From: an uncultured Solirubrobacteraceae bacterium
GTDB taxonomy: Bacteria > Actinomycetota > Thermoleophilia > Solirubrobacterales > Solirubrobacteraceae
Assembly (NCBI GenBank): GCA_902806205.1
Contig: CADCVR010000058.1
Coordinates: forward strand, 62,001-126,000
Length of the DNA: 64,000 bases
Direction: 5' to 3'
Part shown: one piece after another, positions 1 through 64,000 of the stretch
Layout of the letters: each line of letters opens with the position of its first letter
Position numbering within the stretch: position 1 is the first letter of the stretch
Position numbers and translations under genes: made by a program
The notes under the pieces: generated by a model
What the model saw: the letters and a program-made list of their open reading frames with translations, nothing else
Database searches by the model: none
What the model was told of the DNA's origin: nothing

Positions 1-105
1 TGCTGCTCGTAGTCGACGCGAGACCCACCCACTCAGTCGAGCCTACGTCGCGCGAAGCGGCGCCGTGCCGAGAGACGTCATGACCGTACCGGCAGCTCCA
101 AGGCG

Positions 106-1131
106 CTACGGATCGACGAGCTGCAGCGTCCCGTCGGCCTTCGACGCGACGGCGAGGCGGCCCGTGGCGGTGTCCACGGCGACCGAGAGCGGGTTCCGGG
201 CGGTTGCCACGGCCTTTCCCGCGACCGGCTTCGCCGGGCGCAGGTCGACCGGCACGACCTTCGCCCGCTCGCTGAGCGTCACCCACACCCTTCCGCGGCC
301 CGGGTCGCCGGCCAGGCCCTCGGCCGTCCCGCCGAGTGGCAGGCGCGCACGGAAGCGCAGGCGCGGGCGCGTGTCGTAGACCACGAGCGCCTGGCCGCGT
401 GTGTCGCTGATCGCGATGCGGCCCGCGGGGCCCACCACGACGTGCGACGGCCCGAGCCCGGCGCTCTGCGAGCCGCCGCCGGCAGGGCGGTCGCCCTCCG
501 AGTACTGCTCGATCGTGTAGGAGCGCACGGCGTTGACGAAGAGCTTGCCGTCGACGCTCGCGATTCCGCCGGGCTGCGCGTCGACGGGCACGGTGCCGCG
601 GACGCGGCCGTCGCGGACCACGGTCATCGTCGACCCGAACTCGTCGGCGGTGTAGCGTCTGGAGCCGATCGCGGTGGCGTCGTGGGGATTGTCGCCGACC
701 TTCGTCGTGCGCGTCTTGCCGTTGCGCGGGTCAACTTCCACGAGCTGGTCGGTGTCCTCGCAGGGCACCAGGAACGGGCCGCCGGGCGCCGCCAGGGAGA
801 CGTGCCGCGCCCTGCTCGGCAGGGGGACCTCGCGGAGCTTCCTGCCCGAGCGGTCGTCCACGAGCACGAGCCGGGGCGGGCCGTCGACGGCGACGGCGGC
901 GATGTGGCTCTCCGGGTCGATCGCGACGCCCTGCGGATCCTTCCCCACCCGGACGATCTGGCCGGGTGGCGTGCCCTCGACGGGCGGCCCGGCCACGGGC
1001 TCGGCGGCCTGCGGCGGGTCGAGTTGCGGGACGGGACCCGCGGACTTCGGTGCGGGCTGCTCGGCCTTCGAGCCGCAGGCGGCGAGGGCGAGCGTGGCAG
1101 CGGCGACGATCACGGTGGCGGGGCGGAGCAC
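106..1131 (-). CDS. Beta-propeller lipoprotein (YncE-like)
   Basis: The 341-residue product starts at a GTG and opens with a lipoprotein signal peptide (hydrophobic residues 7-17, lipobox LAAC, lipid-modified Cys19), so it should be anchored outside the membrane. A Pro-rich linker follows, then repeated beta-strand units (GVAIDPE, LSVAVDTATGRLAVAS) typical of YncE/SMP-30 type propellers. No catalytic motif is visible. It ends with a blade like that of the lipoprotein at 38694-39410, so the two look paralogous. It lies 13 nt behind the cupin gene on the same strand and may be co-transcribed. A longer frame upstream runs antisense through the cupin gene and lacks sensible protein character, which is why the GTG at 1131 was chosen. 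Confidence 0.75.
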   Translation of the reverse strand: MLRPATVIVAAATLALAACGSKAEQPAPKSAGPVPQLDPPQAAEPVAGPPVEGTPPGQIVRVGKDPQGVAIDPESHIAAVAVDGPPRLVLVDDRSGRKLREVPLPSRARHVSLAAPGGPFLVPCEDTDQLVEVDPRNGKTRTTKVGDNPHDATAIGSRRYTADEFGSTMTVVRDGRVRGTVPVDAQPGGIASVDGKLFVNAVRSYTIEQYSEGDRPAGGGSQSAGLGPSHVVVGPAGRIAISDTRGQALVVYDTRPRLRFRARLPLGGTAEGLAGDPGRGRVWVTLSERAKVVPVDLRPAKPVAGKAVATARNPLSVAVDTATGRLAVASKADGTLQLVDP

Positions 1132-1144
1132 CCCTTGACGGTAC

Positions 1145-1606
1145 TCAGGACAGCGGTGGGCCGACGACCTCCATCCCCGCGTCACGTCCGAGGTCGCCGA
1201 ACGCCGAGGGGTCGACCGGTCCGGCGGGGAGCGCGGCGAAGCGGTCGAAGAACTGCTCCATTCCCGAGGGGGTGAAGAGGACCAGGATCTTGGCCGGCTG
1301 CGCGCCGACGTTCCGGAAGCTGTGCGGCGTGCCGCGCGGTACGAACACGAAGGAGCCGGCGGGCGCGCTCGCGATCTCCGCATCCAGGCGGAAGCGGAGC
1401 TCGCCCTCGAGCACGTACCAGGCCTCGTCCGCTTCCGCATGGACGTGCAGGGGCGGGCCGTCACCCGGAGCGACGACGTTCTCCAGCGCGGTGAGCGACC
1501 CGCCGGTCTGCTCGCCGCGCACCTTGAAGGTCAGCGGCCCGCCCGCCGGGCCCTGGATCGTCCGGCCTTCTCCGGGCCCTACTGCAAGTGGTTCCGTGGT
1601 GGACAT
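1145..1606 (-). CDS. Cupin domain protein
   Basis: A 153-residue single-domain cupin. The conserved beta-barrel motifs are visible: PPLHVHAEADEAWYVLEGELRF (motif 1, with two His and Glu metal ligands) and PRGTPHSFRN (motif 2, with His). Small cupins of this type bind a metal and are enzymes or sensors; the substrate cannot be told from sequence. The ATG at 1606 is preceded by GAGGAG eight bases upstream, a good ribosome binding site, so it is preferred over the ATG nine codons earlier. It is divergent from uvrA and shares the intergenic region that carries a LexA-type box. Confidence 0.85.
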   Translation of the reverse strand: MSTTEPLAVGPGEGRTIQGPAGGPLTFKVRGEQTGGSLTALENVVAPGDGPPLHVHAEADEAWYVLEGELRFRLDAEIASAPAGSFVFVPRGTPHSFRNVGAQPAKILVLFTPSGMEQFFDRFAALPAGPVDPSAFGDLGRDAGMEVVGPPLS

Positions 1607-1662
1607 CGTGGTCTCCTCGAGTTCTGTTCGCAACGTGCGGATGCGGGGGTACCCACGGCCTG

Positions 1663-1676
1663 CGAACGTCTGTTCG
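1663..1676. promoter_or_regulatory. LexA-type SOS box upstream of uvrA
   Basis: CGAACGTCTGTTCG is a perfect 5-bp inverted repeat (CGAAC / GTTCG) around four bases, matching the Gram-positive/actinobacterial LexA operator form CGAAC-N4-GTTCG. It sits just upstream of the uvrA -10 element TAGGCT (1683-1688), covering the -35 region, so LexA binding would block uvrA transcription. It could also affect the divergent cupin gene. Confidence 0.8.
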
Positions 1677-1682
1677 CTCGGC

Positions 1683-1688
1683 TAGGCT
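1683..1688 (+). promoter_or_regulatory. uvrA -10 element (leaderless-type promoter)
   Basis: TAGGCT lies 12 nt before the GTG start of uvrA. Transcription starting 6-8 nt downstream would leave almost no 5' leader. No Shine-Dalgarno sequence is visible before the GTG, which fits leaderless initiation. Confidence 0.5.
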
Positions 1689-1700
1689 TATGGACCCCTC

Positions 1701-4616
<2,916 letters not shown>

Positions 4617-4707
4617 AGACATGAACACTCCCAGCGCGCAGTCGCCGCCCCGGCCGAAGAGCCGCAGAGCGATATATCACTCTTAGCCGCTCGATGCAAA
4701 TTTCACC

Positions 4708-4736
4708 TAGGCAAGCGGTTGTCGCTGCACTACGGT
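4708..4736 (+). promoter_or_regulatory. Possible promoter of the small membrane protein operon
   Basis: TAGGCA (4708-4713) and TACGGT (4731-4736) are separated by 17 bp and resemble -35 and -10 elements. They lie in the least GC-rich stretch of this gap (about 4671-4712, which also contains the palindrome GATATATC at 4671-4678). The leader would be about 90 nt and contains a 6-bp hairpin (GACCCG 4803-4808 / CGGGTC 4815-4820) directly before the ribosome binding site. Confidence 0.3.
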
Positions 4737-4835
4737 GAAGGCGACGGACCGGTGCTCACCTAAACGGGCAACGGGATTCAACAAGTTATCCGCAGCTCGA
4801 CGGACCCGTTTCTGCGGGTCGGTAGGAGGATGTCA

Positions 4836-4883
4836 GTGACTACAGCAACGTCGATGGCGGCGTGCCGATGGTGCGCGACATGA
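4836..4883 (+). CDS. Short upstream ORF (15 codons), possible leader peptide
   Basis: GTG at 4836 sits six bases after the strong Shine-Dalgarno GGAGG (4824-4828) and opens a 15-codon frame (MTTATSMAACRWCAT). Its TGA (4881-4883) overlaps the ATG of the next gene (4880) in the ATGA arrangement that also links later genes in the same operon. It may serve as a leader whose translation delivers ribosomes to the first membrane protein gene. The alternative is a frameshift in an N-terminal extension of that gene. No homology is claimed. Confidence 0.4.
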   Translation: MTTATSMAACRWCAT

Positions 4884-5143
4884 CGGTCTGGGCCGCGCAA
4901 TACTCCGACTGGTGGCTCGGCCTGTCGCTGGGGTTCGCCGCCGTCGTGATCCTCGTCGTGGTCGTCGGCGTCATCCTCACGATCGCCTCGCGCATCGCCG
5001 ACAGCGCGCACGCGGCGACTGCCGCCCTGCCGCTGGTCCGCGACCAGACCAACGCGCTGCAGGATGTCGCGCGCGTCAACGAGTCGGCGATCTCGATCCT
5101 GCGCTCGACCCGAGCCGCCCGCAAGGCGCTGACGGGATCATGA
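4880..5143 (+). CDS. Small single-pass membrane protein A
   Basis: An 87-residue protein with a short N-terminus, one long hydrophobic helix (about residues 12-36) and an amphipathic, Ala/Asp/Arg-rich C-terminal helix. No known family is recognised; the layout resembles DUF948-like proteins (one TM helix plus a coiled tail). The ATG at 4880 was chosen because it overlaps the stop of the short upstream ORF (ATGA); in-frame starts at 4862 and 4868 lack a ribosome binding site. It is the first of five similar genes in one operon (4880-6244), all linked by overlaps or short gaps. Confidence 0.65.
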   Translation: MTVWAAQYSDWWLGLSLGFAAVVILVVVVGVILTIASRIADSAHAATAALPLVRDQTNALQDVARVNESAISILRSTRAARKALTGS

Positions 5144-5415
5144 CGGTTCCGGCCCTTGCCGAGACGCACACCTTCTGGGCGGTCGCCCTGGGGATCGGCG
5201 CGGTGGTGCTGGCGGTGGTGGTCGTGCTCATGTCGCTGCTGCTGAGCTTCTTGAAGGACATCGCCGACAGCGTGACGCGCCTGCTGGAAGTGGGCGCAGA
5301 GGTGGGGGCGAACACCGCGAAGATCAAACAGCTCGCCGACACCGGCCCCGTGCTCGAGATGATCAAGGCGGAGGCGCTGATCCACGACGGCTACCTGGAA
5401 TCCCAGCTGCGATGA
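5140..5415 (+). CDS. Small single-pass membrane protein B
   Basis: A 91-residue protein with one strongly hydrophobic helix (about residues 12-36, AVALGIGAVVLAVVV followed by LMSLLLSFL) and a predicted cytosolic or surface helix with heptad-like spacing (DIADSVTRLLEVGAEVG). Its ATG overlaps the stop of gene A (ATGA, 5140-5143) and its stop overlaps the start of gene C (5412-5415), so translation of the three is coupled. Function unknown. Confidence 0.7.
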   Translation: MTVPALAETHTFWAVALGIGAVVLAVVVVLMSLLLSFLKDIADSVTRLLEVGAEVGANTAKIKQLADTGPVLEMIKAEALIHDGYLESQLR

Positions 5416-5675
5416 GCACCGACGTCTACATCCTCCTCAGCGTCGTCGAAGCGGTCCTGCTGGTCGTCGTGCTCGCCGTCGCGCTCATCGAGATCCGCCG
5501 GCGCCTGGACGCGATCGCCGCCGACCTGGGCACGCTCGGCTCGGCGCTGGGCGGCGTGGAGAAGGACCTGCAGCTGATCGGCGTCGCCGTTCCACCCATA
5601 AACGACCCACTTTCGGCCATCGTCGCAGCGCTTCCGAGCATCGCCCGGAAGGCCGAGATCGTGGCCCGAGGTTAG
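5412..5675 (+). CDS. Small single-pass membrane protein C
   Basis: An 87-residue protein with a TM helix at residues 5-27, a basic cluster (EIRRRLDAI) right after it, and an amphipathic tail ending in a segment rich in Pro and hydrophobic residues (IGVAVPPINDPLSAIV). The positive cluster after the helix suggests a cytoplasmic C-terminus by the positive-inside rule. No family is recognised. The start overlaps the stop of gene B. Confidence 0.7.
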   Translation: MSTDVYILLSVVEAVLLVVVLAVALIEIRRRLDAIAADLGTLGSALGGVEKDLQLIGVAVPPINDPLSAIVAALPSIARKAEIVARG

Positions 5676-5687
5676 GAGCAGAACACC

Positions 5688-5936
5688 ATGACCCTCTGGT
5701 GGATCGGGAACTTTGTCTTAATCGCGGTGATCACCCCGGTGGTCATCTTCCTGCTGCTCGGCGTGCTCAAAGCCGGGGTGAACGTGCGCAACTCGCTCGA
5801 AGACATCGCGGGGGTGGGTGAGGCCATGGTCGCCGACCTCGAGCCCGTCCCTCAGCTCGTGACCACGGTGGGTCTCGCGGACGAGACGACCGCCGGGCTC
5901 GCGCGCTACGGCGCGGCGCTGGACAGGATCCTCTGA
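5688..5936 (+). CDS. Small single-pass membrane protein D
   Basis: An 82-residue protein with the hydrophobic helix at the extreme N-terminus (residues 3-27) and an acidic, helical C-terminal half. It is the only later gene in the cluster not overlapping its neighbour upstream: a 12-nt gap holds its own ribosome binding site (AGGAG, 5672-5676). Its stop overlaps the ATG of gene E (TGATG, 5934-5938). Function unknown. Confidence 0.7.
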   Translation: MTLWWIGNFVLIAVITPVVIFLLLGVLKAGVNVRNSLEDIAGVGEAMVADLEPVPQLVTTVGLADETTAGLARYGAALDRIL

Positions 5937-6244
5937 TGCCGCTCGCCGCCGAAGTCACGATTCTCATCGCCGTCGTGGTCGTGCTCACGCTGGTCGCGTT
6001 CCTCGTCGCGATCGCGCGCGTGCTGGTCGGCGTCCAGAGGGCGCTCGGAACCGTCATCGCGGCGGTCGGGACCATCGTCTCCAAGACCGAACCGGTCGCG
6101 GAGGTCGTCGCCTCGCTCAACGGCCACCTCGACAGGGCCAGCGGGGGGCTGACGGACCTGCTGGAGAGCAAGCTCGGAGCCTCCGCGGCGGCGGAGCTCG
6201 TGGCGTCGGTCGATCCGCTCACGGTCACCGCCACCAAGCCCTAG
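5936..6244 (+). CDS. Small single-pass membrane protein E
   Basis: A 102-residue protein, last of the five-gene cluster: a TM helix at about residues 6-30, then an amphipathic helix (VGVQRALGTVIAAVGTIVSKTEP) and a short C-terminal helix. The TAG stop lies inside the first four bases (CTAG) of the 171-bp foldback repeat, so the original C-terminus may have been altered when that repeat arrived, or the repeat may act as the terminator. Function unknown. Confidence 0.68.
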   Translation: MPLAAEVTILIAVVVVLTLVAFLVAIARVLVGVQRALGTVIAAVGTIVSKTEPVAEVVASLNGHLDRASGGLTDLLESKLGASAAAELVASVDPLTVTATKP

Positions 6245-6411
6245 ATGGTTGATTCCACGGATCCGGTGCCGCCCGCTCGACGTTTCGGCTGGCACCAGAC
6301 GCCACCCGATCCCTTGCCGATCCGTACAGGATCGGCTGCGGGATCGTGCGGCGTCAGCCATCCACCCGAACCGCCGATCGACGGGACCACCTCGTGGAAT
6401 CAATCATCTAG
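6241..6411. repeat. 171-bp foldback (MITE-like) repeat
   Basis: The whole segment is an imperfect palindrome centred at 6326. The outer arms are CTAGATGGTTGATTCCACG (6241-6259) and CGTGGAATCAATCATCTAG (6393-6411), 18 of 19 bases complementary. The inner arms pair GACGCC...CGATCCC...GCCGATCC (6298-6323) with GGATCGGC...GGGATCG...GGCGTC (6329-6355) around a 5-base loop. Ends with CTAG and full-length self-complementarity are typical of miniature inverted-repeat elements; it could equally be a structured transcript end for the operon upstream. It codes for nothing convincing. Confidence 0.75.
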
Positions 6412-6459
6412 GAGCCTGACGCTGGTCGTCTGAGGGCCGGCGCTCTGCTGCCGGCGCGC

Positions 6460-6482
6460 GGGGCGAAGCGCCGATTCGCCCC
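6460..6482. terminator. Hairpin before 6487
   Basis: GGGGCGAA (6460-6467) pairs perfectly with TTCGCCCC (6475-6482) around 7 bases. A second hairpin with GCCGGC arms lies at about 6436-6455. No T-run follows. These may end transcription from the upstream operon or shape the leader of the next gene. Confidence 0.4.
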
Positions 6483-6486
6483 GGCC

Positions 6487-6993
6487 ATGATGGACTCAGG
6501 CCGTGAGTTCAGCGTATCGACCCCACGCAGCGCGGAACGCGAGCTGATGGCTGGCCTCGGGGTGACGCTGGAGCGCGACCCGCTCGCCGACCTGATCCCG
6601 CGCCTGGACGGCAGCCTGTGGATCGCGCCGGCGAGGCGGCGCGCGCAGGACCCGTCCAGCGGCCTGGTGGCCGGGCAGGCCACGCTCGACCTCGACCGCG
6701 ACGGCTGGCTGGTCGGGGTCACGGTGCTCGAAGAGCCGCGGTTCTGGGAGCGCGGGCCGATCGGGTACGAGCTTCCCGGCCGCGCGAGCCCGCATCGCCT
6801 GCGGATCCTCGGCGAACCCGCGACTACGGCCGCCGTTCTGCGGTTGGATCCGTCGCGCAGGCTCTGGGCGCTCGTGCTGGCCGCAGCCGTGGCGCCGCAG
6901 GTCGTGGCGCTCGGCCCGCGGTCCTTCGCCGCACTGGACGGTGGGCGGCTCGCGGCGCTGCTCGCCGACCTGCGGGGATTCGGGCGGATCTGA
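6487..6993 (+). CDS. Hypothetical protein
   Basis: A 168-residue, soluble-looking protein of alternating beta and alpha character, with a conserved-looking core (DRDGWLVGVTVLEEPRFWERG) and an Ala/Leu-rich C-terminal helix. No family is recognised and no signal peptide or TM helix is seen. Two ATG codons begin the frame; an internal ATG at 6547 is an alternative start. No ribosome binding site is obvious. It is 26 nt upstream of the acyltransferase gene and may be co-transcribed. Confidence 0.55.
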   Translation: MMDSGREFSVSTPRSAERELMAGLGVTLERDPLADLIPRLDGSLWIAPARRRAQDPSSGLVAGQATLDLDRDGWLVGVTVLEEPRFWERGPIGYELPGRASPHRLRILGEPATTAAVLRLDPSRRLWALVLAAAVAPQVVALGPRSFAALDGGRLAALLADLRGFGRI

Positions 6994-7019
6994 CCGCGGC
7001 GTCTGGCAAGCTGGCCGGG

Positions 7020-7601
7020 GTGGAGGCGGCGAAGGCGCGGCAGTGGTGGCAGAAGTGGCGCTGGTATGAGCAGAACTCGTTCCCGCACAACCGGTTGCGG
7101 ATCCACCTCGCGTTTGCCGAACGCGAGGCGTTCTGCCGCTGGCCGATCCACGGCAACGTTCTCGAGGCGCTGCGGGAGGGGCGTCTCGAGCTCGGGCCGC
7201 AGGTCCTGCTCGAGCCCGGGGTGTGGCTCACCTGTCCGGGAGAGGCGAGGATCCGCATCGGCGGCGGCACCCTCCTCAACCTCGGGGTGCAGGTCGCGGC
7301 AGCCGAGCTCGTGGAGATCGGGAGGCACTGCATGTTCGCCAACGGCTGCTTCGTCACCGACGCCAACCACCGCTTCGACGATCCGCGCCGGCCTGTGCCG
7401 TGGCAGGGCTTCACGTCCAAGGGCCCCACGCGGATCGGTGACAACGTCTGGTGCGGGGCGAACGTGGCGATCACGAGCGGCGTGACCGTCGGAGAACGCT
7501 GTGTGATCGGCGCGAACTCCGTCGTCACGACGGACCTGCCGCCGTTCTCCATCGCTGCGGGTGCTCCCGCGAAGGTGCTGCGCACGATCAGCTACGCCTG
7601 A
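7020..7601 (+). CDS. Hexapeptide-repeat acyltransferase
   Basis: A 193-residue member of the left-handed beta-helix acetyltransferases (maltose/galactoside O-acetyltransferase, DapH, WbbJ group). Hexapeptide turns run from about residue 60 to 185 (ARIRIGGGTLLNLGVQV, VEIGRHCMFANGCFV, IGDNVWCGANVAITSGVTVG, CVIGANSVVTTDLPP). DANHRFDD carries the His expected to act as the catalytic base. Such enzymes move acetyl or other acyl groups from CoA to sugars or antibiotics; the acceptor is unknown. The GTG at 7020 was chosen because upstream the frame reads antisense-like sequence across the preceding gene. Confidence 0.85.
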   Translation: MEAAKARQWWQKWRWYEQNSFPHNRLRIHLAFAEREAFCRWPIHGNVLEALREGRLELGPQVLLEPGVWLTCPGEARIRIGGGTLLNLGVQVAAAELVEIGRHCMFANGCFVTDANHRFDDPRRPVPWQGFTSKGPTRIGDNVWCGANVAITSGVTVGERCVIGANSVVTTDLPPFSIAAGAPAKVLRTISYA

Positions 7602-7628
7602 GCACCCGTTCTCAGCCTCAGTGCTCCG

Positions 7629-7868
7629 TCAGCTCACCACGAGCACGAGGCCATAGACCACGACGGCCGTCATCGAGGCGCCACCGAAGAGACCGAGGAG
7701 CATCCAGGGACCCGCGGCCGCGGCGCCCCGGCCCGCGGAGCGGTGCTCGTGTGCGCGGGCAGCCCCGAGCACCGCCACCGAGCAGCAGACGATCACCAGG
7801 ATTCCCGCGAGTGCAGCCGACCAGACGGTCTGCCACAGCGCGCCGACGTCGACGATGCTCGCGATCAC
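7629..7868 (-). CDS. Small two-helix membrane protein after Pit
   Basis: A 79-residue protein with two hydrophobic helices (about 12-36 and 54-78) separated by a His/Arg-rich loop (ARAHEHRSAGRG). Its GTG overlaps the stop of pit (GTGA, 7865-7868), so it is translated with the phosphate transporter and may be an accessory subunit. No family is recognised. Confidence 0.65.
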   Translation of the reverse strand: MIASIVDVGALWQTVWSAALAGILVIVCCSVAVLGAARAHEHRSAGRGAAAAGPWMLLGLFGGASMTAVVVYGLVLVVS

Positions 7869-8971
7869 GCCTCGGCCGCCGTCAAGGTCGAGCCGCGGCG
7901 CAGCCGCCCCGCGACGAAGGAGAGTGCCGCCAGGAGCATCGCGAGCGCCAGGACGAAGGGACCGACCGTGTCATCGCCCGGGATGCTGCAGAGGCCGTAG
8001 ACGAGCGCCCCGCCCGCGGCCGCCGCCGGCAGGGTCAGGACCCAGGCGACGACGATGTTGCCGGCCACGCCCCAGCGCACCGCGCTCAGGCGTCGCGCCG
8101 CGCCCGAGCCCATCACGGCGCCGGAGATCGTATGCGTCGTCGACAGGGGGTAGCCGGCCTGCGACGCGGCGAGGATGACCGCCGCGCCCGCGCCCTGGGC
8201 GGCGAACCCCTGGGCGGGGTCCATCTTGATGATGCGCGTGCCCATGGTGCGGATGATCCGCCAGCCGCCGGAGTACGTGCCGAGCGCGATCGCGGTCGCC
8301 GCGGAGACCACCACCCAGAGCGGCACGTCGAAGCCCGAAGCCGGCAGGTTGCCGTTCGCGATCAGCGCGAGCGTGATGATGCCCATCGTCTTCTGCGCGT
8401 CGTTCGTGCCGTGGGAGAGCGCCAGGATGCCTCCCGTCGCGAGCTGACCGATGCGGAACCCGCGATTGACCGGGCCCGGGTGGGCGCGGGCGACGATCCG
8501 GTAGGCGAGCAGGATCCCCAGGCCGGCCACGCCGAAGGCGAGGATCGGGGCGATGACCGCCGGGACCATCACGCGGCCCAGGAGCCCTTCCCCGAGGATC
8601 GCGTCGGCCCCCTGGGCGGCGAACGCGGCGCCGACCAGGCCGCCGATCAACGCGTGGGAGGAGCTCGAGGGCAGCCCGTAGTACCAGGTGGCGAGGTTCC
8701 AGGCGATCGCGCCCACGAGCCCCGCGAAGACGATCGTCTCCGTCACCAGGCCCGGGACGACGATGTCGCTTGCGACCGTGGCCGCCACTTCGAGCGAGAC
8801 GAACGCGCCGGCGAAGTTCAAGACGGCGGCGAAGGCCACGGCCGTTCGCGGGCCGACCGCCCGGGTGGAGATCGCGGTGGCCACGACGTTCGCGGTGTCG
8901 TGAAAGCCGTTGGTGAAGTCGAACGCCAGCGCGGTCGCGACGACGATGAACAGAAGCAGGTCGCCGCTCAC
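7865..8971 (-). CDS. pit: Low-affinity inorganic phosphate transporter (PiT)
   Basis: A 368-residue PiT-family phosphate:cation symporter. Both family signatures are present: FDFTNGFHDTANVVATAIS near the N-terminus and LSHGTNDAQKTMGII in the second half, along with SSSHALIGG and STTHTISGAVMG. The protein is hydrophobic throughout, with about ten TM helices. The GTG start lies 2 nt after the stop of the DUF47 gene. The order DUF47-pit is common, with the DUF47 protein thought to modulate the transporter. The PHO-box-like repeat before the operon suggests control by phosphate supply. Confidence 0.95.
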   Translation of the reverse strand: MSGDLLLFIVVATALAFDFTNGFHDTANVVATAISTRAVGPRTAVAFAAVLNFAGAFVSLEVAATVASDIVVPGLVTETIVFAGLVGAIAWNLATWYYGLPSSSSHALIGGLVGAAFAAQGADAILGEGLLGRVMVPAVIAPILAFGVAGLGILLAYRIVARAHPGPVNRGFRIGQLATGGILALSHGTNDAQKTMGIITLALIANGNLPASGFDVPLWVVVSAATAIALGTYSGGWRIIRTMGTRIIKMDPAQGFAAQGAGAAVILAASQAGYPLSTTHTISGAVMGSGAARRLSAVRWGVAGNIVVAWVLTLPAAAAGGALVYGLCSIPGDDTVGPFVLALAMLLAALSFVAGRLRRGSTLTAAEA

Positions 8972-8973
8972 GT

Positions 8974-9600
8974 TCAGGCGTTCTTGATCCGGATGCCCTC
9001 GAGGACGTTCGCGGTGCGCTCGGTCGCGTCGATGCCCTCTTCGAGGCGCTCGAACACGTCCTTCCAGCGGATCACGACCATGGGGTCGATGCCCGCGTCG
9101 AACAACGACGCGACGGCCTCGCGGGAGACCCGGTCGCCCTCGTTCTCCAGGCGGTTGACTTCGACGATGTGCACGCTGAAGTCGGCGAAGGAGCGCAGCA
9201 GCGGCATCGCGGCGGCGAGCTCGGCGCAGGCGAGGGCGAGCAGATGGGCGAGCTCCTGCGCCTGCTCCATGGGCGCCTCGATCTTGTACAGCACGAAGAG
9301 GTCGGCGACCTCCTCGACCAGGTCGGTGATGTCGTCCAGCGCCGAGGCGAGGTTCAGGATGTCCTCGCGCTCGATCGGCGTGACGAAGGTCGTGTTGAGC
9401 CGGTGGATGAGGTCGTGCGTGATGCGGTCCCCGATGTGCTCGAGTTCCCGGATCTCGGAAGGGAGCTCGGGGTGGTCCGGATGCTCGGCGAGCATGCGGT
9501 CGAGCAGCTCGGCGGCCTGGAGCGCCGTGTTCGCGGCGGCCTCGAAGAGGTCGAAGAACTCGCGGTCCTTCGGCACGAACAACTGCGCGAGGCGGCCCAT
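8974..9600 (-). CDS. DUF47 / PhoU-like regulator of Pit
   Basis: A 208-residue, all-helical PhoU-like protein (DUF47 family, similar to YkaA). Residues such as EIRELEHIGDRITHDLIHRL and RLENEGDRVSREAVASLF show the two E-x-x-x-D/G-D metal-binding motifs typical of PhoU folds. It heads the Pit operon and probably gates or stabilises the transporter. A -10 element TAGCCT (9609-9614) lies 8 nt from the ATG, so the message is probably leaderless. A direct repeat like a PHO box overlaps that promoter. Confidence 0.9.
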   Translation of the reverse strand: MGRLAQLFVPKDREFFDLFEAAANTALQAAELLDRMLAEHPDHPELPSEIRELEHIGDRITHDLIHRLNTTFVTPIEREDILNLASALDDITDLVEEVADLFVLYKIEAPMEQAQELAHLLALACAELAAAMPLLRSFADFSVHIVEVNRLENEGDRVSREAVASLFDAGIDPMVVIRWKDVFERLEEGIDATERTANVLEGIRIKNA

Positions 9601-9610
9601 GGCCGCCCAG

Positions 9611-9632
9611 GCTATGTGAAAGCGGTGTGAAC
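9611..9632 (-). promoter_or_regulatory. PHO-box-like direct repeat
   Basis: Read on the minus strand, GTTCACACCGC is followed directly by TTTCACATAGC, two 11-nt units sharing TTCACA. This is the form of actinobacterial PhoP boxes (11-nt units with GTTCACC) and near the TCACAGC-N4-TCACAGC pattern of mycobacterial PhoP. The second unit runs into the -10 TAGCCT of the DUF47-pit operon. Confidence 0.6.
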
Positions 9633-9641
9633 CCCTGGCGG

Positions 9642-10574
9642 TCAGCCGCCGAAGCGGCTGCGCAGCGCCAGGACGTTGTCGACGTAGCGGCGGGTCTCGG
9701 GAAGCATCCCGATGCGCGCGACCGACGCGGGACCCTGGTAGTAGCCCGCCGCCGCGGTGGCCGGGTCGCCCCCGGACGCGCGCAGCAGCGAGCCCAGGTA
9801 GAGCACTCCGGCGCGGACGTTGTCCCGGGCTGAGTCGGGATCGAGGCGGCTCTTCGCGAGGTTCGACTCGACCCAGTCCCAGGTGCCCGGCATGACTTGC
9901 ATGACGCCGCGGGCGTTGGCCGAGGAGACCATCGCGTTGTTGAAGCCCGACTCCTGCCAGGCGATCGCGGCCGCGAGCGCACCCGGGACGCCTTGATGCG
10001 CAGCCTCGTGGGTGATCTCGGAGGCCGACACGCGCCCGGGCGCGGCGGCCGGAGCGGCGGCGGGGACGACGCGGGCGGCGGGCGCCGCCTGCGTGGAGCG
10101 GGCGGGGGCGGGTGCGCCCATGGGGAGCTTGACGACGGTGCCGATGAGCAGCGCCGCGGTCGGGTCGAGGCCGTTCATCTGCGCGAACTGGGCGAGCGGG
10201 ATGCGGCTCGAGGCGGCCAGCCCGGAGAGCGTGTCACCCGGGCGGACGGTGTAGGCCCCCTGGACGGGCGGCGCGGCCGCGCCGGTGCTCGCGCCCGGCG
10301 CAGCGGCAGGCGGCGCGGAACCGGCCGCCCTGCTCAGCGCCCCGGCGGCCTCGCTGACCGTCGGCAGATGCACGGTGGTGCCCGCGGCGACCCGGGCGTC
10401 CTCGGGAAGGCCGTTGGCGGCCGCGAAGGCCCGCGTCGTCATGTTCTGGGCGGCGGCCAACCCCCACAGCGACTCACCCGGTGCGACCACATGCGTGACA
10501 CCGGCCGATGCGGCGGCGGGGGTGGCGAGCACGACGGCGGCCGCGAGCACGAGTAGGCGAGGGGAACGCGTCAT
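9642..10574 (-). CDS. LysM and lytic transglycosylase protein
   Basis: A 310-residue exported cell wall enzyme. It has a signal peptide (residues 1-24), LysM domain 1 (about 27-70, HVVAPGESLWGLA), LysM domain 2 (about 107-152, YTVRPGDTLSGLA), an Ala/Pro linker and a C-terminal SLT domain with the catalytic Glu in AIAWQESGFN and motifs GVMQVMPGTW and AGYYQGP. LysM modules bind peptidoglycan and the SLT domain cleaves its glycan strands. The ATG at 10574 gives a proper signal peptide; an in-frame ATG 27 codons earlier does not. Confidence 0.92.
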   Translation of the reverse strand: MTRSPRLLVLAAAVVLATPAAASAGVTHVVAPGESLWGLAAAQNMTTRAFAAANGLPEDARVAAGTTVHLPTVSEAAGALSRAAGSAPPAAAPGASTGAAAPPVQGAYTVRPGDTLSGLAASSRIPLAQFAQMNGLDPTAALLIGTVVKLPMGAPAPARSTQAAPAARVVPAAAPAAAPGRVSASEITHEAAHQGVPGALAAAIAWQESGFNNAMVSSANARGVMQVMPGTWDWVESNLAKSRLDPDSARDNVRAGVLYLGSLLRASGGDPATAAAGYYQGPASVARIGMLPETRRYVDNVLALRSRFGG

Positions 10575-10692
10575 GGGAAGGCACTGTGGCCGAAAAGCCC
10601 GCAAACCTCGCGAAACCGGCAGCGTTACGTGCCCTCGCAGGAGCGGTTGCATCACCCGAGGACGGGGTCGGCGCCTCCATCCAAGGGCAGGA

Positions 10693-10727
10693 GAGCTCGC
10701 CGCGTGAGGCGCTGCGCGGGCGAGCTC
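10693..10727. other. 9-bp inverted repeat between divergent genes
   Basis: GAGCTCGCC (10693-10701) and GGCGAGCTC (10719-10727) pair perfectly around 17 bases in the 194-bp gap between the transglycosylase and the coiled-coil gene. It could be an operator or a leader hairpin. I looked for a c-di-AMP (ydaO) riboswitch here, since these precede many actinobacterial wall hydrolases, and did not find its conserved core. Confidence 0.4.
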
Positions 10728-10768
10728 ATCGCCACGACGCCCGCCATCTCGGTACGTTGCGATCTTCG

Positions 10769-12538
10769 ATGACCGCGCCCGCGAACACCGTCACCGTCAC
10801 GGGGCCCGATCGCTCGGGCCTGCTCGCGAACCTCACAGTTCGCTTCGGGCGCGTCGAGGTGGTGGGCGAGCGCCAGGTGACCCTGGCCGACGGCGGCACG
10901 GGCTGGGAGCTCACGGTCCGCCACGAGTCCTTCACGAGCCTCCTGCGAAACGGCGCGGTGGCTCCGGCCGCAGGGCCGGTTCCCGCGCCGCCGGTGTCCG
11001 ACGCCGAGACGGCCGCCCTGCACGATGCGGCAGGAGCGGCCCGTGCCGAGGCCGACGCCGCCCGCGCCGACGCCGAGGCCGCCAGAGCCGCGGGGGAGAG
11101 AGCTCGCGCCGAAGCCGTTGCCGCCCGCGGCGAGGCCGACGCGTTGCGGTCCCAGACCGAGGCGCTGCGCGCCGAGGCCTCGGCGGCAAGCCAGTCCGCG
11201 CAGGCGGCCCGCGCGGAGGCCGAGGCCGCCCGAGAACAGCTCGGACTGGCCCAGGACGAGGCGGAGGCGGCCCGCACCCAGGTCTTCGCGCTGCAGACCG
11301 GCGAGCAGGAGCGTCGTGCCGACGCCGAGGCCGAGCGCGCGCGACTCGCAGCGCAGCTCGACGCGGTTCAGGCCGACACGGAGCGCGAAGCCGAGCGGGC
11401 GCGGGCCGCGGTGCGGGAGGAAGCCGACGCGCAGGCTCTGGCCGCCCACGCTTCCGCCCAGCTCGAGGTCGCCGAGGCCCGCAAAGAGCTCGCGGTCGAG
11501 CGCGAGGCGCTCATGGCCCAGCTCGAGACGGAGCGGGCGGCGATGGTCCGGCAGGCCCAGGCTGACGCGGCGGCGATCCGCGAGCGGGCTGCGGCCGAGG
11601 TGTCGGCGGTCAGCGAGCAGCTCGAATCCGAGCGCCGGACCCTGACCGAGCAGGCCACCCAGATGCGCGCGGCTGCGCTGGCCGAGGCGGAGGAGCGCGT
11701 GACCGCGAGCCAGGAGACCGCTCAGCGCGAGATCGCCGCCGCTCACGAGCGAGCCGACGCCGAGATCGCGGCCGCTCGCCAGCAGGCCGAGGACGACATC
11801 GTCGTCGCTCGCGGTCGCGCCGTGGCCGAGACCGCTGCTGCCCGCGAGCAGGCGGAGGCAGAGGTCGCGCAGGCTCAGGCGCTCGCGGCGCGCGAGCGCG
11901 AGGCCGCCACCCAGGCCAAGGCGACCGCCGCCCACGAGTCCATCCGCCTCAAGGCCGCGGCCGAGCAGGACGCGGAGCGCCTGCGCGAGGAGGCGACGAG
12001 GCTCCGCGACGAGACAGGCCGCCAGGTCGACGAGCTGCTCGCGCAACGGGAGGCCGAGGCCAGGCAGGCGGCGGCCCAGGAGCTCCGCCGGGCCGAGGCG
12101 CAGGCGCGCGAGGTCGTCGCGGGCGCTCAGGCGCAGGTCGCTGACGCCAGGCACCGCGCGGAGGCGGAGCTCGCGGCCGCTCGCATCGACGCCCGGGAGC
12201 AGGCTCGCGCCGCCCGCGACCAGGCCACTGCCCTGCTGGCCGCCGCTCGCGGGGAGGCCGACGCGGCCCTCCAAGAGGGAAAGGCACTGGCCGGCGGCCT
12301 GAAGGAGGTCGTCGACCGCGTGCGCGAGCTCGGCCGCCAGCTCGACAACGAGGTCAGCACGGCGCACCGTACGCTCGCGGCGCGCACCCAGCTGACCGCC
12401 GTCCAGGCCAAGAGCCGTGCCGAGCAGCCCGATCTCGACGCCGCGGCGACCGCGATCGCCGCCCAAGTCGTGCGGATCCTCAGCGACACGCCCCACGCAC
12501 CTCCCGCGGAGCAAGCGCCGCCGGCCGAGCCGGACTGA
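10769..12538 (+). CDS. Long coiled-coil protein
   Basis: A 589-residue protein with a small N-terminal beta-rich domain (residues 1-75) that begins like an ACT-type domain (VTVTGPDRSGLLANLTVRFG), then a 400-plus-residue Ala/Glu/Arg-rich coiled coil, and a C-terminal helical tail (about 510-589). No TM helix or signal peptide is seen, so it is cytoplasmic. Such proteins often build filaments or scaffolds (FilP/DivIVA-like) but no family is assigned. A -10 TACGTT (10753-10758) lies 10 nt before the ATG. The repetitive composition gives long spurious frames on the other strand. Confidence 0.8.
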   Translation: MTAPANTVTVTGPDRSGLLANLTVRFGRVEVVGERQVTLADGGTGWELTVRHESFTSLLRNGAVAPAAGPVPAPPVSDAETAALHDAAGAARAEADAARADAEAARAAGERARAEAVAARGEADALRSQTEALRAEASAASQSAQAARAEAEAAREQLGLAQDEAEAARTQVFALQTGEQERRADAEAERARLAAQLDAVQADTEREAERARAAVREEADAQALAAHASAQLEVAEARKELAVEREALMAQLETERAAMVRQAQADAAAIRERAAAEVSAVSEQLESERRTLTEQATQMRAAALAEAEERVTASQETAQREIAAAHERADAEIAAARQQAEDDIVVARGRAVAETAAAREQAEAEVAQAQALAAREREAATQAKATAAHESIRLKAAAEQDAERLREEATRLRDETGRQVDELLAQREAEARQAAAQELRRAEAQAREVVAGAQAQVADARHRAEAELAAARIDAREQARAARDQATALLAAARGEADAALQEGKALAGGLKEVVDRVRELGRQLDNEVSTAHRTLAARTQLTAVQAKSRAEQPDLDAAATAIAAQVVRILSDTPHAPPAEQAPPAEPD

Positions 12539-12574
12539 GAAGCTTCGTGCTCCGATTCAGATCGAGCCCTCCGC

Positions 12575-13081
12575 TCAGCAGTCGAGGGTTGCGTCGTAGA
12601 CGGCGGCCGCCGGGCCGGCCATCACGCGCTCGGCCATCTCCTGCTTGAGGAGGTCTAAGCGCGCCTCCTCCTCGGCGTCGCGCTCCATGCGTGCCAGCGC
12701 GATGAACTCGTCGGTGACGAAGCCCTCGCGGACCGCCAGGGTCACGCTGCGCCCGCGGTAACCGACCCGGAACACGAAGCGCTCGAGCGTCGTGCCGCGC
12801 TCCGAGCGGGCGAGCTCGGGGTCGAGCACGTAGCGCTCGCCCGTCACGGCCCGGGTGACCAGCTCGAAGCCGTCGCGTGCGCCCGGGCCACCGAAGGCGG
12901 TCGCCACCGTGATCTCGCGTCGTTCGAGCGGACCGTCGGCGGCGAGCAGCCCGAACGCGCGCTCCATGACCTTGAAGGCGTGCGCCACCCCGCCCGGTGA
13001 GCCCGGCCCGTGGTAGCGCATCAGGTCCTCGAAGGAGAACGAGAGCGCTCGGCCCTTCTCGACGACTTCGAGCGCGCTCAC
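12575..13081 (-). CDS. FmdE-like hypothetical protein
   Basis: A 168-residue protein whose N-terminal part (FEDLMRYHGPGSPGGVAHAFKVM) resembles the start of FmdE/GSU-type domains (alpha helix, H-G-x-x-P-G turn, helix), followed by beta strands. The Cys residues that bind metal in true FmdE proteins are missing, so a metal role is doubtful. The GTG start overlaps the panB stop (GTGA), making it the last gene of the pantothenate operon. Function unknown. Confidence 0.65.
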   Translation of the reverse strand: MSALEVVEKGRALSFSFEDLMRYHGPGSPGGVAHAFKVMERAFGLLAADGPLERREITVATAFGGPGARDGFELVTRAVTGERYVLDPELARSERGTTLERFVFRVGYRGRSVTLAVREGFVTDEFIALARMERDAEEEARLDLLKQEMAERVMAGPAAAVYDATLDC

Positions 13082-13971
13082 CTGGAGACCATCTTCTTGA
13101 AGGTCGCGAGCTCCGCGGCGTCGATCGCGTAGCCGTGCTCCGGCGCCGGGTAGGCTCCCGAGCGGACGTCGGCCGCGAAGGCGGCCAATCCCGCGTTCAT
13201 CTGGGGCTGAAGCTCGGCGTAGCGCTGCACGAAGCGTGCGCCGCGGCCCTCGCGTATGCCGAGCAGGTCGTGGAAGACGAGCACCTGCCCGTCGGTGGCC
13301 GGGCCGGCGCCGATGCCGATGACGGGGATCTCCATGCGCTCCATGACCACTTCGGCCACCGCGCTCGGGATCGCCTCGAAGACGAGCGAGAAGCAGCCGG
13401 CCTCCTGCAGCGCGAGCGCCTCCTCGGCGATTCTCGCCGCCGCGACGGCGCTGCGGCCCTGCGCCTTGTAGCCGCCGAGCGCCGTCGCGGTCTGCGGCGT
13501 CAGGCCGACGTGGCCCATGACGGGAATGCCGGCGGCGACGATCGCGCGGGCGCGGGCGACCGAGCTCGCGCCGCCGCCCTCGAGCTTGACCGCGTCGCAG
13601 CCGGCCTCCTTGACGAAGCGGAACGCCGTGGCGACGGCCTGCTCGCCGGAGATCTCGTAGGAGCCGAAGGGCAGGTCGCCGACGAGGAACGGCGTGCGCA
13701 GGCCGCGCCGGACCGCACGCGCCAGCATGAGCAGCTCGTCGGCGGTCACCGCGACGGTGGAGGGGTAGCCCAGGACGGTCATGGCGCCCGAGTCGCCGAC
13801 GAGCACGAGGTCGACTCCGGCCGCCTCGGCCGCGCGGGCGCTCGGGAAGTCGTAGGCGGTGACCATGACGAGCGGCTCGCCCAGGCGCTGCTTCTCGACG
13901 AGCGTCGGGAGGGTCACGGGCAGGCGCGAGGCGTCGACGGGCGCCTGCATGTTGGCGGGCATGGAGCTCAT
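13078..13971 (-). CDS. panB: 3-methyl-2-oxobutanoate hydroxymethyltransferase
   Basis: A 297-residue PanB, which makes ketopantoate from alpha-ketoisovalerate and methylene-tetrahydrofolate, the first step to pantothenate. Conserved stretches include [30 protein letters not shown] (metal-binding Asp), [17 protein letters not shown] and the Glu in [10 protein letters not shown]. It starts at ATG 13971, overlapping the stop of panD (ATGA). The operon order on the minus strand is DUF2520 gene, panC-panD, panB, FmdE-like. Confidence 0.96.
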
Positions 13972-14357
13972 GTGCCCCTCAGGAGGGTCGCGACGGCGTC
14001 GTCGACGGTGACGATCCGGTTCGTCTGGGGCTGCACGTGGACGACCCGCGGCTCGTAGTGCTCCATCTCGGCGGTGTCGTACTGCGCGTAGGAGATGACG
14101 ATGATCGTGTCGCCGCGGTGGACCAGGCGGGCCGCCGCGCCGTTGACCTTGATCTCGCCCGAACCGCGGTCCCCGGCGATCGTGTAGGTCTCGAAGCGCT
14201 GGCCGTTGTCGACATCGACGATCGCGACCTGCTCGTGCTCGTAGATGTCGGCTGCCTCGAGCAGGTCGGGGTCGATGGTGATCGAGCCGACGTAATGCAG
14301 ATCGCAGTCGGTCACCGTGGCGCGATGGATCTTGGACTTGAGCATGGTGCGGTGCAT
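13968..14357 (-). CDS. panD: Aspartate 1-decarboxylase (PanD) domain or internal gene
   Basis: 129 residues of PanD, in frame with and downstream of panC. The canonical start [16 protein letters not shown] is followed by the self-cleavage site HYVGS (Gly24-Ser25), where Ser25 becomes the pyruvoyl cofactor; the catalytic Lys9 and Tyr58-region residues are present. It decarboxylates aspartate to beta-alanine. A weak Shine-Dalgarno (AAGGG, about 11 nt before the ATG at 14357) could allow separate translation. If made only as a fusion, self-cleavage would still release the alpha subunit and leave the short beta peptide attached to PanC. Confidence 0.85.
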
Positions 14358-15230
14358 GGGCGGTCTGCCCTTCTGGTCTCGGGGGGTTCCGATGAGCTGG
14401 TTGTCGATGAGGCGCACTCCGCCGACGGTTGCCGCGACGGCCACGAGCACCGCGTCCTCGACGGTCGCGACGGGAGCGAGGGTCTGCGGGTCGACGAGGG
14501 CGAGGTACTCGGGCTCGACGTCGAAGGGCACGAGGGCGGCGCGGGCCTCGGCGGCGAGCGTGGCGGTGTCGTCCTCGCCTGCGGCGTGAGCGCGCGCGGC
14601 GGCGGACAGCGCCGCCTGCAGGGCGAGGGCGCGCGGGCGGTCGGCGGGGGAGAGGTGCGTGTTGCGGCTCGAGAGGGCGAGGCCGTCGGGCTCGCGGACC
14701 GTCGGCGCGACGTCGATGCGGACAGGGAGGTTCAGGTCCGCGACCAGGCGGGAGATCACGAGCGCCTGCTGGGCGTCCTTCTGGCCGAAGAACGCCTGAT
14801 CGGGCTGGACGACGTTCAGGAGCTTGGTCACGACGGTCGCGACGCCCGCGAAGTGCTCCGGGCCGCGGTGGGCGCCTTCGAGCGCCTCCACGAGGGGACC
14901 CTCGAGCGCGACGCGAGTGGCGAAGCGCGGGGGATAGAGCTCGGCGGCGCTCGGCGCGAACAGCAGGTCGGTGCCGGCCTGAGCCGCCAGGATGGCGTCG
15001 TGCCCCTCGTCGCGCGGGTAAGCCGCGAGGTCGCCCGGATCGTCGAACTGCGTCGGGTTCACGAAGACCGAGACGACGACCTCGTCGCACTGGTGACGGG
15101 CGCGCTCGATCAGCGAGAGGTGCCCGGCGTGCAGTGCGCCCATCGTCGGGACGAGCGCGATCGTCCGCTCGGCGCGGCGGGCCGGCCGCAGCGCGGTGCG
15201 CACCTCGGCGACGGTCCGCAGGATCCTCAT
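13968..15230 (-). CDS. panC: PanC-PanD in one continuous reading frame
   Basis: This 420-codon frame encodes a complete pantoate-beta-alanine ligase (residues 1-285: [14 protein letters not shown] with the HxGH nucleotide motif, [18 protein letters not shown]) followed, with no stop, by a complete aspartate decarboxylase (residues 292-420). Read straight through it would be a bifunctional enzyme that makes beta-alanine and joins it to pantoate. PanC families normally end shortly after the RLIDN segment, and PanD normally starts exactly where the internal ATG (14357) lies, so separate translation of PanD from that ATG is also possible. The start is the ATG at 15230, overlapping the stop of the upstream gene (15227). 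Confidence 0.9.
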
Positions 15231-15943
15231 CGGGCGGCTCCCGCGAGCTCGCTCGTCGCGCCGGCCAGGTGGTCCCAGAGTGCGAGGCGCTCGGGGGTGC
15301 GGGCAGCGACGGCGGCGCGCTGGCGGGCGACGGTCGCCGTGTCGCCCCGGGCGATCGGGCCCGTGAGGGCGCGCTCGGGACCATGGGCGGCCCAGTTCTC
15401 CACCGTGGCGCGCACGAGCGGCGCCAGCAGCCCGCGATCCCCGGGCAGGAGGGCCTCCGCCCAGGCCTCGAGGGTGACGAGGAAGTTCGAGGCGACGCTC
15501 GCCGCCGCGTGGTAGGCGGGACGGTCGGCGTCGCGGAGCTCGAAGGCGTTCAGCCCGATCGCGGCCGCGAGCGCGTGGGCGACGGCGAGGGCGCGCGGCG
15601 TCGTGCCGGCCACGGCGGCTCCCGCTCCGCCGAACGGCGGGGCCGCGTCCGTGACGGTCATGAGCGGGTGCAGGCCGAGCGCCTCGTGCGGCGCGAGCAC
15701 GTCGAGGCCCGTGCTGCCCGAGCAGTGGCCGACGAGCGGGCCGGGCGCGACGGCCGCCGCTGCCGGGGCGATCTCCGCGTCGGGGACGCAGAGCAGCACG
15801 AGCTCCGCGCCCATGCCGTCGGCGCCGCGGCCCTCGACTCGGACTTCCGAGAACGGTTGCAGGGCGGCGGAGAGCGCCGAGCCGAGGCGGCCCGCGCCGA
15901 TGACCGCGATGCGGTCGGGGACAGACGGCGATGTGAGGGTCAA
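15227..15943 (-). CDS. Rossmann / DUF2520 reductase, possible ketopantoate reductase
   Basis: A 238-residue NAD(P)-binding protein: [17 protein letters not shown] is a Rossmann GxGxxG motif, followed by a helical C-terminal DUF2520 domain ([16 protein letters not shown]). It heads the pan operon and its stop overlaps panC. PanE (ketopantoate reductase) is not otherwise present in the window, and DUF2520-type proteins (PanG) are known to replace it in some bacteria, so this is a good candidate for that step; this is inference from context. The start is taken as TTG at 15943 since no ATG or GTG gives a full Rossmann fold. Confidence 0.75.
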
Positions 15944-16073
15944 TATCGGTCCAGCTCCCGAGGGATGCCGGTCGCGCTGGGGGTGTGGGTCCTGCGGGTG
16001 AAAGGTTCGTCCCCGTGGGTGACGACCTGCAACGAGGAATGTAGCCCAAGTGCGGCGGCGTACCATCGCCACC

Positions 16074-16727
16074 GTGGCAGACGAACAAGCCCGCGACGCC
16101 GCGTTTGAAGTGGCGCGAACCCGTGCACGGACCTGCACGCGCTGCCCGGCGCTCGTCGCCTCCCGCTCCGGGGTGGTGGTCGGCGCGGATGCTGCGCCGG
16201 CCGACGTGCTGCTGGTCTCGGGTGCGCCCGGAGCCGACGAGGACGCGCTCGGCCTGCCCCTGGTCGGGCAGGCGGGGCAACTGGTCGACCGGCTGCTCGG
16301 GGAGGCGGGCTTCCCGCGCGTCGGCGTCTTCGTCACCCCGCTCGTGAAGTGCCTGGCGCCGGGCAACCGGGACCCGTCGCCGCCGGAGGTCGCGCACTGC
16401 TCCGAGCACCTCGTCGCCGAGGTGGAGCTCGTCCGGCCGCTGGTGGTCGTCGCGCTCGGCGGCTTCGTGACGAAGGTGCTGCGCGGCGACGTCGCGTCGA
16501 TCCGGGCGCGCCGCGGGAGGGAGGAGCCGCGGACGCTCGGGACCGTCACGTTCTGGCTGCTGCCCGCCTTCCACCCGGCTGCGGCGCTCTACGCACCGGC
16601 CCTCGTCGAGCAGTTGCGCGCGGACCTCGCGCGGCTGCCGGAGCTCGTCGCGCGCGGCCGGCCGGAGGCGTCGCCGTCGGCGCCCCGGGCGCCGGTGACG
16701 GAAAGCGGGCAGCTCGGGCTGTTCTGA
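16074..16727 (+). CDS. Uracil-DNA glycosylase, family 4-like
   Basis: A 217-residue protein of the iron-sulfur uracil-DNA glycosylase superfamily. Four cysteines fit the 4Fe-4S site (CTRC at 21-24, one in LVKCLAPGN, one in VAHCSEHL), and the motifs [14 protein letters not shown] and [10 protein letters not shown] are recognisable. It removes uracil from DNA for base excision repair. One change is notable: the first motif reads SGAPGADED, where family 4 enzymes usually have GExPGxxED, so specificity or activity may differ. The GTG start is preceded by TACCAT (16061-16066) at 7 nt, a leaderless arrangement. Confidence 0.82.
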
Positions 16728-16730
16728 TGC

Positions 16731-17603
16731 CTACAAGTCCCGCCGGCGGAACGCCAGCAGCGCCACCGCGCCCACCACGGCCGCGTAGGCCACGCAGAAC
16801 ACGGGGAACAGTGCGGGGTTGTCGTGCGAGCCGCCGAGCGGGCCCAGCTGCACGAGGGCGCCCGTGACGCCGCCGCGGCTGCTCGCGTCGGCGACGAGCT
16901 GGAAGAGCGCGTCGCGGTAGAGACCCTCGAAGGGGAGGGCCCAGGAGGCGACGTTGGCGACATCGGTGAGCGTTCCCGAGCCGAGCGCGTCGCCGATCGA
17001 GCCGAGCAGGCCGACGAGCAGGCCCGCGCCGAAGACCATGAGGACGCCGATGCCGTTCGCGGTGGTCCCGAGCACGATCGAGCCGAGCAGCGCCAGGGCG
17101 GAGATCAGGGCCACCGCGCCCGCGAGCTCCAGTGCCGGAGTGACGATCCGGTCGGGCGCGTAGCCCCCGACGAGCTTCGTGAGCACCACGCCGCCGAGGA
17201 AGACCACCACGACGTAGGTCCCGCTCACGGTCGCCGCCGCCGCCCAGCGCCCGAGCAGGTAGGCGCCGCGCCCGAGGGGACGCACCACCATGGGCTGCAG
17301 CAGGCCGCGCTCCGCGTCGCCGCGCACCGCGTTGAGCGTCAGGAAGACCGCCAGCACCACGCCGAGGAAGAGCGTGCCGAACATCGCGAGGCCGAGGATC
17401 GTCGCGCCGGCGAGCGTCTTGGCGTCCAGGAACCGGCTGCCACCGAACTCGTCGACGTCCTGGAAGAGCTCGTTGACGCCCCAGGCGTACAACGCTCCGA
17501 ACGCAAGCGTCAGCCCCAGCACGACCACGAAGACGCGCCGCCGCAGCGACTCGCGCAGAGCGTGTGCCGCGACGACCCGGGCGCCCGCGAAGAGCGCGCT
17601 CAC
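16731..17603 (-). CDS. ABC-2 type transporter permease
   Basis: A 290-residue membrane protein with about six TM helices (for example VFVVVLGLTLAFGALYAW, GTLFLGVVLAVFLTL, ALISALALLGSIVLG and the C-terminal VFCVAYAAVVGAVALLAF). The layout and the segment RGDAERGLLQPMVVRPLGRGAYLLGRW are typical of ABC-2 (NatB-like) permeases. Its GTG overlaps the stop of the ATPase gene (GTGA), so both are made as one transporter. The substrate is unknown. Confidence 0.88.
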   Translation of the reverse strand: MSALFAGARVVAAHALRESLRRRVFVVVLGLTLAFGALYAWGVNELFQDVDEFGGSRFLDAKTLAGATILGLAMFGTLFLGVVLAVFLTLNAVRGDAERGLLQPMVVRPLGRGAYLLGRWAAAATVSGTYVVVVFLGGVVLTKLVGGYAPDRIVTPALELAGAVALISALALLGSIVLGTTANGIGVLMVFGAGLLVGLLGSIGDALGSGTLTDVANVASWALPFEGLYRDALFQLVADASSRGGVTGALVQLGPLGGSHDNPALFPVFCVAYAAVVGAVALLAFRRRDL

Positions 17604-18463
17604 GCCGCGCCGCCCGTGCGCACGGCTTCGCTGTCCCCGACCGCGTCGAGGTAGACGTCCTCCAGCGTGGAGGAGAGCACCTGCACCCCGTAGACCTGCT
17701 CGCCCGCCGCGACCAGCTCGGCGACGATCCGCGGTGCGTCGGCTCGCCCCGCGCCCGCCACGATCCGCCTGCCGCCGGCCGTCTCGACCTCGACGCCGCG
17801 CGGCCGCACGAGCTCGTCGGGGCGCCCCGCGGTCACGACGCGTCCGTGGTCGATGATCACGACCCGGTCGCAGACGAGCTCGACCTCGGAGAGCAGATGG
17901 GTGTTCAGGAGCACCGCCACGCCACGGCGCTGCACCTCGACGAGCAGGTCGCGGACCGTGCGGCGGCCCGCAGGGTCGAGGGCGCTCGTCGGCTCGTCGA
18001 GCAGGAGCAGCCGCGGCTCGCCGACAAGCGCCTGGGCGATCCCGAGGCGCTGCTGCATTCCCTTGCTCATCGCCTCCACGCGGCGCCCGCGCGCGTCGTC
18101 CAGCCCGACCAGGGCGAGCAGGTCCGCGCGCTCCGCCGCCCCCTGGGTGGAGCCGGCGAGCCGCTGGTGCAGGAGCATCACCTCGTCCGCGGTCGCCCAG
18201 CCCGGGAAGCGGAAGAGCTCGGCGAGGTAGCCCTGCGACGTGCGCGCTTGCGTCGAGCCCGCGGCGTGGCCGGCCACGGTGGCCCGCCCCTGCGTCGGGC
18301 GGACGAGGCCGCAGGCGATCTTCGTCAGCGTGCTCTTCCCCGCCCCGTTGGGACCGAGCAGGCCGACGAGCTCGCCGGAGTCGACCTGGAGATCGACGCC
18401 ATGGAGGGCGGTGTGAGCGCCGTAGCGCTTGACGAGTCCCTCGACCTGCAGGGCAGCGGGCAC
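17600..18463 (-). CDS. ABC transporter ATP-binding protein
   Basis: A 287-residue ATPase of the ABC-2/NatA class: Walker A LLGPNGAGKST, Q-loop region, signature SKGMQQRLGIAQAL, Walker B RLLLLDEPTSALDP and switch His in LLNTHLL. It powers the permease encoded next. The GTG at 18463 was chosen because a -10 TAGACT (18471-18476) lies 7 nt upstream; an earlier GTG would lie beyond that promoter. It is divergent from the LPDTG protein gene. Confidence 0.93.
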   Translation of the reverse strand: MPAALQVEGLVKRYGAHTALHGVDLQVDSGELVGLLGPNGAGKSTLTKIACGLVRPTQGRATVAGHAAGSTQARTSQGYLAELFRFPGWATADEVMLLHQRLAGSTQGAAERADLLALVGLDDARGRRVEAMSKGMQQRLGIAQALVGEPRLLLLDEPTSALDPAGRRTVRDLLVEVQRRGVAVLLNTHLLSEVELVCDRVVIIDHGRVVTAGRPDELVRPRGVEVETAGGRRIVAGAGRADAPRIVAELVAAGEQVYGVQVLSSTLEDVYLDAVGDSEAVRTGGAA

Positions 18464-18470
18464 GTCGGCG

Positions 18471-18524
18471 AGTCTACGGGCCGTGGGCACCGGTCCTGCC
18501 CGAACGGGGTACGGCCCCTAGTAT
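18471..18524. promoter_or_regulatory. Divergent leaderless-type promoters
   Basis: Two -10 elements face opposite ways: TAGACT on the minus strand (18471-18476), 7 nt before the ABC ATPase GTG, and TAGTAT on the plus strand (18519-18524), 7 nt before the GTG of the LPDTG protein. Neither gene has a Shine-Dalgarno sequence. Confidence 0.5.
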
Positions 18525-18531
18525 CGCGGTC

Positions 18532-18945
18532 GTGCACGCGCCGCGCCGCCTCGTCGGACTGCTCACCTCCGGCCTGCTGACCCTGGTTGCCGTCGCGCCC
18601 GCCGCGGCTCAGAGCCCGGGCGATCAGCCCGACGCCGGGCCTTCGGCTCAGGCGCAGGACGCGGGCCCCGCGGGCACGCTGCCCCCGCTGACTCCGGAGC
18701 CGCAGACGTCGCAACCGGGAACGCCGGGCGGGGGCGATACCGGCTCCCGCGGGTCGCGCTCCCGCCGCGAAGAGCCTCCGCCGCGCGACGCGAGCCCCGG
18801 ACCGGGGCGTCCGAGCGCGACGAACGTCACCCGGACCGGACTGCCGGACACCGGCGCCGACGCCGACGTCATCGGGCTCCTCGGCGTGGCGCTCATGCTG
18901 CTCGGCATCGGCCTGCGCCTGCGCATCGCCGATGTCCGCCGGTGA
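18532..18945 (+). CDS. Secreted Pro-rich protein with LPDTG sortase signal
   Basis: A 137-residue protein with a signal peptide (residues 1-26, cleavage after AAA), a Pro/Gly/Ser-rich low-complexity middle, and a C-terminal sorting signal: LPDTG (104-108), a hydrophobic helix (about 113-127) and a basic tail (RLRIADVRR). This is the layout of sortase-anchored wall proteins. No sortase gene lies in the window. Its last 14 bases overlap tsaE, so it is the first gene of the t6A operon in position although unrelated in function. Confidence 0.75.
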   Translation: MHAPRRLVGLLTSGLLTLVAVAPAAAQSPGDQPDAGPSAQAQDAGPAGTLPPLTPEPQTSQPGTPGGGDTGSRGSRSRREEPPPRDASPGPGRPSATNVTRTGLPDTGADADVIGLLGVALMLLGIGLRLRIADVRR

Positions 18946-19366
18946 GCCGTCGGCCCTCACGCGCTCGGCCGCCGAGACGGAGGCGCTCGGTGCCCGCCTG
19001 GCCGGGCGCCTGCGCCCCGGCGACGTCGTCCTGCTGACGGGCGAGATGGGCACGGGAAAGACGACGTTCGTCCGCGGGGCGCTGCGTGCGCTCGGCGTCA
19101 CCCGGCCCGTCACGAGCCCGACGTTCACCCTCGGCCAGCGCTACGACGAGGCCACGCCGCCCGCCAGCCACCTCGACCTCCACCGCCTCGCCGGCCTCGA
19201 CGACGAGGACCCGGCGCTTCTGGAGGACTACGTCGGGCCGGGCCGGATCGCGTTCGTCGAGTGGCCGCGGGTCGCCGGCGGACGCCTGGACGTTCTCGGG
19301 CGCATCGCCGCGCGGGTCGAGCTCGAACACGCCGGCGCCGACGCGCGGCGGATCACCTGCACGTGA
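18932..19366 (+). CDS. tsaE: tRNA t6A biosynthesis ATPase TsaE
   Basis: A 144-residue P-loop ATPase. Walker A is GEMGTGKTTFVRG, followed by SPTFTLGQRY and HLDLHRL, all typical of TsaE (YjeE). It works with TsaB and TsaD to put threonylcarbamoyl on A37 of ANN-decoding tRNAs. The ATG at 18932 lies inside the end of the LPDTG gene; the stop overlaps the GTG of tsaB (GTGA). Confidence 0.96.
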   Translation: MSAGEPSALTRSAAETEALGARLAGRLRPGDVVLLTGEMGTGKTTFVRGALRALGVTRPVTSPTFTLGQRYDEATPPASHLDLHRLAGLDDEDPALLEDYVGPGRIAFVEWPRVAGGRLDVLGRIAARVELEHAGADARRITCT

Positions 19367-20070
19367 TCGTCCTCGCCTTCGACACCGCCACCGCGGACAC
19401 GGCGGTCGGCCTGGCGACCGGCGGCGCAGCGGCGCGTACGGCCCGCCACACGCCCGCGTCGGGCGAGCGCCCCGGCCACGTCGCCCAGCTGCTCGGCCTC
19501 GCCCGCGGGCTGCTCGCCGAGGCGGGCATCGGGTGGGCCGAGGTCGAGCGCCTCGGCGTCGGCACGGGCCCGGGGAGCTTCACGGGCCTGCGGATCGGCG
19601 TGGCGACGGCGCGGGCGCTGGCGCAGGCCGGCGGGCAGGAGCTCGTCGGGGTCTCGACGCTCGAGGCGCTCGCGCGCGGGGTCGCGTCGGCGCCCGACGT
19701 GGCCGCGGCGCCCGGGCGCGGCGTCGATCCCACCGTGCTCGCCTGCTTGGACGCGCGTCGCGGGGAGGCGTTCGTCGGCGCCTGGCGTGGGGACGCGCTC
19801 GTGTTCCCCCCGCGAGCCGTGGTCCCCGAGGCCCTCGCCGGGCTGTTGGCGGGCCGCGGCGCGTGGCGGGCGGCGGGCGACGGGTCGGTACGCTTCCGAG
19901 CGCAGCTCGAAGCCGCCGGTGCGCACGTCCCGCCCGACGACTCGGCGCTGCACCACGTCAGCGGCGCACGGCTCTGCGAGCTCGCGCTGGAAGCCTCGCC
20001 GGCGGGCCACGACACGCTCGAGCCGGAGTACGTCCGGGCCCCGGACGCCGTCCCCAAGCACTTACGATGA
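19363..20070 (+). CDS. tsaB: tRNA t6A biosynthesis protein TsaB
   Basis: A 235-residue ASKHA-fold protein, the partner of TsaD. Diagnostic segments are VLAFDTATADTAVGL, GVGTGPGSFTGLRIGVATARALA and DARRGEAFVGAW. It starts at GTG overlapping the tsaE stop and ends overlapping rimI (ATGA, 20067-20070). Confidence 0.95.
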   Translation: MIVLAFDTATADTAVGLATGGAAARTARHTPASGERPGHVAQLLGLARGLLAEAGIGWAEVERLGVGTGPGSFTGLRIGVATARALAQAGGQELVGVSTLEALARGVASAPDVAAAPGRGVDPTVLACLDARRGEAFVGAWRGDALVFPPRAVVPEALAGLLAGRGAWRAAGDGSVRFRAQLEAAGAHVPPDDSALHHVSGARLCELALEASPAGHDTLEPEYVRAPDAVPKHLR

Positions 20071-20594
20071 ACCCGCCGGCCGAGATCCGTCGCTTGACCT
20101 ACGCAGACCTGCCCCGGGTCATCGCCGTCGAGCGCCGCGCGTTCCCTACCCCCTGGTCGCTGGCGATGTTCGTCCTCGAGCTCTCCAAGCCCAGCGGGAT
20201 CTGCCTGGCCGCATGGCGCACCCGCGCAGGCGGCGCGGGCGAGGACCAGTTGTGCGGCTACCTCATCTGCTCGCGCTACGACACGGTCTGGCACGTCATG
20301 AACGTCTCGGTCGATCCGGCGGAGCGCCGCGCGGGAATCGCCACCGCGCTGCTGGAGTCGCTGATCGAGCGGATCGACGACCCGGAGGCGCCGTTCACGC
20401 TGGAGGTCCGCGTGTCGAACGTCCCGGCGATCCGCCTGTACGAACGCTTCGGCTTCCTGACGGCCGGCCTCCGGCGCCGCTACTACGCAGACAACCAGGA
20501 GGACGCCCTGATCATGTGGCGCACGCCCATGACGCTCCGCGGCAGTCTCGAGGACGTCCCCCACGCCGGACCCGTCACGCCGTCGCCCTCATGA
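20067..20594 (+). CDS. rimI: Ribosomal protein N-acetyltransferase RimI-like
   Basis: A 175-residue GNAT acetyltransferase. The acetyl-CoA loop is in VSVDPAERRAGIATALLESL (R/Q-x-x-G-x-A), followed by LEVRVSNVPAIRLYERFGF. RimI acetylates the N-terminal Ala of ribosomal protein S18 and often lies between tsaB and tsaD, as here. Starts and stops overlap both neighbours. Confidence 0.93.
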   Translation: MNPPAEIRRLTYADLPRVIAVERRAFPTPWSLAMFVLELSKPSGICLAAWRTRAGGAGEDQLCGYLICSRYDTVWHVMNVSVDPAERRAGIATALLESLIERIDDPEAPFTLEVRVSNVPAIRLYERFGFLTAGLRRRYYADNQEDALIMWRTPMTLRGSLEDVPHAGPVTPSPS

Positions 20595-21604
20595 TCCTCG
20601 CGCTCGAGACGAGTTGCGACGACACGTGCGCGGCCGTGCTGACTCCCGAGGGCGTGATCCGCTCGAACGTCATCTCCTCCCAGGGGGTCCATGACCAGTT
20701 CGGCGGCGTCGTACCCGAGGTCGCGAGCCGCCAGCATCTGCAACTGGTCAACGCCGTCGTCGACGACGCCTTGACGACGGCGCAGACGACGCTGGACGAC
20801 CTCACGCTCGTGGCGGTCACCCAGGGCCCGGGGCTCGTGGGCGCGCTGCTGGTCGGGGTGGCCACCGCCAAGGCGATCGCGAGCGTCCGCGGCCTGCCGC
20901 TGGCGCCCGTCGATCATCTCCAGGGCCACGTCGCCGCGAGCTTCTTGCCCGGCGTGGACGCGGAGGGAACCGGTCACACCCCGCCCCTGGAGCCGCCGTT
21001 CACCTGCCTCGTGGCTTCCGGCGGTCACACGTTCCTCGCCCACGTCGGAGATCACGCCTCCTTCGACGTCCTCGGGCGCACCCTGGACGACGCGGCGGGG
21101 GAGGCCTTCGACAAGGGGGCGCGCCTGCTCGGCCTGCCGTACCCCGGCGGCCCTCACCTGGAGCGCCTCGCCGCCGACGGCGATCCCGAAGCCTTCGGGT
21201 TCCCCGTCTCCGATCAGCTCGCGGGCTACGACTTCTCGTTCTCCGGGTTGAAGACCGCGCTGCTCTACAAGCTGCGCGATCTCTCAGACGCGGAGGCGGG
21301 AGCGCGCCGCGCCGACCTGGCCGCGAGCTTTCAGCGGGCCATCGTCGAGGCGCTGGCGCGCCGCGTCGAGCGCGCCGTCCTGACGACGGGTGCCGAGCGG
21401 GTGAGCATCGGCGGCGGCGTGGCCGCCAACGGCGCGCTGCGCGCCCGGCTGGCCGGCGTGGCCGGGCACCTCCATATCCCGCCGCGCGCGCTGTGCACGG
21501 ACAACGCCGCGATGATCGGTGCGGCCGCCCGTCACGTCAGTGCTCTTGAGCCCGGCGAGTACGACGATCTCGACGCCTACCCCACCGGCCGCCGCGACCT
21601 CTGA
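20591..21604 (+). CDS. tsaD: tRNA N6-adenosine threonylcarbamoyltransferase TsaD
   Basis: A 337-residue TsaD (YgjD/Gcp), which transfers the threonylcarbamoyl group to tRNA A37. Motifs: ILALETSCDDTCAAV, VVPEVASRQHLQ, the metal-binding HLQGH, LVASGGHTFL, FDKGARLLGLPYPGGP and IGGGVAANGALR. Length is normal. Starts with ATGA overlap on rimI. Confidence 0.97.
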   Translation: MILALETSCDDTCAAVLTPEGVIRSNVISSQGVHDQFGGVVPEVASRQHLQLVNAVVDDALTTAQTTLDDLTLVAVTQGPGLVGALLVGVATAKAIASVRGLPLAPVDHLQGHVAASFLPGVDAEGTGHTPPLEPPFTCLVASGGHTFLAHVGDHASFDVLGRTLDDAAGEAFDKGARLLGLPYPGGPHLERLAADGDPEAFGFPVSDQLAGYDFSFSGLKTALLYKLRDLSDAEAGARRADLAASFQRAIVEALARRVERAVLTTGAERVSIGGGVAANGALRARLAGVAGHLHIPPRALCTDNAAMIGAAARHVSALEPGEYDDLDAYPTGRRDL

Positions 21605-21610
21605 GAGACC

Positions 21611-21868
21611 TTGCAGACCCTGCCGACCGTGATGCTGTTCTCCCGCCCCGGCTGCCACCTCTGCGACGACGCGCGCCTGGCGCTGGAGAGCGTCCGGGCC
21701 GATCACCCGTTCCTCCTCGAGGAGCGCGACATCGAGGACGACGACGCGACGTTCAAGGCCTACCTGGAGCGCATCCCGGTCGTGGCGCTCGACGGCCGCG
21801 AGCTCTACGACTTCTTCGTCGACGCCGACGACCTGCGCGGGCGGCTGATCGCCTGGCACCCTGAGTAG
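21611..21868 (+). CDS. Glutaredoxin-like protein (DUF836 type)
   Basis: An 85-residue thioredoxin-fold protein with the redox motif CHLC (residues 15-18), a cis-Pro in IPVVALDG, and a C-terminal helix. It matches the small glutaredoxin-like (YfiR/DUF836) group. It begins at TTG 21611 behind GAGAG; a GTG (21629) six codons later would remove the first strand. It sits between tsaD and rex, fitting a role in thiol balance. Confidence 0.85.
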   Translation: MQTLPTVMLFSRPGCHLCDDARLALESVRADHPFLLEERDIEDDDATFKAYLERIPVVALDGRELYDFFVDADDLRGRLIAWHPE

Positions 21869-21884
21869 GGTTCCGACCGATCCG

Positions 21885-22562
21885 ATGACGCTCGACCCGC
21901 TGAATCCGCCGATGGTTCGCCCGGCCCCGTCGGCCGGAGGAGCTTCCGAGCGCCTGTCACTCGGCGTCGCCGCACGCCTGTCGCGCTACCTGCAGGTGCT
22001 CACCCAGGCCAAGAAGATGGGCAAGGAGACGATCTCCTCCCAGGAGCTCTCGGACTACACGCACGTCAACTCGACGCAGATCCGCCGGGACCTGAGCGGG
22101 TTCGGCAAGTTCGGCAAGCGCGGCGTCGGCTACAACGTCGAGTCGCTCGTCTCGCAGATCCGCAAGATCCTGCGCACCGCCGGTCAGCACAACATCGCGC
22201 TGTTCGGCGCGGGCCACCTCGGCCGGGCGATCGCCGGGTCGGACATCTTCGCCGACCACGGCTTCCGGGTGGTGGCGATCTTCGACGTGGACCCCGACAA
22301 GGTCGGGCTGGTCGTCGGCGCGCAGCGGGTGCGACACCTCGACGACCTGCACGCCGTGGTCGAGGAGGAGGACGTCGTCGTCGGGGTGCTGGCGGTGCCG
22401 ACCGCCGACGCGCAGGGCCTGGCCGACGACCTCGTCGCCGCGGGCGTCAAGATCATCTTCAACTACTCCGAGGCGCTGCTCGACGTGCCGCCCGAGGTCG
22501 CCGTGCACACCTCCAGCCCGGCCGTCGACCTGCTCTACGCCCTCTACTTCCACCTGACGTGA
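21885..22562 (+). CDS. rex: Redox-sensing transcriptional repressor Rex
   Basis: A 225-residue Rex. The N-terminal winged helix (residues 25-100, SSQELSDYTHVNSTQIRRDLSGFGKFGKRGVGYNV) is followed by a Rossmann domain (IALFGAGHLGRAIAG, GxGxxG) and the C-terminal domain-swap helix (SPAVDLLYALYFHLT). Rex senses the NADH/NAD+ ratio and represses fermentation and respiration genes when NADH is low. TAGGGT (21866-21871) 13 nt upstream may be its -10. Confidence 0.96.
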   Translation: MTLDPLNPPMVRPAPSAGGASERLSLGVAARLSRYLQVLTQAKKMGKETISSQELSDYTHVNSTQIRRDLSGFGKFGKRGVGYNVESLVSQIRKILRTAGQHNIALFGAGHLGRAIAGSDIFADHGFRVVAIFDVDPDKVGLVVGAQRVRHLDDLHAVVEEEDVVVGVLAVPTADAQGLADDLVAAGVKIIFNYSEALLDVPPEVAVHTSSPAVDLLYALYFHLT

Positions 22563-23716
22563 TCGTCCCGCTCGAGCAGGCCGTGGCCACCTTCGAGGCG
22601 TCCGTCGACGCGACCGTCGGGATCGAGGAGGAGTTCGCGATCCTCGACCCCCGCACCCTGGACCTGACCCCGCGCTATGAGGAGCTGCACGCCGCCGCCC
22701 AGGCCGACCCCGTCCTGCGCGAGGCGGTCGCCGGCGAGCTCATCTCGAGCGAGATCGAGATCCGCTCGGGCCGCGGGGAGCACCTGGCCGATGCCCTGGA
22801 GCGCCAGGGCGCGGCGCGCACCGCGCTCTTCCGGCTGGTGGACACCCAGGACGCGAAGCTCGGCGCGACGGGCACCCACCCGTGGGCGGACTATCGCGAG
22901 CAGCTCAACATCGACACGGAGCACTACCGCCGCGTCGTCGACGGGCTGCAGTACGTCGCACGGCGCAACAACACGTTCTCGCTGCACGTCCACGTCGGCG
23001 TCCGGGGCGCCGACCGGGCTGTCCGGGTCTGCGATCGACTGCGCGACGTGCTGCCGGAGCTGCTGGCCGTGAGCGCGAGCTCGCCGTACCTCGACGCTCG
23101 TGACGCCGGCCTGCACTCCGCGCGCACGCAGTCGTTCACGAAGAGCTTCCCGCGCTGCGGGATCCCGGACGCCTACGGCTCCTGGCGGGCCTTCGCGGAC
23201 TACATCGCCTTCCTGCAGCACACCAACTCGATCGTCGAGTACACGCAGGTGTGGTGGTCGGTGCGCCCCCACCTCACCTTCGGCACCGTCGAGGTGCGCA
23301 TCTGCGACGTCCAGACGACGGCCGGAGAGTCCGACGCGCTCTGTGCGCTCATCGTCGCCTGCATCCTCCAGGCCGCTCACGACGACGACACGGGAGTCCC
23401 GCGGGCGGAGCTCTCGCGCCGCCTGATCGAGGAGAACCTCTGGCGCGCGATCCGCTACGGCCTGGACGGCAAGTTCATCGACCTCGACGCGGCGGCGGAG
23501 TTCCGCGCCGAGACGATCGTCGATCGCCTGCTGGCTTGGACGGCACCGGCACGCGCCGCCCACCGCCTGGCCGAACCCAGCTTCCCCGCCCTGAACGGCG
23601 CGCAGCGCCAGCGCCGGATGATCGATGCGGGCGCTCCGCTCGTCGAGGTGTACTCCGCGGCCGTCCAGGAGACCCACTCCACGTACTCCGACCGACAGGA
23701 AGCCGAGAACTCGTGA
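22559..23716 (+). CDS. Carboxylate-amine ligase (YbdK family)
   Basis: A 385-residue GCS2/YbdK-type ligase with VGIEEEFAILD, SSEIEIRSG, GTHPWADY, HVHVGV and VEVRICDVQT. Family members ligate glutamate to amines such as cysteine; in most actinobacteria the true substrate is unsettled. Start GTG 22559 overlaps the rex stop (GTGA), so it is co-transcribed with rex. Confidence 0.88.
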   Translation: MIVPLEQAVATFEASVDATVGIEEEFAILDPRTLDLTPRYEELHAAAQADPVLREAVAGELISSEIEIRSGRGEHLADALERQGAARTALFRLVDTQDAKLGATGTHPWADYREQLNIDTEHYRRVVDGLQYVARRNNTFSLHVHVGVRGADRAVRVCDRLRDVLPELLAVSASSPYLDARDAGLHSARTQSFTKSFPRCGIPDAYGSWRAFADYIAFLQHTNSIVEYTQVWWSVRPHLTFGTVEVRICDVQTTAGESDALCALIVACILQAAHDDDTGVPRAELSRRLIEENLWRAIRYGLDGKFIDLDAAAEFRAETIVDRLLAWTAPARAAHRLAEPSFPALNGAQRQRRMIDAGAPLVEVYSAAVQETHSTYSDRQEAENS

Positions 23717-24126
23717 GCCAGCAAGACATCCCGGGTGGGCCCGAGGGCCCCCCGCCCACCGAGGAGGAGCTGCGCGCGGCCTACGAGGCGGAGCTCAAGC
23801 AGTTGCGCGTCGAGGACGTCGTGATCCAGACGATCGTCTCCCTGCTGAACCTCGGCGGCCGCAAGGCCGGCCTCGCGCCCGGGACCGAGGACGAGCGCGA
23901 CCTCGACCAGCTCGCGCTGGCCGTGGAGAGCGTCCGGCGCCTGCTGCCCTTCGTGGAGGAGGTGCTGGGTCCGGACGCCACGCAGCTGCGCGACGCGCTC
24001 GCCCAGCTTCAGATGGCCTACGTGCGCCTCGGCGGCACCGGCTCGGAGGGCGCGGTCGGCGAGCCTGCCGCCCCGGCGCCGCCCGCCGCGCCGCCGCCGC
24101 CGCGGATCTGGACGCCGGGCTCGTAG
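23713..24126 (+). CDS. Hypothetical helical protein (DUF1844-like)
   Basis: A 137-residue protein with an acidic N-terminus, helices (VIQTIVSLLNLGGRKAGL and LDQLALAVESVRRLLPFVEEVL) and a Pro/Ala-rich C-terminal tail. The pattern SLLNLG...DLxxLxLAxxS...L..L...QMAYV recalls DUF1844, but this is a weak resemblance. Start GTG 23713 overlaps the YbdK gene stop. Confidence 0.65.
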   Translation: MSQQDIPGGPEGPPPTEEELRAAYEAELKQLRVEDVVIQTIVSLLNLGGRKAGLAPGTEDERDLDQLALAVESVRRLLPFVEEVLGPDATQLRDALAQLQMAYVRLGGTGSEGAVGEPAAPAPPAAPPPPRIWTPGS

Positions 24127-24159
24127 CACTCAGGCTGCGCGCGCTGCGTTCCGACCGCT

Positions 24160-24585
24160 TTGGCCGCTCCCGCGTCCTGCCTCTTCTGCGCGATCGTCGC
24201 GGGCACCGAGCCCGCGGCGCGGGTTCTCGAGGAGGAGCACTGCGTCGCCTTCCTCGACGCCCGCCCGCTGTTCGAGGGACACGTGCTGCTCGTGCCGCGC
24301 GAGCACCACGTGACCCTGGCGGAGCTGCCCGAGCGCCTGGTCGCCCCGCTGTTCACGACCGCGCAGCGGCTCTGCCGCGCCGTCGAGGCCGCGCAGGAGG
24401 CGCAGGGCTCCTTCGTGGCGATGAACAACGTCGTGTCGCAGTCCGTGGCGCACCTCCATGTCCACGTCGTGCCGCGCCGGCGCAAGGACGGCCTCCGCGG
24501 GTTCTTCTGGCCCAGGACCCGGTACGCCGGCGACGCGGCGATTGCCCAAGTCGCCGACGGTATCCGTGCGGCGCTCCGCGGGTAG
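24160..24585 (+). CDS. HIT family hydrolase
   Basis: A 141-residue histidine-triad protein. CLFCAIVAG is the usual start with its Cys pair, EGHVLLVPREHH follows, and HLHVHVVP is the catalytic triad. HIT proteins hydrolyse AMP-lysine, dinucleoside polyphosphates or similar. The start is taken as TTG at 24160, since no ATG or GTG precedes the conserved CLFC segment closely enough. Confidence 0.9.
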   Translation: MAAPASCLFCAIVAGTEPAARVLEEEHCVAFLDARPLFEGHVLLVPREHHVTLAELPERLVAPLFTTAQRLCRAVEAAQEAQGSFVAMNNVVSQSVAHLHVHVVPRRRKDGLRGFFWPRTRYAGDAAIAQVADGIRAALRG

Positions 24586-24594
24586 GCATCGCGA

Positions 24595-25041
24595 ATGGGA
24601 ACCGGAGAGGACAAGGAACCGCTCGACGTCCAGACGGTCGTCGAGCGGCTCAACGAAGCACTGCCGCTGCAGTTCCGCAGCGCCGTCGCCTACACCGTGG
24701 CGGCGGGCTCGGTGACGGGGTTCGCCTACACGCCGCTGGGCCCGCAGCTCTGGACGTTCGCCGAGGCCGAGCTCGAGGACGCGCGGCGCCTGGTGGAGAA
24801 GATCGTCGCCCTGGGCGGGACGCCGTCGACGCTGGTCGCCGCGGTCGTCCATCACCCGGAGCCGGCCGAGACGATCGCGTGGCTGGTCGAGGTGGAGAGC
24901 GAGGTGGTCGAGAAGCTGCAGGACGTCATCCCCGCGACGGGGCAGACGGGTCCGTCGGAGGCGCTGGAGCACCGCCTGGAGCACCTGATCATGCGCAAGC
25001 AGGAGCAGATCGACACGCTCGAGCGCGCGCGCCGGGGTTAG
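24595..25041 (+). CDS. Ferritin-like protein lacking iron ligands
   Basis: A 148-residue four-helix protein similar in layout to bacterioferritin (VVERLNEALPLQFRSAVAYTVAAG, FAEAELEDARRLVEKIVALGGTPS). The family's iron-site residues appear changed: Gln replaces the first-helix Glu, and the E-x-x-H pair of the second helix reads as E-D-A-R. A structural or regulatory role is therefore more likely than ferroxidase activity. The stop TAG lies at the edge of the foldback repeat at 25041-25153. Confidence 0.65.
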   Translation: MGTGEDKEPLDVQTVVERLNEALPLQFRSAVAYTVAAGSVTGFAYTPLGPQLWTFAEAELEDARRLVEKIVALGGTPSTLVAAVVHHPEPAETIAWLVEVESEVVEKLQDVIPATGQTGPSEALEHRLEHLIMRKQEQIDTLERARRG

Positions 25042-25153
25042 AACCTGTTTCGAGAAGGCGCGGCCGTGAGGAACCGTCACGCGGCAACCGCGCGACGCCG
25101 GTCATCCACGGTCCGGCTCCCTCACGACGGCGCCTCATCTCAGAAACAGGTTC
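25041..25153. repeat. 113-bp foldback repeat
   Basis: The arms GAACCTGTTTC (25041-25051) and GAAACAGGTTC (25143-25153) are perfectly complementary. Pairing continues inward with gaps (GAGAAGGCGC against GGCGCCTCATCTC; CCGTGAGG against CCTCACG). Outward, GGGGTTA and TTTAGCCCC extend it a little. It begins at the stop codon of the ferritin-like gene, as the 6241-6411 foldback does at its own upstream gene. It may be a miniature element or a terminator. Confidence 0.7.
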
Positions 25154-25206
25154 TTTAGCCCCGCGGCCCGAAGGGGTCAGGCGCCCGCAGTGCGCGCGGC
25201 GGCGCG

Positions 25207-25212
25207 TACACT
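25207..25212 (+). promoter_or_regulatory. -10 element of the potassium/APC operon
   Basis: TACACT lies 12 nt before the ATG of the first APC permease; no Shine-Dalgarno is seen, so a very short or absent leader is likely. Confidence 0.4.
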
Positions 25213-25224
25213 GCGCGACGCCCT

Positions 25225-27141
25225 ATGGCCGAACGCCGTCTCCACGGACTGCAGCGCGTCCTCGGCGTCAACGCGCTCTCCTCGACCGCCTACGGCAACG
25301 TCGGCTCGTCGATCTACTACGCGCTCGGTCTGGTCGCCAGCTACGCGCTGGGCCTCACGCCGGTGGTGTTCATCATCACCGGCTTCATCTTCTACCTGAC
25401 GGCCGCCACCTACGCCGAGGCCACCTCGATGTATCCCGAGGCGGGCGGCTCGAGCTCGTTCGCGCGCCGGGCGTTCAACGAGTTCGCGAGCTTCTTCGCC
25501 GCCTGGGCGCAGATGCTCAACTACACGATCACGATCGCGATCTCGGCCTTCTTCGTGCCGCACTACTTCGGCAGCGTCATCGGCGTCGAGGCGCTCAAGA
25601 CGTCGCCGGGGGACATCGTCTTCGGCATCGGCGTGGTGATCGTGCTCTCGCTGGTCAACGTGCGGGGCGTCAAGGAGTCCGCGGGAGTCAACGTCCTCCT
25701 CGCCGTGGTCGACTTCGCCACGCAGCTGCTGCTCGTGGCCGTCGGCATCTACCTCGTGCTCGACGTCGACGTGCTCATCGCCAACGTCGACTTCGGGATC
25801 GCCCCGAGCTGGAAGGACTTCCTCGTCGCGATCCCGGTGGGGATGATCGCCTACACCGGCATCGAGACCATCTCGAACATGGCCGAGGAGGCCAGGGACG
25901 AGCGAACGACGATTCCCGCGGCGATCAACCGCGTGGTCATCGCCGTCTTCGCGATCTACGCGCTGCTGCCGATCGTCGCGCTCAGCGCCCTGCCGGTCAC
26001 CCGGGACCCGGCGACCGGGGAGTACACGACGCAGCTCGGCCTCACCGAGGAGGAGGGCGGCTTCGCGGGCGATCCCGTGCTCGGCGTCGTGCGGGCCATG
26101 GACGAGCTCGGGGTGCTGCAGGCCCCGACGGAGATCTACGTCGGGCTGCTCGCGGCGACGATCCTCTTCATCGCGACCAACGCCGGGATCATCGGCGTGT
26201 CGCGGCTGGTGTACTCCATGGGCCTCTACCGCCAGGTGCCTGACCGCCTGCGCCAGCTGCATCCGAAGTACGGCACGCCATGGATCGGGATCCTGGTCTT
26301 CGGCGCGGTCGCCTGCGTCGCGATGCTTCCCGGCAAGGCGGCCTTCCTCGGGAACCTCTACGCGTTCGGTGCGATGCTCTCGTTCACGGTCGCCCACCTC
26401 GCGGTCATCGCCCTGCGCATCAGGCAACCCGGGTTCGACCGGCCCTACCGCGGCCCCGGCAACGTGCGCCTCCGCGGCCACGACCTCCCGCTCTTCGCGA
26501 TCGTCGGCGCCGTCGGCACCAGCCTCGCCTTCCTCACGGTCACCGTCATCTACCTCGACGTGGCCGTCGCCGGCTTCGGCTGGTTGCTCCTCGGACTGGT
26601 CGTCTACCCGCTCTATCGCCGTCGGCAGGGTCTGGACCTGACCACGACGACGAAGATCGCGGTGCCCAAGCCCGTCGTCGACCACGAGGCCGAGTACGAG
26701 TCCGTGCTGCTGGCGCTGGACGGCAGCACGTTCTCCCCGGGAGCGATGGCCACCGCGGTCAAGGTTGCCACGCGGCGCCGCAGGGGCATCCACGTCATCG
26801 TGCCCATCGTGGTGCCGAGCTCCTCGCCGCTGGACGCCGACCTGCCCGAGCAGGAGCTCGCCGCGCAGGAGATCATCGAGCAGGCCAAGCTGCAGGGCGG
26901 CCGGCGCGTGACCGGCCACCACCAGAAGGTGCGCGCGGGCCAGGCCGGGCGGCTCATCGTCACCGAGGCGAAGGAGATGTCCGCGAAGGTCATCGTCATC
27001 GCGTTGCCGCCGCGCTCGGGAGGCGCGGTCTTCGGCAAGACCGTCGAGACGGTGCTGGCCGAGCGGCCCTGCCGGGTCATCATCCAGCACGATCCGACCC
27101 AAGTGCCGGTCGTCACCGGCTCCGGGGTCAGGGTGGCCTGA
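25225..27141 (+). CDS. APC permease with C-terminal USP domain (KimA-like)
   Basis: A 638-residue APC-superfamily transporter. About twelve TM helices span residues 10-470 (GSSIYYALGLVASYALGLTP near the unwound first helix, GMIAYTGIETISNMAEEARD). Residues about 485-630 form a universal-stress-like domain (YESVLLALDGSTFSPGA, AKVIVIALPPRSGG). This layout matches KimA-type potassium importers and the mycobacterial permease next to ceoBC. Two TrkA-type proteins follow in the operon, so potassium is the most likely substrate; amino acid transport cannot be ruled out. Confidence 0.82.
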   Translation: MAERRLHGLQRVLGVNALSSTAYGNVGSSIYYALGLVASYALGLTPVVFIITGFIFYLTAATYAEATSMYPEAGGSSSFARRAFNEFASFFAAWAQMLNYTITIAISAFFVPHYFGSVIGVEALKTSPGDIVFGIGVVIVLSLVNVRGVKESAGVNVLLAVVDFATQLLLVAVGIYLVLDVDVLIANVDFGIAPSWKDFLVAIPVGMIAYTGIETISNMAEEARDERTTIPAAINRVVIAVFAIYALLPIVALSALPVTRDPATGEYTTQLGLTEEEGGFAGDPVLGVVRAMDELGVLQAPTEIYVGLLAATILFIATNAGIIGVSRLVYSMGLYRQVPDRLRQLHPKYGTPWIGILVFGAVACVAMLPGKAAFLGNLYAFGAMLSFTVAHLAVIALRIRQPGFDRPYRGPGNVRLRGHDLPLFAIVGAVGTSLAFLTVTVIYLDVAVAGFGWLLLGLVVYPLYRRRQGLDLTTTTKIAVPKPVVDHEAEYESVLLALDGSTFSPGAMATAVKVATRRRRGIHVIVPIVVPSSSPLDADLPEQELAAQEIIEQAKLQGGRRVTGHHQKVRAGQAGRLIVTEAKEMSAKVIVIALPPRSGGAVFGKTVETVLAERPCRVIIQHDPTQVPVVTGSGVRVA

Positions 27142-27330
27142 GTGGCCGAGCCTCCGCAGATCCAGCGCAGCGCCACCACGGTCCTGTCCGGGCTCATGGT
27201 CGTGCTCGGCGTGGCAATCATCGTGCGGACCGTCGCGGCCGGCGGCAGCCCGGTCTCCGTCGGCCTGCTCCTCGGCGTGCTCTTCGTGCTCGCGGGCGGC
27301 GGGCGCCTCTTCCTCGCCACGCGGAGGTAG
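27142..27330 (+). CDS. Small two-helix membrane protein
   Basis: A 62-residue protein with two TM helices (TVLSGLMVVLGVAIIVRTV and VSVGLLLGVLFVLAGGGRLF). Its GTG follows the stop of the first permease with no gap, and the second permease starts 3 nt after its own stop, so it is embedded in the transporter operon. Possibly a small regulatory subunit. No family is recognised. Confidence 0.6.
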   Translation: MAEPPQIQRSATTVLSGLMVVLGVAIIVRTVAAGGSPVSVGLLLGVLFVLAGGGRLFLATRR

Positions 27331-27332
27331 AG

Positions 27333-29369
27333 GTGGCCGAAGCGCCCTCTCCCCGCCGCGCGGACGACATCGGCCACCGCACGCTCGGATCCCCCGTGCT
27401 CTTCGCCGTGGTCTACGCCGCGCTGGCGGCGGGCGTCTACTTCTCGCTCGGCGTCGTCGCCGACCATGCGCTCGGCCTGACCCCGCTCATCTTCCTGATC
27501 GCCGCCCTGCTCTTCGGACTCGCGGCGATGACCTACGTCGAGGGCGCCTCCCTGCATCCCGACCGCGGCGGCTCGACGGTCTTCGCGCGCTACGCCTTCA
27601 ACGAGCTGTGGAGCTTCGTCGCGGGCTGGGCGGTCCTGCTGGACTACATCCTGCTCCTCGCGGTCTGCGCCCTGACCGCGACGAACTACGCCGCCGTCTT
27701 CTACGCACCGCTTGGCGACGGGCTCCCGGAGCTGATCCTGTCCGTCGCGATCATCTCAGGCGTCGCCATCGGGACGATCCGGGGCTTCTCCACCGGGCGC
27801 GTGCGACGCCTGGCCATCCTGGTGATCGTCGATCTCGTGCTGCAGGCCGGTCTGGTGGTGCTCGGGCTGGCGACGTTCTTCTCGTGGGAGGTGCTCACCG
27901 CCCCGATCGAACTCGGGCGAACCCCCCGGTGGGAGGAGGTCGTCTTCGCGCTCGGAGTGGCCACCGTCGTGCTCATCGGGTTGGAGTCTGCCGCGGGGCT
28001 GTCCGGGGAAGTCGGGACCAATCGCCGGGGCCTGCGGCGCCTGGTCACCACCGCGACGGTCAGCGTCGCGGTGGTCTACGTCGGCATCTCGCTCGTGGCG
28101 CTCACCGCAGTGCCGGTGGTCGGCGGCCAGACGCCCCTCGGCGAGGAGGCACTCGAAGCGCCCGTGCTGGCCATCACGGGCGCCTTCCGCCAAGCATGGC
28201 TGGCCGACGGGCTGACCTACGTGTTCGCCGTCGCGGCGGTCCTGACGCTCGTGGAGGCGGCCGCATCGGCGATGCTCGGGCTGTCGCGGCTGGCGTACTC
28301 GCTCTCGCTCAACCGCCAGATACCGAGAGGTCTGGGGCGGCTGCACCCCACGCGCGGCACCCCGTACGTCGTCATCGTCGCCGCGGCGGTCGTCGCCGGC
28401 GCGCTCGTGATTCCCCAGGACCTCGACTTCCTCGTCGGCCTCTACGCGTTCGGGGCCCTGATCGGGCTGCTGCTCGCGCACTTGAGCGTGATCGCGCTGC
28501 GCTACCGCGAGCCCGACCGCCCCCGGCCCTACACCGTGCCGTGCTCGGTCACCTTCCGCGGCGGCCGGCTCCCGCTGCCCGCCGTGCTCGGAGCGGCGCT
28601 GGCGGCGGTCGCCTTCGTCAGCGTGCTCGTCCTCCACGAGGGGGCCCGGTACGTCGGGGTGGCGTGGATGGCAGCGGGTATCGCGCTGTACGTCGTGTAT
28701 CGCGGAAGCCAGGACAACTCGCTGGTCAAGCGGGTGACGGTGCGCGAGTCCGCGCTGCGCCGCGACCGCGAGCAGACCGACGAGCTCGGGGAGTTCGGCT
28801 CGATCCTCGTTCCCATCTTCGACAACGAGCTCGACGACGACATCATGCAGACCGCGGGCCGGCTGGCCGGGGACGAGCACGACGACTTCGACGACGAGCG
28901 CGGCGCGCTGATCGAGGCGCTGTGGGTGTTCGAGGTGCCCATGTCGCTGCCGATCGACGCGCGGCTGCCCGACGGCCAGCTCAAGCGCGCGCGCACCGCT
29001 CTCGCGCGGGCCAAGGCGGTGGGGGAGGAGTACGAGAACGTCGAAGTGGCGACGGCCACCGTGCGGGCCCGCAGTGCCGGGCGCGCGATCGTCGACGAGG
29101 CCCAGCGGCGCGGCGTCGAGGCGATCGTGATGGCCGCCGAGGAGCCGACGCGCATCCGCGGCGGCGCGCTGCTTGGCGGGCGCGGAGGCGCGAACGAGAG
29201 CTTCGTCGGCGCGGTGACCAAGTACGTGCTGGCCAAGGCGACCTGCCAGGTGATCCTCACCGCTCCCGCGGCCAGTCAACCCGCAACACAGGCCCCGCCG
29301 GCGCCCGAGACGCCCGGTGGCGACCTCGGAGCCGTCGGCAACGGACGCCCGAGAAGGATCCGCCGGTAG
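27333..29369 (+). CDS. Second APC permease with C-terminal USP domain
   Basis: A 678-residue relative of the permease at 25225-27141: TM region about residues 20-455 (GVYFSLGVVADHALGLTPLIF, STVFARYAFNELWSF), then a USP-like domain (FGSILVPIFDNELDDDIMQTA, EAIVMAAEEPTRI) and a Pro-rich tail. GTG start with a good ribosome binding site (GGAGG, 6 nt spacing). The pair may form alternative transporters served by the same TrkA proteins or a heteromer. Confidence 0.8.
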   Translation: MAEAPSPRRADDIGHRTLGSPVLFAVVYAALAAGVYFSLGVVADHALGLTPLIFLIAALLFGLAAMTYVEGASLHPDRGGSTVFARYAFNELWSFVAGWAVLLDYILLLAVCALTATNYAAVFYAPLGDGLPELILSVAIISGVAIGTIRGFSTGRVRRLAILVIVDLVLQAGLVVLGLATFFSWEVLTAPIELGRTPRWEEVVFALGVATVVLIGLESAAGLSGEVGTNRRGLRRLVTTATVSVAVVYVGISLVALTAVPVVGGQTPLGEEALEAPVLAITGAFRQAWLADGLTYVFAVAAVLTLVEAAASAMLGLSRLAYSLSLNRQIPRGLGRLHPTRGTPYVVIVAAAVVAGALVIPQDLDFLVGLYAFGALIGLLLAHLSVIALRYREPDRPRPYTVPCSVTFRGGRLPLPAVLGAALAAVAFVSVLVLHEGARYVGVAWMAAGIALYVVYRGSQDNSLVKRVTVRESALRRDREQTDELGEFGSILVPIFDNELDDDIMQTAGRLAGDEHDDFDDERGALIEALWVFEVPMSLPIDARLPDGQLKRARTALARAKAVGEEYENVEVATATVRARSAGRAIVDEAQRRGVEAIVMAAEEPTRIRGGALLGGRGGANESFVGAVTKYVLAKATCQVILTAPAASQPATQAPPAPETPGGDLGAVGNGRPRRIRR

Positions 29370-29379
29370 GCTGCGCTAT

Positions 29380-29406
29380 ATGCACGCCGCACTGAGGGGC
29401 AGCTGA
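29380..29406 (+). CDS. Eight-codon upstream ORF before the TrkA gene
   Basis: ATG at 29380 lies 7 nt after a -10 TAGGCT (29367-29372) and opens MHAALRGS, stopping with TGA (29404-29406) that overlaps the ATG of the next gene (TGATG). It also contains AGGGG (29394-29398), a usable ribosome binding site for that gene. It could be a leaderless coupling peptide or simply a chance frame within the leader. Confidence 0.3.
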   Translation: MHAALRGS

Positions 29407-29837
29407 TGTTCGTCGTCGTCGCGGGCGCGGGACGGGTCGGCTCGGCGGTCGCGCGCTTCGCCCTCGCCGCCGGCCACGAGGTCTCCGTGCTCGACGAGGA
29501 CCCGCTCTCCCACGAGCGCCTCGACGCCGGGCAGTCCACCTCGTGGGAAGACGCGGGCGGCCGCTTCACCGTCGGCACCGCGATCGAGATCGAGGCGCTG
29601 GTCGAGGCGGGCCTCGGCGAGGCCGATCTCTTCATCGCCTCGACCGACGGGGACAACACGAACCTCGTCATCGCGCAGATCGCCCAGGCGCACTTCAACG
29701 TCCCGCGGGTCATCACCCGGGTGATGGACCCGGCGCGGGCGACCTGGTACGCCGAGCAGGGACTCGAGACGATCTCCCCGACCAAGGTCGCCATCGAGAT
29801 GTTCAAGGAAGCTCTCGGCTCGACGGCGGCCCGCTGA
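29406..29837 (+). CDS. TrkA-N (RCK) potassium channel regulator 1
   Basis: A 143-residue single RCK domain: FVVVAGAGRVGSAVARFAL is the Rossmann GxGxxG, with ASTDGDNTNLVIAQIAQ and ITRVMDPARATWY following. It lacks a TrkA-C domain. Such proteins bind NAD(H) or nucleotides and gate K+ transport; it resembles CeoB of mycobacteria in context. The stop overlaps the ATG of the second TrkA gene (TGATG). Confidence 0.88.
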   Translation: MFVVVAGAGRVGSAVARFALAAGHEVSVLDEDPLSHERLDAGQSTSWEDAGGRFTVGTAIEIEALVEAGLGEADLFIASTDGDNTNLVIAQIAQAHFNVPRVITRVMDPARATWYAEQGLETISPTKVAIEMFKEALGSTAAR

Positions 29838-30499
29838 TGTACGTCATCATCGCGGGGGGCGGCAAGGTCGGCTGGAACCTGGCGCGCGAGCTGATCGCCA
29901 AGGGCAACGAGGTCACGCTGCTGGAGAACCGGCGCTCGCGGTACCTCACGATCGAGCAGGAGCTCGAGCACGCCGTGCAGTACGGGGACGCCGCCGAGCT
30001 CTGGGTCCTCGAGCGGGCCGGCGTCCAGCGTGCCGACCTCGTCATCGCCGTGACCGGCGACGACGAGGACAACATCCTCATCTGCCAGATGGCCAAGGAG
30101 AAGTACCTCTGCGAGCGAATCATCGCCCGGGTCAACAACCCGCGCAACCGGCAGTGGTTCGAGCTGCTCGACGTCCATCCGTCCGTGAGCGCCACGGACC
30201 TCATCCTGCGCCTCATCGAGCACGAGGTTCCCTCCTACGGCCTGGTGCACCTGCTCGACCTGCGCGACGAGCAGCTCGAGATCATCGAGGTCGAGGTCGT
30301 CGACACGGCCCCGGCGGCGGGGCGCATGGTCTCCGAGGTGGTACTGCCTGAGGGATCGCTGATCATCTCTGTGCTGCGCGGCGGGACGGGCTTCGTCCCC
30401 CAGGCCGAGACCGTGATCGAGGCGGGCGACGAGGTGCTGCTCGTCCTCGACCCGGGGCTCGAGGAGGCCATCACCGCGCAGTTCGCCCCGGCGGTGTGA
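29837..30499 (+). CDS. TrkA-N/TrkA-C potassium regulator 2
   Basis: A 220-residue protein with an RCK N-domain (YVIIAGGGKVGWNLAREL, ITGDDEDNI-type motif as VTGDDEDNILICQMAKEKY) and a C-terminal TrkA-C domain (residues about 140-215, MVSEVVLPEGSLIISVLRGG). It pairs with the preceding TrkA, like mycobacterial CeoB/CeoC, to regulate the upstream permeases. Confidence 0.9.
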   Translation: MYVIIAGGGKVGWNLARELIAKGNEVTLLENRRSRYLTIEQELEHAVQYGDAAELWVLERAGVQRADLVIAVTGDDEDNILICQMAKEKYLCERIIARVNNPRNRQWFELLDVHPSVSATDLILRLIEHEVPSYGLVHLLDLRDEQLEIIEVEVVDTAPAAGRMVSEVVLPEGSLIISVLRGGTGFVPQAETVIEAGDEVLLVLDPGLEEAITAQFAPAV

Positions 30500-30543
30500 C
30501 GGGCCGCTTGGCTTCCCGCCGGCGGCGCGCGTGCGCGTTGAGG

Positions 30544-30615
30544 CTCCGGGACAGGGACTCGAACCCCAAATTCCAGATCCAGAGACTGGCGTGTTGCCAA
30601 TTACACCATCCCGGA
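30544..30615 (-). tRNA. tRNA-Gln (CTG anticodon)
   Basis: On the minus strand the acceptor arms TCCGGGA (30615-30609) and TCCCGGA (30551-30545) pair fully. The anticodon loop is CTCTGGA with anticodon CTG, and the T-loop is GGTTCGAGTCC. Discriminator base G; the CCA end is not encoded. Length is 72 nt. Confidence 0.95.
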
Positions 30616-30664
30616 GCGTGGTGGCCGCCAGGCTGGGCGGCCGGAGGCAGGATAGCGCGGCCGG

Positions 30665-32473
30665 TCAGGCCGCCGCCTGCTCGGCCCAGTCGCGGTACAG
30701 GCGCCAGTAGGCACCCTGGGACTCCAGCAGCTCGGCGTGCGTGCCCTGCTCGACGATCCGCCCACCGTCGAGCACGACGATCCGGCCGGCCTGGCGGATC
30801 GTGGAGAGCCGGTGGGCGATGACCAGGGCGGTGCGGCCTTGGAGCAGGCGCCGCAGCCCGACCTCGATCTTCGCCTCGGTGTGCAGGTCGACGTGGGCGG
30901 TGGCCTCGTCGAGGATCAGCATGCGGGGGTCGGCCACCAGGGCACGAGCGAAGGCCACGAGCTGGCGCTCGCCCGCGGACAGCTGCGCGCCGCGCTCGCC
31001 CACTTCGGTGTCGATCCCGTGCTCGAGGCGGGAGATGAGCTGGGTCGCGCCGACGGTCGCCGCGGCCCGCTCGACCTGCTCCCGCGTCGCGTCCTCGCGG
31101 CCGAAGGCGATGTTCTCCGCCACCGTCCCGCTGAACAGGAACGCCTCCTGGGGCACGATGCCGAGCTGGCGGCGCAGGGAGCCGATGCGCGCCTCGCGCA
31201 AGTCGAGGCCGTCGACGAGGATCCGGCCGCTCGTCGGGTCGTAGAAGCGGGCGACGAGCTTGGCCAGGGTCGACTTGCCTGCCCCCGTGGCGCCGACGAG
31301 CGCGACGGTCTGTCCCGGCGGGACGACGAGGTCGATGTCACTGAGGGCGTTCGGGGCGCCCGCGGACGTGTCGTAGGCGAACGAGACCCCCTCGAAGCGC
31401 AGCTCGCCGCGTAACGGGTCGGGCAGGTCCCGCGCGTCCGGACGGTCCTCGAGCGTGGGCGCCTCGTCGAGCAGCTCGAAGATCTTGTCCAGCGCGGCCA
31501 TCCCGGACAGATAAGTGGTGTACACCTGCGACAGCTGGCCAATCGGGTCGAAGAAGCCGTTGAGGGCGACGATGAACGCGGTGAGCGTGCCGATCTGGAC
31601 CGCGTCACCCGCATCGATCGCCTGGTAGCCGCCGTAGACGATCACGAGCACGGTGCCCAGGGCCGAGACGAACTCGATCGTGGGGAAGTAGGAGGCGTTC
31701 AGGCGCACCGTCGCGAGGTTGGCGTCGCGGTTGAGCTGGTTGAGCGCCGCGAAGCGCGCGTTGTGGCGCGGCTCCTGCGCGAAGGACCGCATCACGCGGA
31801 TGCCCGACAACGACTCCTGCAGGTAGGCCGTGATCTGGCCGATCGTCTCGCGCGTGGTCCGGTAGGCGTCGGCGCTGACGATCCGGAAGAGCAGCGAGCC
31901 GGCGAACAGGAGCGGGAAGATCAGGAACACGAGCCCTGCCAGCGTGGCGTCGAGCGCCAGCAGGATCACGATCGAGCCGATCAGCGTCAGGCCGGCGGTG
32001 AAGAGCATCGTGACCGAGTCGGTGACGAGCGAGCTGAGCGCCTGGACGTCGTTGGTCATCCGTGAGATGAGCACCCCGGCGGAGCGGCGCTCGTAGAAGG
32101 CGACGGGCTGACGCTGCAGGTGGCCGAAGATCTCCACCCGCAGGTCCTGAAGGGAGCGCTGACCGACCCAGCCCGTCAGGTAGGTCTGCAGGAAGGTGCC
32201 CAGCCAGACGAGCAGCGCGGAGGCGAGGAACGCGAGGACGACGAGGTTGAGCACGCCGACGTCGCCCGCCAGGATCCCGTCGTCGATCGCCTTCTTGGCC
32301 AGCGGAGCGGGAGCGAGCGCGGCCGCCGTGCCGACGATCAGCGCCGCGAACATCGCGGCCACCCGCCACTTGTACGGGGCGAGCAGGACCACGAGCCCGC
32401 GCAGCTTGCGCCCGCGCCCGCTCGTCCCCTTCAGGCGCCGCCGCAGCTCGTCGGCGGTCAGGCGGCGGCTCAC
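30665..32473 (-). CDS. ABC exporter subunit 2 (TM-NBD half transporter)
   Basis: A 602-residue half-size exporter: six TM helices (residues about 25-320) and an ATPase domain with Walker A ALVGATGAGKSTLAKL, Walker B MLILDEATAHVD with the catalytic Glu, and a non-standard signature LSAGERQLV. It overlaps the stop of the partner gene (GTGA, 32470-32473), and together they form a heterodimeric exporter of the BmrCD/TM287-288 kind. Substrate unknown (lipids, drugs or peptides). Confidence 0.93.
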   Translation of the reverse strand: MSRRLTADELRRRLKGTSGRGRKLRGLVVLLAPYKWRVAAMFAALIVGTAAALAPAPLAKKAIDDGILAGDVGVLNLVVLAFLASALLVWLGTFLQTYLTGWVGQRSLQDLRVEIFGHLQRQPVAFYERRSAGVLISRMTNDVQALSSLVTDSVTMLFTAGLTLIGSIVILLALDATLAGLVFLIFPLLFAGSLLFRIVSADAYRTTRETIGQITAYLQESLSGIRVMRSFAQEPRHNARFAALNQLNRDANLATVRLNASYFPTIEFVSALGTVLVIVYGGYQAIDAGDAVQIGTLTAFIVALNGFFDPIGQLSQVYTTYLSGMAALDKIFELLDEAPTLEDRPDARDLPDPLRGELRFEGVSFAYDTSAGAPNALSDIDLVVPPGQTVALVGATGAGKSTLAKLVARFYDPTSGRILVDGLDLREARIGSLRRQLGIVPQEAFLFSGTVAENIAFGREDATREQVERAAATVGATQLISRLEHGIDTEVGERGAQLSAGERQLVAFARALVADPRMLILDEATAHVDLHTEAKIEVGLRRLLQGRTALVIAHRLSTIRQAGRIVVLDGGRIVEQGTHAELLESQGAYWRLYRDWAEQAAA

Positions 32474-34263
32474 AGGCCGGCCGTCTGCGGCTCGCGCGGC
32501 TTGCGGGTGAGAAAGACGGAGTCCGGGAGGCCCTTCTCGACGATCGCGCGATAGTGCGCGTTGACCTCGAGCAGCTCCTCGTGGGTGCCGCGCGCGGCGA
32601 TGCGGCCTGCTTCGAGCACGACGATCTCGTCGGCGAGCGCGATCGTCGAGAGCCGGTGGGCGATGACGAACGTCGTGCGCCCCGTACCGCCCTTCCGGCG
32701 TCGCCGGGCGCCGACGTCGCCCAGGGCCTCCTTGATCGCGGCTTCCGTCGTCGCGTCGACCGCGGAGGTCGCGTCGTCGAGTACGAGGATCCGCGGGTCG
32801 GCGACCAGCGCGCGCGCCAGCGCGATGCGCTGGCGCTGGCCGCCGCTGAGCGTGAGGCCGCGCTCGCCGACCCGCGTCTCGTAGCCGTCGGGCAGCCGCG
32901 CGATGAAGCCCGCGGCCTGCGCGCGCTCCGCCGCCTGTTCGATGGCCTCACGCGAGGCGTCGGGGCGCGCGTAGGCGATGTTCTCTGCGACCGTCGCCGA
33001 GAAGAGGAACGGGTCGTCGGTGACCACCGCGATCTCCGCGCGCAGCCCGTCGGGGTCGAGGGTGCGGACGTCGGCACCGTCGATCTTGACCGCGCCGTCG
33101 GTGACGTCGTAGAGCCGGGCGAGCAACTGGACCAACGTCGTCTTGCCCGAGCCCGTCGCGCCGACGAGCGCGACCGTCGTGCCGGCGGGCACCACCAGAT
33201 CGATCTCCTTCAGCGCGGGCTCCGGCGACCCCTCGTAGCGCAGCCAGACGCCCTCGAACTGCACGTGGCCGTCGCCTTCCGGGAGGGTGCGCGCCTCGTC
33301 GGGCGCCAGGATGGCGGGCTGCCGGTCGAGGATCTCGAAGAGCCGGGCTCCGGAGGCCGTCGCGCGCTGCGCCTGCCCGAGCGACACGCCCAGGGTGCGC
33401 ATGGGCCCGAGGAGCATCAGCAGGTAGGCGTAGAACGCGGTGAAGTCGCCGATGGTCAGCGTGCCGTCGATGACGCGGCGGCCGCCGAAGAAGAGGATCG
33501 CGGCCAGGCCGAGCTGCGGCAGGAAGGCGATGAACGGGTTGTAGTACGCCTGCAGGCGCGTCGAGACCATCGCCTGGGTGAAGATGCGCTCCGACGAGTG
33601 GCGGATGCGGCGGTTCTGGCGGCCCTCCGCCGCGAAGGCCTTGATCACCCGCACGCCGCCGATCGACTCCTCGACGTCGGCGGTCAACTCGGCCAGGCGC
33701 TGCTGGACCTCCTGGATCGCCGGCCGCGACCGCTTGCCGTAGCGCGTCGCAACGACGATCACGAACGGAACGGGCAGCAACGACAGGGCGGCCAGGACCG
33801 GGTCGACGAACAGCATCGCGATCGCGGCGAGCACCAGGGTCAGCGCGGACTGCATGATGAACACGAGGCCGTAGCCCAGGAAGAAGCGCACGGCCTGCAG
33901 GTCGAGCGTCGCGCGCGACATGAGCTGCCCGGTCTGCTGGCGGTCGAAGAACGCAAGCTCGAGCGACAGCAGGTGCCCGTAGATGCGCTTGCGCAGGTCG
34001 TACTCGACTCCGAGCGACACGCGGCCGGCGATCAGCCGGCGGACGAACGTCAGCCCGAGCCGGCCGAGGCCTGCGCCGGCGATCAGCCCGCCCAGGAGGA
34101 GCAGGTCTTCGCGGCGGCCCTCGTTGATCGCGTCGATGCCCTTGCCGACGAGGAACGGGATCGAGACGGTCATCACCATGGCGGCGGCCGCCAGCCCCAA
34201 CGACCACCAGACGCCCGCCCGGTACGGGGCGAGAAAGCCGAGCAGTCGCTTGAAGGTCACCAT
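32470..34263 (-). CDS. ABC exporter subunit 1 (TM-NBD half transporter)
   Basis: A 597-residue half exporter: TM region about residues 15-310, then Walker A ALVGATGSGKTTLVQL, normal signature LSGGQRQRIALARALV, but Walker B reads ILVLDDATSAVD, where Asp replaces the catalytic Glu. With the non-standard signature in subunit 2, this leaves one active and one degenerate ATP site, the usual arrangement in heterodimeric exporters. The -10 TAGTGT (34273-34278) is 9 nt before the ATG. Confidence 0.93.
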   Translation of the reverse strand: MVTFKRLLGFLAPYRAGVWWSLGLAAAAMVMTVSIPFLVGKGIDAINEGRREDLLLLGGLIAGAGLGRLGLTFVRRLIAGRVSLGVEYDLRKRIYGHLLSLELAFFDRQQTGQLMSRATLDLQAVRFFLGYGLVFIMQSALTLVLAAIAMLFVDPVLAALSLLPVPFVIVVATRYGKRSRPAIQEVQQRLAELTADVEESIGGVRVIKAFAAEGRQNRRIRHSSERIFTQAMVSTRLQAYYNPFIAFLPQLGLAAILFFGGRRVIDGTLTIGDFTAFYAYLLMLLGPMRTLGVSLGQAQRATASGARLFEILDRQPAILAPDEARTLPEGDGHVQFEGVWLRYEGSPEPALKEIDLVVPAGTTVALVGATGSGKTTLVQLLARLYDVTDGAVKIDGADVRTLDPDGLRAEIAVVTDDPFLFSATVAENIAYARPDASREAIEQAAERAQAAGFIARLPDGYETRVGERGLTLSGGQRQRIALARALVADPRILVLDDATSAVDATTEAAIKEALGDVGARRRRKGGTGRTTFVIAHRLSTIALADEIVVLEAGRIAARGTHEELLEVNAHYRAIVEKGLPDSVFLTRKPREPQTAGL

Positions 34264-34325
34264 CGACCCTGCACACTAGTTGCTTGGGCAACGAGATTCG
34301 AACGGCGACGTCGGCGCCGCCGCGA

Positions 34326-34352
34326 GCCCCGCCCGCGCTGGACGGGCGGGGC
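34326..34352 (-). terminator. Strong hairpin upstream of the ABC exporter genes
   Basis: GCCCCGCCCG (34326-34335) pairs perfectly with CGGGCGGGGC (34343-34352) around 7 bases. No T-run follows on either strand. It probably ends transcripts entering from the IS110 remnant or the His-rich gene. Confidence 0.55.
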
Positions 34353-34490
34353 AGGCGGATGCCTAGACCCTATGTGGCGGTCGCCCTGGCGGGTTGACTG
34401 CCGGGGCTGGTGGCCGGACGCTCCTCGCGGGGGCTTGTCTGGCCGGAGAACGGCTCCGGCTGACCCCAGATTGAGGACGTCAGCTCAAAG

Positions 34491-34727
34491 TCGTCTTCGA
34501 GGATCTGCCAAGCGGCGGCTGTCAGTAGACGCCGGTGGCCTCCATCGCGACATGCGTGACACGGTGCGCGGCCAGCCAGTCTCGCAGGCCCATCAGGCCC
34601 CGGACCGTGGTCGAGAACTCCGCCAGATGCGGCTCACGGCCCCCGGCCCGGCCCGCAACTCGTACGCAAGCGGTCACCTGCGCCTTTGGACGTCGAGTGC
34701 GGCGACGCGCTCGAAGATCGTCTCCAT
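34491..34727 (-). pseudogene. IS110-family transposase, N-terminal fragment
   Basis: From ATG 34727 (behind GGGAGG) the frame reads METIFERVAALDVQ, then stops at 34674-34676. One base is missing after the codons for LDV: shifting frame restores KAQVTACVR, the normal continuation LDVHKxxVTACVR of IS110 transposases. It continues with LRDWLAAHRVTHVAMEATGVY, where a TGA (34522-34524) replaces the expected Trp, and a further shift gives ILEDDFEL. The RuvC-like (DEDD) N-domain is thus cut off and the serine-containing C-domain is absent. Not functional. Confidence 0.8.
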
Positions 34728-34935
34728 GACACCTCCCAGGTTGAACACGTGGTCGTGTCGCCCGGCGGGGCCTTCGAAACAGACGAGTCTGATGGTCGTG
34801 CTCGAAGCAACAGTCCGGGATCCCGGGGAAGGCCCCTGCACCAAACTAGTGACGGGCCCGCAGGCACCAAGAACAAAGCGGCGTCAACGGGCGACCACCA
34901 GATCATCACCCATTTCATCCACCCGCGGATGTCCG
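34728..34935 (-). ncRNA. Possible IS110 bridge-RNA region (fossil)
   Basis: IS110 elements encode a bridge (seek) RNA in the non-coding end before the transposase. Here that stretch folds: GGGGCCTTC (minus strand, 34836-34828) pairs perfectly with GAAGGCCCC (34775-34767), enclosing about 50 nt with the smaller palindrome CGGGATCCCG. This fits the multi-stem form of bridge RNAs. Expression and activity are unlikely to persist in a decayed element. Confidence 0.3.
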
Positions 34936-34948
34936 AAGGACAGGAAAA

Positions 34949-35155
34949 CTAGTTGGGGTAGTCGCAGTTCTTCGGGATGCTCGAATGCGCCTGGTGGTTC
35001 TTGTGGGGCACCGTGTGGTGGGCGTGCACCGAGCCGTGCGACGTTCCGTGCGGACCGTGTCCGCACGCCTTCTGGGACGGCGCCGCGGCGGCGGGCGACA
35101 CGCCGACGATCAACATCGCGGCTCCGCTCAGGGTTCCTGCCAGCAATCTGCGCAT
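34949..35155 (-). CDS. Small His-rich exported protein
   Basis: A 68-residue protein with a clear signal peptide (residues 1-25, ending SPAAAA) and a 43-residue mature part holding nine His and two Cys (GHGPHGTSHG, HAHHTVPHKNH). This could bind metal such as Cu, Ni or Zn, but no family is recognised. The ATG at 35155 has GGAGA at suitable spacing. It lies next to the IS110 remnant. Confidence 0.65.
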   Translation of the reverse strand: MRRLLAGTLSGAAMLIVGVSPAAAAPSQKACGHGPHGTSHGSVHAHHTVPHKNHQAHSSIPKNCDYPN

Positions 35156-35244
35156 AGGATTCTCCGTTCGGCTCGTGGGCGAAAGCTATGCGTCCCCGCA
35201 GAGACGACCCGTAAACACGGGCGTTCGCCCCCGGACAGCGCGGC

Positions 35245-36978
35245 CTACTTCCCGCCGAACCGCTCGCGTCGCACCGTGGTCTTCTTGCCCTTGATCGTGC
35301 TGCCGCGCAGTGCGGCGATGACCTCGTCGGCGGCGTCGGCGGGAAGCTCGACGAGCGAGAAGCGGTCGGCGATCTGGATCGCGCCGATGTCCTTGCCGCC
35401 GAGGCGTGACTCGCCGGTGATGGCGCCGACCAGGTCCTGCGGGCGGATGCCGGTCGCCCGCCCCGCGCCGATGAACACCCGGGTCACGGCTCCCTGCGGA
35501 CCGCGTCGTGGGCCGCCTCTGGCCGGCTTGCCGTACGGCCCGGACTTGTCCTTGGTCTTCCAGTCGGGACGAACGGCGGCCTCCGGGATGTCCTGTTCCT
35601 CGTCGTCGGCGCCGCCGCGTGACTCGTGGGCGAGCTTGACCGCGGCCAGAGCGACCTCCATCAGGTCGAACTCGTCGGTGAGCGTCTCCACCACCACCCG
35701 GAAGCGCCCGAGCTCGTCTTCGAGCAGGCTCTCGTGGAGCGCCGCCCGCGTGGCCTCCAGGCGCCGGGCGTGAAGGTCGGCGACGGACGGGACCTTCTCC
35801 ATCGTGATCTTCTGCTTCGTGACGCGCTCGATCGTCTTGAGCTGGCGGTGCTCGCGGGGCTCGGCCAGCGTGATCGCGATCCCCTCGCGGCCCGCGCGGC
35901 CGACCCGGCCGATGCGGTGGACGTAGGAGTCGGGCGCGGCCGGGACGTCGTAGTTGATCACGTGCGTGAGCTGGTCGATGTCCAGCCCCCGGGCGGCGAC
36001 GTCCGTGGCGACCAGGAGGTCGGAGGTGCCGCCCCGCACGCGGGCCATCACGCGGTCGCGCTGCTCCTGGGTGAGCCCGCCGTGGAGCGCTTCGGCGCGA
36101 TAGCCGCGGCCGTTGAGCGTCTCGGAGAGCGAATCGACCTCCGCCCGGGTGCGGCAGAACACGAGCGCAGCCGCCGGCGCCTCGACGTCGAGGACACGGC
36201 CGAGCGCGGCGGGCTTGTGCGCACGCTGCACGACGTAGGCGGTCTGGCGCACCCGGGGCGCGTCGCCTGCGGCGACGGTCTCGCGCTCGATCTCGATGCG
36301 CACGGGATCGGCGAGATAGCGCCGGGTCAGCTTGTTCAGCCGTGGTGGCATCGTCGCGGAGAAGAGGACCGTCTGGACGCCATCCGGGGTGCCCTCGAGG
36401 ATCGACTCGATGTCGTCCGCGAAGCCCATGTCGAGCATCTCGTCGGCCTCGTCGAGGACCGTGAGCAGCAGACCGTCCAGCTTCAGGGTCCCGCGGGCGA
36501 TGTGGTCGAGCGCACGGCCCGGGGTGGCGACCACGATGTCGACGCCGCGCTTGAGCGCACCGAGCTGACGGCCGACGGGCTGCCCGCCGTAGATCGGCAG
36601 GACGCGGGCGCCGAGGTCCCGCCCGTAGCGGTGCACGGCCTCGGAGACCTGCATGGCAAGCTCGCGCGTGGGGACCAGGACGAGGGCCATCGGATCGCCG
36701 CCGCGGCCGGCGTGGGTGAGGCGCTCGAGGATCGGCAGGGCGAACGCTGCGGTCTTGCCCGTGCCCGTCGCGGCCTGCCCGAGCAGGTCGCGGCCGGCGA
36801 GCACGGGGCCGATCGCCTCGCGCTGGATGGGCGTCGGCTCCTCATAGCCCAGGCCGGCGAGGGCTCGCACGAGCTCGGGGCGGAGGCCGAGCGCGGCGAA
36901 GGACGAGATCGCCGCGTCTCCGCGCGACGCGTCGTCCGAGGGTTCGGGGGTGGGCGCGGCCTCACCGGCAGACGACAT
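35245..36978 (-). CDS. DEAD-box RNA helicase (DeaD/CsdA-like)
   Basis: A 577-residue RNA helicase. Motifs: Q-motif (PTPIQREAI), AATGTGKT, PTRELA, VLDEADEML, SAT, ARGLDID and HRIGRVGRAGR. The C-terminal part (about 480-577, VFIGAGRATGIRPQDLVGAI, FSLVELPADAADEVIAAL) is a DbpA/CsdA RNA-binding domain. It helps unwind structured RNA in ribosome assembly and RNA decay, especially in the cold. The ATG at 36978 is 5 nt from GGAG; GTG at 36981 is an alternative. Confidence 0.95.
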   Translation of the reverse strand: MSSAGEAAPTPEPSDDASRGDAAISSFAALGLRPELVRALAGLGYEEPTPIQREAIGPVLAGRDLLGQAATGTGKTAAFALPILERLTHAGRGGDPMALVLVPTRELAMQVSEAVHRYGRDLGARVLPIYGGQPVGRQLGALKRGVDIVVATPGRALDHIARGTLKLDGLLLTVLDEADEMLDMGFADDIESILEGTPDGVQTVLFSATMPPRLNKLTRRYLADPVRIEIERETVAAGDAPRVRQTAYVVQRAHKPAALGRVLDVEAPAAALVFCRTRAEVDSLSETLNGRGYRAEALHGGLTQEQRDRVMARVRGGTSDLLVATDVAARGLDIDQLTHVINYDVPAAPDSYVHRIGRVGRAGREGIAITLAEPREHRQLKTIERVTKQKITMEKVPSVADLHARRLEATRAALHESLLEDELGRFRVVVETLTDEFDLMEVALAAVKLAHESRGGADDEEQDIPEAAVRPDWKTKDKSGPYGKPARGGPRRGPQGAVTRVFIGAGRATGIRPQDLVGAITGESRLGGKDIGAIQIADRFSLVELPADAADEVIAALRGSTIKGKKTTVRRERFGGK

Positions 36979-37050
36979 CACCGCTCCAGGCTGACATCAA
37001 CGCCGTCGAGGGGCGGCCCGGTGCGGCGGGCATGCGATGCTTCTCGTGCG

Positions 37051-37230
37051 ATGGCCTCCACGCCGACCGGGCTCTGCGGCTCGTGCCGCCACCAGCGCAT
37101 CGTGCGCTCCGGGCGCGGTTCGACCTTCTCGATGTGCGAGCGCGGACTCGCGGATCCGCCCTGGCCGAAGTACCCACGGCTGCCGGTGGTCAGCTGCTCG
37201 GGCCACGAGCCGCGGGCGCGGCCCGGCTGA
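37051..37230 (+). CDS. Small zinc-ribbon-like protein
   Basis: A 59-residue protein with four conserved Cys: CGSCRHQRIVRSGRGSTFSMCERG and SCSGHE, plus the segment PPWPKYPRLPVVSC. Similar short proteins with this WPKYPRLPV segment occur in many bacteria as uncharacterised zinc-binding proteins. It starts at ATG 37051 and is convergent with the glycosyltransferase gene. Confidence 0.7.
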   Translation: MASTPTGLCGSCRHQRIVRSGRGSTFSMCERGLADPPWPKYPRLPVVSCSGHEPRARPG

Positions 37231-37326
37231 CAGGGCGTCGAGGGGCTGAGGTCGGGTGGCCGTGATGCCGCCACAGGGCCTCGCGCCCGGCCGTTCAGCG
37301 CCCCGGGGAGGCCCGAGGACGAGGTG

Positions 37327-37342
37327 CGGCGCCGTGGCGCCG
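37327..37342. terminator. Hairpin between convergent genes
   Basis: CGGCGCC (37327-37333) pairs with GGCGCCG (37336-37342). It lies in the 141-bp gap between the stops of two convergent genes (37230 and 37372), where a bidirectional terminator is expected. No T-run. Confidence 0.45.
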
Positions 37343-37371
37343 GCGGGAGCCCGGCGCGCCTGAACGAGCAG

Positions 37372-38676
37372 TCACCAGATCGTCTGGAAGAGCAGGACGA
37401 AGACCACGGCCTGGGCGGCGAGCAGCGGCGCGACGAGCCGTACGTGCCCGGGCGGGATCACCGCGGCGGCCGCCACGCAGGCCAGCGGGACGAACGGCAG
37501 CCAGATGCGCTCGGTCTCGGCTTTGGTGAAACCCGCGACCGAAGCGACGCCGATCACCACCGCGAGCCCCACCCCGGCGGGCACCCGGCGCCGGGCGGCG
37601 ATCAGCGCGCCTGCCGCCGTCGGCAGCCCGAGCGCGACGGCGAAGGCGACGGGGGAGCCGAACAGCCAGAACTTGTAGGGCCGCCGGGAGGCCACCGAGT
37701 TGCGGTAGTAGGCCTCCGTCGCACGCAGCGCGCCGATCGGGTCGTAGCCCGCGAGGAGGGCGAGGCCGCCGTTCAGGGCGAGGACCGCCGCGCCGCAACC
37801 CGCCGCGAGCACGAGGGCGCGCCGCGGCCCGTCGCGGACGAGGACCAGCACCGCAGCCCAGGCGCCGAGGGCCAGCAGCGCCCAGGAGAAGAACGACGCG
37901 ACCGCGAGTCCCACCCAACCCGCCACCCGCAGCACCGGGCGCCGCGACACCAGGAGGATCGCCGCCGCCGCGCCGACCGCCATGAAGATCGCGTCGGCCG
38001 AGGTGATGCCGAACAGCAGCAGCATCGGGCTCAGCGCGGCGAGGACTCCGGCGATGCGAGCCTGCCCGACCGGCATCGCGAGCGACCGCGCGAGCGCGTA
38101 GGTCAGGGCGGGGGTCAAGACCGCCGCGGCGATGCACAGCGCCGCCAGCTCACCCGCGGTCGTGATCCCGAGCGCGTCGATGACGAGCATCAGCGCAGGG
38201 GGGTGGCCCGCGACGTTCACCGCCAGGCTCGGCACGAGCTCCGCGAAGCGGTCGACGAAGTATCCCGGCCCGTAGCTCAGGGCGGGCAGCCCGGCGAGGT
38301 ACTCGTTCTTGGCCTCGAACGAGCCGTCCTCCGTGAGCAGGAAGATCTCACGCCAACCCAGGGGCCCGTTCCGCGCCGCGCCGAGCGCCAGGCCCGGGGC
38401 GAGCGTCAGCCCCGTCAGGGCGGTGAGCCACGCGGCGGGCGACAACCCGAGCCCCGGCCGCGCCAGCCGCGGCGCCGCCCAGGAGGCCAGGGCCGCGGAC
38501 CCGACCGCCAGAAGCGCCCAGAGCAGCTCGGCGTCGGGCTCGTAGGCCATGACGAACGGCGGCGTCTCGGTCCCGAGGCCTCCCAGGGTCTGGCGGATGA
38601 CCGTGCCGGTGACGACGGTCGCGACGACCACGACGCCCGCGACGGGCAGGAGCAGGCGCGCGGCGGCCGGGGGCAC
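37372..38676 (-). CDS. Polytopic membrane glycosyltransferase-like protein
   Basis: A 434-residue protein with about eleven TM helices. An early loop carries acidic residues (TEDGSFEAKNEYLAGLPALSYGPGYFVDRFAE) as in GT-C fold glycosyltransferases (PMT/ArnT/GT87 group), which use polyprenyl-phosphate sugars. The acceptor is unknown. GTG 38676 is used because the reading frame above it lacks membrane protein character. Its start is only 17 nt from the start of the divergent lipoprotein gene. Confidence 0.75.
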   Translation of the reverse strand: MPPAAARLLLPVAGVVVVATVVTGTVIRQTLGGLGTETPPFVMAYEPDAELLWALLAVGSAALASWAAPRLARPGLGLSPAAWLTALTGLTLAPGLALGAARNGPLGWREIFLLTEDGSFEAKNEYLAGLPALSYGPGYFVDRFAELVPSLAVNVAGHPPALMLVIDALGITTAGELAALCIAAAVLTPALTYALARSLAMPVGQARIAGVLAALSPMLLLFGITSADAIFMAVGAAAAILLVSRRPVLRVAGWVGLAVASFFSWALLALGAWAAVLVLVRDGPRRALVLAAGCGAAVLALNGGLALLAGYDPIGALRATEAYYRNSVASRRPYKFWLFGSPVAFAVALGLPTAAGALIAARRRVPAGVGLAVVIGVASVAGFTKAETERIWLPFVPLACVAAAAVIPPGHVRLVAPLLAAQAVVFVLLFQTIW

Positions 38677-38693
38677 GCTGCCATCCTGACGGC

Positions 38694-39410
38694 ATGCCCG
38701 ACCGCGCGTCCCGCTCGCTCCGCCGCTGCGGCGCCGCCGCGCTCCTGGCTCTTGCCGGCGCCTCGGGCTGCGGATCGGCCACCCTCGCAGAGCTCCCCCC
38801 GCCCGCCGGGCCGCGCGACGCCCCACCGCTGACGACCGCTCCCGCCGGGCGCGTCGTGCCGCTGGGGCCGGCGTCCGTCCCCGATCTCGGCGCCGCGGCT
38901 CGCAGCAGCCTGGGTTCCGCGTCCGTTCGCGCTCCCGCGCGTCGCATCCGCATCGACGACGGGGCGAAGTTCGCCGTCGTGCGCCCGCGCGAACGGGTCG
39001 TCGAGCTCTTCGACGCGGGCACCAACCGCCGCCTTGCCCGCGCCGACGCGGGCGTCGGGCCGACCTACGGCGTCGCGAACGGTCCCTGGCTGTGGGTGAC
39101 CGACACCCAGGGCGACGCGCTGCTCATCTTCCGCACGCGCCCGAAGCTCGAGCTCGTGCGCCGCCTCTTCCTTCCGGGCGGGCCCTACGCGATCGCGCTG
39201 GACCCGGAGAAGGGGCGCCTCTGGGTGACGTTCACGGGCACCAACGAGCTCGCCGAGCTGCCTGGCCACGGCCGCCCGCGAGAGCTGCGGCGTTTCCCGA
39301 CGGTGCGCCAGCCCAACGCGGTGGCCGTCGACCCCGAGACCCATCGCGTGCGCGTCGTCGGCGAGGACCGCCTGCAGCTCCTCGACCCGCCGCCGCTCCC
39401 CGAGGCCTGA
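38694..39410 (+). CDS. Beta-propeller lipoprotein 2
   Basis: A 238-residue lipoprotein with a basic n-region, hydrophobic core and lipobox ASGC (Cys26), then propeller-like repeats (YAIALDPEKGRLWVTFTG, NAVAVDPETHRVRVVG). It resembles the C-terminal half of the protein at 106-1131 and is shorter. It is divergent from the membrane glycosyltransferase with almost no gap, and the two may act together at the cell surface. Confidence 0.75.
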   Translation: MPDRASRSLRRCGAAALLALAGASGCGSATLAELPPPAGPRDAPPLTTAPAGRVVPLGPASVPDLGAAARSSLGSASVRAPARRIRIDDGAKFAVVRPRERVVELFDAGTNRRLARADAGVGPTYGVANGPWLWVTDTQGDALLIFRTRPKLELVRRLFLPGGPYAIALDPEKGRLWVTFTGTNELAELPGHGRPRELRRFPTVRQPNAVAVDPETHRVRVVGEDRLQLLDPPPLPEA

Positions 39411-39414
39411 TGGG

Positions 39415-39612
39415 TCAGTCCTGGTCGCGGCGCCCGCGGTTCCAGGCGATGGCGAGCCCGAGCGCGAGGCCGAGGACGCCGACGGCGAGGACCTCGGTGA
39501 CGATGGAGCCGCTCTCACCGGCAGCGGCCAGGAGCGACACGGCCAGGCCCAGGATCACCGCGACGACGAGGACGACGGGGTTGCGACGGTAGAAGTCGAG
39601 AATCCCTCGCAT
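39415..39612 (-). CDS. Small two-helix membrane protein
   Basis: A 65-residue protein: short basic N-terminus (FYRRNP), TM helix 11-30, TM helix 39-58 and a basic tail (NRGRRDQD). No family is recognised. Its ATG lies 6 nt from a -10 TAGGCT within the palindrome AGCCTAGGCT, which also serves the divergent gene at 39637. Confidence 0.6.
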   Translation of the reverse strand: MRGILDFYRRNPVVLVVAVILGLAVSLLAAAGESGSIVTEVLAVGVLGLALGLAIAWNRGRRDQD

Positions 39613-39618
39613 GGGTAC

Positions 39619-39628
39619 AGCCTAGGCT
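39619..39628. promoter_or_regulatory. Palindromic bidirectional -10 element
   Basis: AGCCTAGGCT is a perfect 10-bp palindrome that contains TAGGCT on both strands (39623-39628 plus; 39619-39624 minus). The plus copy is 8 nt from the GTG at 39637 and the minus copy 6 nt from the ATG at 39612. It looks like one symmetric site giving divergent leaderless transcripts. Confidence 0.5.
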
Positions 39629-39636
39629 TCCGGATC

Positions 39637-40581
39637 GTGCCCGAGCTGCTCGTCGTCGCCACTTCCGCCGCCCTGGACGCCCGTGACCTCGTCCGCGCCC
39701 TGGAGCGCGCGGTGGGCGACAGGACGCGCGTGCGGGCCGCTCCGGGACTGCTGGCGGAGGGTGAGCCGGGTGAGGGGCTCGTGGTCGACGGGGCGCGGGC
39801 GCGGGGCGCGACGGTCCTCGTGCTCGCCCCGGGCGGGCCGGACCTCGCCAACCACGCGCTTCTGACCGTCGCCGCGGCGCGCGAGGCCCGACTGCCGGTG
39901 GCCGCGGTGGTCGTCGCGGGCCCGGGCGGCGCCGCCCAGCGCGAGACGCTGCGCGCCCACGCGATGACCCAAGTCGTCGAGCTGCCCGACCCGCAGGCGC
40001 CGATGGGCAGGGTCGCCGACTGGCCGCTGGAGGAGTGGCTCGCCGCGGAGCCCGCGATCGCATCCTCGGTCGGGGTCGCGCTGACTCCCTACGGCGGCTG
40101 GGTGCCCCGCCCGACGCCCGACCCGCGCACGGCGGGCCGCGAGGCCATCGGCGAGGCGCTCGAGGAGATCGTCCGGGCCGAGGGTCCGGTGCTCGCCGCG
40201 CGCGCCTTCGGGCTGCTCAACAAGGCCGCGGGCGGCAAGAAGCTCACTTCGATGGTCCGCACCCCGATCAGCGCCGGCGCGTATCGCCTGCGCCAGCAGG
40301 GCGCGATCGAGGTCGTGCCGGCGGACGCGACGCCGGGCCAGGGCGACGAGGTGCTGCGGATCTCCGGCAGCCCCGCGGTGCGGGTGCGCGAGCTGGGCCC
40401 GCGGACGCTCGACGAGGTGCCGCTCGAGGAGATCGCCGAGCTCATGCGCCGGCTCCGCGCCGCGGGAGCCGGCGAGCTGCGGCGGGCGACCCTCGACGCG
40501 TACGGCCTGCGGCGGATGACGACGCGCGCCGACGAGCTGCTGGGGCTGGCCGAGGAGCTCGCTGCCGAGGACCTGGACTAA
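39637..40581 (+). CDS. Hypothetical protein, BioD-like N-domain
   Basis: A 314-residue protein. The first 120 residues alternate strands and helices (LLVVATSAALDARDLVRAL, ATVLVLAPGGPDLANHALL) somewhat like dethiobiotin synthetase folds, but no P-loop is present. The C-terminal half is helical and basic (AFGLLNKAAGGKKLTSMVRTPISAGAYRLR), reminiscent of DUF3320-type domains of nucleic acid enzymes. Both comparisons are weak. Its stop overlaps that of the convergent gene by 4 nt. Confidence 0.6.
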   Translation: MPELLVVATSAALDARDLVRALERAVGDRTRVRAAPGLLAEGEPGEGLVVDGARARGATVLVLAPGGPDLANHALLTVAAAREARLPVAAVVVAGPGGAAQRETLRAHAMTQVVELPDPQAPMGRVADWPLEEWLAAEPAIASSVGVALTPYGGWVPRPTPDPRTAGREAIGEALEEIVRAEGPVLAARAFGLLNKAAGGKKLTSMVRTPISAGAYRLRQQGAIEVVPADATPGQGDEVLRISGSPAVRVRELGPRTLDEVPLEEIAELMRRLRAAGAGELRRATLDAYGLRRMTTRADELLGLAEELAAEDLD

Positions 40582-40823
40582 CCCCTGGTGGCGCGCAGAC
40601 TGCCGCCGCGGCGGCTGCCCCGGGCCGGCTGCCCCGAGCGCAGTGTGAGCAGCGACGCGGCGCCCGCGAGGATGAGGATGCCGCCGGCGATCCACAGCAC
40701 CAGCTGCAGGACGACGACCACGGCCGCGCCACCGAGCAGGTCGTCGGAGAACGAGCCGGCGAGTGCGACGACGAGTCCGAGAACGCCGGCGGCGGCGCCG
40801 GCGGGAAGCTGCTTGCGGTTCAT
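40578..40823 (-). CDS. Small two-helix membrane protein
   Basis: An 81-residue protein with two TM helices (AGVLGLVVALAGSF and AAVVVVLQLVLWIAGGILILAGAASLL) and a basic tail. No family is recognised. It is convergent with the preceding gene, with overlapping stop codons. Confidence 0.55.
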   Translation of the reverse strand: MNRKQLPAGAAAGVLGLVVALAGSFSDDLLGGAAVVVVLQLVLWIAGGILILAGAASLLTLRSGQPARGSRRGGSLRATRG

Positions 40824-40885
40824 GCTTCGAGGGTGCCCGAGCGCTGCGCGGCGCGAACCCTCCTGACCGCTTGAATGGACGAACG

Positions 40886-41188
40886 ATGTTGGTCGGCGTC
40901 GCCCACACCGAGCACCCCGAGGCGCGGGAGATCGTCCCGTCCACCCACTGCCTCCTGCGCTTCCGCGAGCGGACGCCGGTTCGCGCCCCGGGCGGGACCG
41001 CGCCGGCGGGGCTCCTCCTCGAAGTCCTGCGCGACGCCGACGTCACGCGCTGGCCACCGGGCTGGGCGATCTCCGATCGCTCCGCCGAGCTCTGGGCGGT
41101 CGCGGACGACCTCGCGTTCCCCCTGGCGCGCACCCCGGCCCCGGGCCGGTGGCTCGCGGTGACCTGCCTGAGCAGGAACTCAAGATGA
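40886..41188 (+). CDS. Hypothetical protein upstream of pdxH
   Basis: A 100-residue protein with Pro-rich loops and two mixed alpha/beta segments (LLRFRERTPVRAPGG, GLLLEVLRDADVTRWPPGW). No family is recognised. Its stop overlaps the pdxH start (ATGA, 41185-41188), so it is translated together with pdxH. Confidence 0.55.
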   Translation: MLVGVAHTEHPEAREIVPSTHCLLRFRERTPVRAPGGTAPAGLLLEVLRDADVTRWPPGWAISDRSAELWAVADDLAFPLARTPAPGRWLAVTCLSRNSR

Positions 41189-41829
41189 CCGGGCGCCTCG
41201 CCGGCATGCGCCGCTCATACGACCTCGGCGGGCTCGACGAGACCGCGCTGGCCGCCACCTGGCTGGAGCAGTTCGAGCGCTGGCTGGCCGACGCGGTCGC
41301 CGCGGGGATCCCCGAGCCGAACGCGATGGTGCTCGCCACCGCGGACGCCGGGGGCGCCCCGAGCGCGCGCACCGTCCTGCTCAAGGGCGTGGGGGCGACG
41401 GGCTTCGTCTTCTTCACGAACCTCGGCTCGCGCAAGGGCGCGCAGGCCACGGCCAACCCACGGGCGGCGCTGACCTTCCCATGGCTCGAGCAGCAACGCC
41501 AGGTGTGCGTCACCGGCCGCGTCGAGCCCGTCGCCGGCGCGGAGGCCGACACCTACTTCGCCTCGCGTTCCCGGGGCGCGCAGCTCGGCGCACACGCCTC
41601 GCCGCAGTCCTCCGTGGTCGCCTCTCGCACAGAGCTCGAGCAGCGTTTCGAGGAGCTCGGCCGGCGCTGGCCGGAGGGCACCGCGGTGCCGAGGCCGCCG
41701 CAGTGGGGCGGGCTGCGGGTGGCGCCGGACGGCGTGGAGTTCTGGCAGGGCCGCCCGAACCGGCTGCACGACCGCCTGCGCTTCCGTGCGGTCGGCCCCG
41801 GGTGGGTCGTCGAGCGCCTCGCCCCGTGA
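41185..41829 (+). CDS. pdxH: Pyridoxamine 5'-phosphate oxidase
   Basis: A 214-residue FMN-dependent oxidase making pyridoxal phosphate from pyridoxamine or pyridoxine phosphate. Segments: PNAMVLATADAGGAPSARTVLLKG, FVFFTNLGSRKG, ALTFPWLEQQRQVCVTGRVE, ASRSRGAQLGAHASPQSSVV and the C-terminal EFWQGRPNRLHDRLRF. The ATG at 41185 has AGGAA 7 nt upstream; 12 codons earlier another ATG lies inside the previous gene. Confidence 0.96.
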   Translation: MTGRLAGMRRSYDLGGLDETALAATWLEQFERWLADAVAAGIPEPNAMVLATADAGGAPSARTVLLKGVGATGFVFFTNLGSRKGAQATANPRAALTFPWLEQQRQVCVTGRVEPVAGAEADTYFASRSRGAQLGAHASPQSSVVASRTELEQRFEELGRRWPEGTAVPRPPQWGGLRVAPDGVEFWQGRPNRLHDRLRFRAVGPGWVVERLAP

Positions 41830-42989
41830 TCGCCCTCGCGGGCTTCGCCGAGCTTCCCGGGGAGGTCGAGCGCCTGCTCGTCACGGGTGAGGCCGAGCGC
41901 GTCGGCGTCGTATTGATCGACGCGTTCGGCTGGGCGTTCGTGGAGCGCCACCTCGACCACCCGCTGCTGCGCCGCTGCGTCGCGGACGGCCTGCTCGGGC
42001 CGATGGCGGCACAGTTCCCCTCCACGACCACGGCCCACGTGACCACGATGCACTCCGGGCTGCCCGTGGGCGAGCACGGGCTCTACGAGTGGCGCGTGCT
42101 CGAGCCCTCCGCGGGCCGCACGATCATCCCCCTCACGAGCTCGTGGGCCGACGAGGGGCCGCCCGACGGTCTGCGGGCGGCGGGCGTCGGGCCCGAGCGC
42201 TACGTGCCGCGCCCGTCGTTCTACGAGCGCCTGGCGGACCGGGGCGTCGAGAGCGTCGCCATCGAACCCGCCGCGTTCTGCCCCTCGACCTACGACGAGA
42301 TCGCGCTGCGCGGCGCGCGGGTGCAGCCGCACGCGGGCGTCCGGGACGCCGCCGCCCGGCTCGCCGCCGCGCTCGTGGCGCCGGGTGACCGACCGCGCTA
42401 CGTCTTCGCCTACGCCGACGAGGTCGACGCCGCGGGCCACGCCTTCGGGCCCTCTGCGCCGGAGTTCGCCGCCGCCGGCCGGGCGACGCTCGACGGCCTC
42501 GAGCGCGCGCTCTTCGGGCCGGACGCGCCGACGTTCGCGCCGGGCACCCTGCTCCTGCTGACCGCAGACCACGGCCAGGTCGACGTCCACCCGGAGCGCA
42601 CCGACTTCGTCGACCTCCTCTGGCCGGACCTCGCGGGCCTGCTGCGCGCCGGCGCCGGCGGCCGTCCGCTGGCGGCGGCGGGCTCCGGGCGCGACCTCTT
42701 CCTGCACGTCGCGCCGGAGCACGTCGGCCGGGTCGTCGCAGAGCTGCAGGAGCGCCTCGGCCCCCGCGGGACCGTGCACGCGACCACGGAGATGCTCGCC
42801 GCCGGGTGGTTCGGCCCGCGGGTCGGCCCGCGGCTGCGCGAGCGGCTCGCGGAGGTGTGCGTTCTCCCCGCCGACGGCCGGATGACGTGGTGGTCGACCC
42901 TCGGGGCGGGAGTCACCTTCCGCGGCCACCACGGCGGGCGGACCGCGACGGAGGCGACGACGTTCCTGGCGGCGCTCCGGCTGGGCTGA
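41826..42989 (+). CDS. Alkaline phosphatase superfamily phosphodiesterase
   Basis: A 387-residue type I phosphodiesterase/nucleotide pyrophosphatase-like enzyme. Metal-site segments are LIDAFGW (Asp), FPSTTTAHVTTMHSG (nucleophile Thr), YADEVDAAGHAFGP (Asp, His) and TADHGQVDVHPE (Asp, His). The GTG overlaps the pdxH stop (GTGA). The physiological substrate is unknown. No signal peptide is seen, so it is cytoplasmic. Confidence 0.85.
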   Translation: MIALAGFAELPGEVERLLVTGEAERVGVVLIDAFGWAFVERHLDHPLLRRCVADGLLGPMAAQFPSTTTAHVTTMHSGLPVGEHGLYEWRVLEPSAGRTIIPLTSSWADEGPPDGLRAAGVGPERYVPRPSFYERLADRGVESVAIEPAAFCPSTYDEIALRGARVQPHAGVRDAAARLAAALVAPGDRPRYVFAYADEVDAAGHAFGPSAPEFAAAGRATLDGLERALFGPDAPTFAPGTLLLLTADHGQVDVHPERTDFVDLLWPDLAGLLRAGAGGRPLAAAGSGRDLFLHVAPEHVGRVVAELQERLGPRGTVHATTEMLAAGWFGPRVGPRLRERLAEVCVLPADGRMTWWSTLGAGVTFRGHHGGRTATEATTFLAALRLG

Positions 42990-43066
42990 ACGCCATGGCG
43001 GTCGCGGCGGGTGCCGGGCCGGGCACAACCCGTCGGCCCCGGCCAGTCGTGCGGACGTGGGCTGTC

Positions 43067-43795
43067 ATGCTGCCCCGGGTGCTCCCGGAAAGCATCGCCC
43101 GCATCGAGGCGCTGCCCGCCGACGCGACCGTCCTCGACGTCGGCGGCTGGGCGTGTCCGCTGGTGCGGGCCACCACGGTGCTCGACCAGATGCCCTACGA
43201 GACGCGCGGGCTCTACGGCTGCAACGGCGACCCGGCCGAGGAGCGCTTCACCGCCGACACGTGGGTCTGTCACGACATCTGCGCGCGCGAGCCGTTCCCC
43301 TTCGACGACGACGCGTTCGACATCGTCGTGTGCTCGCACACGCTGGAGGACGTCCGCGATCCCGTCTGGGTGGCGGGTGAGCTCAGCCGGATCGGCCGCG
43401 CCGGGTACGTGGAGGTGCCCTCGCGCCTGCAGGAGCAGTCCTGGGGGGTCAACGGCCCCTACGTCGGCTGGAGCCACCACCACTGGCTCATCGACGTCGA
43501 TCAGGCCGCCGAGCACATCGACTTCGTCTTCAAGCTGCACGCCCTGCACCATCCGGGGCCGACGGGGTGGGCGTTCTCCGCGCGGTTCGCTGAGGCGCTG
43601 AGCGAGCGTGAGCGGGTCAGCACGCTGTGGTGGGACGGTGCCTTCAGCGCGCGCGAGCGCTTCTTCGAGGACGTGAACGCGCTGGTCGAGTGGCTGGCCG
43701 AGCCCGTCCGCGCGCACGGTGCCCGCGACCCCGTTGCACCGCGTGGGGATCGGCGCGCGCGGCTCGCGCGCCGCCTCGGTCTGCGTGGGGTCTGA
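43067..43795 (+). CDS. SAM-dependent methyltransferase-like protein
   Basis: A 242-residue protein with a class I methyltransferase motif I (VLDVGGWACPLVRATTV) and a post-I segment (PFPFDDDAFDIVVCSHTLEDVRDP), as in methyltransferase type 11 proteins. The region YVEVPSRLQEQSWGVNG with HHHWLIDV is characteristic of wall-linked methyltransferases near glycan genes. Start ATG 43067 is used; an in-frame GTG at 43049 is possible. The stop codon lies within a 12-bp hairpin arm. Confidence 0.75.
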   Translation: MLPRVLPESIARIEALPADATVLDVGGWACPLVRATTVLDQMPYETRGLYGCNGDPAEERFTADTWVCHDICAREPFPFDDDAFDIVVCSHTLEDVRDPVWVAGELSRIGRAGYVEVPSRLQEQSWGVNGPYVGWSHHHWLIDVDQAAEHIDFVFKLHALHHPGPTGWAFSARFAEALSERERVSTLWWDGAFSARERFFEDVNALVEWLAEPVRAHGARDPVAPRGDRRARLARRLGLRGV

Positions 43796-43825
43796 TGGCA
43801 CTCCTCGGATCACCAGACCCCACGC
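43783..43825 (+). terminator. 12-bp hairpin containing a stop codon
   Basis: GCGTGGGGTCTG (43783-43794) pairs perfectly with CAGACCCCACGC (43814-43825) around 19 bases. The TGA stop of the methyltransferase (43793-43795) falls at the base of the left arm. No T-run. It probably terminates that transcript before the leaderless gene at 43911. Confidence 0.6.
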
Positions 43826-43910
43826 TGCGGCTCTGGCCCCTCGAGCGCGGCGTGTGGGCGGTCGCGAACCGGGACACCGTCCGCGGGGCGCAGCGAGATA
43901 GCGTGGAGCG

Positions 43911-44783
43911 GTGCTCTCCCCGCGCGTCCTGCGCACCCTCGCGCCCCTGAGCGCCGCGAGCGGGCTGGTCGTCCTCGGGCGGTGGCTCTACGTCGTGGCC
44001 GACGACGGCGACGCGCTCGGGGTCTTCCCCCGCCAGGGAGATGGCCCCGGCCGCCTGCTGGCCGGCGTGTCCCGCGGCGGTCCGCCGCAGGACAGCTCGG
44101 CGCGGAAGGCGTGGAAGGCCGACCTGGAGGCGCTCGTGGCCCTTCCGGGCGGCGGGCTGCTCGCACTGGGCTCGGGCTCGACGCCGGCGCGCCGCGCGGG
44201 CGTCCTCTGGACCGCGCCGGAGCAGGACGTCGCGGCGCGCGCCGTCGACCTCGGGCCGCTGCACGCCGCGCTCGACGCGCAGCTCGGCGACCTCAACCTC
44301 GAGGGCGCCTGCATCGCCGGGGACCACCTGATCCTCGCCCAGCGCGGCAACGGCGCTGACGGCGCCGACGCGCTCGCGGTCTGTGCTCTCGGACCGTTCG
44401 TCGAGTCCGTGCGCGCCGGGGAGCCTGTCGAGTCCACGGTCCTCCTCGAGGTGCATGCGGTCGACGGCCTCGGCGCGGCGCAGGACGGCACGCCGCTGGC
44501 ACTCACCGATCTCACCCCGCTCCCCGACGGGCGGCTGATCGCCACCGCGGTCGCCGAGCAGGGCGGCAGCACCTACCTGGACGGCGCCTGCACGGCGGCG
44601 GCGGTGGCGGTCCTGCACCCTGATGGTCGCGTGCAGCGGGTGCATCCGTTCGCGCGCGCCTGGAAGGTCGAGGGCGTCGTCGCCGCGCCGCGCGGCGACG
44701 GCACGGTCGACCTCCTGATGTGCGCGGACCCCGACGATCCGAGCGTGGTCGCGCCGCTGCTCGGCGCGTCTCTGCGGCTGTAG
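43911..44783 (+). CDS. Hypothetical beta-rich protein
   Basis: A 290-residue protein with repeated beta strands (LVVLGRWLYVVADDGDALGVF, LEALVALPGGGLLALGSGST, LTDLTPLPDGRLIATAVAEQGG) that look like propeller blades, as in DUF6929-like proteins. No signal peptide is obvious. TAGCGT (43899-43904) is 6 nt before the GTG, a leaderless arrangement. Function unknown. Confidence 0.65.
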   Translation: MLSPRVLRTLAPLSAASGLVVLGRWLYVVADDGDALGVFPRQGDGPGRLLAGVSRGGPPQDSSARKAWKADLEALVALPGGGLLALGSGSTPARRAGVLWTAPEQDVAARAVDLGPLHAALDAQLGDLNLEGACIAGDHLILAQRGNGADGADALAVCALGPFVESVRAGEPVESTVLLEVHAVDGLGAAQDGTPLALTDLTPLPDGRLIATAVAEQGGSTYLDGACTAAAVAVLHPDGRVQRVHPFARAWKVEGVVAAPRGDGTVDLLMCADPDDPSVVAPLLGASLRL

Positions 44784-44790
44784 CCCTTGC

Positions 44791-45408
44791 TTACCCCAGC
44801 CGCGCCTCCAGCGCAGCGACGCGGCGCTCGAGGAGCTCCAGGCGCCTGAGCGGATCCTCGTCGTCTTCGGCCGACGGCGTCGTCACCGGGACGGTTGCCG
44901 GCCGTCGGCCGTCGGCGGGGAGATCGCGGTCGGGAGCGGGGCCCGCGTCGGGGTCTTCCCGGGCCACGTCGGAGCCGGGGCGCGCCGCCGCCTCGCGCGC
45001 CCGCTCGGCTTCGAGCTCGGCGCGCTTGCGCTCGGTCTCCGCGGCCGCTCCGGCGGTCTGGAAGCAGACGCGGTCCTCGCCCTCGAGGTCCGGCTCGGGC
45101 GGCAGCCCGTAGTGCGCGAGCACCGCGAGCGCGTCGACGCCCGTGAGCCGCCCGCCCGCGTCCTCCGACGGGCCGTCCTTGATCAGCTCCTTCGGCGCGT
45201 CGAGGCGCACGTAGTCGCGCGCGAGCGTCGCCCCGTCGAGCGGCGCGACGGACTGCGAGCGGCCGAACGTGCCGCTCTTGACCGAGACGAAGGCGGCCTC
45301 GGAGTCGGCGGTGTCGTAGTAGACGTCGGCGAGCTTTCCGACCTTCTCGCCTTCCCGGTCGACGACGTCCCGGCCGATCCAGTCTGCGATCCCCTCGACT
45401 CCGACCAC
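44791..45408 (-). CDS. PRC-barrel domain protein
   Basis: A 205-residue protein with an N-terminal PRC-barrel (residues 6-80, IGRDVVDREGEKVGKLADVYYDTADSEAAFVSV, APLDGATLARDYVRL), then an acidic linker and a C-terminal coiled coil (RRLELLERRVAALEARL). PRC-barrel proteins bind RNA or respiratory components; the role here is unknown. GTG start with GGAG four bases upstream. Confidence 0.82.
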   Translation of the reverse strand: MVGVEGIADWIGRDVVDREGEKVGKLADVYYDTADSEAAFVSVKSGTFGRSQSVAPLDGATLARDYVRLDAPKELIKDGPSEDAGGRLTGVDALAVLAHYGLPPEPDLEGEDRVCFQTAGAAAETERKRAELEAERAREAAARPGSDVAREDPDAGPAPDRDLPADGRRPATVPVTTPSAEDDEDPLRRLELLERRVAALEARLG

Positions 45409-45463
45409 GGTGCTCCTCTGCGACGCGATGATTTTCGAGGGCTCTACCCCCCGCGCGCTCGGG

Positions 45464-46648
45464 TCAAGCGGTGCTCTCGACCGCCTCGAAGGAGATGCCG
45501 TTGCGCCGGAGCCGCTCGCGGAGCGCCGGACCCATCGCCACGGCGGGCGTGACCTGACCCGCGGTCTGCGGCAGCTCGTCGTGGGCGAGGCAGAGCGCGG
45601 CCTCGGCCAGCATCTTGGCCGTCTCGGTGTACCCCGGGTCGCCGCCCCGGACGGCGGTCACGACGCGCCGGCCGCCGGCCTCGCCCACGAACGTCACCTT
45701 GAACCAGCCCCGGGCGCGCTTGGCCTCGTCCGGCCCGTCGCCCGAGGTCATGCGGTCAAGCAGGAGCTTGCGCGCCGGCGGCACCTGCGCGGCGGCGAAG
45801 AGGCCCGCGACCCCGGCGGCGCCTCCGGCGGCGAGGGCCAGCCGCTTCACCGCGACGTGGTGGGCGTAGCTGAAGTCGGGGCCGTAGGCCGGCAGCGCGC
45901 GGGCCGAGCGTACGACGACGGCAGGATCGATCGTCGGCAGCGGGATCGCCCAGGCGTCCAGCGCGGGCTCGAGGTAGGGGCGGCCCGTGACCGCCCGCAC
46001 GCGGCGCCCCTCGGGAAGCGGCTCGAGCTGCTTGCGCTGCGCGGCGACCCTCGCGTACTCGCGCGCGCGGCCGAACGCGGTCACCGTCGAGTGGAACGTG
46101 CCCGCGGAGATCGTGCCGCCCGCCTGCACGAAGCCCTTGATCGCGACAGGACCGTCCGTCGGCAGCTGAGCGACGGTGAACTGGGTCCCCAGGTCGTGCG
46201 GGATCGAGTCGAAGCCGCAGCAGTGCACGAGGCGCGCGCCGCTGGCCTGCGCCGCCGCGTGGTGGCGGATCCACATGAGGTCGACGAACTCGGGCTCGCC
46301 GGTCAGGTCGAGGTAATCCGTCCCGGATGCGGCGCACGCGGCGACGAGCGGCTCGCCGTGAACGATGTACGGCCCGACGGTCGTCGCGACGACGCGGGTG
46401 GCCTCGGCCACGGCCCGCATCGAGGCGGCGTCGGTCACGTCTGCCTCCAGGAGTGCGAGCTCGGCGGACCGCGGCGTGATCCGCGCGAGGCGGTCGCGCA
46501 CGGCGTCGAGCTTCGCGCGGTTGCGTCCCGCGAGCGCCCAGCGCGTTCCCGCGGGGACGTTCGCGGCGAGATACTCCGCCGTCAGGCCGCCGGTGAAGCC
46601 GGTGGCACCGCAGAGGACGAGGTCGTACGTGCGGGAGTCGGGGGCCAT
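45464..46648 (-). CDS. Saccharopine dehydrogenase-like / enoyl reductase-like protein
   Basis: A 394-residue NAD(P)-binding protein: YDLVLCGATGFTGGLTAEYLA (Rossmann), GPYIVHGEPLVAACAASGTDYLDLTGE, HCCGFDSIPHDLG and a late GDPGYTETAKMLAEAALCLA segment. These features match the saccharopine dehydrogenase-like family that includes the mycobacterial trans-acting enoyl reductase, which acts in lipid synthesis. The substrate here is unknown. Confidence 0.88.
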   Translation of the reverse strand: MAPDSRTYDLVLCGATGFTGGLTAEYLAANVPAGTRWALAGRNRAKLDAVRDRLARITPRSAELALLEADVTDAASMRAVAEATRVVATTVGPYIVHGEPLVAACAASGTDYLDLTGEPEFVDLMWIRHHAAAQASGARLVHCCGFDSIPHDLGTQFTVAQLPTDGPVAIKGFVQAGGTISAGTFHSTVTAFGRAREYARVAAQRKQLEPLPEGRRVRAVTGRPYLEPALDAWAIPLPTIDPAVVVRSARALPAYGPDFSYAHHVAVKRLALAAGGAAGVAGLFAAAQVPPARKLLLDRMTSGDGPDEAKRARGWFKVTFVGEAGGRRVVTAVRGGDPGYTETAKMLAEAALCLAHDELPQTAGQVTPAVAMGPALRERLRRNGISFEAVESTA

Positions 46649-46725
46649 GGCCGGAAGCTTCCCACGCCGACCCAGCGGGTAGCGGTCGTGCTCCGCCGGC
46701 TACGAGATCGGGTATCCGGCGTCCT

Positions 46726-47013
46726 ATGGGTCTCCTCGAGCGGTTGTTCGGTCCGGCGACGAAGCCCTCACCCACCGAGCCGGAGGTGCGCGACGGCCAC
46801 GTGCACGGTCCCGATGCCGCTCCGGACGACGTCGTGCTCCCGAAGACGAAGCGGTCCAGTCGCTCCGGGCTGGCGGGCAAGCCGCCGGCGGGCTGGAAGC
46901 GCCAGGTCACCGAGAACAGCGGCGGCGTGTGGCCGTGGAGCGGCGGTTCCGGTGATGGAGGGCACTACTCCGGCGGCTCGGGCGGCGATGGCGGTGGTGG
47001 CGGCGGTAGTTGA
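46726..47013 (+). CDS. Small protein with Gly-rich C-terminus
   Basis: A 95-residue protein: a basic N-terminal helix (LLERLFGPATK), a charged middle and a C-terminal GGSGDGGHYSGGSGGDGG tail. No signal peptide or TM helix. No family is recognised; low complexity makes homology hard to judge. Confidence 0.5.
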   Translation: MGLLERLFGPATKPSPTEPEVRDGHVHGPDAAPDDVVLPKTKRSSRSGLAGKPPAGWKRQVTENSGGVWPWSGGSGDGGHYSGGSGGDGGGGGGS

Positions 47014-47050
47014 TCGTCCCGGAGGGCGTCAGGCGCCCGACGCGCGCGGG

Positions 47051-48532
47051 TCACGTCCCGCAGAACGTCCGGTACGGGCCGCAGCTCGGTGGGGCGGGCG
47101 CGGCGTATGCCTCCAGGCCGGGTCGTTCGTCGAACGGCTCGGCGAGCACGTCGAGTAGGCGTCGAAACGGTTCCAGGTCGCCGGCGGTCGCCGCGGTCAG
47201 CGCTTCTTCCACCTGGTGGTTGCGCGGGATGTAGACAGGGTTGACCCGGTCCATCGCTGCCGCGATCGCCTGTGGGTCACACGCCTGGGACGACAGCTGT
47301 GCCCGCCAGCGGTCCGACCACGCGTCGAAGGCGGCGGGCTCGGCGAAGAGCGATCGGGCACGCGACGCCTCTCCGAGCACCGACGAGGACAGCGCCCGGA
47401 AGCATGAGCTGAAATCCACCCCCTGGGCAAGCATCGAGGAGAGCAGGTCGTCGATCAGCGCGCCGTTCTCTGGTCGGCCATCGGCCAGGCCCAGCTTGGC
47501 ACGCATCCCGCGGCCCCAGTACGCGTCATAGCGGTCGGGGAACGCATGCAGCAGGTCGGTGGCCGCGGCAACTGCCGTCTCCGCCTCCACGTGGAACAGG
47601 GGCAGCATCGTCTCGGCCAACCGTGCCAGGTTCCACTGCGCGACCTGCGGCTGGTTGCCGTAGGCGTAGCGGCCACCGTGGTCGATCGAACTGAACACGG
47701 TGGCGGGGTCGAAGGCGTCCATGAACGCGCAGGGCCCGAAGTCGATCGTCTCGCCGGAGATCGCCATGTTGTCGGTGTTCATGACGCCGTGGACGAACCC
47801 GACCAGCATCCAGCGAGCGACCAGCGACGCCTGGGCGTCGAGGACCGCCTCGAAGAGCGCGAGGTACGGGTTCTCGGCCTCGACCGCGTGAGGGTGGTGA
47901 CGTGCGATCGCGTGGTCGGCGAGGCGCCGCACGAGCGCCGGATCCCCCTGCGCGGCTGCGTACTGGAACGTGCCGACGCGGAGGTGACTCGCTGCGACGC
48001 GGGTCAGTACCGCACCGGGCAGCATCGTCTCCCGGAGAACTTGATCGCCCGTCGCCACCACGGCCAGGGCCCGGGTGGTGGGGATGCCGAGCGCGTGCAT
48101 CGCCTCGCCGATCACGTACTCGCGCAGCATCGGGCCGACGGCTGCCTTCCCGTCACCAGCTCGGGCGAACGGCGTGCGACCCGAGCCCTTCTGGTGCAGG
48201 TCGCGACGGCGTCCGTGGACGTCGAGCACCTCCCCGAGCAGGAGCGCCCGGCCATCGCCGAGGCGCGGCGCGAACCCACCGAACTGATGGCCCGCGTAGG
48301 CCTGGGCGACGGGAGACGCCCCCTCGGGCGTGACGTTGCCGACGAGGACGGCCACACCGTCGGGGGCGCTCAGCGCTTCGGCATCGACACCGAGCTCTGT
48401 GGCCAGATCCTCGTTGAGGGCGAGCAGCCGGGGCGCCGGCGCCGGCGCCGCCTGCCAAGGCTCGTACAGGCCGCGCAAGTCACGGACGTAGGAGTTGTCG
48501 AACGCGAACAGCGGCCGGGCAGCGACGCTCAT
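47051..48532 (-). CDS. selO: Protein adenylyltransferase SelO (YdiU)
   Basis: A 493-residue pseudokinase-fold AMPylator. Diagnostic segments: [86 protein letters not shown] and the C-terminal [10 protein letters not shown] with its conserved Cys. SelO transfers AMP to proteins during redox stress. The -10 TAGCCT (48539-48544) lies 6 nt from the ATG. Confidence 0.95.
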
Positions 48533-48579
48533 GACCTCAGGCTAACGCCGTCGCACATCGTGACCGGCCCCACCGGGGA

Positions 48580-48611
48580 GCTGCGGGTGCCTGACGTCAG
48601 GCACCCGCAGC
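48580..48611. terminator. 32-bp perfect palindrome
   Basis: GCTGCGGGTGCCTGAC (48580-48595) is the exact reverse complement of GTCAGGCACCCGCAGC (48596-48611), with no spacer. In RNA it would form a very stable hairpin. It lies downstream of the Rieske oxidoreductase gene (minus strand) and just upstream of selO, so it may end the former's transcript. Confidence 0.6.
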
Positions 48612-48830
48612 CTGGACCCACCGGCAGTTCGAGCTCGCGCCTGCGCGCGCCCGGCCGACGCGGCCGTCACCGCTCGCGTCGTCCTGCACGGCGCTTATCC
48701 CGAGCTCGTGGTGCCGGTGACGCAGGTCGGGCGGCGCCGGGCCTTCCTCACGGCCTGGCCGCCTGCGGCGGCGCGAAGCTCGCTGGACCGCCCCGTCTCC
48801 TCCGGGCGCCGGCACCGGCGCCCGGTCGGG
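48612..48830. other. Gap with coding-like remnant
   Basis: No intact gene is seen. The plus strand reads a protein-like stretch (AVTARVVLHGAYPELVVP then VTQVGRRRAFLTAWPP) without a plausible start, which may be the debris of an old gene. Nothing else was found. Confidence 0.25.
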
Positions 48831-50336
48831 TCACCGCTCCGGGTCCCGCGGCTCGAGCGGCTTCGTCGCCGGCCCGGCGAGCACGGCGCCGTCCACGTCG
48901 AAACGCGAGCCATGGCACGGGCAGTCCCAGGAGCGCTCGGCGTCGTTGAAGCGCACGAGGCAGCCGAGGTGCGTGCAGCGCAGCGAGACGCCGTGCACGC
49001 CGCCGTGCTCGTCGCGGAAGACGCCGATCTTCCCGGCGCCCGAGCGAACGACGCGTGCCGCGCCGGCCGGCACCTCGCCGGCCGAGGCGGCGTCGGCCGG
49101 CGTCGCGCGCTCGCCGAAGAACTCGCGTCCGGCGTGGAGGTTCAGCTTCGCCGTCATTGGCAGGGCGCGCAGCGAGGCCCGGTTGGGATCGAACCGGGCG
49201 GCGTAGGGGTTCTCACGGTCGGACAGGAGGTCGGTGAGCACCGTCGCGGCGATGGTCGCGTTCGTCATGCCCCACTTCATGAACCCCGCTGCGACGTACA
49301 GGCGCTTGGATCTGGGGGTGTACGGGCCGATGTAGGGCAGCGAGTCGACGGGCATGCCGTCCTGGGTCGACCACCGGTACGGAGCCTCGGGACCCACGGG
49401 GAAGTGGCGGTTCGCGAACTCGACAAGCGCCTCGTAACGCTCGGGTCGTGCGTCGGGCGCACCCGTCTGGTGACCCTCGCCACCGACGATGAGATAGTCG
49501 CGGAAGGTTCTGAGCGAGCGCGTCGGCTGGCCCGCGGTGATGAGCATCCCCTGCGGCACCTCGCCGCGCACGGGAAGCGCGACGCAGTACGAGCGCGTGG
49601 CTTCCAGGCGCGCGAAGAACAGGCCCCGGTCCAGCAGCGGGTAGTTCGTCGCGACCACGACGCGCTCGGCGGTGATCGTCCCGCCGCCGGCGGTCTCCAC
49701 CTGGCAGGACGGCCCCTCGGCGATGCCGGTCACGTGCGTCCGCTCGAAGACGTGCGACCCGTCGCCGTCGACGCGCCTGGCCAGGCCGCGCGTGTACAGC
49801 ACGGGCTGAAACTGCGCCTGCCCCGCGAGCCTGACCGCCGCGGGGACCTCCCACGGCAGACCGGTGTCGGTGGTCAGTGCGACGGGCAGGCCGGCCTCGC
49901 GCGCCGCCTCGGCCTCCTGCTCGACGCTTGCGACCTGCTGCTCGTCGCCGGCGTAGGTGAACGCGTCGCGTTGCTCCAACTCGCACTCGATGCCCTCTTC
50001 CTGCACCAGCGCGGCGATGCGCGTGATCGCGTCCAGGGTGGCGTGGGCGTAGGCCGCAGCGCCGTCCGCACCGTTCTTGGAGCGGATGTCCGACAGGCGC
50101 GTGCTCTGCAGCGCCGTGATCTTCGCGGTGGTGTATCCCGTGGCGCCCCCGGCGATGGTCTCGCGCTCCACGACCGCGACCGTCGCGCCCAGGCGCTTGA
50201 GCAGCAGCGCGGTCGTGATGCCGGCGATGCCGCCGCCGACGATCGCCACGTCGACCTTCACGTCGCGGTCGAGCGCCGTGAACCCTGCACCGTCGGCGGT
50301 CGCCAGCCAGATGCTCTCCGAGCCGCGCAGGGACAT
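48831..50336 (-). CDS. FAD oxidoreductase with C-terminal Rieske domain
   Basis: A 501-residue two-domain enzyme. Residues about 25-390 form a DAO/glycine-oxidase-like FAD domain ([50 protein letters not shown]). Residues about 415-495 form a Rieske 2Fe-2S domain with CTHLGC and CPCHGS. The fusion passes electrons between FAD and the cluster; the substrate is unknown. ATG 50336 is used; ATG 50348 four codons earlier is an alternative. Confidence 0.88.
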
Positions 50337-50415
50337 GGCGCGTCGCATACCCACCGCGCCGAGCGCCGACACGGCACGCCCCCGGCGCCCCCGGCGCCGA
50401 CCCCGCGGGCTGCTG

Positions 50416-50421
50416 TACGAT
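50416..50421 (+). promoter_or_regulatory. Possible -10 for the PKD-ExbB-DUF2149 operon
   Basis: TACGAT is preceded by TG. It would give a leader of about 110 nt containing the hairpin TCTCGG-cacgt-CCGAGA (50430-50446) and a 17-codon ORF (50466-50519). No riboswitch core was recognised. Confidence 0.3.
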
Positions 50422-50537
50422 GCCCCGATCTCGGCACGTCCGAGAAAGCGCGTCAACTCCCAGACGATGACCAGACTCAAGATCGTCGCGAAGAACCTTC
50501 CGCCCGCCTCAGCGCGCTGAGCTGAGCGGACCGCGTG

Positions 50538-51815
50538 ATGCGACACCGGCGCACGAGCCTCGTGATCCTCCTGGCTGCGGGTCTGTTCGCGGGCGTGCCG
50601 GCCGGGGCGTCCGGCGCCGGCGGTGGCGTCCAGATCACGATCAACGGGCAGCCGGGGCCGCGTGTGTCGGCACAGACGCTCTCGGAGAACCAGGGTCCGC
50701 GGCAGGTCACCACGATCCGCGACAGCAGCGGCGGAAGGAGCACGGCCAGCGTCGGCGGCACCCCTGCCGCCACGCTCGTGCAGCTCGTGGGCATCAATCC
50801 GTCGTCGGTCGAGCAGCTCGACGTGCTCGGACCCAGCGGCAGCGTCGTGCTCGACTCCGACGAGATCGTCAAGGGCTTCGACGGCGACCCGAAGGGCACC
50901 CGGTTCGCGACCTTCGACTCGAGCTCCGGCAACCGCGTCTCCTTCTTCCGCCCGCTGCGCGACGACGACGATTCCAACAACCGCGACCGCATCAACGCGC
51001 CGGCCGGCAAGGATCTCGACGTCAACCTCTTCACGAACGGCCGAGCGCTGAACGTCACCGCCAGCGCCGCGAGGATGACACCCTCCGCGGGGAGCGACGT
51101 CCGCTTCCGCGCCCGGGCGGACGGCAACACTCGCCGCTTCTACTTCTGGGACTTCGGCGACGGAACGGTCGGCAGCGAGCGGGATCCGGTGCACGCGTTC
51201 GCCGCGCCGGGCACCTACGACGTCACCGTCACCGTCACGACCCCGAACGGCTCCAGCGGCGTGGCCGGGCCCCTGCGCATCCGGGTCGGCAAGGCCAGGA
51301 CGGGCGGGGTGGCCACGACGCCGCGAGAGACCGACTCGTCGGCGGGCGGTGGATCCGGCGGCTCGGGAACGGGAGGCGGCCAGCAGAACAGCGGCGGCGG
51401 CACCGGCGGACCCGGTGCCCCCAGCAGCGGTCCGGCGGAGGGTGAGCCGGGGTCCGAGGAGGCGTCGGCCTCCCGCGCGCGGGAGGAGGCCGCCGCGCGC
51501 CGGGCGGAACGCCCGAGGACCCCCGGGTCCCAGGATCGCGTCGAGCGCCCGCTGCAGCCCGCGCAGGCAGGGACCTCGACCGTGCGCGGCCGGCTGGTCG
51601 CCGACTCGAGCTCGGTTCCGTCGGAGGCGCTGGCCGCCGCCGAGGCGCTCGCGCGCCTGCCCGACCGCAGCCGCACCGCGGCCCGGGCGGCGGCCGGCAG
51701 CGACAGCTCTCTGCTCAGCCAGGCCGCGGGCGGGGCGTTGCTGCTCGGGCTGCTGGTGGCGGGCGCCATGCGCGAAGGTCTGCGACCATCTCGGCGCCTG
51801 CTCCTGCCGTCATGA
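50538..51815 (+). CDS. PKD-domain exported, membrane-anchored protein
   Basis: A 425-residue protein with a signal peptide (residues 1-26), a beta-rich region, a PKD domain (about 195-250, [32 protein letters not shown]), a long Gly/Ser/Ala/Arg-rich linker and a C-terminal TM helix (about 393-412). It is therefore held on the outer face of the membrane. It starts the operon with an ExbB-like and a DUF2149 protein; its stop overlaps the next start (ATGA). Confidence 0.82.
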
Positions 51816-52453
51816 TTTCTGCCGCCACCTCCATCGAGAACGTCGTCTTCGACGTGGTCGCCGCGCTCCGCGTGCCCGTGCTGATCGCGGCCCTGCTCGC
51901 GCTGGCCGTCGTCGTCCTCGAGCTCGGCTCCCTGACGGCCGAGCTCGTGCGCCGGCGCCGGCGCAATGCGACCAGCCTGGAGCGCGCCGCGACCACCGCG
52001 CGACAGGCCGTCGCCGCGCAAGACCGTCCCGGGGCCGCGGTCGCGCTGCGGGCGACGGCGGCGAGCCGGCGCATCGAGGACGCCCTCGTCGCGATCGTCA
52101 ACGCGCTCGGCGGACCCCGCTCGGAGAACCAGATCTCCAAGCGCCTGGCCGACTTCGACCTCGGCTCCATCCGCCGGCTCGAGCGCACTCGCATGCTCGT
52201 CCGCGCCGGCCCGGCGCTCGGGCTGATGGGGACGCTCATCCCGCTCACCCCGGCGCTCGACGGGCTGGCCCGCGGCGACACCCAGAGCCTCAGCGACAAC
52301 CTGCGCACCGCGTTCAGCATCACCGTGCTCGGCCTGATGGTCGGTGCGATCGCCTTCGGCATCTCGCTCGTGCGCGACCGCCTGTACGCCCAGGACCTCT
52401 CGGACCTCGAGTTCGTCGTGGTCACCCTGACCGACGAGGAGGCCGCGGCATGA
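51812..52453 (+). CDS. MotA/TolQ/ExbB proton channel family protein
   Basis: A 213-residue protein with three TM helices (residues about 18-42, 130-150, 168-190). The segment VRAGPALGLMGTLIPLTPALDGLARGDTQSLSDNLRTAFSITVLGL is the ExbB/MotA channel signature. ExbB-like proteins use the proton gradient to move a partner. It is coupled by overlaps to the PKD and DUF2149 genes. Confidence 0.9.
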   Translation: MISAATSIENVVFDVVAALRVPVLIAALLALAVVVLELGSLTAELVRRRRRNATSLERAATTARQAVAAQDRPGAAVALRATAASRRIEDALVAIVNALGGPRSENQISKRLADFDLGSIRRLERTRMLVRAGPALGLMGTLIPLTPALDGLARGDTQSLSDNLRTAFSITVLGLMVGAIAFGISLVRDRLYAQDLSDLEFVVVTLTDEEAAA

Positions 52454-52776
52454 GGGTCACTCCCCGCGCACAGCTGCACTCCGACCGCTCGGGCGACCCG
52501 CTCGACGGGCTGGTGAACATGTTCGACATCGGCCTCGTGCTCGCGGTCGCATTCCTGCTCGCCGCGCTCAAGTCGGCCGACCTGACCGAGCTGCTGACCG
52601 AGAAGGACGTCACCGTGGTGCGCAAGACCGCCGCGGGCCAGACGATCGTCGTCAAGCGCGGCGACCAGGTGCGCACGCTCAAGCTCTCTGATGCAGAGGC
52701 GTCCGGGACGGGCTCGCGCCTGGGCTCCGTGTTCCGGCTGGCCGATGGCCGCCTGGTCTACGTCACCGGGCGCTGA
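52450..52776 (+). CDS. DUF2149 (ExbD-like) protein
   Basis: A 108-residue protein with one TM helix (NMFDIGLVLAVAFLLAAL, with the Asp in the helix start typical of ExbD/MotB-like stators) and a soluble C-terminal domain (IVVKRGDQVRTLKLSD). It matches DUF2149, which accompanies ExbB-like genes. With the upstream genes it could form an energised machine in a single-membrane cell. Confidence 0.8.
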   Translation: MRVTPRAQLHSDRSGDPLDGLVNMFDIGLVLAVAFLLAALKSADLTELLTEKDVTVVRKTAAGQTIVVKRGDQVRTLKLSDAEASGTGSRLGSVFRLADGRLVYVTGR

Positions 52777-52816
52777 GCTGTGCCCGTGCCTCAGTTGCAG
52801 ATTGTCCCAGCGGCCT

Positions 52817-52831
52817 GAGCCGACGAGGCTC
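52817..52831. terminator. Weak hairpin between convergent genes
   Basis: GAGCC (52817-52821) pairs with GGCTC (52827-52831) in the 111-bp gap between the stops of the DUF2149 gene and the anti-sigma gene. Confidence 0.3.
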
Positions 52832-52887
52832 GGCACCCGATCACGGTCCGGTCCTTCGTGCTGTCGGAACGTCTGGCCGGCTGAGGT

Positions 52888-53160
52888 TCAGCGCCCGGCG
52901 CGCAGCCGGGCGATGACCCCGTCAGCGACGTCCGAGTCGCCCGGCTCGCCAGGACCGGTGCCGAGCTCGCGCAGTGCGCTGATGGTGCGGTGCAGGGCGG
53001 CGAGCAGCTCATGGCACTTGGGGCACAAGCGGGCGTGGTGCTCGACGCGTTCGCGTCCGGCCTCGTCGAGATCGTCGTCGAGGTACTGCGAGGCGTGCTC
53101 GAACGTGAAGCGGTGCTCGCGCCCGAAGCGCAGGGGATGTCGCAGCATGGGGTGCATCAC
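52888..53160 (-). CDS. Anti-sigma factor (zf-HC2 type)
   Basis: A 90-residue protein with a zinc-binding anti-sigma motif H-x3-C-x2-C (HARLCPKC) in the expected context (YLDDDLDEAGRERVEHHARLCPKCHELLAAL). No TM helix, so a soluble, redox-type (RsrA-like) anti-sigma is likely. The GTG at 53160 overlaps the sigma gene stop (GTGA); ATG at 53157 is the next codon. Confidence 0.85.
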   Translation of the reverse strand: MMHPMLRHPLRFGREHRFTFEHASQYLDDDLDEAGRERVEHHARLCPKCHELLAALHRTISALRELGTGPGEPGDSDVADGVIARLRAGR

Positions 53161-53771
53161 ACGTCCGGGGCTTCGGGCAGGTAGCCGGCGACCGCGGCTC
53201 TGACCGTGAGGCGGGCGCGGTGCAGACGGCTCTTGAAGGCGGCTTCGCCGAGCTCCATGACGGCGGCCGCCTGCGCGGTGGTCAGCCCTTGGATGTCGCG
53301 GAGCACGAGCGGAGTGCGCAGGTCCGGACGCAGTTCGGCGATCGCGCGCTCCAACGCCGCGTGCAGGGCTCGCTGTTGGGCGACCAGCGCCGGGCCGGGG
53401 CGCGGCTCGCGAGGCTCGACGAGCTGCTCCTCCAGCGATGTCTCGCGCTGGGGTCCGGGACGGCGCTCGCGGCGGCGGTGGGCCTCGTTGACGCCGATGC
53501 GGTACAGCCACGTCGAGAAGGTGGCGTCGCCCTTGAAGCGGCCGATGGCGCGCCAGGCACGCAGGAACGCCTCTTGGGTGACGTCCTCGGCTTCGTGGCG
53601 GGTGTCGACCAGGCGGCGGACGACGGCGTGCAGCCGGTCGGCGTGTCGGCGGACGAGCTCCTCGAAGGCCGCCTCGTCACCGGCCTGCGCGCCGGCCACC
53701 AGCTCTTGGTCCTCGATCACGCCCACGTAGGCATCCTGCCGCACGCGCGGCGGCGCGAGCGTCGAGGTCAT
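53157..53771 (-). CDS. ECF RNA polymerase sigma factor
   Basis: A 204-residue ECF sigma factor: sigma-2 (residues about 40-105, FEELVRRHADRLHAVVRRLV, EDVTQEAFLRAWRAIGRF) and sigma-4 (about 145-195, LRDIQGLTTAQAAAVMELGEAAFKSRLHRARLTVR). It pairs with the zf-HC2 anti-sigma downstream. Upstream is a sequence like its own promoter (GTGAACC 53821-53827 and GTCC 53799-53802). The divergent radical SAM operon has the same kind of promoter, so it is a likely target. Confidence 0.92.
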   Translation of the reverse strand: MTSTLAPPRVRQDAYVGVIEDQELVAGAQAGDEAAFEELVRRHADRLHAVVRRLVDTRHEAEDVTQEAFLRAWRAIGRFKGDATFSTWLYRIGVNEAHRRRERRPGPQRETSLEEQLVEPREPRPGPALVAQQRALHAALERAIAELRPDLRTPLVLRDIQGLTTAQAAAVMELGEAAFKSRLHRARLTVRAAVAGYLPEAPDV

Positions 53772-53798
53772 GCAAGCGCTCGCGGGTCCACCCAGCTT

Positions 53799-53827
53799 GG
53801 ACCCCGGCTGACCGCTTGACGGTTCAC
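53799..53827 (-). promoter_or_regulatory. Possible autoregulated ECF promoter
   Basis: On the minus strand, GTGAACC (53827-53821) and GTCC (53802-53799) are separated by 18 nt, close to the ECF form GGAACC-N17-GTCT seen upstream of the divergent operon. The first eight bases of both (GAACCGTC) are the same. Confidence 0.35.
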
Positions 53828-53893
53828 CTGAAACCGCGAAGAGCGCGCTCGGGTAGCCCTGGTCAGTGGCTGCGCGCCACACCGCCGCGGACG

Positions 53894-53920
53894 GGAACCG
53901 TCGGCCGGTGCAGAAGGTCT
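53894..53920 (+). promoter_or_regulatory. ECF-type promoter of the radical SAM operon
   Basis: GGAACC (53894-53899) and GTCT (53917-53920) with 17 nt between them match the GGAAC / GTC-type promoters used by ECF sigma factors. The GTG start of the radical SAM gene is 9 nt after the -10, so the message is leaderless or nearly so. Confidence 0.6.
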
Positions 53921-53929
53921 GATCCTCTC

Positions 53930-54766
53930 GTGAGCGCCGCCGCCGACGCCATCGCCTCCGGGGCCTTGAACGGCCGGGTGTGGTTCTACAGCAACTACCA
54001 CTGCAACCTGCAGTGCTCCTACTGCTTGACGGAGTCGGGCCCGCGCGTGCTGCGGCGTGAGCTGCCGGGCGAGGTGATCCTCGATCGCGCCGCCGAGGCG
54101 GAGGCGCTCGGCTTCACGGCCTTCGGCGTGACGGGCGGCGAGCCGTTCATCCGTGACGACATGCCGGCGCTGGTCGCCGAGCTGGGGCGTCGCCGGCCGA
54201 CCGTCGTCCTGTCCAACGCGACGCTGTTGAACGAGCGGCGCCTGCGTGAGCTCGAGCCGGTCGCCGACCTGCCGGTGCACGTGCAGATCTCGCTCGACCA
54301 CCCCGATCCGGTCGCCAACGACGAGATGCGCGGGCCGGAGAACTTCCGCAAGGTCATGGAGGCGATCCCCAAGCTCGTCGAGCGCGGGATCGGCGTGCGG
54401 ATCGCGACCACCCTCGAGGACCCTGACGCGGTCGACCCCGAGCAGCGCGAGCGACTCTGCGAGCTGCACCGCTCGATGGGCATCCCCGACGAGGACCACG
54501 TCGTGCGGCCGATCGTCAACCGCGGCCGCGCCGCGACGAACGACCTCGGGCTCCTGGCCGGCTTCGAGCAGCTCGAGCCCGAGCTGACCGTGACCGTCGA
54601 CGGCGCCTTCTACAGCCCCTTCGGCCCGACGGTGCGCGGTGGGCGCCTGGACAGCGACCTGCTGGTCTCACGGGCCACCGCCCCGCTGCAGCGCCCCGTC
54701 GACGCGCTGCTGCGCATCGCCGACCAGCTTCCCGACGGCCACGACGCCAGCATCGGCATCAGGTGA
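53930..54766 (+). CDS. Radical SAM protein
   Basis: A 278-residue radical SAM enzyme. The 4Fe-4S motif is CNLQCSYC (C-x3-C-x2-C), followed by GVTGGEPFIRDD, the SAM-binding GGE motif, and VQISLDHPD. The short C-terminal part has no SPASM-type Cys cluster. Radical SAM enzymes start radical chemistry on peptides, cofactors or small molecules; the substrate is unknown. It is the first gene of an operon with AhpD-like, DoxX-like and DUF3179 proteins, behind an ECF-type promoter. Confidence 0.88.
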   Translation: MSAAADAIASGALNGRVWFYSNYHCNLQCSYCLTESGPRVLRRELPGEVILDRAAEAEALGFTAFGVTGGEPFIRDDMPALVAELGRRRPTVVLSNATLLNERRLRELEPVADLPVHVQISLDHPDPVANDEMRGPENFRKVMEAIPKLVERGIGVRIATTLEDPDAVDPEQRERLCELHRSMGIPDEDHVVRPIVNRGRAATNDLGLLAGFEQLEPELTVTVDGAFYSPFGPTVRGGRLDSDLLVSRATAPLQRPVDALLRIADQLPDGHDASIGIR

Positions 54767-55377
54767 ACGTGAAGCATCGCCGCTCGGTCGAGCAGCACGC
54801 GAACGAAGACGCCGTGAGCACCGCCGCTCCGCTGGTCGAGCTTGTCATGCGCGACCAGGCGCCGCTGCTGGCCCGGCGCTTCTTCGGCGACGGCCCGCCG
54901 AGCCCGATCACCGCTTCGCTGGCCCAGGTACCGGAGCTGCTGGAGGTCGCCCTGCCGTTCATCGGCGCGGCGCTGGGCCCCGGCGCGCTCGACGCGCGCG
55001 CAAAGGAGCTGGCGATCCTGCGGACCTCCGCGCTGCTGGAGTGCCGCTACTGCGTGCAGACCCACACCGCCGTCGCGCTCGACTGCGGCTTGAGCGCCGA
55101 GGAGGTCCGGGTGCTGCGCGGCGAGCTGGAGCTCGACGCGGCGTTCACCGCTGAGCGCGAGCGCACGATGCTCGCCTGGATCGACGCGGTCGCCGCAGGA
55201 CGCGGTACGGTCGACCCCGGTCTGCAATCCCGTGCCGCCGAGGCGCTGGCCGACCACGAGCTCGTCGAGCTGACGCTGACCGTCACCGCGACGCTCATGC
55301 TCAACCGCTACTGCACCGCACTGGACCTGCCGGTCTCCGCGGCCACCCTCGCGCGGCTGACCGAGGAGGGCTTCTGA
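54763..55377 (+). CDS. Carboxymuconolactone decarboxylase / AhpD-like protein
   Basis: A 204-residue helical protein with the AhpD-type redox motif ECRYCVQTHT (C-x2-C followed by His), in the CMD fold. AhpD-like proteins act as alkylhydroperoxidase partners or peroxidatic enzymes. GTG start overlapping the radical SAM gene (GTGA). Followed directly by the DoxX-like gene. Confidence 0.87.
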   Translation: MNVKHRRSVEQHANEDAVSTAAPLVELVMRDQAPLLARRFFGDGPPSPITASLAQVPELLEVALPFIGAALGPGALDARAKELAILRTSALLECRYCVQTHTAVALDCGLSAEEVRVLRGELELDAAFTAERERTMLAWIDAVAAGRGTVDPGLQSRAAEALADHELVELTLTVTATLMLNRYCTALDLPVSAATLARLTEEGF

Positions 55378-55944
55378 GTGAACCGCTCGGCCGCGGAGTC
55401 CGTTCAAGCCGACATGCCCGACGCCCTCGACGCCCGATCGCTCGGTCGCGGGCTCGCCGCCCTGCGGATCTTCTTCGGGCTCATCCTCTTCTCCAACGGG
55501 CTGGCCAAGCTCCTGAGCTTCCGCGAGATCTCCGCCGGCCCGTACAAGAGCTTTCTCATCACCCGCGACGAGGCACGCTCGATCCTCGAGTTCGAGGTCA
55601 ACCAGCGCAACGGCGGCACCGACGTCCCCCTCCTGAGGACCCTGGTCAACGACGTCGTCCTCGCCAACTGGGGCGTCTTCGAGTGGATCGTCACGTTCGT
55701 CGAACTCGGCGTCGGCGCCCTGCTCATCCTCGGCCTCGCCAGCCGCGGCGCCGCGCTCGTCGGCTTGGGCCAGCAGCTCTTCCTGCAGCTCGTCTACCTC
55801 TCCAGCAACCGGTGGGCCTTCGAGCAGCCCCACGAGTGGGTCCCGCTGCTGATCCTCGCGCTGGTCCCCGCCGGCCGCGTCTGGGGCCTCGACCGCCGCT
55901 TCGCCGGCCGCGGGCTGCGGCGCCCGCGGGGCTGGCCGTTCTGA
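55378..55944 (+). CDS. DoxX-like membrane protein
   Basis: A 188-residue protein with four TM helices (ALRIFFGLILFSNGLAKLL, FEWIVTFVELGVGALLILGLA, GAALVGLGQQLFLQLVYL, VPLLILALVPAGRVWGL), the DoxX/TQO small-subunit layout. These proteins take part in membrane redox or thiosulfate/quinone reactions. GTG starts right after the previous stop. Confidence 0.85.
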   Translation: MNRSAAESVQADMPDALDARSLGRGLAALRIFFGLILFSNGLAKLLSFREISAGPYKSFLITRDEARSILEFEVNQRNGGTDVPLLRTLVNDVVLANWGVFEWIVTFVELGVGALLILGLASRGAALVGLGQQLFLQLVYLSSNRWAFEQPHEWVPLLILALVPAGRVWGLDRRFAGRGLRRPRGWPF

Positions 55945-55950
55945 GCGACG

Positions 55951-57183
55951 ATGGCGCGCCGGCTTCGAGCTCAAGTGCCGGACCTGGACTGTGCCCCGCG
56001 CCGCGCCAAAGCCGCCCGCGTCTCCTGGCCGCTGCTCGGGCTGCTGGTCGTGATCTGGGTCCTCGCGGGCTGTGGCACGGGGCCGGCCGGCGAGGAGAGG
56101 CCGGGAGGCGACGAGGCATCGGCCGGCGACGATCTCCGCGTCTCCACCGCCGGGTGGAAGACGGACTTCGAGAAGCATTCCGTGCCGCTGTCGGAGTTCG
56201 CGTCCGGCGGACCCCCGCGGGACGGCATCCCGCCGCTCGACGACCCGAAGACCGTGACGATCGCCGCCGCCGACCGATGGCTCGACGACCGCGAACCGGT
56301 GCTCGTGACCGAGGTCGGTGGTCGAGTGCGCGCCTACCCGCACCAGATCCTCATCTGGCACGAGATCGTCAACGACGTCCTCGGCAGCCGCCCGATCGCG
56401 GTCACGTACTGCCCGTTGTGCAACTCGTCGCTGGTCTTCCACCGGCGCGTCAAGGGCGAGACGCTGCGCTTCGGGACGACCGGCAACCTGCGCAACAGCG
56501 ACCTCGTGATGTGGGACCGCCGCACGGAGTCGTGGTGGCAGCAGCTCACCGGTGAGGCGGTCGTCGGAGAGCTCACCGGCACGCGGCTGGAGGCGGTACC
56601 GTCGCAGACGCTGAGCTGGGCGGACTTCAAGGCCGCACATCCGCGAAGCGACGTTCTCTCGCGCCAGACCGGCTACGACCGCGACTACGGCGCAAATCCC
56701 TACGAGGGCTACGACGCCCGCGACGCCGAGCCGTTCCTCTTCGACGGCAAGGCCGACGCTCGCCTTCCCCCCATGGAGCGGGTCGTCGCCTTCAAGCAGG
56801 ACGGCGGAGTCGTCGTGCCGTTCTCGCGCCTGGACCGCAACCCCGTCGCCCACGTCCGAGTGAGCGGCCGTCCGGTCGTCGTGCTGTTCAAGGAGGGAGT
56901 CGTGTCCGCCCTCGACGCCGCGGCCATCCAGCGCTCCCGTGACGTCGGCACCGCGGGCGCCTTCGATCGCCGCGTGGACGGCAGGACGCTCGCCTTCGAG
57001 GCGCTCGGCGGCGGGCGCTTCCGCGATCGCCAGACCGGCTCGACGTGGGACATCACCGGCCGCTCCCTTACCGGCGAACTGGCCGGCGCAACGCTGCGCC
57101 CGATCGTGCACGACCAGCAGTTCTGGTTCGCGCTGGCCGCGTTTCTCCCCAAGGCGCGCATCGCCGGCCGGCGCGGGGGGTGA
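55951..57183 (+). CDS. DUF3179 lipoprotein
   Basis: A 410-residue lipoprotein (lipobox LAGC, Cys41) with a DUF3179 domain: RAYPHQILIWHEIVNDVLGSRPIAVTYCPLCNSSLVF carries the conserved YCPLC and His residues, with GNLRNSDLVMWDRRTESWWQQ following. DUF3179 proteins are secreted, of unknown activity, thought to bind a metal or cofactor. It ends the radical SAM operon. Confidence 0.85.
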   Translation: MARRLRAQVPDLDCAPRRAKAARVSWPLLGLLVVIWVLAGCGTGPAGEERPGGDEASAGDDLRVSTAGWKTDFEKHSVPLSEFASGGPPRDGIPPLDDPKTVTIAAADRWLDDREPVLVTEVGGRVRAYPHQILIWHEIVNDVLGSRPIAVTYCPLCNSSLVFHRRVKGETLRFGTTGNLRNSDLVMWDRRTESWWQQLTGEAVVGELTGTRLEAVPSQTLSWADFKAAHPRSDVLSRQTGYDRDYGANPYEGYDARDAEPFLFDGKADARLPPMERVVAFKQDGGVVVPFSRLDRNPVAHVRVSGRPVVVLFKEGVVSALDAAAIQRSRDVGTAGAFDRRVDGRTLAFEALGGGRFRDRQTGSTWDITGRSLTGELAGATLRPIVHDQQFWFALAAFLPKARIAGRRGG

Positions 57184-57267
57184 CGCCGCCGCCGGCCGCC
57201 CGAGTACCTGGCAAGCAACCGGTTTCCACCCCGGGAGGCCTGTCGGGAGTTTACTGAGCAACTGTCT

Positions 57268-57280
57268 GGACGGACCGTCC
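57268..57280. other. Short palindrome upstream of the second ECF gene
   Basis: GGACGG-A-CCGTCC (57268-57280) lies in the gap after the DUF3179 gene and about 118 nt before the frameshifted sigma gene. It may be an operator or a small hairpin. Confidence 0.25.
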
Positions 57281-57397
57281 CCGACTGATCGTCCGCGCAG
57301 GAAAGCCCCGCGCCGACGACCCGGACACGGTTGCGAGATCGCCTGCGCCCGGCTTGTCGGTCACAATTCGATCGGGCCGTGCAAGAAGCTTGGTGAC

Positions 57398-57945
57398 GTG
57401 ATCGACGCCAGGACTGATGAGCAGCTCTTGTCCGCGGTCGGCGATGAGCCGGCGGCGTTCGGGGTCTTCTATGAGCGTCACGAGGACCTCGTGCTCGTCG
57501 ATCTGCTCAAGCGCACAAGCAGCGCCGAGCTCGCGGCAGACTTGACGGCTGAGACCTTCGCGCAGGCTCTGGGCTCGGCGCACCGCTTCACGGTGGGGGC
57601 GGCGCCGGCGGCGGCGTGGCTGATCGGAATCGCACGCCACGTGTTGCTGGCCAGCTGGCGGCGGGGCCGCGTGGAGGACCGCGCGCGTCGGCAGCTGGGA
57701 TGCAGCCGGTCGTTCTCGACGATGGCGACCTCCAACGCGTCGTCGATGCGGGCTCGGAGGCCTCGCTGATGGGGTTGGTCTCCTTGTTGCCGCAGGGTCA
57801 GCGTCACGCGGTGTGGGCCCGCGTCGTCGAGGAGCGCGAGTACGTCGACATCGCGCGCGAACTGCGCTGCTCGCAGTCGGTGGTGCGCAAGCGAGTCAGC
57901 CGCGGCCTGCAGGGCCTACGAACGCAGCTTGAGGAGAGAACATGA
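57398..57945 (+). pseudogene. ECF-type sigma factor gene with a frameshift
   Basis: From GTG 57398 the frame encodes a sigma-2 domain (FYERHEDLVLVDLLKRTSSAELAADLTAETFAQAL, AWLIGIARHVLLASWRRGRVEDRARRQLG). At about 57698-57700 it leaves the family: a one-base shift restores the second half, MQPVVLDDGDLQRVVDAGSEASL, then a sigma-4 domain (VDIARELRCSQSVVRKRVSRGLQGLR) ending at 57945. The two halves together make one normal sigma factor of about 180 residues. The shift could be a sequencing error, a real mutation or, less likely, programmed. The stop overlaps the next gene (ATGA). Confidence 0.75.
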
Positions 57946-58673
57946 CGCGACTGCCGGGCCTTCGCGACGAGCTCGTGGCCGCAGCCCGCCGCGGCCGCGG
58001 CGATCACCGCAAGCCTCCGAGGCCTCGGAGTCGCTCGTGGGTGCTGCTGGCGACGACGGCGGCCTGCGTGGCTACGGCGGGCACGGCAGCGGCGGTCGTC
58101 GTCACGACCGGCGCCGTCGGTCAGCGGCCTTCGGCTCCGTATCGCCCGGTTGCGGCCGAAGAGCAGGCGGGGATGCGTCGTGAGCGCGCGCCGGTGGTGC
58201 TGGCGACGACCAGATTGTCCGATGGTGCCACCGCGCAGCTGGTCGGCTATCGCATGCGCGGCTACGCCGGACGAGGCGAGTTGCTGTGCCTGGATCTCTC
58301 TGTTTCCGGTGGAAGCCGCGGCGGAGGCTGCGATTCCAAGTTGCCGGGCCGCGCCAACGGCCTTCTCGGGACCACCGACGCCGCAGGGCGTCCGGTCGGC
58401 AGCGTCGCCGTTGGAGCCACGCGCAGCCAGATCACGAAGGTGACGGTCAGCTACCGGCGGCACGGACGACGGGCGCGCACTTCTGCGCTGTTGCTGCCCG
58501 TCTCGAGTCGGGCCGCGGCGTTGGTCGGTGCTCGCCGCTTCACCTACTACGCCGCCGAGCTTCCCGACGCGGCACGACCGATCACGGCGGTCGCGCTGGC
58601 CGCCGACGGCACCAGGCGCTGGTCGGCGAGCTTCGGCCCGCGCTTGCGGTCGCCGCGGCGGTCGGCACCGTGA
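57942..58673 (+). CDS. Single-pass membrane protein next to the ECF gene
   Basis: A 243-residue protein with an N-terminal basic segment, one TM helix (about residues 35-56, LLATTAACVATAGTAAAVVVTT) and an exported C-terminal domain with two Cys (LLCLDLSVSGGSRGGGC). The position after a sigma gene and the short cytoplasmic N-terminus suggest an anti-sigma-like or sigma-controlled membrane protein. No known domain is seen. Start ATG 57942 overlaps the sigma gene stop. Confidence 0.7.
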   Translation: MTRLPGLRDELVAAARRGRGDHRKPPRPRSRSWVLLATTAACVATAGTAAAVVVTTGAVGQRPSAPYRPVAAEEQAGMRRERAPVVLATTRLSDGATAQLVGYRMRGYAGRGELLCLDLSVSGGSRGGGCDSKLPGRANGLLGTTDAAGRPVGSVAVGATRSQITKVTVSYRRHGRRARTSALLLPVSSRAAALVGARRFTYYAAELPDAARPITAVALAADGTRRWSASFGPRLRSPRRSAP

Positions 58674-58722
58674 GTTGCTGGGGACCTTCACTTCGGGGAC
58701 CGGGCCCGGGAGCGTGCACCCT

Positions 58723-60066
58723 ATGCGCTGGTTCGGTTTCCTGCTGGTCACCTTCCTGTTGGGATCAGCCGGCGATGCAGCTGCTCAGGGGCGCCTGGTT
58801 GAGCGCTCGTCGCAGGCGCTGAGCTTTCAGGGCGCCGTCGAGGTGGAGTTCCGGGGAGCGCCGGAGGCGGGCTGCGCTGCGACGGGGATGTGCGACGTGT
58901 CGGGGACGGTCAGCTACGTCCCCGGGGGTCAGGGACAGCTGGTGTTCACCTCCTTCCGGCGCCGGGACGGCAGTGTGCGCCGCGACGCGATGGCCTTCAG
59001 CTTCGGCTTCGGACCTACCGCGGGGCAGACGGTGGGTATCACGCGCCGCGGCGATCGGCAGTGCGTCGACGTCCGCGCCTCCGATGGCGGTCCCTTCGAC
59101 GTCAAGGCGATCGGCGCAGACGTCCGGCTCGGCTTGGTCCCCGCGCGGCAGTTCGGCTTCGGCAGCGGGGACCAGCTGCGCACGCGCTGCGCCGGACCGC
59201 GGGCCGCTGACGTGCTCGCCGCGATCGGCACCCGGCGCGTCAGCCGCAAGAGCCTCGCCGACGGGCAGACGATCAGCTTCGCGGCCGACGCCCCCTTCTC
59301 GGCCGGCGGCCTGGCCGGCACGGTGCGCTCCTCGGCGCGGATCGTCCTGAGCCCTGCCCGCCGCCAAGTCATCCGGCGACGCACCGTGCGTCGTCGCCCT
59401 GCGCCGCGTCGCGTTCGACGCACGCGGCAGATCAGCATCCCGATGCGCCTGGTCCGCATCGACGGGGCCGCCACCTTGAACTTCGCGGGCGACCCGGCCA
59501 CCTGCCGGCGGCTGGACTCTTGCGGCCTGACCGGTACCACGACGATCACGCCGCGTCCCGCGTCAGCCCGTGCATTCTTCTTCTTGTCGGCCGGCTCGCG
59601 GTCTGCGCCCGCCGCGCTGGCCGCCGTCGGCCGCGGCAGGGGCCGCGCCGCGCCGATCAACGGCGGCGGCGGCGGCGCGAGCTGGACCGTCGATCGAGGA
59701 CGCGCGAGCACCGTCCTGACCCGAGACGGGATCGCCGGCTGCATCACTTCCGCCGACCCACTCAGCGGCGGTGCGCTGGACTTGCGCGTCGATCGCGCCT
59801 CACGCCGACTGCGCGTCAGCCTGTTCGGCTCGGGACTTGGCGTATCGCGGTGCCCCGGCCCGCTGGCCATCGACCTCAACTCCCCGAGCCAGCAGCGCAC
59901 CCCGCTGCTCGCCACCGGCACCGTCCCGCTCACCGCCCTGCGCAACCCGCGCCTCACCGTCCCGCTCACCCAGGGCGGCGCGCTCACCGGCCCCGGCTAC
60001 CTCGGCCGCACGCGCAGCACCCTCACCGTCGTCCTCACACGCGGGCGCGTACGACTCGGGCCCTGA
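58723..60066 (+). CDS. Secreted protein with two related beta-rich domains
   Basis: A 447-residue exported protein with a signal peptide (residues 1-25, ending DAAAQG). Two halves resemble each other: LSFQGAVEVEFRGAPEAGCAATGMCDVSGTVSYVPG near residue 35 and IDGAATLNFAGDPATCRRLDSCGLTGTTTITPR near residue 248, each with a Cys pair 5-6 residues apart and a C-[DG]-[VL]-[ST]-G-T segment. An Arg-rich linker joins them. No known family. ATG 58723 gives the signal peptide; an in-frame GTG at 58714 is possible. Confidence 0.72.
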   Translation: MRWFGFLLVTFLLGSAGDAAAQGRLVERSSQALSFQGAVEVEFRGAPEAGCAATGMCDVSGTVSYVPGGQGQLVFTSFRRRDGSVRRDAMAFSFGFGPTAGQTVGITRRGDRQCVDVRASDGGPFDVKAIGADVRLGLVPARQFGFGSGDQLRTRCAGPRAADVLAAIGTRRVSRKSLADGQTISFAADAPFSAGGLAGTVRSSARIVLSPARRQVIRRRTVRRRPAPRRVRRTRQISIPMRLVRIDGAATLNFAGDPATCRRLDSCGLTGTTTITPRPASARAFFFLSAGSRSAPAALAAVGRGRGRAAPINGGGGGASWTVDRGRASTVLTRDGIAGCITSADPLSGGALDLRVDRASRRLRVSLFGSGLGVSRCPGPLAIDLNSPSQQRTPLLATGTVPLTALRNPRLTVPLTQGGALTGPGYLGRTRSTLTVVLTRGRVRLGP

Positions 60067-60126
60067 ACCACTCCCGGCCGGTCCCGGATCCACAAGCAGT
60101 TCGTCCAACCGCCCTACACCACCCAT

Positions 60127-60172
60127 GGTGGCGGTGGTCTCGCCCAACTGACCCGGCCCTCGAACCGCCACC
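60127..60172. terminator. Hairpin after the secreted protein gene
   Basis: GGTGGCGGT (60127-60135) and ACCGCCACC (60164-60172) pair perfectly around 28 bases, 60 nt past the stop. No T-run follows. Confidence 0.35.
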
Positions 60173-60309
60173 GGTTCATCCGCGCTTTGCGTGCAAGGGA
60201 AACGACGAACAAGAAGGTGGCCAGCGTGGCCTCTGTGGATCGCTCCGAGGGAACCGACCATCGTCCGCCGAGACCTGAACGACGAACGGCCCCGTGAACG
60301 GGCTTCACT

Positions 60310-60333
60310 CGATAGCTGGGGGGAGACTCGAAC
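60310..60333. repeat. Copy of the tRNA-Met 3' end (att-like direct repeat)
   Basis: These 24 bases are identical to 61147-61170, which form the 3' end of the intact tRNA-Met plus three bases beyond it. The tRNA part reads, on the minus strand, GTTCGAGTCTCCCCCCAGCT with the discriminator. The rest of the tRNA is absent here. This is the pattern left when an element inserts into the 3' end of a tRNA gene. Confidence 0.7.
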
Positions 60334-60639
60334 AAGACCACTAGGTCTGCAGCCTGCGCCTGGCCGTCCCGGCCTGGCCGGGCGCCAGGAGCCCTTCGGC
60401 TTTCTCGACGTCGCCGTCTGGTGAGCCCCCGGCGCCGCCTGTGCTGAGCACCTCACCCGCCGCATGACGATCGTCAGGGAGCATCCCGTCGGGTGGACTC
60501 GGCCCGACCTACCTGCCGGCGTTCACGGCGCCTAGGCGCTCAGGGCCGCGTTGCCGGCTCGTGGCGGCACGATCGACCGGGATCTCCGCTGGCAGAGATG
60601 TGGGATCGTCTTTGAGTCCACGACCCTGGAGGAAGACCG

Positions 60640-60963
60640 ATGCGTTACGTGGTCGCCGCCAACTCGGGGGATGACTTCTACCAGTGGCGGCTTCTCGGCC
60701 CCAACGGCCGGAGGATCGCCACGTCGGCGGAGTGGTTCTTCACCCAGTCGAAGGCCACGATGGCCGCCTCGAGGTTCAAGTCGCGGTGCTCCTCGTGGAA
60801 CTACGAGGTCTACGGCAACTTCGAGGGCATCTACCGCTGGCGCGCGAAGACCGAGGACAATCAAGTCGTCGCCCTGTCGGTGGAGTCCTTCTCCTCGCCG
60901 TACGCGGCGCGCACCTCGGCGATGATCGTCCAGGAGAACGGCGGCGGCGCCAGCGGCCCGTGA
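60640..60963 (+). CDS. YegP-family (DUF1508) protein
   Basis: A 107-residue protein with one DUF1508/YegP domain (DFYQWRLLGPNGRRIATSAEWFFTQSKATMAASRF, then a second half with YEVYGNFEGIYRWRAKTEDNQVVALS). YegP-like proteins are small, of unknown function, often with two copies of the motif. It lies between the two tRNA-Met 3'-end copies, so it may have come with an integrated element. ATG at 60640. Confidence 0.8.
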   Translation: MRYVVAANSGDDFYQWRLLGPNGRRIATSAEWFFTQSKATMAASRFKSRCSSWNYEVYGNFEGIYRWRAKTEDNQVVALSVESFSSPYAARTSAMIVQENGGGASGP

Positions 60964-61146
60964 TGGGGTTCCGGGGCGCGCTGCTACTCGCCCGCGCCGC
61001 CGATGTGGCCGGCGAGGGCAAAGACCCGGCCGGGGCCACCAGGGCGCTGAGAACGGGTGCCAGCTTTTCGCTGCTGCCGAACGGGGCAGGTGGCGAGCAC
61101 GGGGGCCCAAGAGCCCGGGACTGCAACTCTGCGAGGAGCCTTGCGA
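60964..61146. other. 183-bp region without a gene
   Basis: Between the YegP gene and the tRNA-Met 3' end, no coding frame or RNA gene was recognised. Confidence 0.5.
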
Positions 61147-61170
61147 CGATAGCTGGGGGGAGACTCGAAC
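61147..61170. repeat. att-like repeat at the tRNA-Met 3' end
   Basis: The partner of the direct repeat at 60310-60333, lying within and three bases past the 3' end of the intact tRNA-Met. Confidence 0.7.
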
Positions 61171-61223
61171 TCCCGACCTCACGATTATGAGTCGTGCGCT
61201 CTGACCAGCTGAGCTACCCAGCC
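61150..61223 (-). tRNA. tRNA-Met (CAT anticodon)
   Basis: On the minus strand the acceptor arm pairs GGCTGGG (61223-61217) with CCCAGCT (61157-61151; one G-U pair). D-arm GCTCAGCTGGTCAGAGC, anticodon stem-loop CACGA-CTCATAA-TCGTG with CAT, T-loop GGTTCGAGTCTCC-type. Discriminator A; CCA not encoded. The anticodon stem fits elongator tRNA-Met of actinobacteria; a CAU-Ile2 tRNA cannot be fully excluded. Confidence 0.93.
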
Positions 61224-61338
61224 GCGGGTGATTGATTGTCGCATGTCGGCCGCAACGGACCGATTCCCGGCGGACGGCGCGCGAACGGCCGGCTCCCGCG
61301 GGCCATGAGACCCAGGCTTCGCCGCTACGGTTCGCTCC

Positions 61339-61986
61339 GTGCCCAGCGCCAAGGCCCGTCTCGGGGCGTTCGTCGCGCTGCTCAGCGTGCTGGCCGTCGC
61401 GGTGCTCCTCCTCGCACCGATCTCCGAGAACGCGCTGCGCGACACGATCCGGCCATTCGGCGTCGCCGCGCCGCTGGCCTACGTCGTGATCTCGGCCCTG
61501 CTGGGCAGCCTCTTCGTCCCCGGGCCGATCCTCGCGGGTGGCAGCGGCCTGCTGTTCGGGACCACCACCGGCTTCCTCGTGACCCTCACCGCCACGCTCG
61601 TGTCGAGCACCATCGCGGTTCTCGCCGCGCGCGTGGTCGGCCGTGAGGGCGTCGAGGACCTCGAGAGTCCGCGGGTGAAGGTCATCGAGCGGCTGCTGCA
61701 GCGCTACGGCGTCGGGGCGGTCATCGTCCAGCGACTCCTGCCCGGCGTGCCCGACGCGCCGTGCTCCTACTTGTTCGGCCTGGCCGGACTGCGGGTCTGG
61801 CAGGTCGCCCTCGGCACCTTGATCGGGGCGGCGCCACGGGCGTTCTCCTACACCGCGATCGGCGACGGCCTCGGCGCGGGCTCGCGAACGATCGCGATCA
61901 TCGGCCTGGTGACGCTGGGGATCACCAGCGTGGTCGGCCTTGCCGTCGGCGCCCTGGCCGTCCGGCGGACGCGACCCGAGCGGTGA
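61339..61986 (+). CDS. VTT-domain (DedA/TVP38-like) membrane protein
   Basis: A 215-residue membrane protein of the SNARE-associated/VTT family: about five hydrophobic helices with the conserved loop FVPGPILAGGSGLLFGTTTGFLV and the core QRLLPGVPDAPCSYLFGLAGLRVWQVALGTLIGAAPRAFSY. DedA-type proteins flip lipids across the membrane. The GTG is preceded by TACGGT (61326-61331) at 7 nt, so a leaderless transcript is likely. Confidence 0.88.
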   Translation: MPSAKARLGAFVALLSVLAVAVLLLAPISENALRDTIRPFGVAAPLAYVVISALLGSLFVPGPILAGGSGLLFGTTTGFLVTLTATLVSSTIAVLAARVVGREGVEDLESPRVKVIERLLQRYGVGAVIVQRLLPGVPDAPCSYLFGLAGLRVWQVALGTLIGAAPRAFSYTAIGDGLGAGSRTIAIIGLVTLGITSVVGLAVGALAVRRTRPER

Positions 61987-62047
61987 GCGACGCGGTCATC
62001 GACCCACGCGCTTGCCCGTACGGCCCCGGGTGACGTAGGAGCACGTG

Positions 62048-62899
62048 ATGCTGATCGCCGTCCCGAACGTCTCCGAAGGCGCGGACCCCGCGGTCCTCGA
62101 CGCGATCACCTCCGCGTTCACCGAGAACGCGGACGCTCGCGTGCTCGACGTGCACTCCGACGCCGATCACGGCCGGACGGTCTTCACCCTCGCGGGTGCC
62201 CCGGGCCGTCTGGCTCGGGCGCTCGGCCGCGGCGCCGCCACGGCCGCACGGCACATCGACCTCTCCGCGCACGCGGGCGTTCACCCGCACGTCGGGGCGC
62301 TCGACGTCGCCCCCGTCGTGTTCCTGGAGGCCGCACAGCGTCCCGCCGCGCTGGCCGAGGCGCTCGCGGCCGCCGCGGAGATCGCCGAAGTGGGCCTCCC
62401 CGTGCTCCTGTACGGCGTGCTGGCGCAGGGCCGCACGCGCGCGGAGCTGCGTCGGGGCGGCGTCACCGAGCTGGCGCGGCGTGTCGCCGCGGGCACGCTC
62501 GTGCCCGATTTCGGCCCGCCGCGCGTCGATCCCCGTCGCGGCGCCGTGCTCGTCGCGGCGCGGCCGCCCCTGGTCGCCTTCAACCTCGAGCTCGCCCCGC
62601 CCGCGTCGGTGGACGACGCGCGCCGGGTCGCCGCCCGCGTGCGCGAGGGCGGTCCCGACGGGCTGCCCGGGCTGCGGGCCATCGGCCTGGAGCTGCGGTC
62701 GACCGGCGGCGTCGCTCAGGTCTCCATGAACGTCGAGGACCACCTGAGGCTCCCTCTCGCGGCGGTGGTCGCGGCGGTGGACCGCCTGGCGCCCGTCGCC
62801 GCCGCAGAGGTGGTCGGCCTCCCGCCCGCGGCCGCGTTCGCGGGCTACCCGGACGATCTGCCGACCCGCGGTCGCCGCACGCTGGAATCGGCCCTCTAG
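62048..62899 (+). CDS. Glutamate formimidoyltransferase-like protein
   Basis: A 283-residue protein related to FtcD: IAVPNVSEGADPAVLDAITSAF, VHSDADHGRTVFTLAG, HAGVHPHVGALDVAPVVFL with His residues, and QVSMNVEDHLRLPL. FtcD moves the formimino group from formiminoglutamate to tetrahydrofolate in histidine breakdown; no other histidine-pathway gene is nearby. ATG 62048 has GGAG six bases upstream; GTG 62045 is an alternative. Confidence 0.85.
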   Translation: MLIAVPNVSEGADPAVLDAITSAFTENADARVLDVHSDADHGRTVFTLAGAPGRLARALGRGAATAARHIDLSAHAGVHPHVGALDVAPVVFLEAAQRPAALAEALAAAAEIAEVGLPVLLYGVLAQGRTRAELRRGGVTELARRVAAGTLVPDFGPPRVDPRRGAVLVAARPPLVAFNLELAPPASVDDARRVAARVREGGPDGLPGLRAIGLELRSTGGVAQVSMNVEDHLRLPLAAVVAAVDRLAPVAAAEVVGLPPAAAFAGYPDDLPTRGRRTLESAL

Positions 62900-62913
62900 A
62901 GTGCTCGGCACCC

Positions 62914-63276
62914 ATGGCCCAGACCAAGCGCAAGCGCCGGAGCACGAAGCACCGCGGCAACGCCGCCGGCATGATCGAGACGCGCGGCCGCACGGGACGC
63001 AAGCCCACCGAGGCCGAGCGCAAGGCCGACGTCAAGAAGGATGCCGCCGCCCGCCGCGCCGAGCGGCTCAACCGTCCGCCGACCTGGCGCAGCGCGGTCA
63101 ACAAGGCGGCGCTCGCCGCCGCCGTCTTCGCCGTCGCGGTCACGCTGCTCTTCCAGCGGCCGCTGGTCGGCTCGCTCGTCCTGGCCCTGTTCACGTTCGT
63201 CGTCTACGTGCCGCTGAGCTACTTCACCGACGCGATGATCTACAAGCGCGCGCAGGCCAAGCGGGGAAAGGCCTGA
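62914..63276 (+). CDS. Small membrane protein with basic N-terminus
   Basis: A 120-residue protein: a very basic N-terminal 60 residues (KRKRRSTKHRGN, RGRTGRKPTEAERKAD) and two TM helices (KAALAAAVFAVAVTLLF and LVGSLVLALFTFVVYVPLSYF). The basic tail suggests binding to RNA, lipid head groups or ribosomes. The -10 TAGAGT (62897-62902) is 11 nt before the ATG. The stop overlaps the next gene (TGATG). Confidence 0.65.
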   Translation: MAQTKRKRRSTKHRGNAAGMIETRGRTGRKPTEAERKADVKKDAAARRAERLNRPPTWRSAVNKAALAAAVFAVAVTLLFQRPLVGSLVLALFTFVVYVPLSYFTDAMIYKRAQAKRGKA

Positions 63277-63914
63277 TGGACGTCGCGATGTTCACCGTCG
63301 GACCCGTGCAGGAGAACTGCTACCTCCTGCGCACGGGCTCCGACGCTCCCACGGCGGTCATCGTCGATCCCGGGGAGGAGCCCGAGAAGCTCCTGGACGG
63401 CATCCAGACGATGGGAGTCACCCTGGAGGCGATCCTGCTGACGCACACGCATTTCGACCACGTCGGCGCCGTCGCACCGATCGCGAAGGCCACGGGCGCT
63501 CCCGTCTACTGCCCCGAACTGGAGCGTCACGTGCTGGCCGACATCATGGCCTTCGTCCCCTACGCGGGCTTCGGCCCGTTTCAGAGCTGGGACGCGGAGC
63601 ACACCGTCAAGGGAGGGGAGCACCTGAGCCTCGCGGGCCTCGAGATCGACGTGCACTTCACCCCGGGCCACTCGCCGGGCCACGTCACCTACGCCTTCCC
63701 CGACCATGGCGTGCTGGCCTCCGGCGACGTGCTCTTCGAGAGCTCCGTCGGCCGCACCGACCTTCCCGGGGGCGATCATGGCGTGCTCATGGCCTCCATC
63801 GGGATGCTGCTCGACGCCTATCCGCCGGGAACGACCGTGCTCCCGGGCCACATGGGCACGACGACGCTCGGCCGGGAGCGGGCGACGAACCCGTTCCTGC
63901 AGTCCTACGCGTAG
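63276..63914 (+). CDS. Metallo-beta-lactamase-fold hydrolase (GloB-like)
   Basis: A 212-residue MBL-fold hydrolase: THTHFDHVG (metal site HxHxDH), PGHSPGHVTY (His), GDVLFESSVGRTDLPGG and LPGHMGTTTLG with the final His. It resembles YcbL/glyoxalase II-type thioesterases. ATG overlaps the previous stop. Confidence 0.92.
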   Translation: MDVAMFTVGPVQENCYLLRTGSDAPTAVIVDPGEEPEKLLDGIQTMGVTLEAILLTHTHFDHVGAVAPIAKATGAPVYCPELERHVLADIMAFVPYAGFGPFQSWDAEHTVKGGEHLSLAGLEIDVHFTPGHSPGHVTYAFPDHGVLASGDVLFESSVGRTDLPGGDHGVLMASIGMLLDAYPPGTTVLPGHMGTTTLGRERATNPFLQSYA

Positions 63915-63926
63915 GAGGGGCTCGGG

Positions 63927-64000
63927 ATGGCGGCGCCGAAGCTGCAGGCCCCGCGCGGGACCTACGACGTGCTGCCCGAGGTCGCTCCGGCACGGCTGGC
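63927..64000 (+). CDS. hisS: Histidyl-tRNA synthetase (5' part)
   Basis: Only the first 24 codons are in the window. They read MAAPKLQAPRGTYDVLPEVA, with APRGTYDVLP being the strongly conserved start of HisRS. TAGGAGG lies at good spacing before the ATG. The gene runs past the window end. Confidence 0.85.
   Translation, partial: MAAPKLQAPRGTYDVLPEVAPARL

What the first reader, a model, noticed from the sequence alone, without database searches (positions are those of the whole stretch)
52888..57183. ECF sigma regulon: divergent radical SAM / AhpD / DoxX / DUF3179 operon
A sigma/anti-sigma pair with a zinc-type redox motif (H-x3-C-x2-C) is divergent from a four-gene operon starting with GGAACC-N17-GTCT, and the sigma gene has a similar site. 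The operon combines radical SAM chemistry, an AhpD-type CxxC protein, a DoxX membrane redox protein and a DUF3179 lipoprotein. This looks like a thiol- or oxidant-triggered system making or repairing something at the membrane, and I do not know a described pathway with this set.
Basis: partly seen in the sequence, partly recalled or inferred. Interest (0 to 1): 0.6.

Follow-up and report, generated by a model that had tools for sequence, protein, structure and literature searches.

The report
Sigma-factor redox regulon with radical-SAM operon
A soil-type actinobacterium carries a stress-sensing gene switch (a sigma factor and its zinc-binding inhibitor) next to a four-gene operon of uncharacterised redox enzymes, and comparison with related genomes strongly suggests the switch governs a family of cell-surface thiol-redox genes that includes these, though what the enzymes make is still unknown.

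Summary
At 52888-57183 an ECF sigma and a zinc-binding anti-sigma gene diverge from a tightly packed operon: radical SAM, AhpD/CMD, DoxX, DUF3179 lipoprotein. Both promoters share GAACC-N16/17-GGTCnnA. This pattern occurs only five times in the 3.38-Mb genome, and two of those are here. In eight genomes with orthologous sigmas, the stricter TGAACC form occurs 27 times, against 1 for the reversed control and 3 in ten genomes listed without the sigma (one of which proved to carry it). It sits before the sigma itself, unlinked DUF3179 genes, periplasmic thioredoxin/CcdA, FAD-disulfide-reductase/TVP38/DUF427 genes and, in two genomes, DoxX-AhpD-radical SAM. DUF3179 and sigma co-occur (11 of 15; p about 1e-8). 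The sigma-to-operon link is therefore strongly supported by comparative evidence, and the regulon is an extracytoplasmic thiol-redox set. The four-gene operon as such is unique to the window; radical SAM-AhpD is the old conserved pair, DoxX commonly joins it, and DUF3179 belongs to the sigma. The anti-sigma has an HHCC zinc site (RslA/ChrR type), not the RsrA type, so oxidant sensing is plausible but unproven. Selenium and arsenosugar readings were tested and failed. The radical SAM product is unknown. New variant of a known kind.

The parts
52888..53160 (-). Anti-sigma factor, 90 aa, soluble, zinc-binding (ZAS); zinc site H16-X25-H42-X3-C46-X2-C49; its only two Cys are in the CPKC motif
   Evidence: zf-HC2 27.8 bits over cut-off 22.2; Cys count and conserved N-terminal His in orthologues; overlaps sigma gene by 4 nt
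53157..53771 (-). ECF sigma factor, 204 aa
   Evidence: Sigma70_r2 and r4_2; TIGR02937 87.7 bits over cut-off 42.9; orthologues in 13 other genomes, plus one frame-interrupted copy in G121
53797..53825 (-). Predicted sigma-dependent promoter of the sigma/anti-sigma operon (TGAACC-N17-GGTCCAA), 54 nt from the sigma start
   Evidence: same site before sigma or its operon in other genomes
53895..53922 (+). Predicted sigma-dependent promoter of the radical SAM operon (GGAACC-N16-GGTCTGA), 35 nt from the gene start
   Evidence: same site before the DoxX-AhpD-radical SAM operon in G230 and G296
53930..54766 (+). Radical SAM protein, 278 aa, one CxxxCxxC site (C25, C29, C32), no further Cys and hence no SPASM/twitch cluster; conserved C-terminal ...IR
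   Evidence: PF04055 77 bits; nearest NCBIfam NF049973 (Rv1681 family) 181.5 bits, below cut-off 380; alignment A1; model pLDDT 90, fold matches SkfB/SuiB/viperin/MoaA
54763..55377 (+). AhpD-like CMD protein, 204 aa, with the E-x11-C-x2-C-x3-H set (E82, C94, C97, H101)
   Evidence: PF02627 49.7 bits; TIGR00778 32.8 over cut-off 27.8; alignment A3
55378..55944 (+). DoxX-family integral membrane protein, 188 aa
   Evidence: PF07681 29.8 bits over cut-off 23.6
55951..57183 (+). DUF3179 lipoprotein (lipobox LAGC), 402-410 aa, invariant C154-P-L-C157; two homologous halves
   Evidence: PF11376 344 bits; alignment A2; halves align at 98.7% probability, E 2.7e-16

Best explanation
A sigma/anti-sigma switch of the ECF/ZAS kind holds the sigma silent while a Zn(His)2(Cys)2 site in the small soluble anti-sigma is intact. 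Oxidation of its CPKC thiolates (inferred) releases the sigma, which drives its own operon and a regulon of extracytoplasmic thiol-redox genes through TGAACC-N16/17-GGTCnnA promoters. The core targets across relatives are the DUF3179 lipoprotein, a TlpA-type thioredoxin with CcdA, and FAD disulfide reductase/TVP38/DUF427 genes. In this genome the radical SAM-AhpD-DoxX module has been placed in front of DUF3179 and under the same promoter. Shown by sequence: the genes, the two promoter sites, conservation of the site and targets in trans, sigma-DUF3179 co-occurrence. Inferred: that the sigma uses these sites; the oxidant trigger; that DUF3179 (CPLC, with Sec-containing homologues) acts as an outward-facing thiol oxidoreductase; that the radical SAM/AhpD pair makes or repairs a small redox or lipid-linked molecule used with DoxX at the membrane.
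For: Promoter: 13 of 116 upstream regions at sigma loci carry it versus mean 0.19, maximum 3, for 359 permuted motifs, with spacing peaking at 17 (10) and 18 (4); 27 stringent genome hits in 8 sigma-positive genomes, control 1, versus 3 in 10 relatives not listed with the sigma, of which one (G121) turned out to have it; 5 in the own genome, two here. Targets: (DUF3179 in G230, G238, G242; TlpA-CcdA in G200; TlpA-DUF3179 in G244; TVP38-FAD reductase in G081; DUF427-FAD reductase in G238; DoxX-AhpD-radical SAM in G230 and G296). Co-occurrence of DUF3179 with sigma 10 of 14 against 24 of 285, p 7e-8; 11 of 15 after G121. Site before separate DUF3179 genes: 4 of 7 sigma-positive, 0 of 20 others. 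Adjacent gene sets: sigma-DUF3179 in G200, G244, G121, G162, with TlpA in G244 and G162. HHCC zinc site; RslA with the same site loses Zn and sigma affinity on oxidation (PMC2877774). DUF3179 homologues with Sec at UxxC/T (PMC9312934).
Against: No expression or binding data. ChrR has the same HHCC site and senses through another domain (PMC2877774), so the zinc site need not be the sensor. Some sigma-positive genomes lack the site before DUF3179 (G296, G162, G269), and L006 has the sigma nearby but no site before its radical SAM operon. The radical SAM-AhpD pair mostly occurs away from this sigma, so its chemistry is not specific to the stress. Genes in other genomes were called by my own codon-bias script, mostly on MAGs.
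Confidence: 0.6

Rival explanations
1. The radical SAM-AhpD-DoxX module is a biosynthetic unit for a glycosylated or lipid-linked metabolite (a relative of the 'radical SAM/selenodomain-associated' or arsenosugar-type gene sets), with regulation by the sigma incidental in this lineage.
For: In other lineages the pair sits with AglJ-like glycosyltransferases, TIGR04282-like transferase/Nudix fusions, PhnD-type transporters and FadE16-like dehydrogenase; sigma-positive loci also have a second kind of radical SAM protein and CDP-alcohol transferases.
Against: ArsS (TIGR04167) over cut-off in 0 of 28 genomes; none of the glycosyltransferase genes are in the window operon; the promoter ties the module to redox genes in three genomes (window, G230, G296).
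Confidence: 0.4
2. The switch answers envelope or metal stress rather than oxidants; the redox genes serve general repair of secreted proteins.
For: Many ECF sigmas answer envelope stress (general knowledge); the regulon includes ABC binding proteins, one of metal type (G242:C57, G224), and ArsR-type regulators near the sigma; the zinc site could sense metals.
Against: The majority of targets are thiol/disulfide proteins; no metal efflux pump or protease is among the promoter-linked genes.
Confidence: 0.25
3. A selenium system: DUF3179, AhpD and related families are known selenoprotein families.
For: DUF3179 (UxxC/T) and AhpD (CxxU) families are listed as selenoproteins (PMC9312934; PMC13188914); SelD-like genes lie near the pair in L052 and L011 (my reading of their sequences; G122:C2:605899 confirmed over cut-off).
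Against: The window genome, 97% complete, has no SelD over cut-off (best 59 against 125 bits); all window proteins have Cys.
Confidence: 0.03

Closest known systems
Mycobacterium tuberculosis sigma-L / RslA regulon
   Same: ECF sigma with an HHCC zinc anti-sigma whose CXXC oxidises with Zn loss (PMC2877774); associated secreted thioredoxin-like and cytochrome-c-biogenesis genes (mpt53, Rv2877c induced together with sigL/rslA in a drug-exposed M. avium subsp. paratuberculosis study, PMC2806251) resemble TlpA-CcdA here
   Different: RslA is membrane-attached, here a 90-aa soluble protein; sigma-L also drives polyketide genes; no radical SAM, DUF3179 or AhpD targets known to me
Streptomyces sigma-R / RsrA
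   Same: ECF sigma, ZAS anti-sigma, thiol-redox regulon
   Different: RsrA uses a C-X25-H-X3-C-X2-C site and a third Cys; here H replaces it and no third Cys exists; RsrA model 25 bits against cut-off 62.5
Rhodobacter sigma-E / ChrR (ECF11)
   Same: HHCC zinc site
   Different: no cupin sensor domain here
Rv1681-family radical SAM (NF049973) and the Rv1677-Rv1681 neighbourhood
   Same: closest named radical SAM family; FadE16 (Rv1679)-like gene near the relative in L052; rv1676-dsbF lie next to a redox regulator in M. tuberculosis (PMC5499769)
   Different: 181.5 bits against cut-off 380, so a sister family; the Rv1678-Rv1682 gene order is from memory
Arsenosugar biosynthesis gene sets
   Same: radical SAM, CMD peroxidase-like protein, TIGR04282/04283-like transferases in relatives
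   Different: no ArsS

Membership tests
ECF sigma factors | sigma regions 2 and 4 only, about 200 aa | tested here: met
ZAS anti-sigma factors | H/C-X24/25-H-X3-C-X2-C, gene next to and co-directional with sigma | tested here: met
   H16-X25-H42-X3-C46-X2-C49, 4-nt overlap; signature from PMC6432622
RsrA-type redox anti-sigma | first zinc ligand Cys and third Cys for the disulfide | tested here: not met
   only two Cys in the protein; TIGR03988 25 bits, cut-off 62.5
RslA-type redox anti-sigma | HHCC site with oxidisable CXXC | tested here: inconclusive
   site present; oxidation and zinc loss need biochemistry
ChrR-type anti-sigma | C-terminal cupin domain | tested here: not met
   90-aa protein, zf-HC2 only
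Sigma-L regulon (as kind) | sigma drives secreted thioredoxin/CcdA genes | tested here: inconclusive
   promoter site before TlpA-CcdA in G200 and before TlpA in G244; no TlpA/CcdA target found for the window genome itself
NF049973 Rv1681 radical SAM | score over 380 bits | tested here: not met
   181.5 bits
SPASM/twitch radical SAM | extra Cys for auxiliary cluster | tested here: not met
   no Cys after C32
AhpD | E-x11-C-x2-C-x3-H | tested here: met
   reference spacing of M. tuberculosis AhpD from memory; TIGR00778 over cut-off
DoxX | PF07681 over cut-off | tested here: met
   29.8 against 23.6
DUF3179 | PF11376 over cut-off, CPLC motif | tested here: met
   344 bits, invariant C154/C157
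Arsenosugar biosynthesis | ArsS (TIGR04167) | tested here: not met
   0 of 28 genomes
Selenoprotein system | SelD in genome | tested here: not met
   best 59 bits, cut-off 125

The most novel reading that the evidence does not exclude
An undescribed oxidant-induced pathway in which a single-cluster radical SAM enzyme and an AhpD partner make a redox-active or lipid-linked molecule, delivered through DoxX to a new class of extracytoplasmic thiol oxidoreductase (DUF3179, a duplicated and possibly Rieske-like fold in which a CxxC replaces the cluster ligands).
Probability: 0.25. Interest if true: 0.8.

Novelty: new variant of a known kind. Interest (0 to 1): 0.55.

Why it matters
It gives a promoter code and a regulon for a previously uncharacterised sigma of a poorly studied actinobacterial class. 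It also gives two orphan families a physiological frame: DUF3179 (which has selenoprotein members but no known function) and the radical SAM-AhpD pair (conserved across several actinobacterial classes). Each now has a candidate regulator, partner genes and testable conditions.

Tried and rejected
Selenium use: SelD absent from the window genome. Arsenosugar synthesis: ArsS absent in all 28 genomes. Membership in the Rv1681 equivalog: under cut-off. Other regulon members in the window genome: the looser motif gave 78 hits against 46 control, mostly inside genes; a good-looking site at C36:18991 had no clear gene behind it; the stringent motif leaves only two hits outside the window, neither convincing. 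The paralogous metallophosphatase-radical SAM cluster at G000:C5 has no site. A first upstream-region count had an indexing error for genes at locus edges; the corrected count is. PDB sequence search with DUF3179 found nothing; fold search gave only weak Rieske-domain matches (best E 0.019). Literature searches for DUF3179 function, Rv1681 chemistry and ECF sigmas of Thermoleophilia found no functional study. SigL-regulon source paper not held.
Full report
What is there. On the minus strand a sigma gene (53157-53771) overlaps an anti-sigma gene (52888-53160) by 4 nt. On the plus strand four genes overlap by 4 nt, abut or lie 6 nt apart: radical SAM, AhpD/CMD, DoxX and a DUF3179 lipoprotein with a LAGC lipobox. 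The genome is probably from the Solirubrobacteraceae: the contig G230:C7, labelled 'same family', has the length of JAJCYD010000007, a Solirubrobacteraceae MAG.

Promoters. Both units have GAACC-N16/17-GGTCnnA, on opposite strands of the 160-nt gap. In the whole 3.38-Mb genome this pattern occurs five times, three of them in the window; two in one 160-nt gap has P about 2e-8. To test whether the site belongs to the sigma I collected sigma orthologues (44-63% identity) from 13 other genomes among 299 of the class and read their surroundings. In 116 upstream regions at these loci the site occurs in 13, against a mean of 0.19 and a maximum of 3 for 359 permuted motifs, and the spacing peaks sharply at 17-18. 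The stringent form TGAACC-N16/17-GGTCnnA has 27 hits in eight sigma-positive genomes with one for the reversed control. It has three hits in ten genomes not listed with the sigma; one of these, G121, on inspection carries the sigma in a copy whose reading frame is interrupted in the assembly, next to DUF3179.

Regulon. Twenty of the 27 sites lie between genes. Downstream genes are: DUF3179 (G230, G238, G242; relaxed site in G081); TlpA-CcdA (G200); TlpA followed by an LGT/DUF3179 fusion (G244; domains); TVP38 followed by an FAD disulfide reductase (G081); DUF427 followed by the same reductase (G238) or by TVP38 (G242); DoxX-AhpD-radical SAM (G230 and G296); a PhnD-type transporter (G230); other ABC binding proteins; and the sigma operon itself (G296). 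In G230 the sigma copies lie on other contigs than these targets, so the link is in trans. DUF3179 and the sigma co-occur far above chance: 10 of 14 against 24 of 285, p 7e-8, or 11 of 15 counting G121; this count ignores shared ancestry, so the p value is optimistic. DUF3179 is next to the sigma in G200, G244, G121 and G162, with TlpA also there in G244 and G162. DUF3179 genes separate from the sigma have the site in 4 of 7 sigma-positive genomes and 0 of 20 others.

The radical SAM module. Relatives at 49-81% identity occur in about two dozen loci of several actinobacterial classes, and nearly all have the AhpD gene adjacent; DoxX homologues are frequent. A second clade at 35-41% identity, fused to a metallophosphatase in the copies read, lacks AhpD; the window genome has one such copy at C5. 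The protein has only the three cluster Cys, a confident fold (pLDDT 90) and matches SkfB, SuiB, viperin and MoaA, so it is probably a single-cluster radical SAM enzyme. AhpD keeps the full E/C/C/H set. In other lineages the pair keeps company with glycosyltransferases, TIGR04282-like/Nudix proteins and FadE16-like dehydrogenases, so its product may be lipid- or sugar-linked. This is inference. Among the loci read, DUF3179 joins the radical SAM genes only in this window, so the four-gene operon is a local combination of an old pair and a core target of the sigma.

Sensor. The anti-sigma's only Cys are the two of CPKC. With H16 and H42 they form H-X25-H-X3-C-X2-C, and the N-terminal His is conserved in orthologues. 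This is the RslA/ChrR ligand set. RslA loses zinc on oxidation by a CXXC disulfide (PMC2877774), a ChrR model site is rapidly attacked by singlet oxygen (PMC6432622), but ChrR itself senses through a cupin. Oxidant sensing is thus plausible and untested. In several genomes the sigma gene is flanked by two different ZAS genes (L084, L089, L048, G121).

DUF3179. Its CPLC Cys are invariant here and homologues carry selenocysteine at this motif (PMC9312934), which argues for catalytic redox Cys. Its two halves are homologous (98.7%, E 2.7e-16). The predicted fold (pLDDT above 90 over most of the domain) weakly matches Rieske domains (E 0.019 and worse).

Verdict. Known kind (ECF/ZAS regulon, nearest M. 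tuberculosis sigma-L/RslA), new variant in its targets.

Noticed in passing
window 61306-61333 (-), tRNA-Met 61150-61223 (-): Third genome-wide match to the sigma promoter lies about 83 nt upstream of a tRNA-Met gene and beside a TVP38/VTT-type gene on the other strand (61339-61986); could be chance or a regulated tRNA.
   Followed up: partly
window 57398-57945: Another ECF sigma-like gene just downstream of DUF3179 appears split into two overlapping frames (region 2 at 57398-57769, region 4 in 57616-57945), so it may be broken.
   Followed up: no
L091 8074-9387 (G244): N-terminal part of prolipoprotein diacylglyceryl transferase (LGT, residues 14-160) fused to DUF3179 (164-429) behind the sigma promoter; real fusion or MAG artefact not resolved.
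   Followed up: partly
window 55951-57183: DUF3179 consists of two homologous halves with a weak Rieske-like fold match; a CxxC may stand where Rieske proteins bind their cluster.
   Followed up: partly
L065 6263-11004 (G000:C5): Paralogous cluster in the same genome: metallophosphatase-radical SAM fusion, glycosyltransferase of the TIGR04283-like cluster, a second kind of radical SAM protein (weakly TrsS/Tes-like) and a TVP38 protein.
   Followed up: partly
L084, L085, L087, L088, L093 (sigma loci): A distinct radical SAM protein of about 460-490 aa (weakly like TrsS/tetraether synthase) and a CDP-alcohol phosphatidyltransferase recur beside the sigma orthologues, hinting at a lipid branch of the regulon.
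   Followed up: no
L084, L089, L048, L187: Sigma gene flanked by two different zinc anti-sigma genes (ASF2-sigma-ASF1); the sigma copy in L187 (G121) is frame-interrupted in the assembly.
   Followed up: partly
L086 4648-7699 (G200): Operon beside the sigma with a TrsS-like radical SAM protein (363 bits, cut-off 490), ArsM-like methyltransferase, DUF547 and DUF3179.
   Followed up: no
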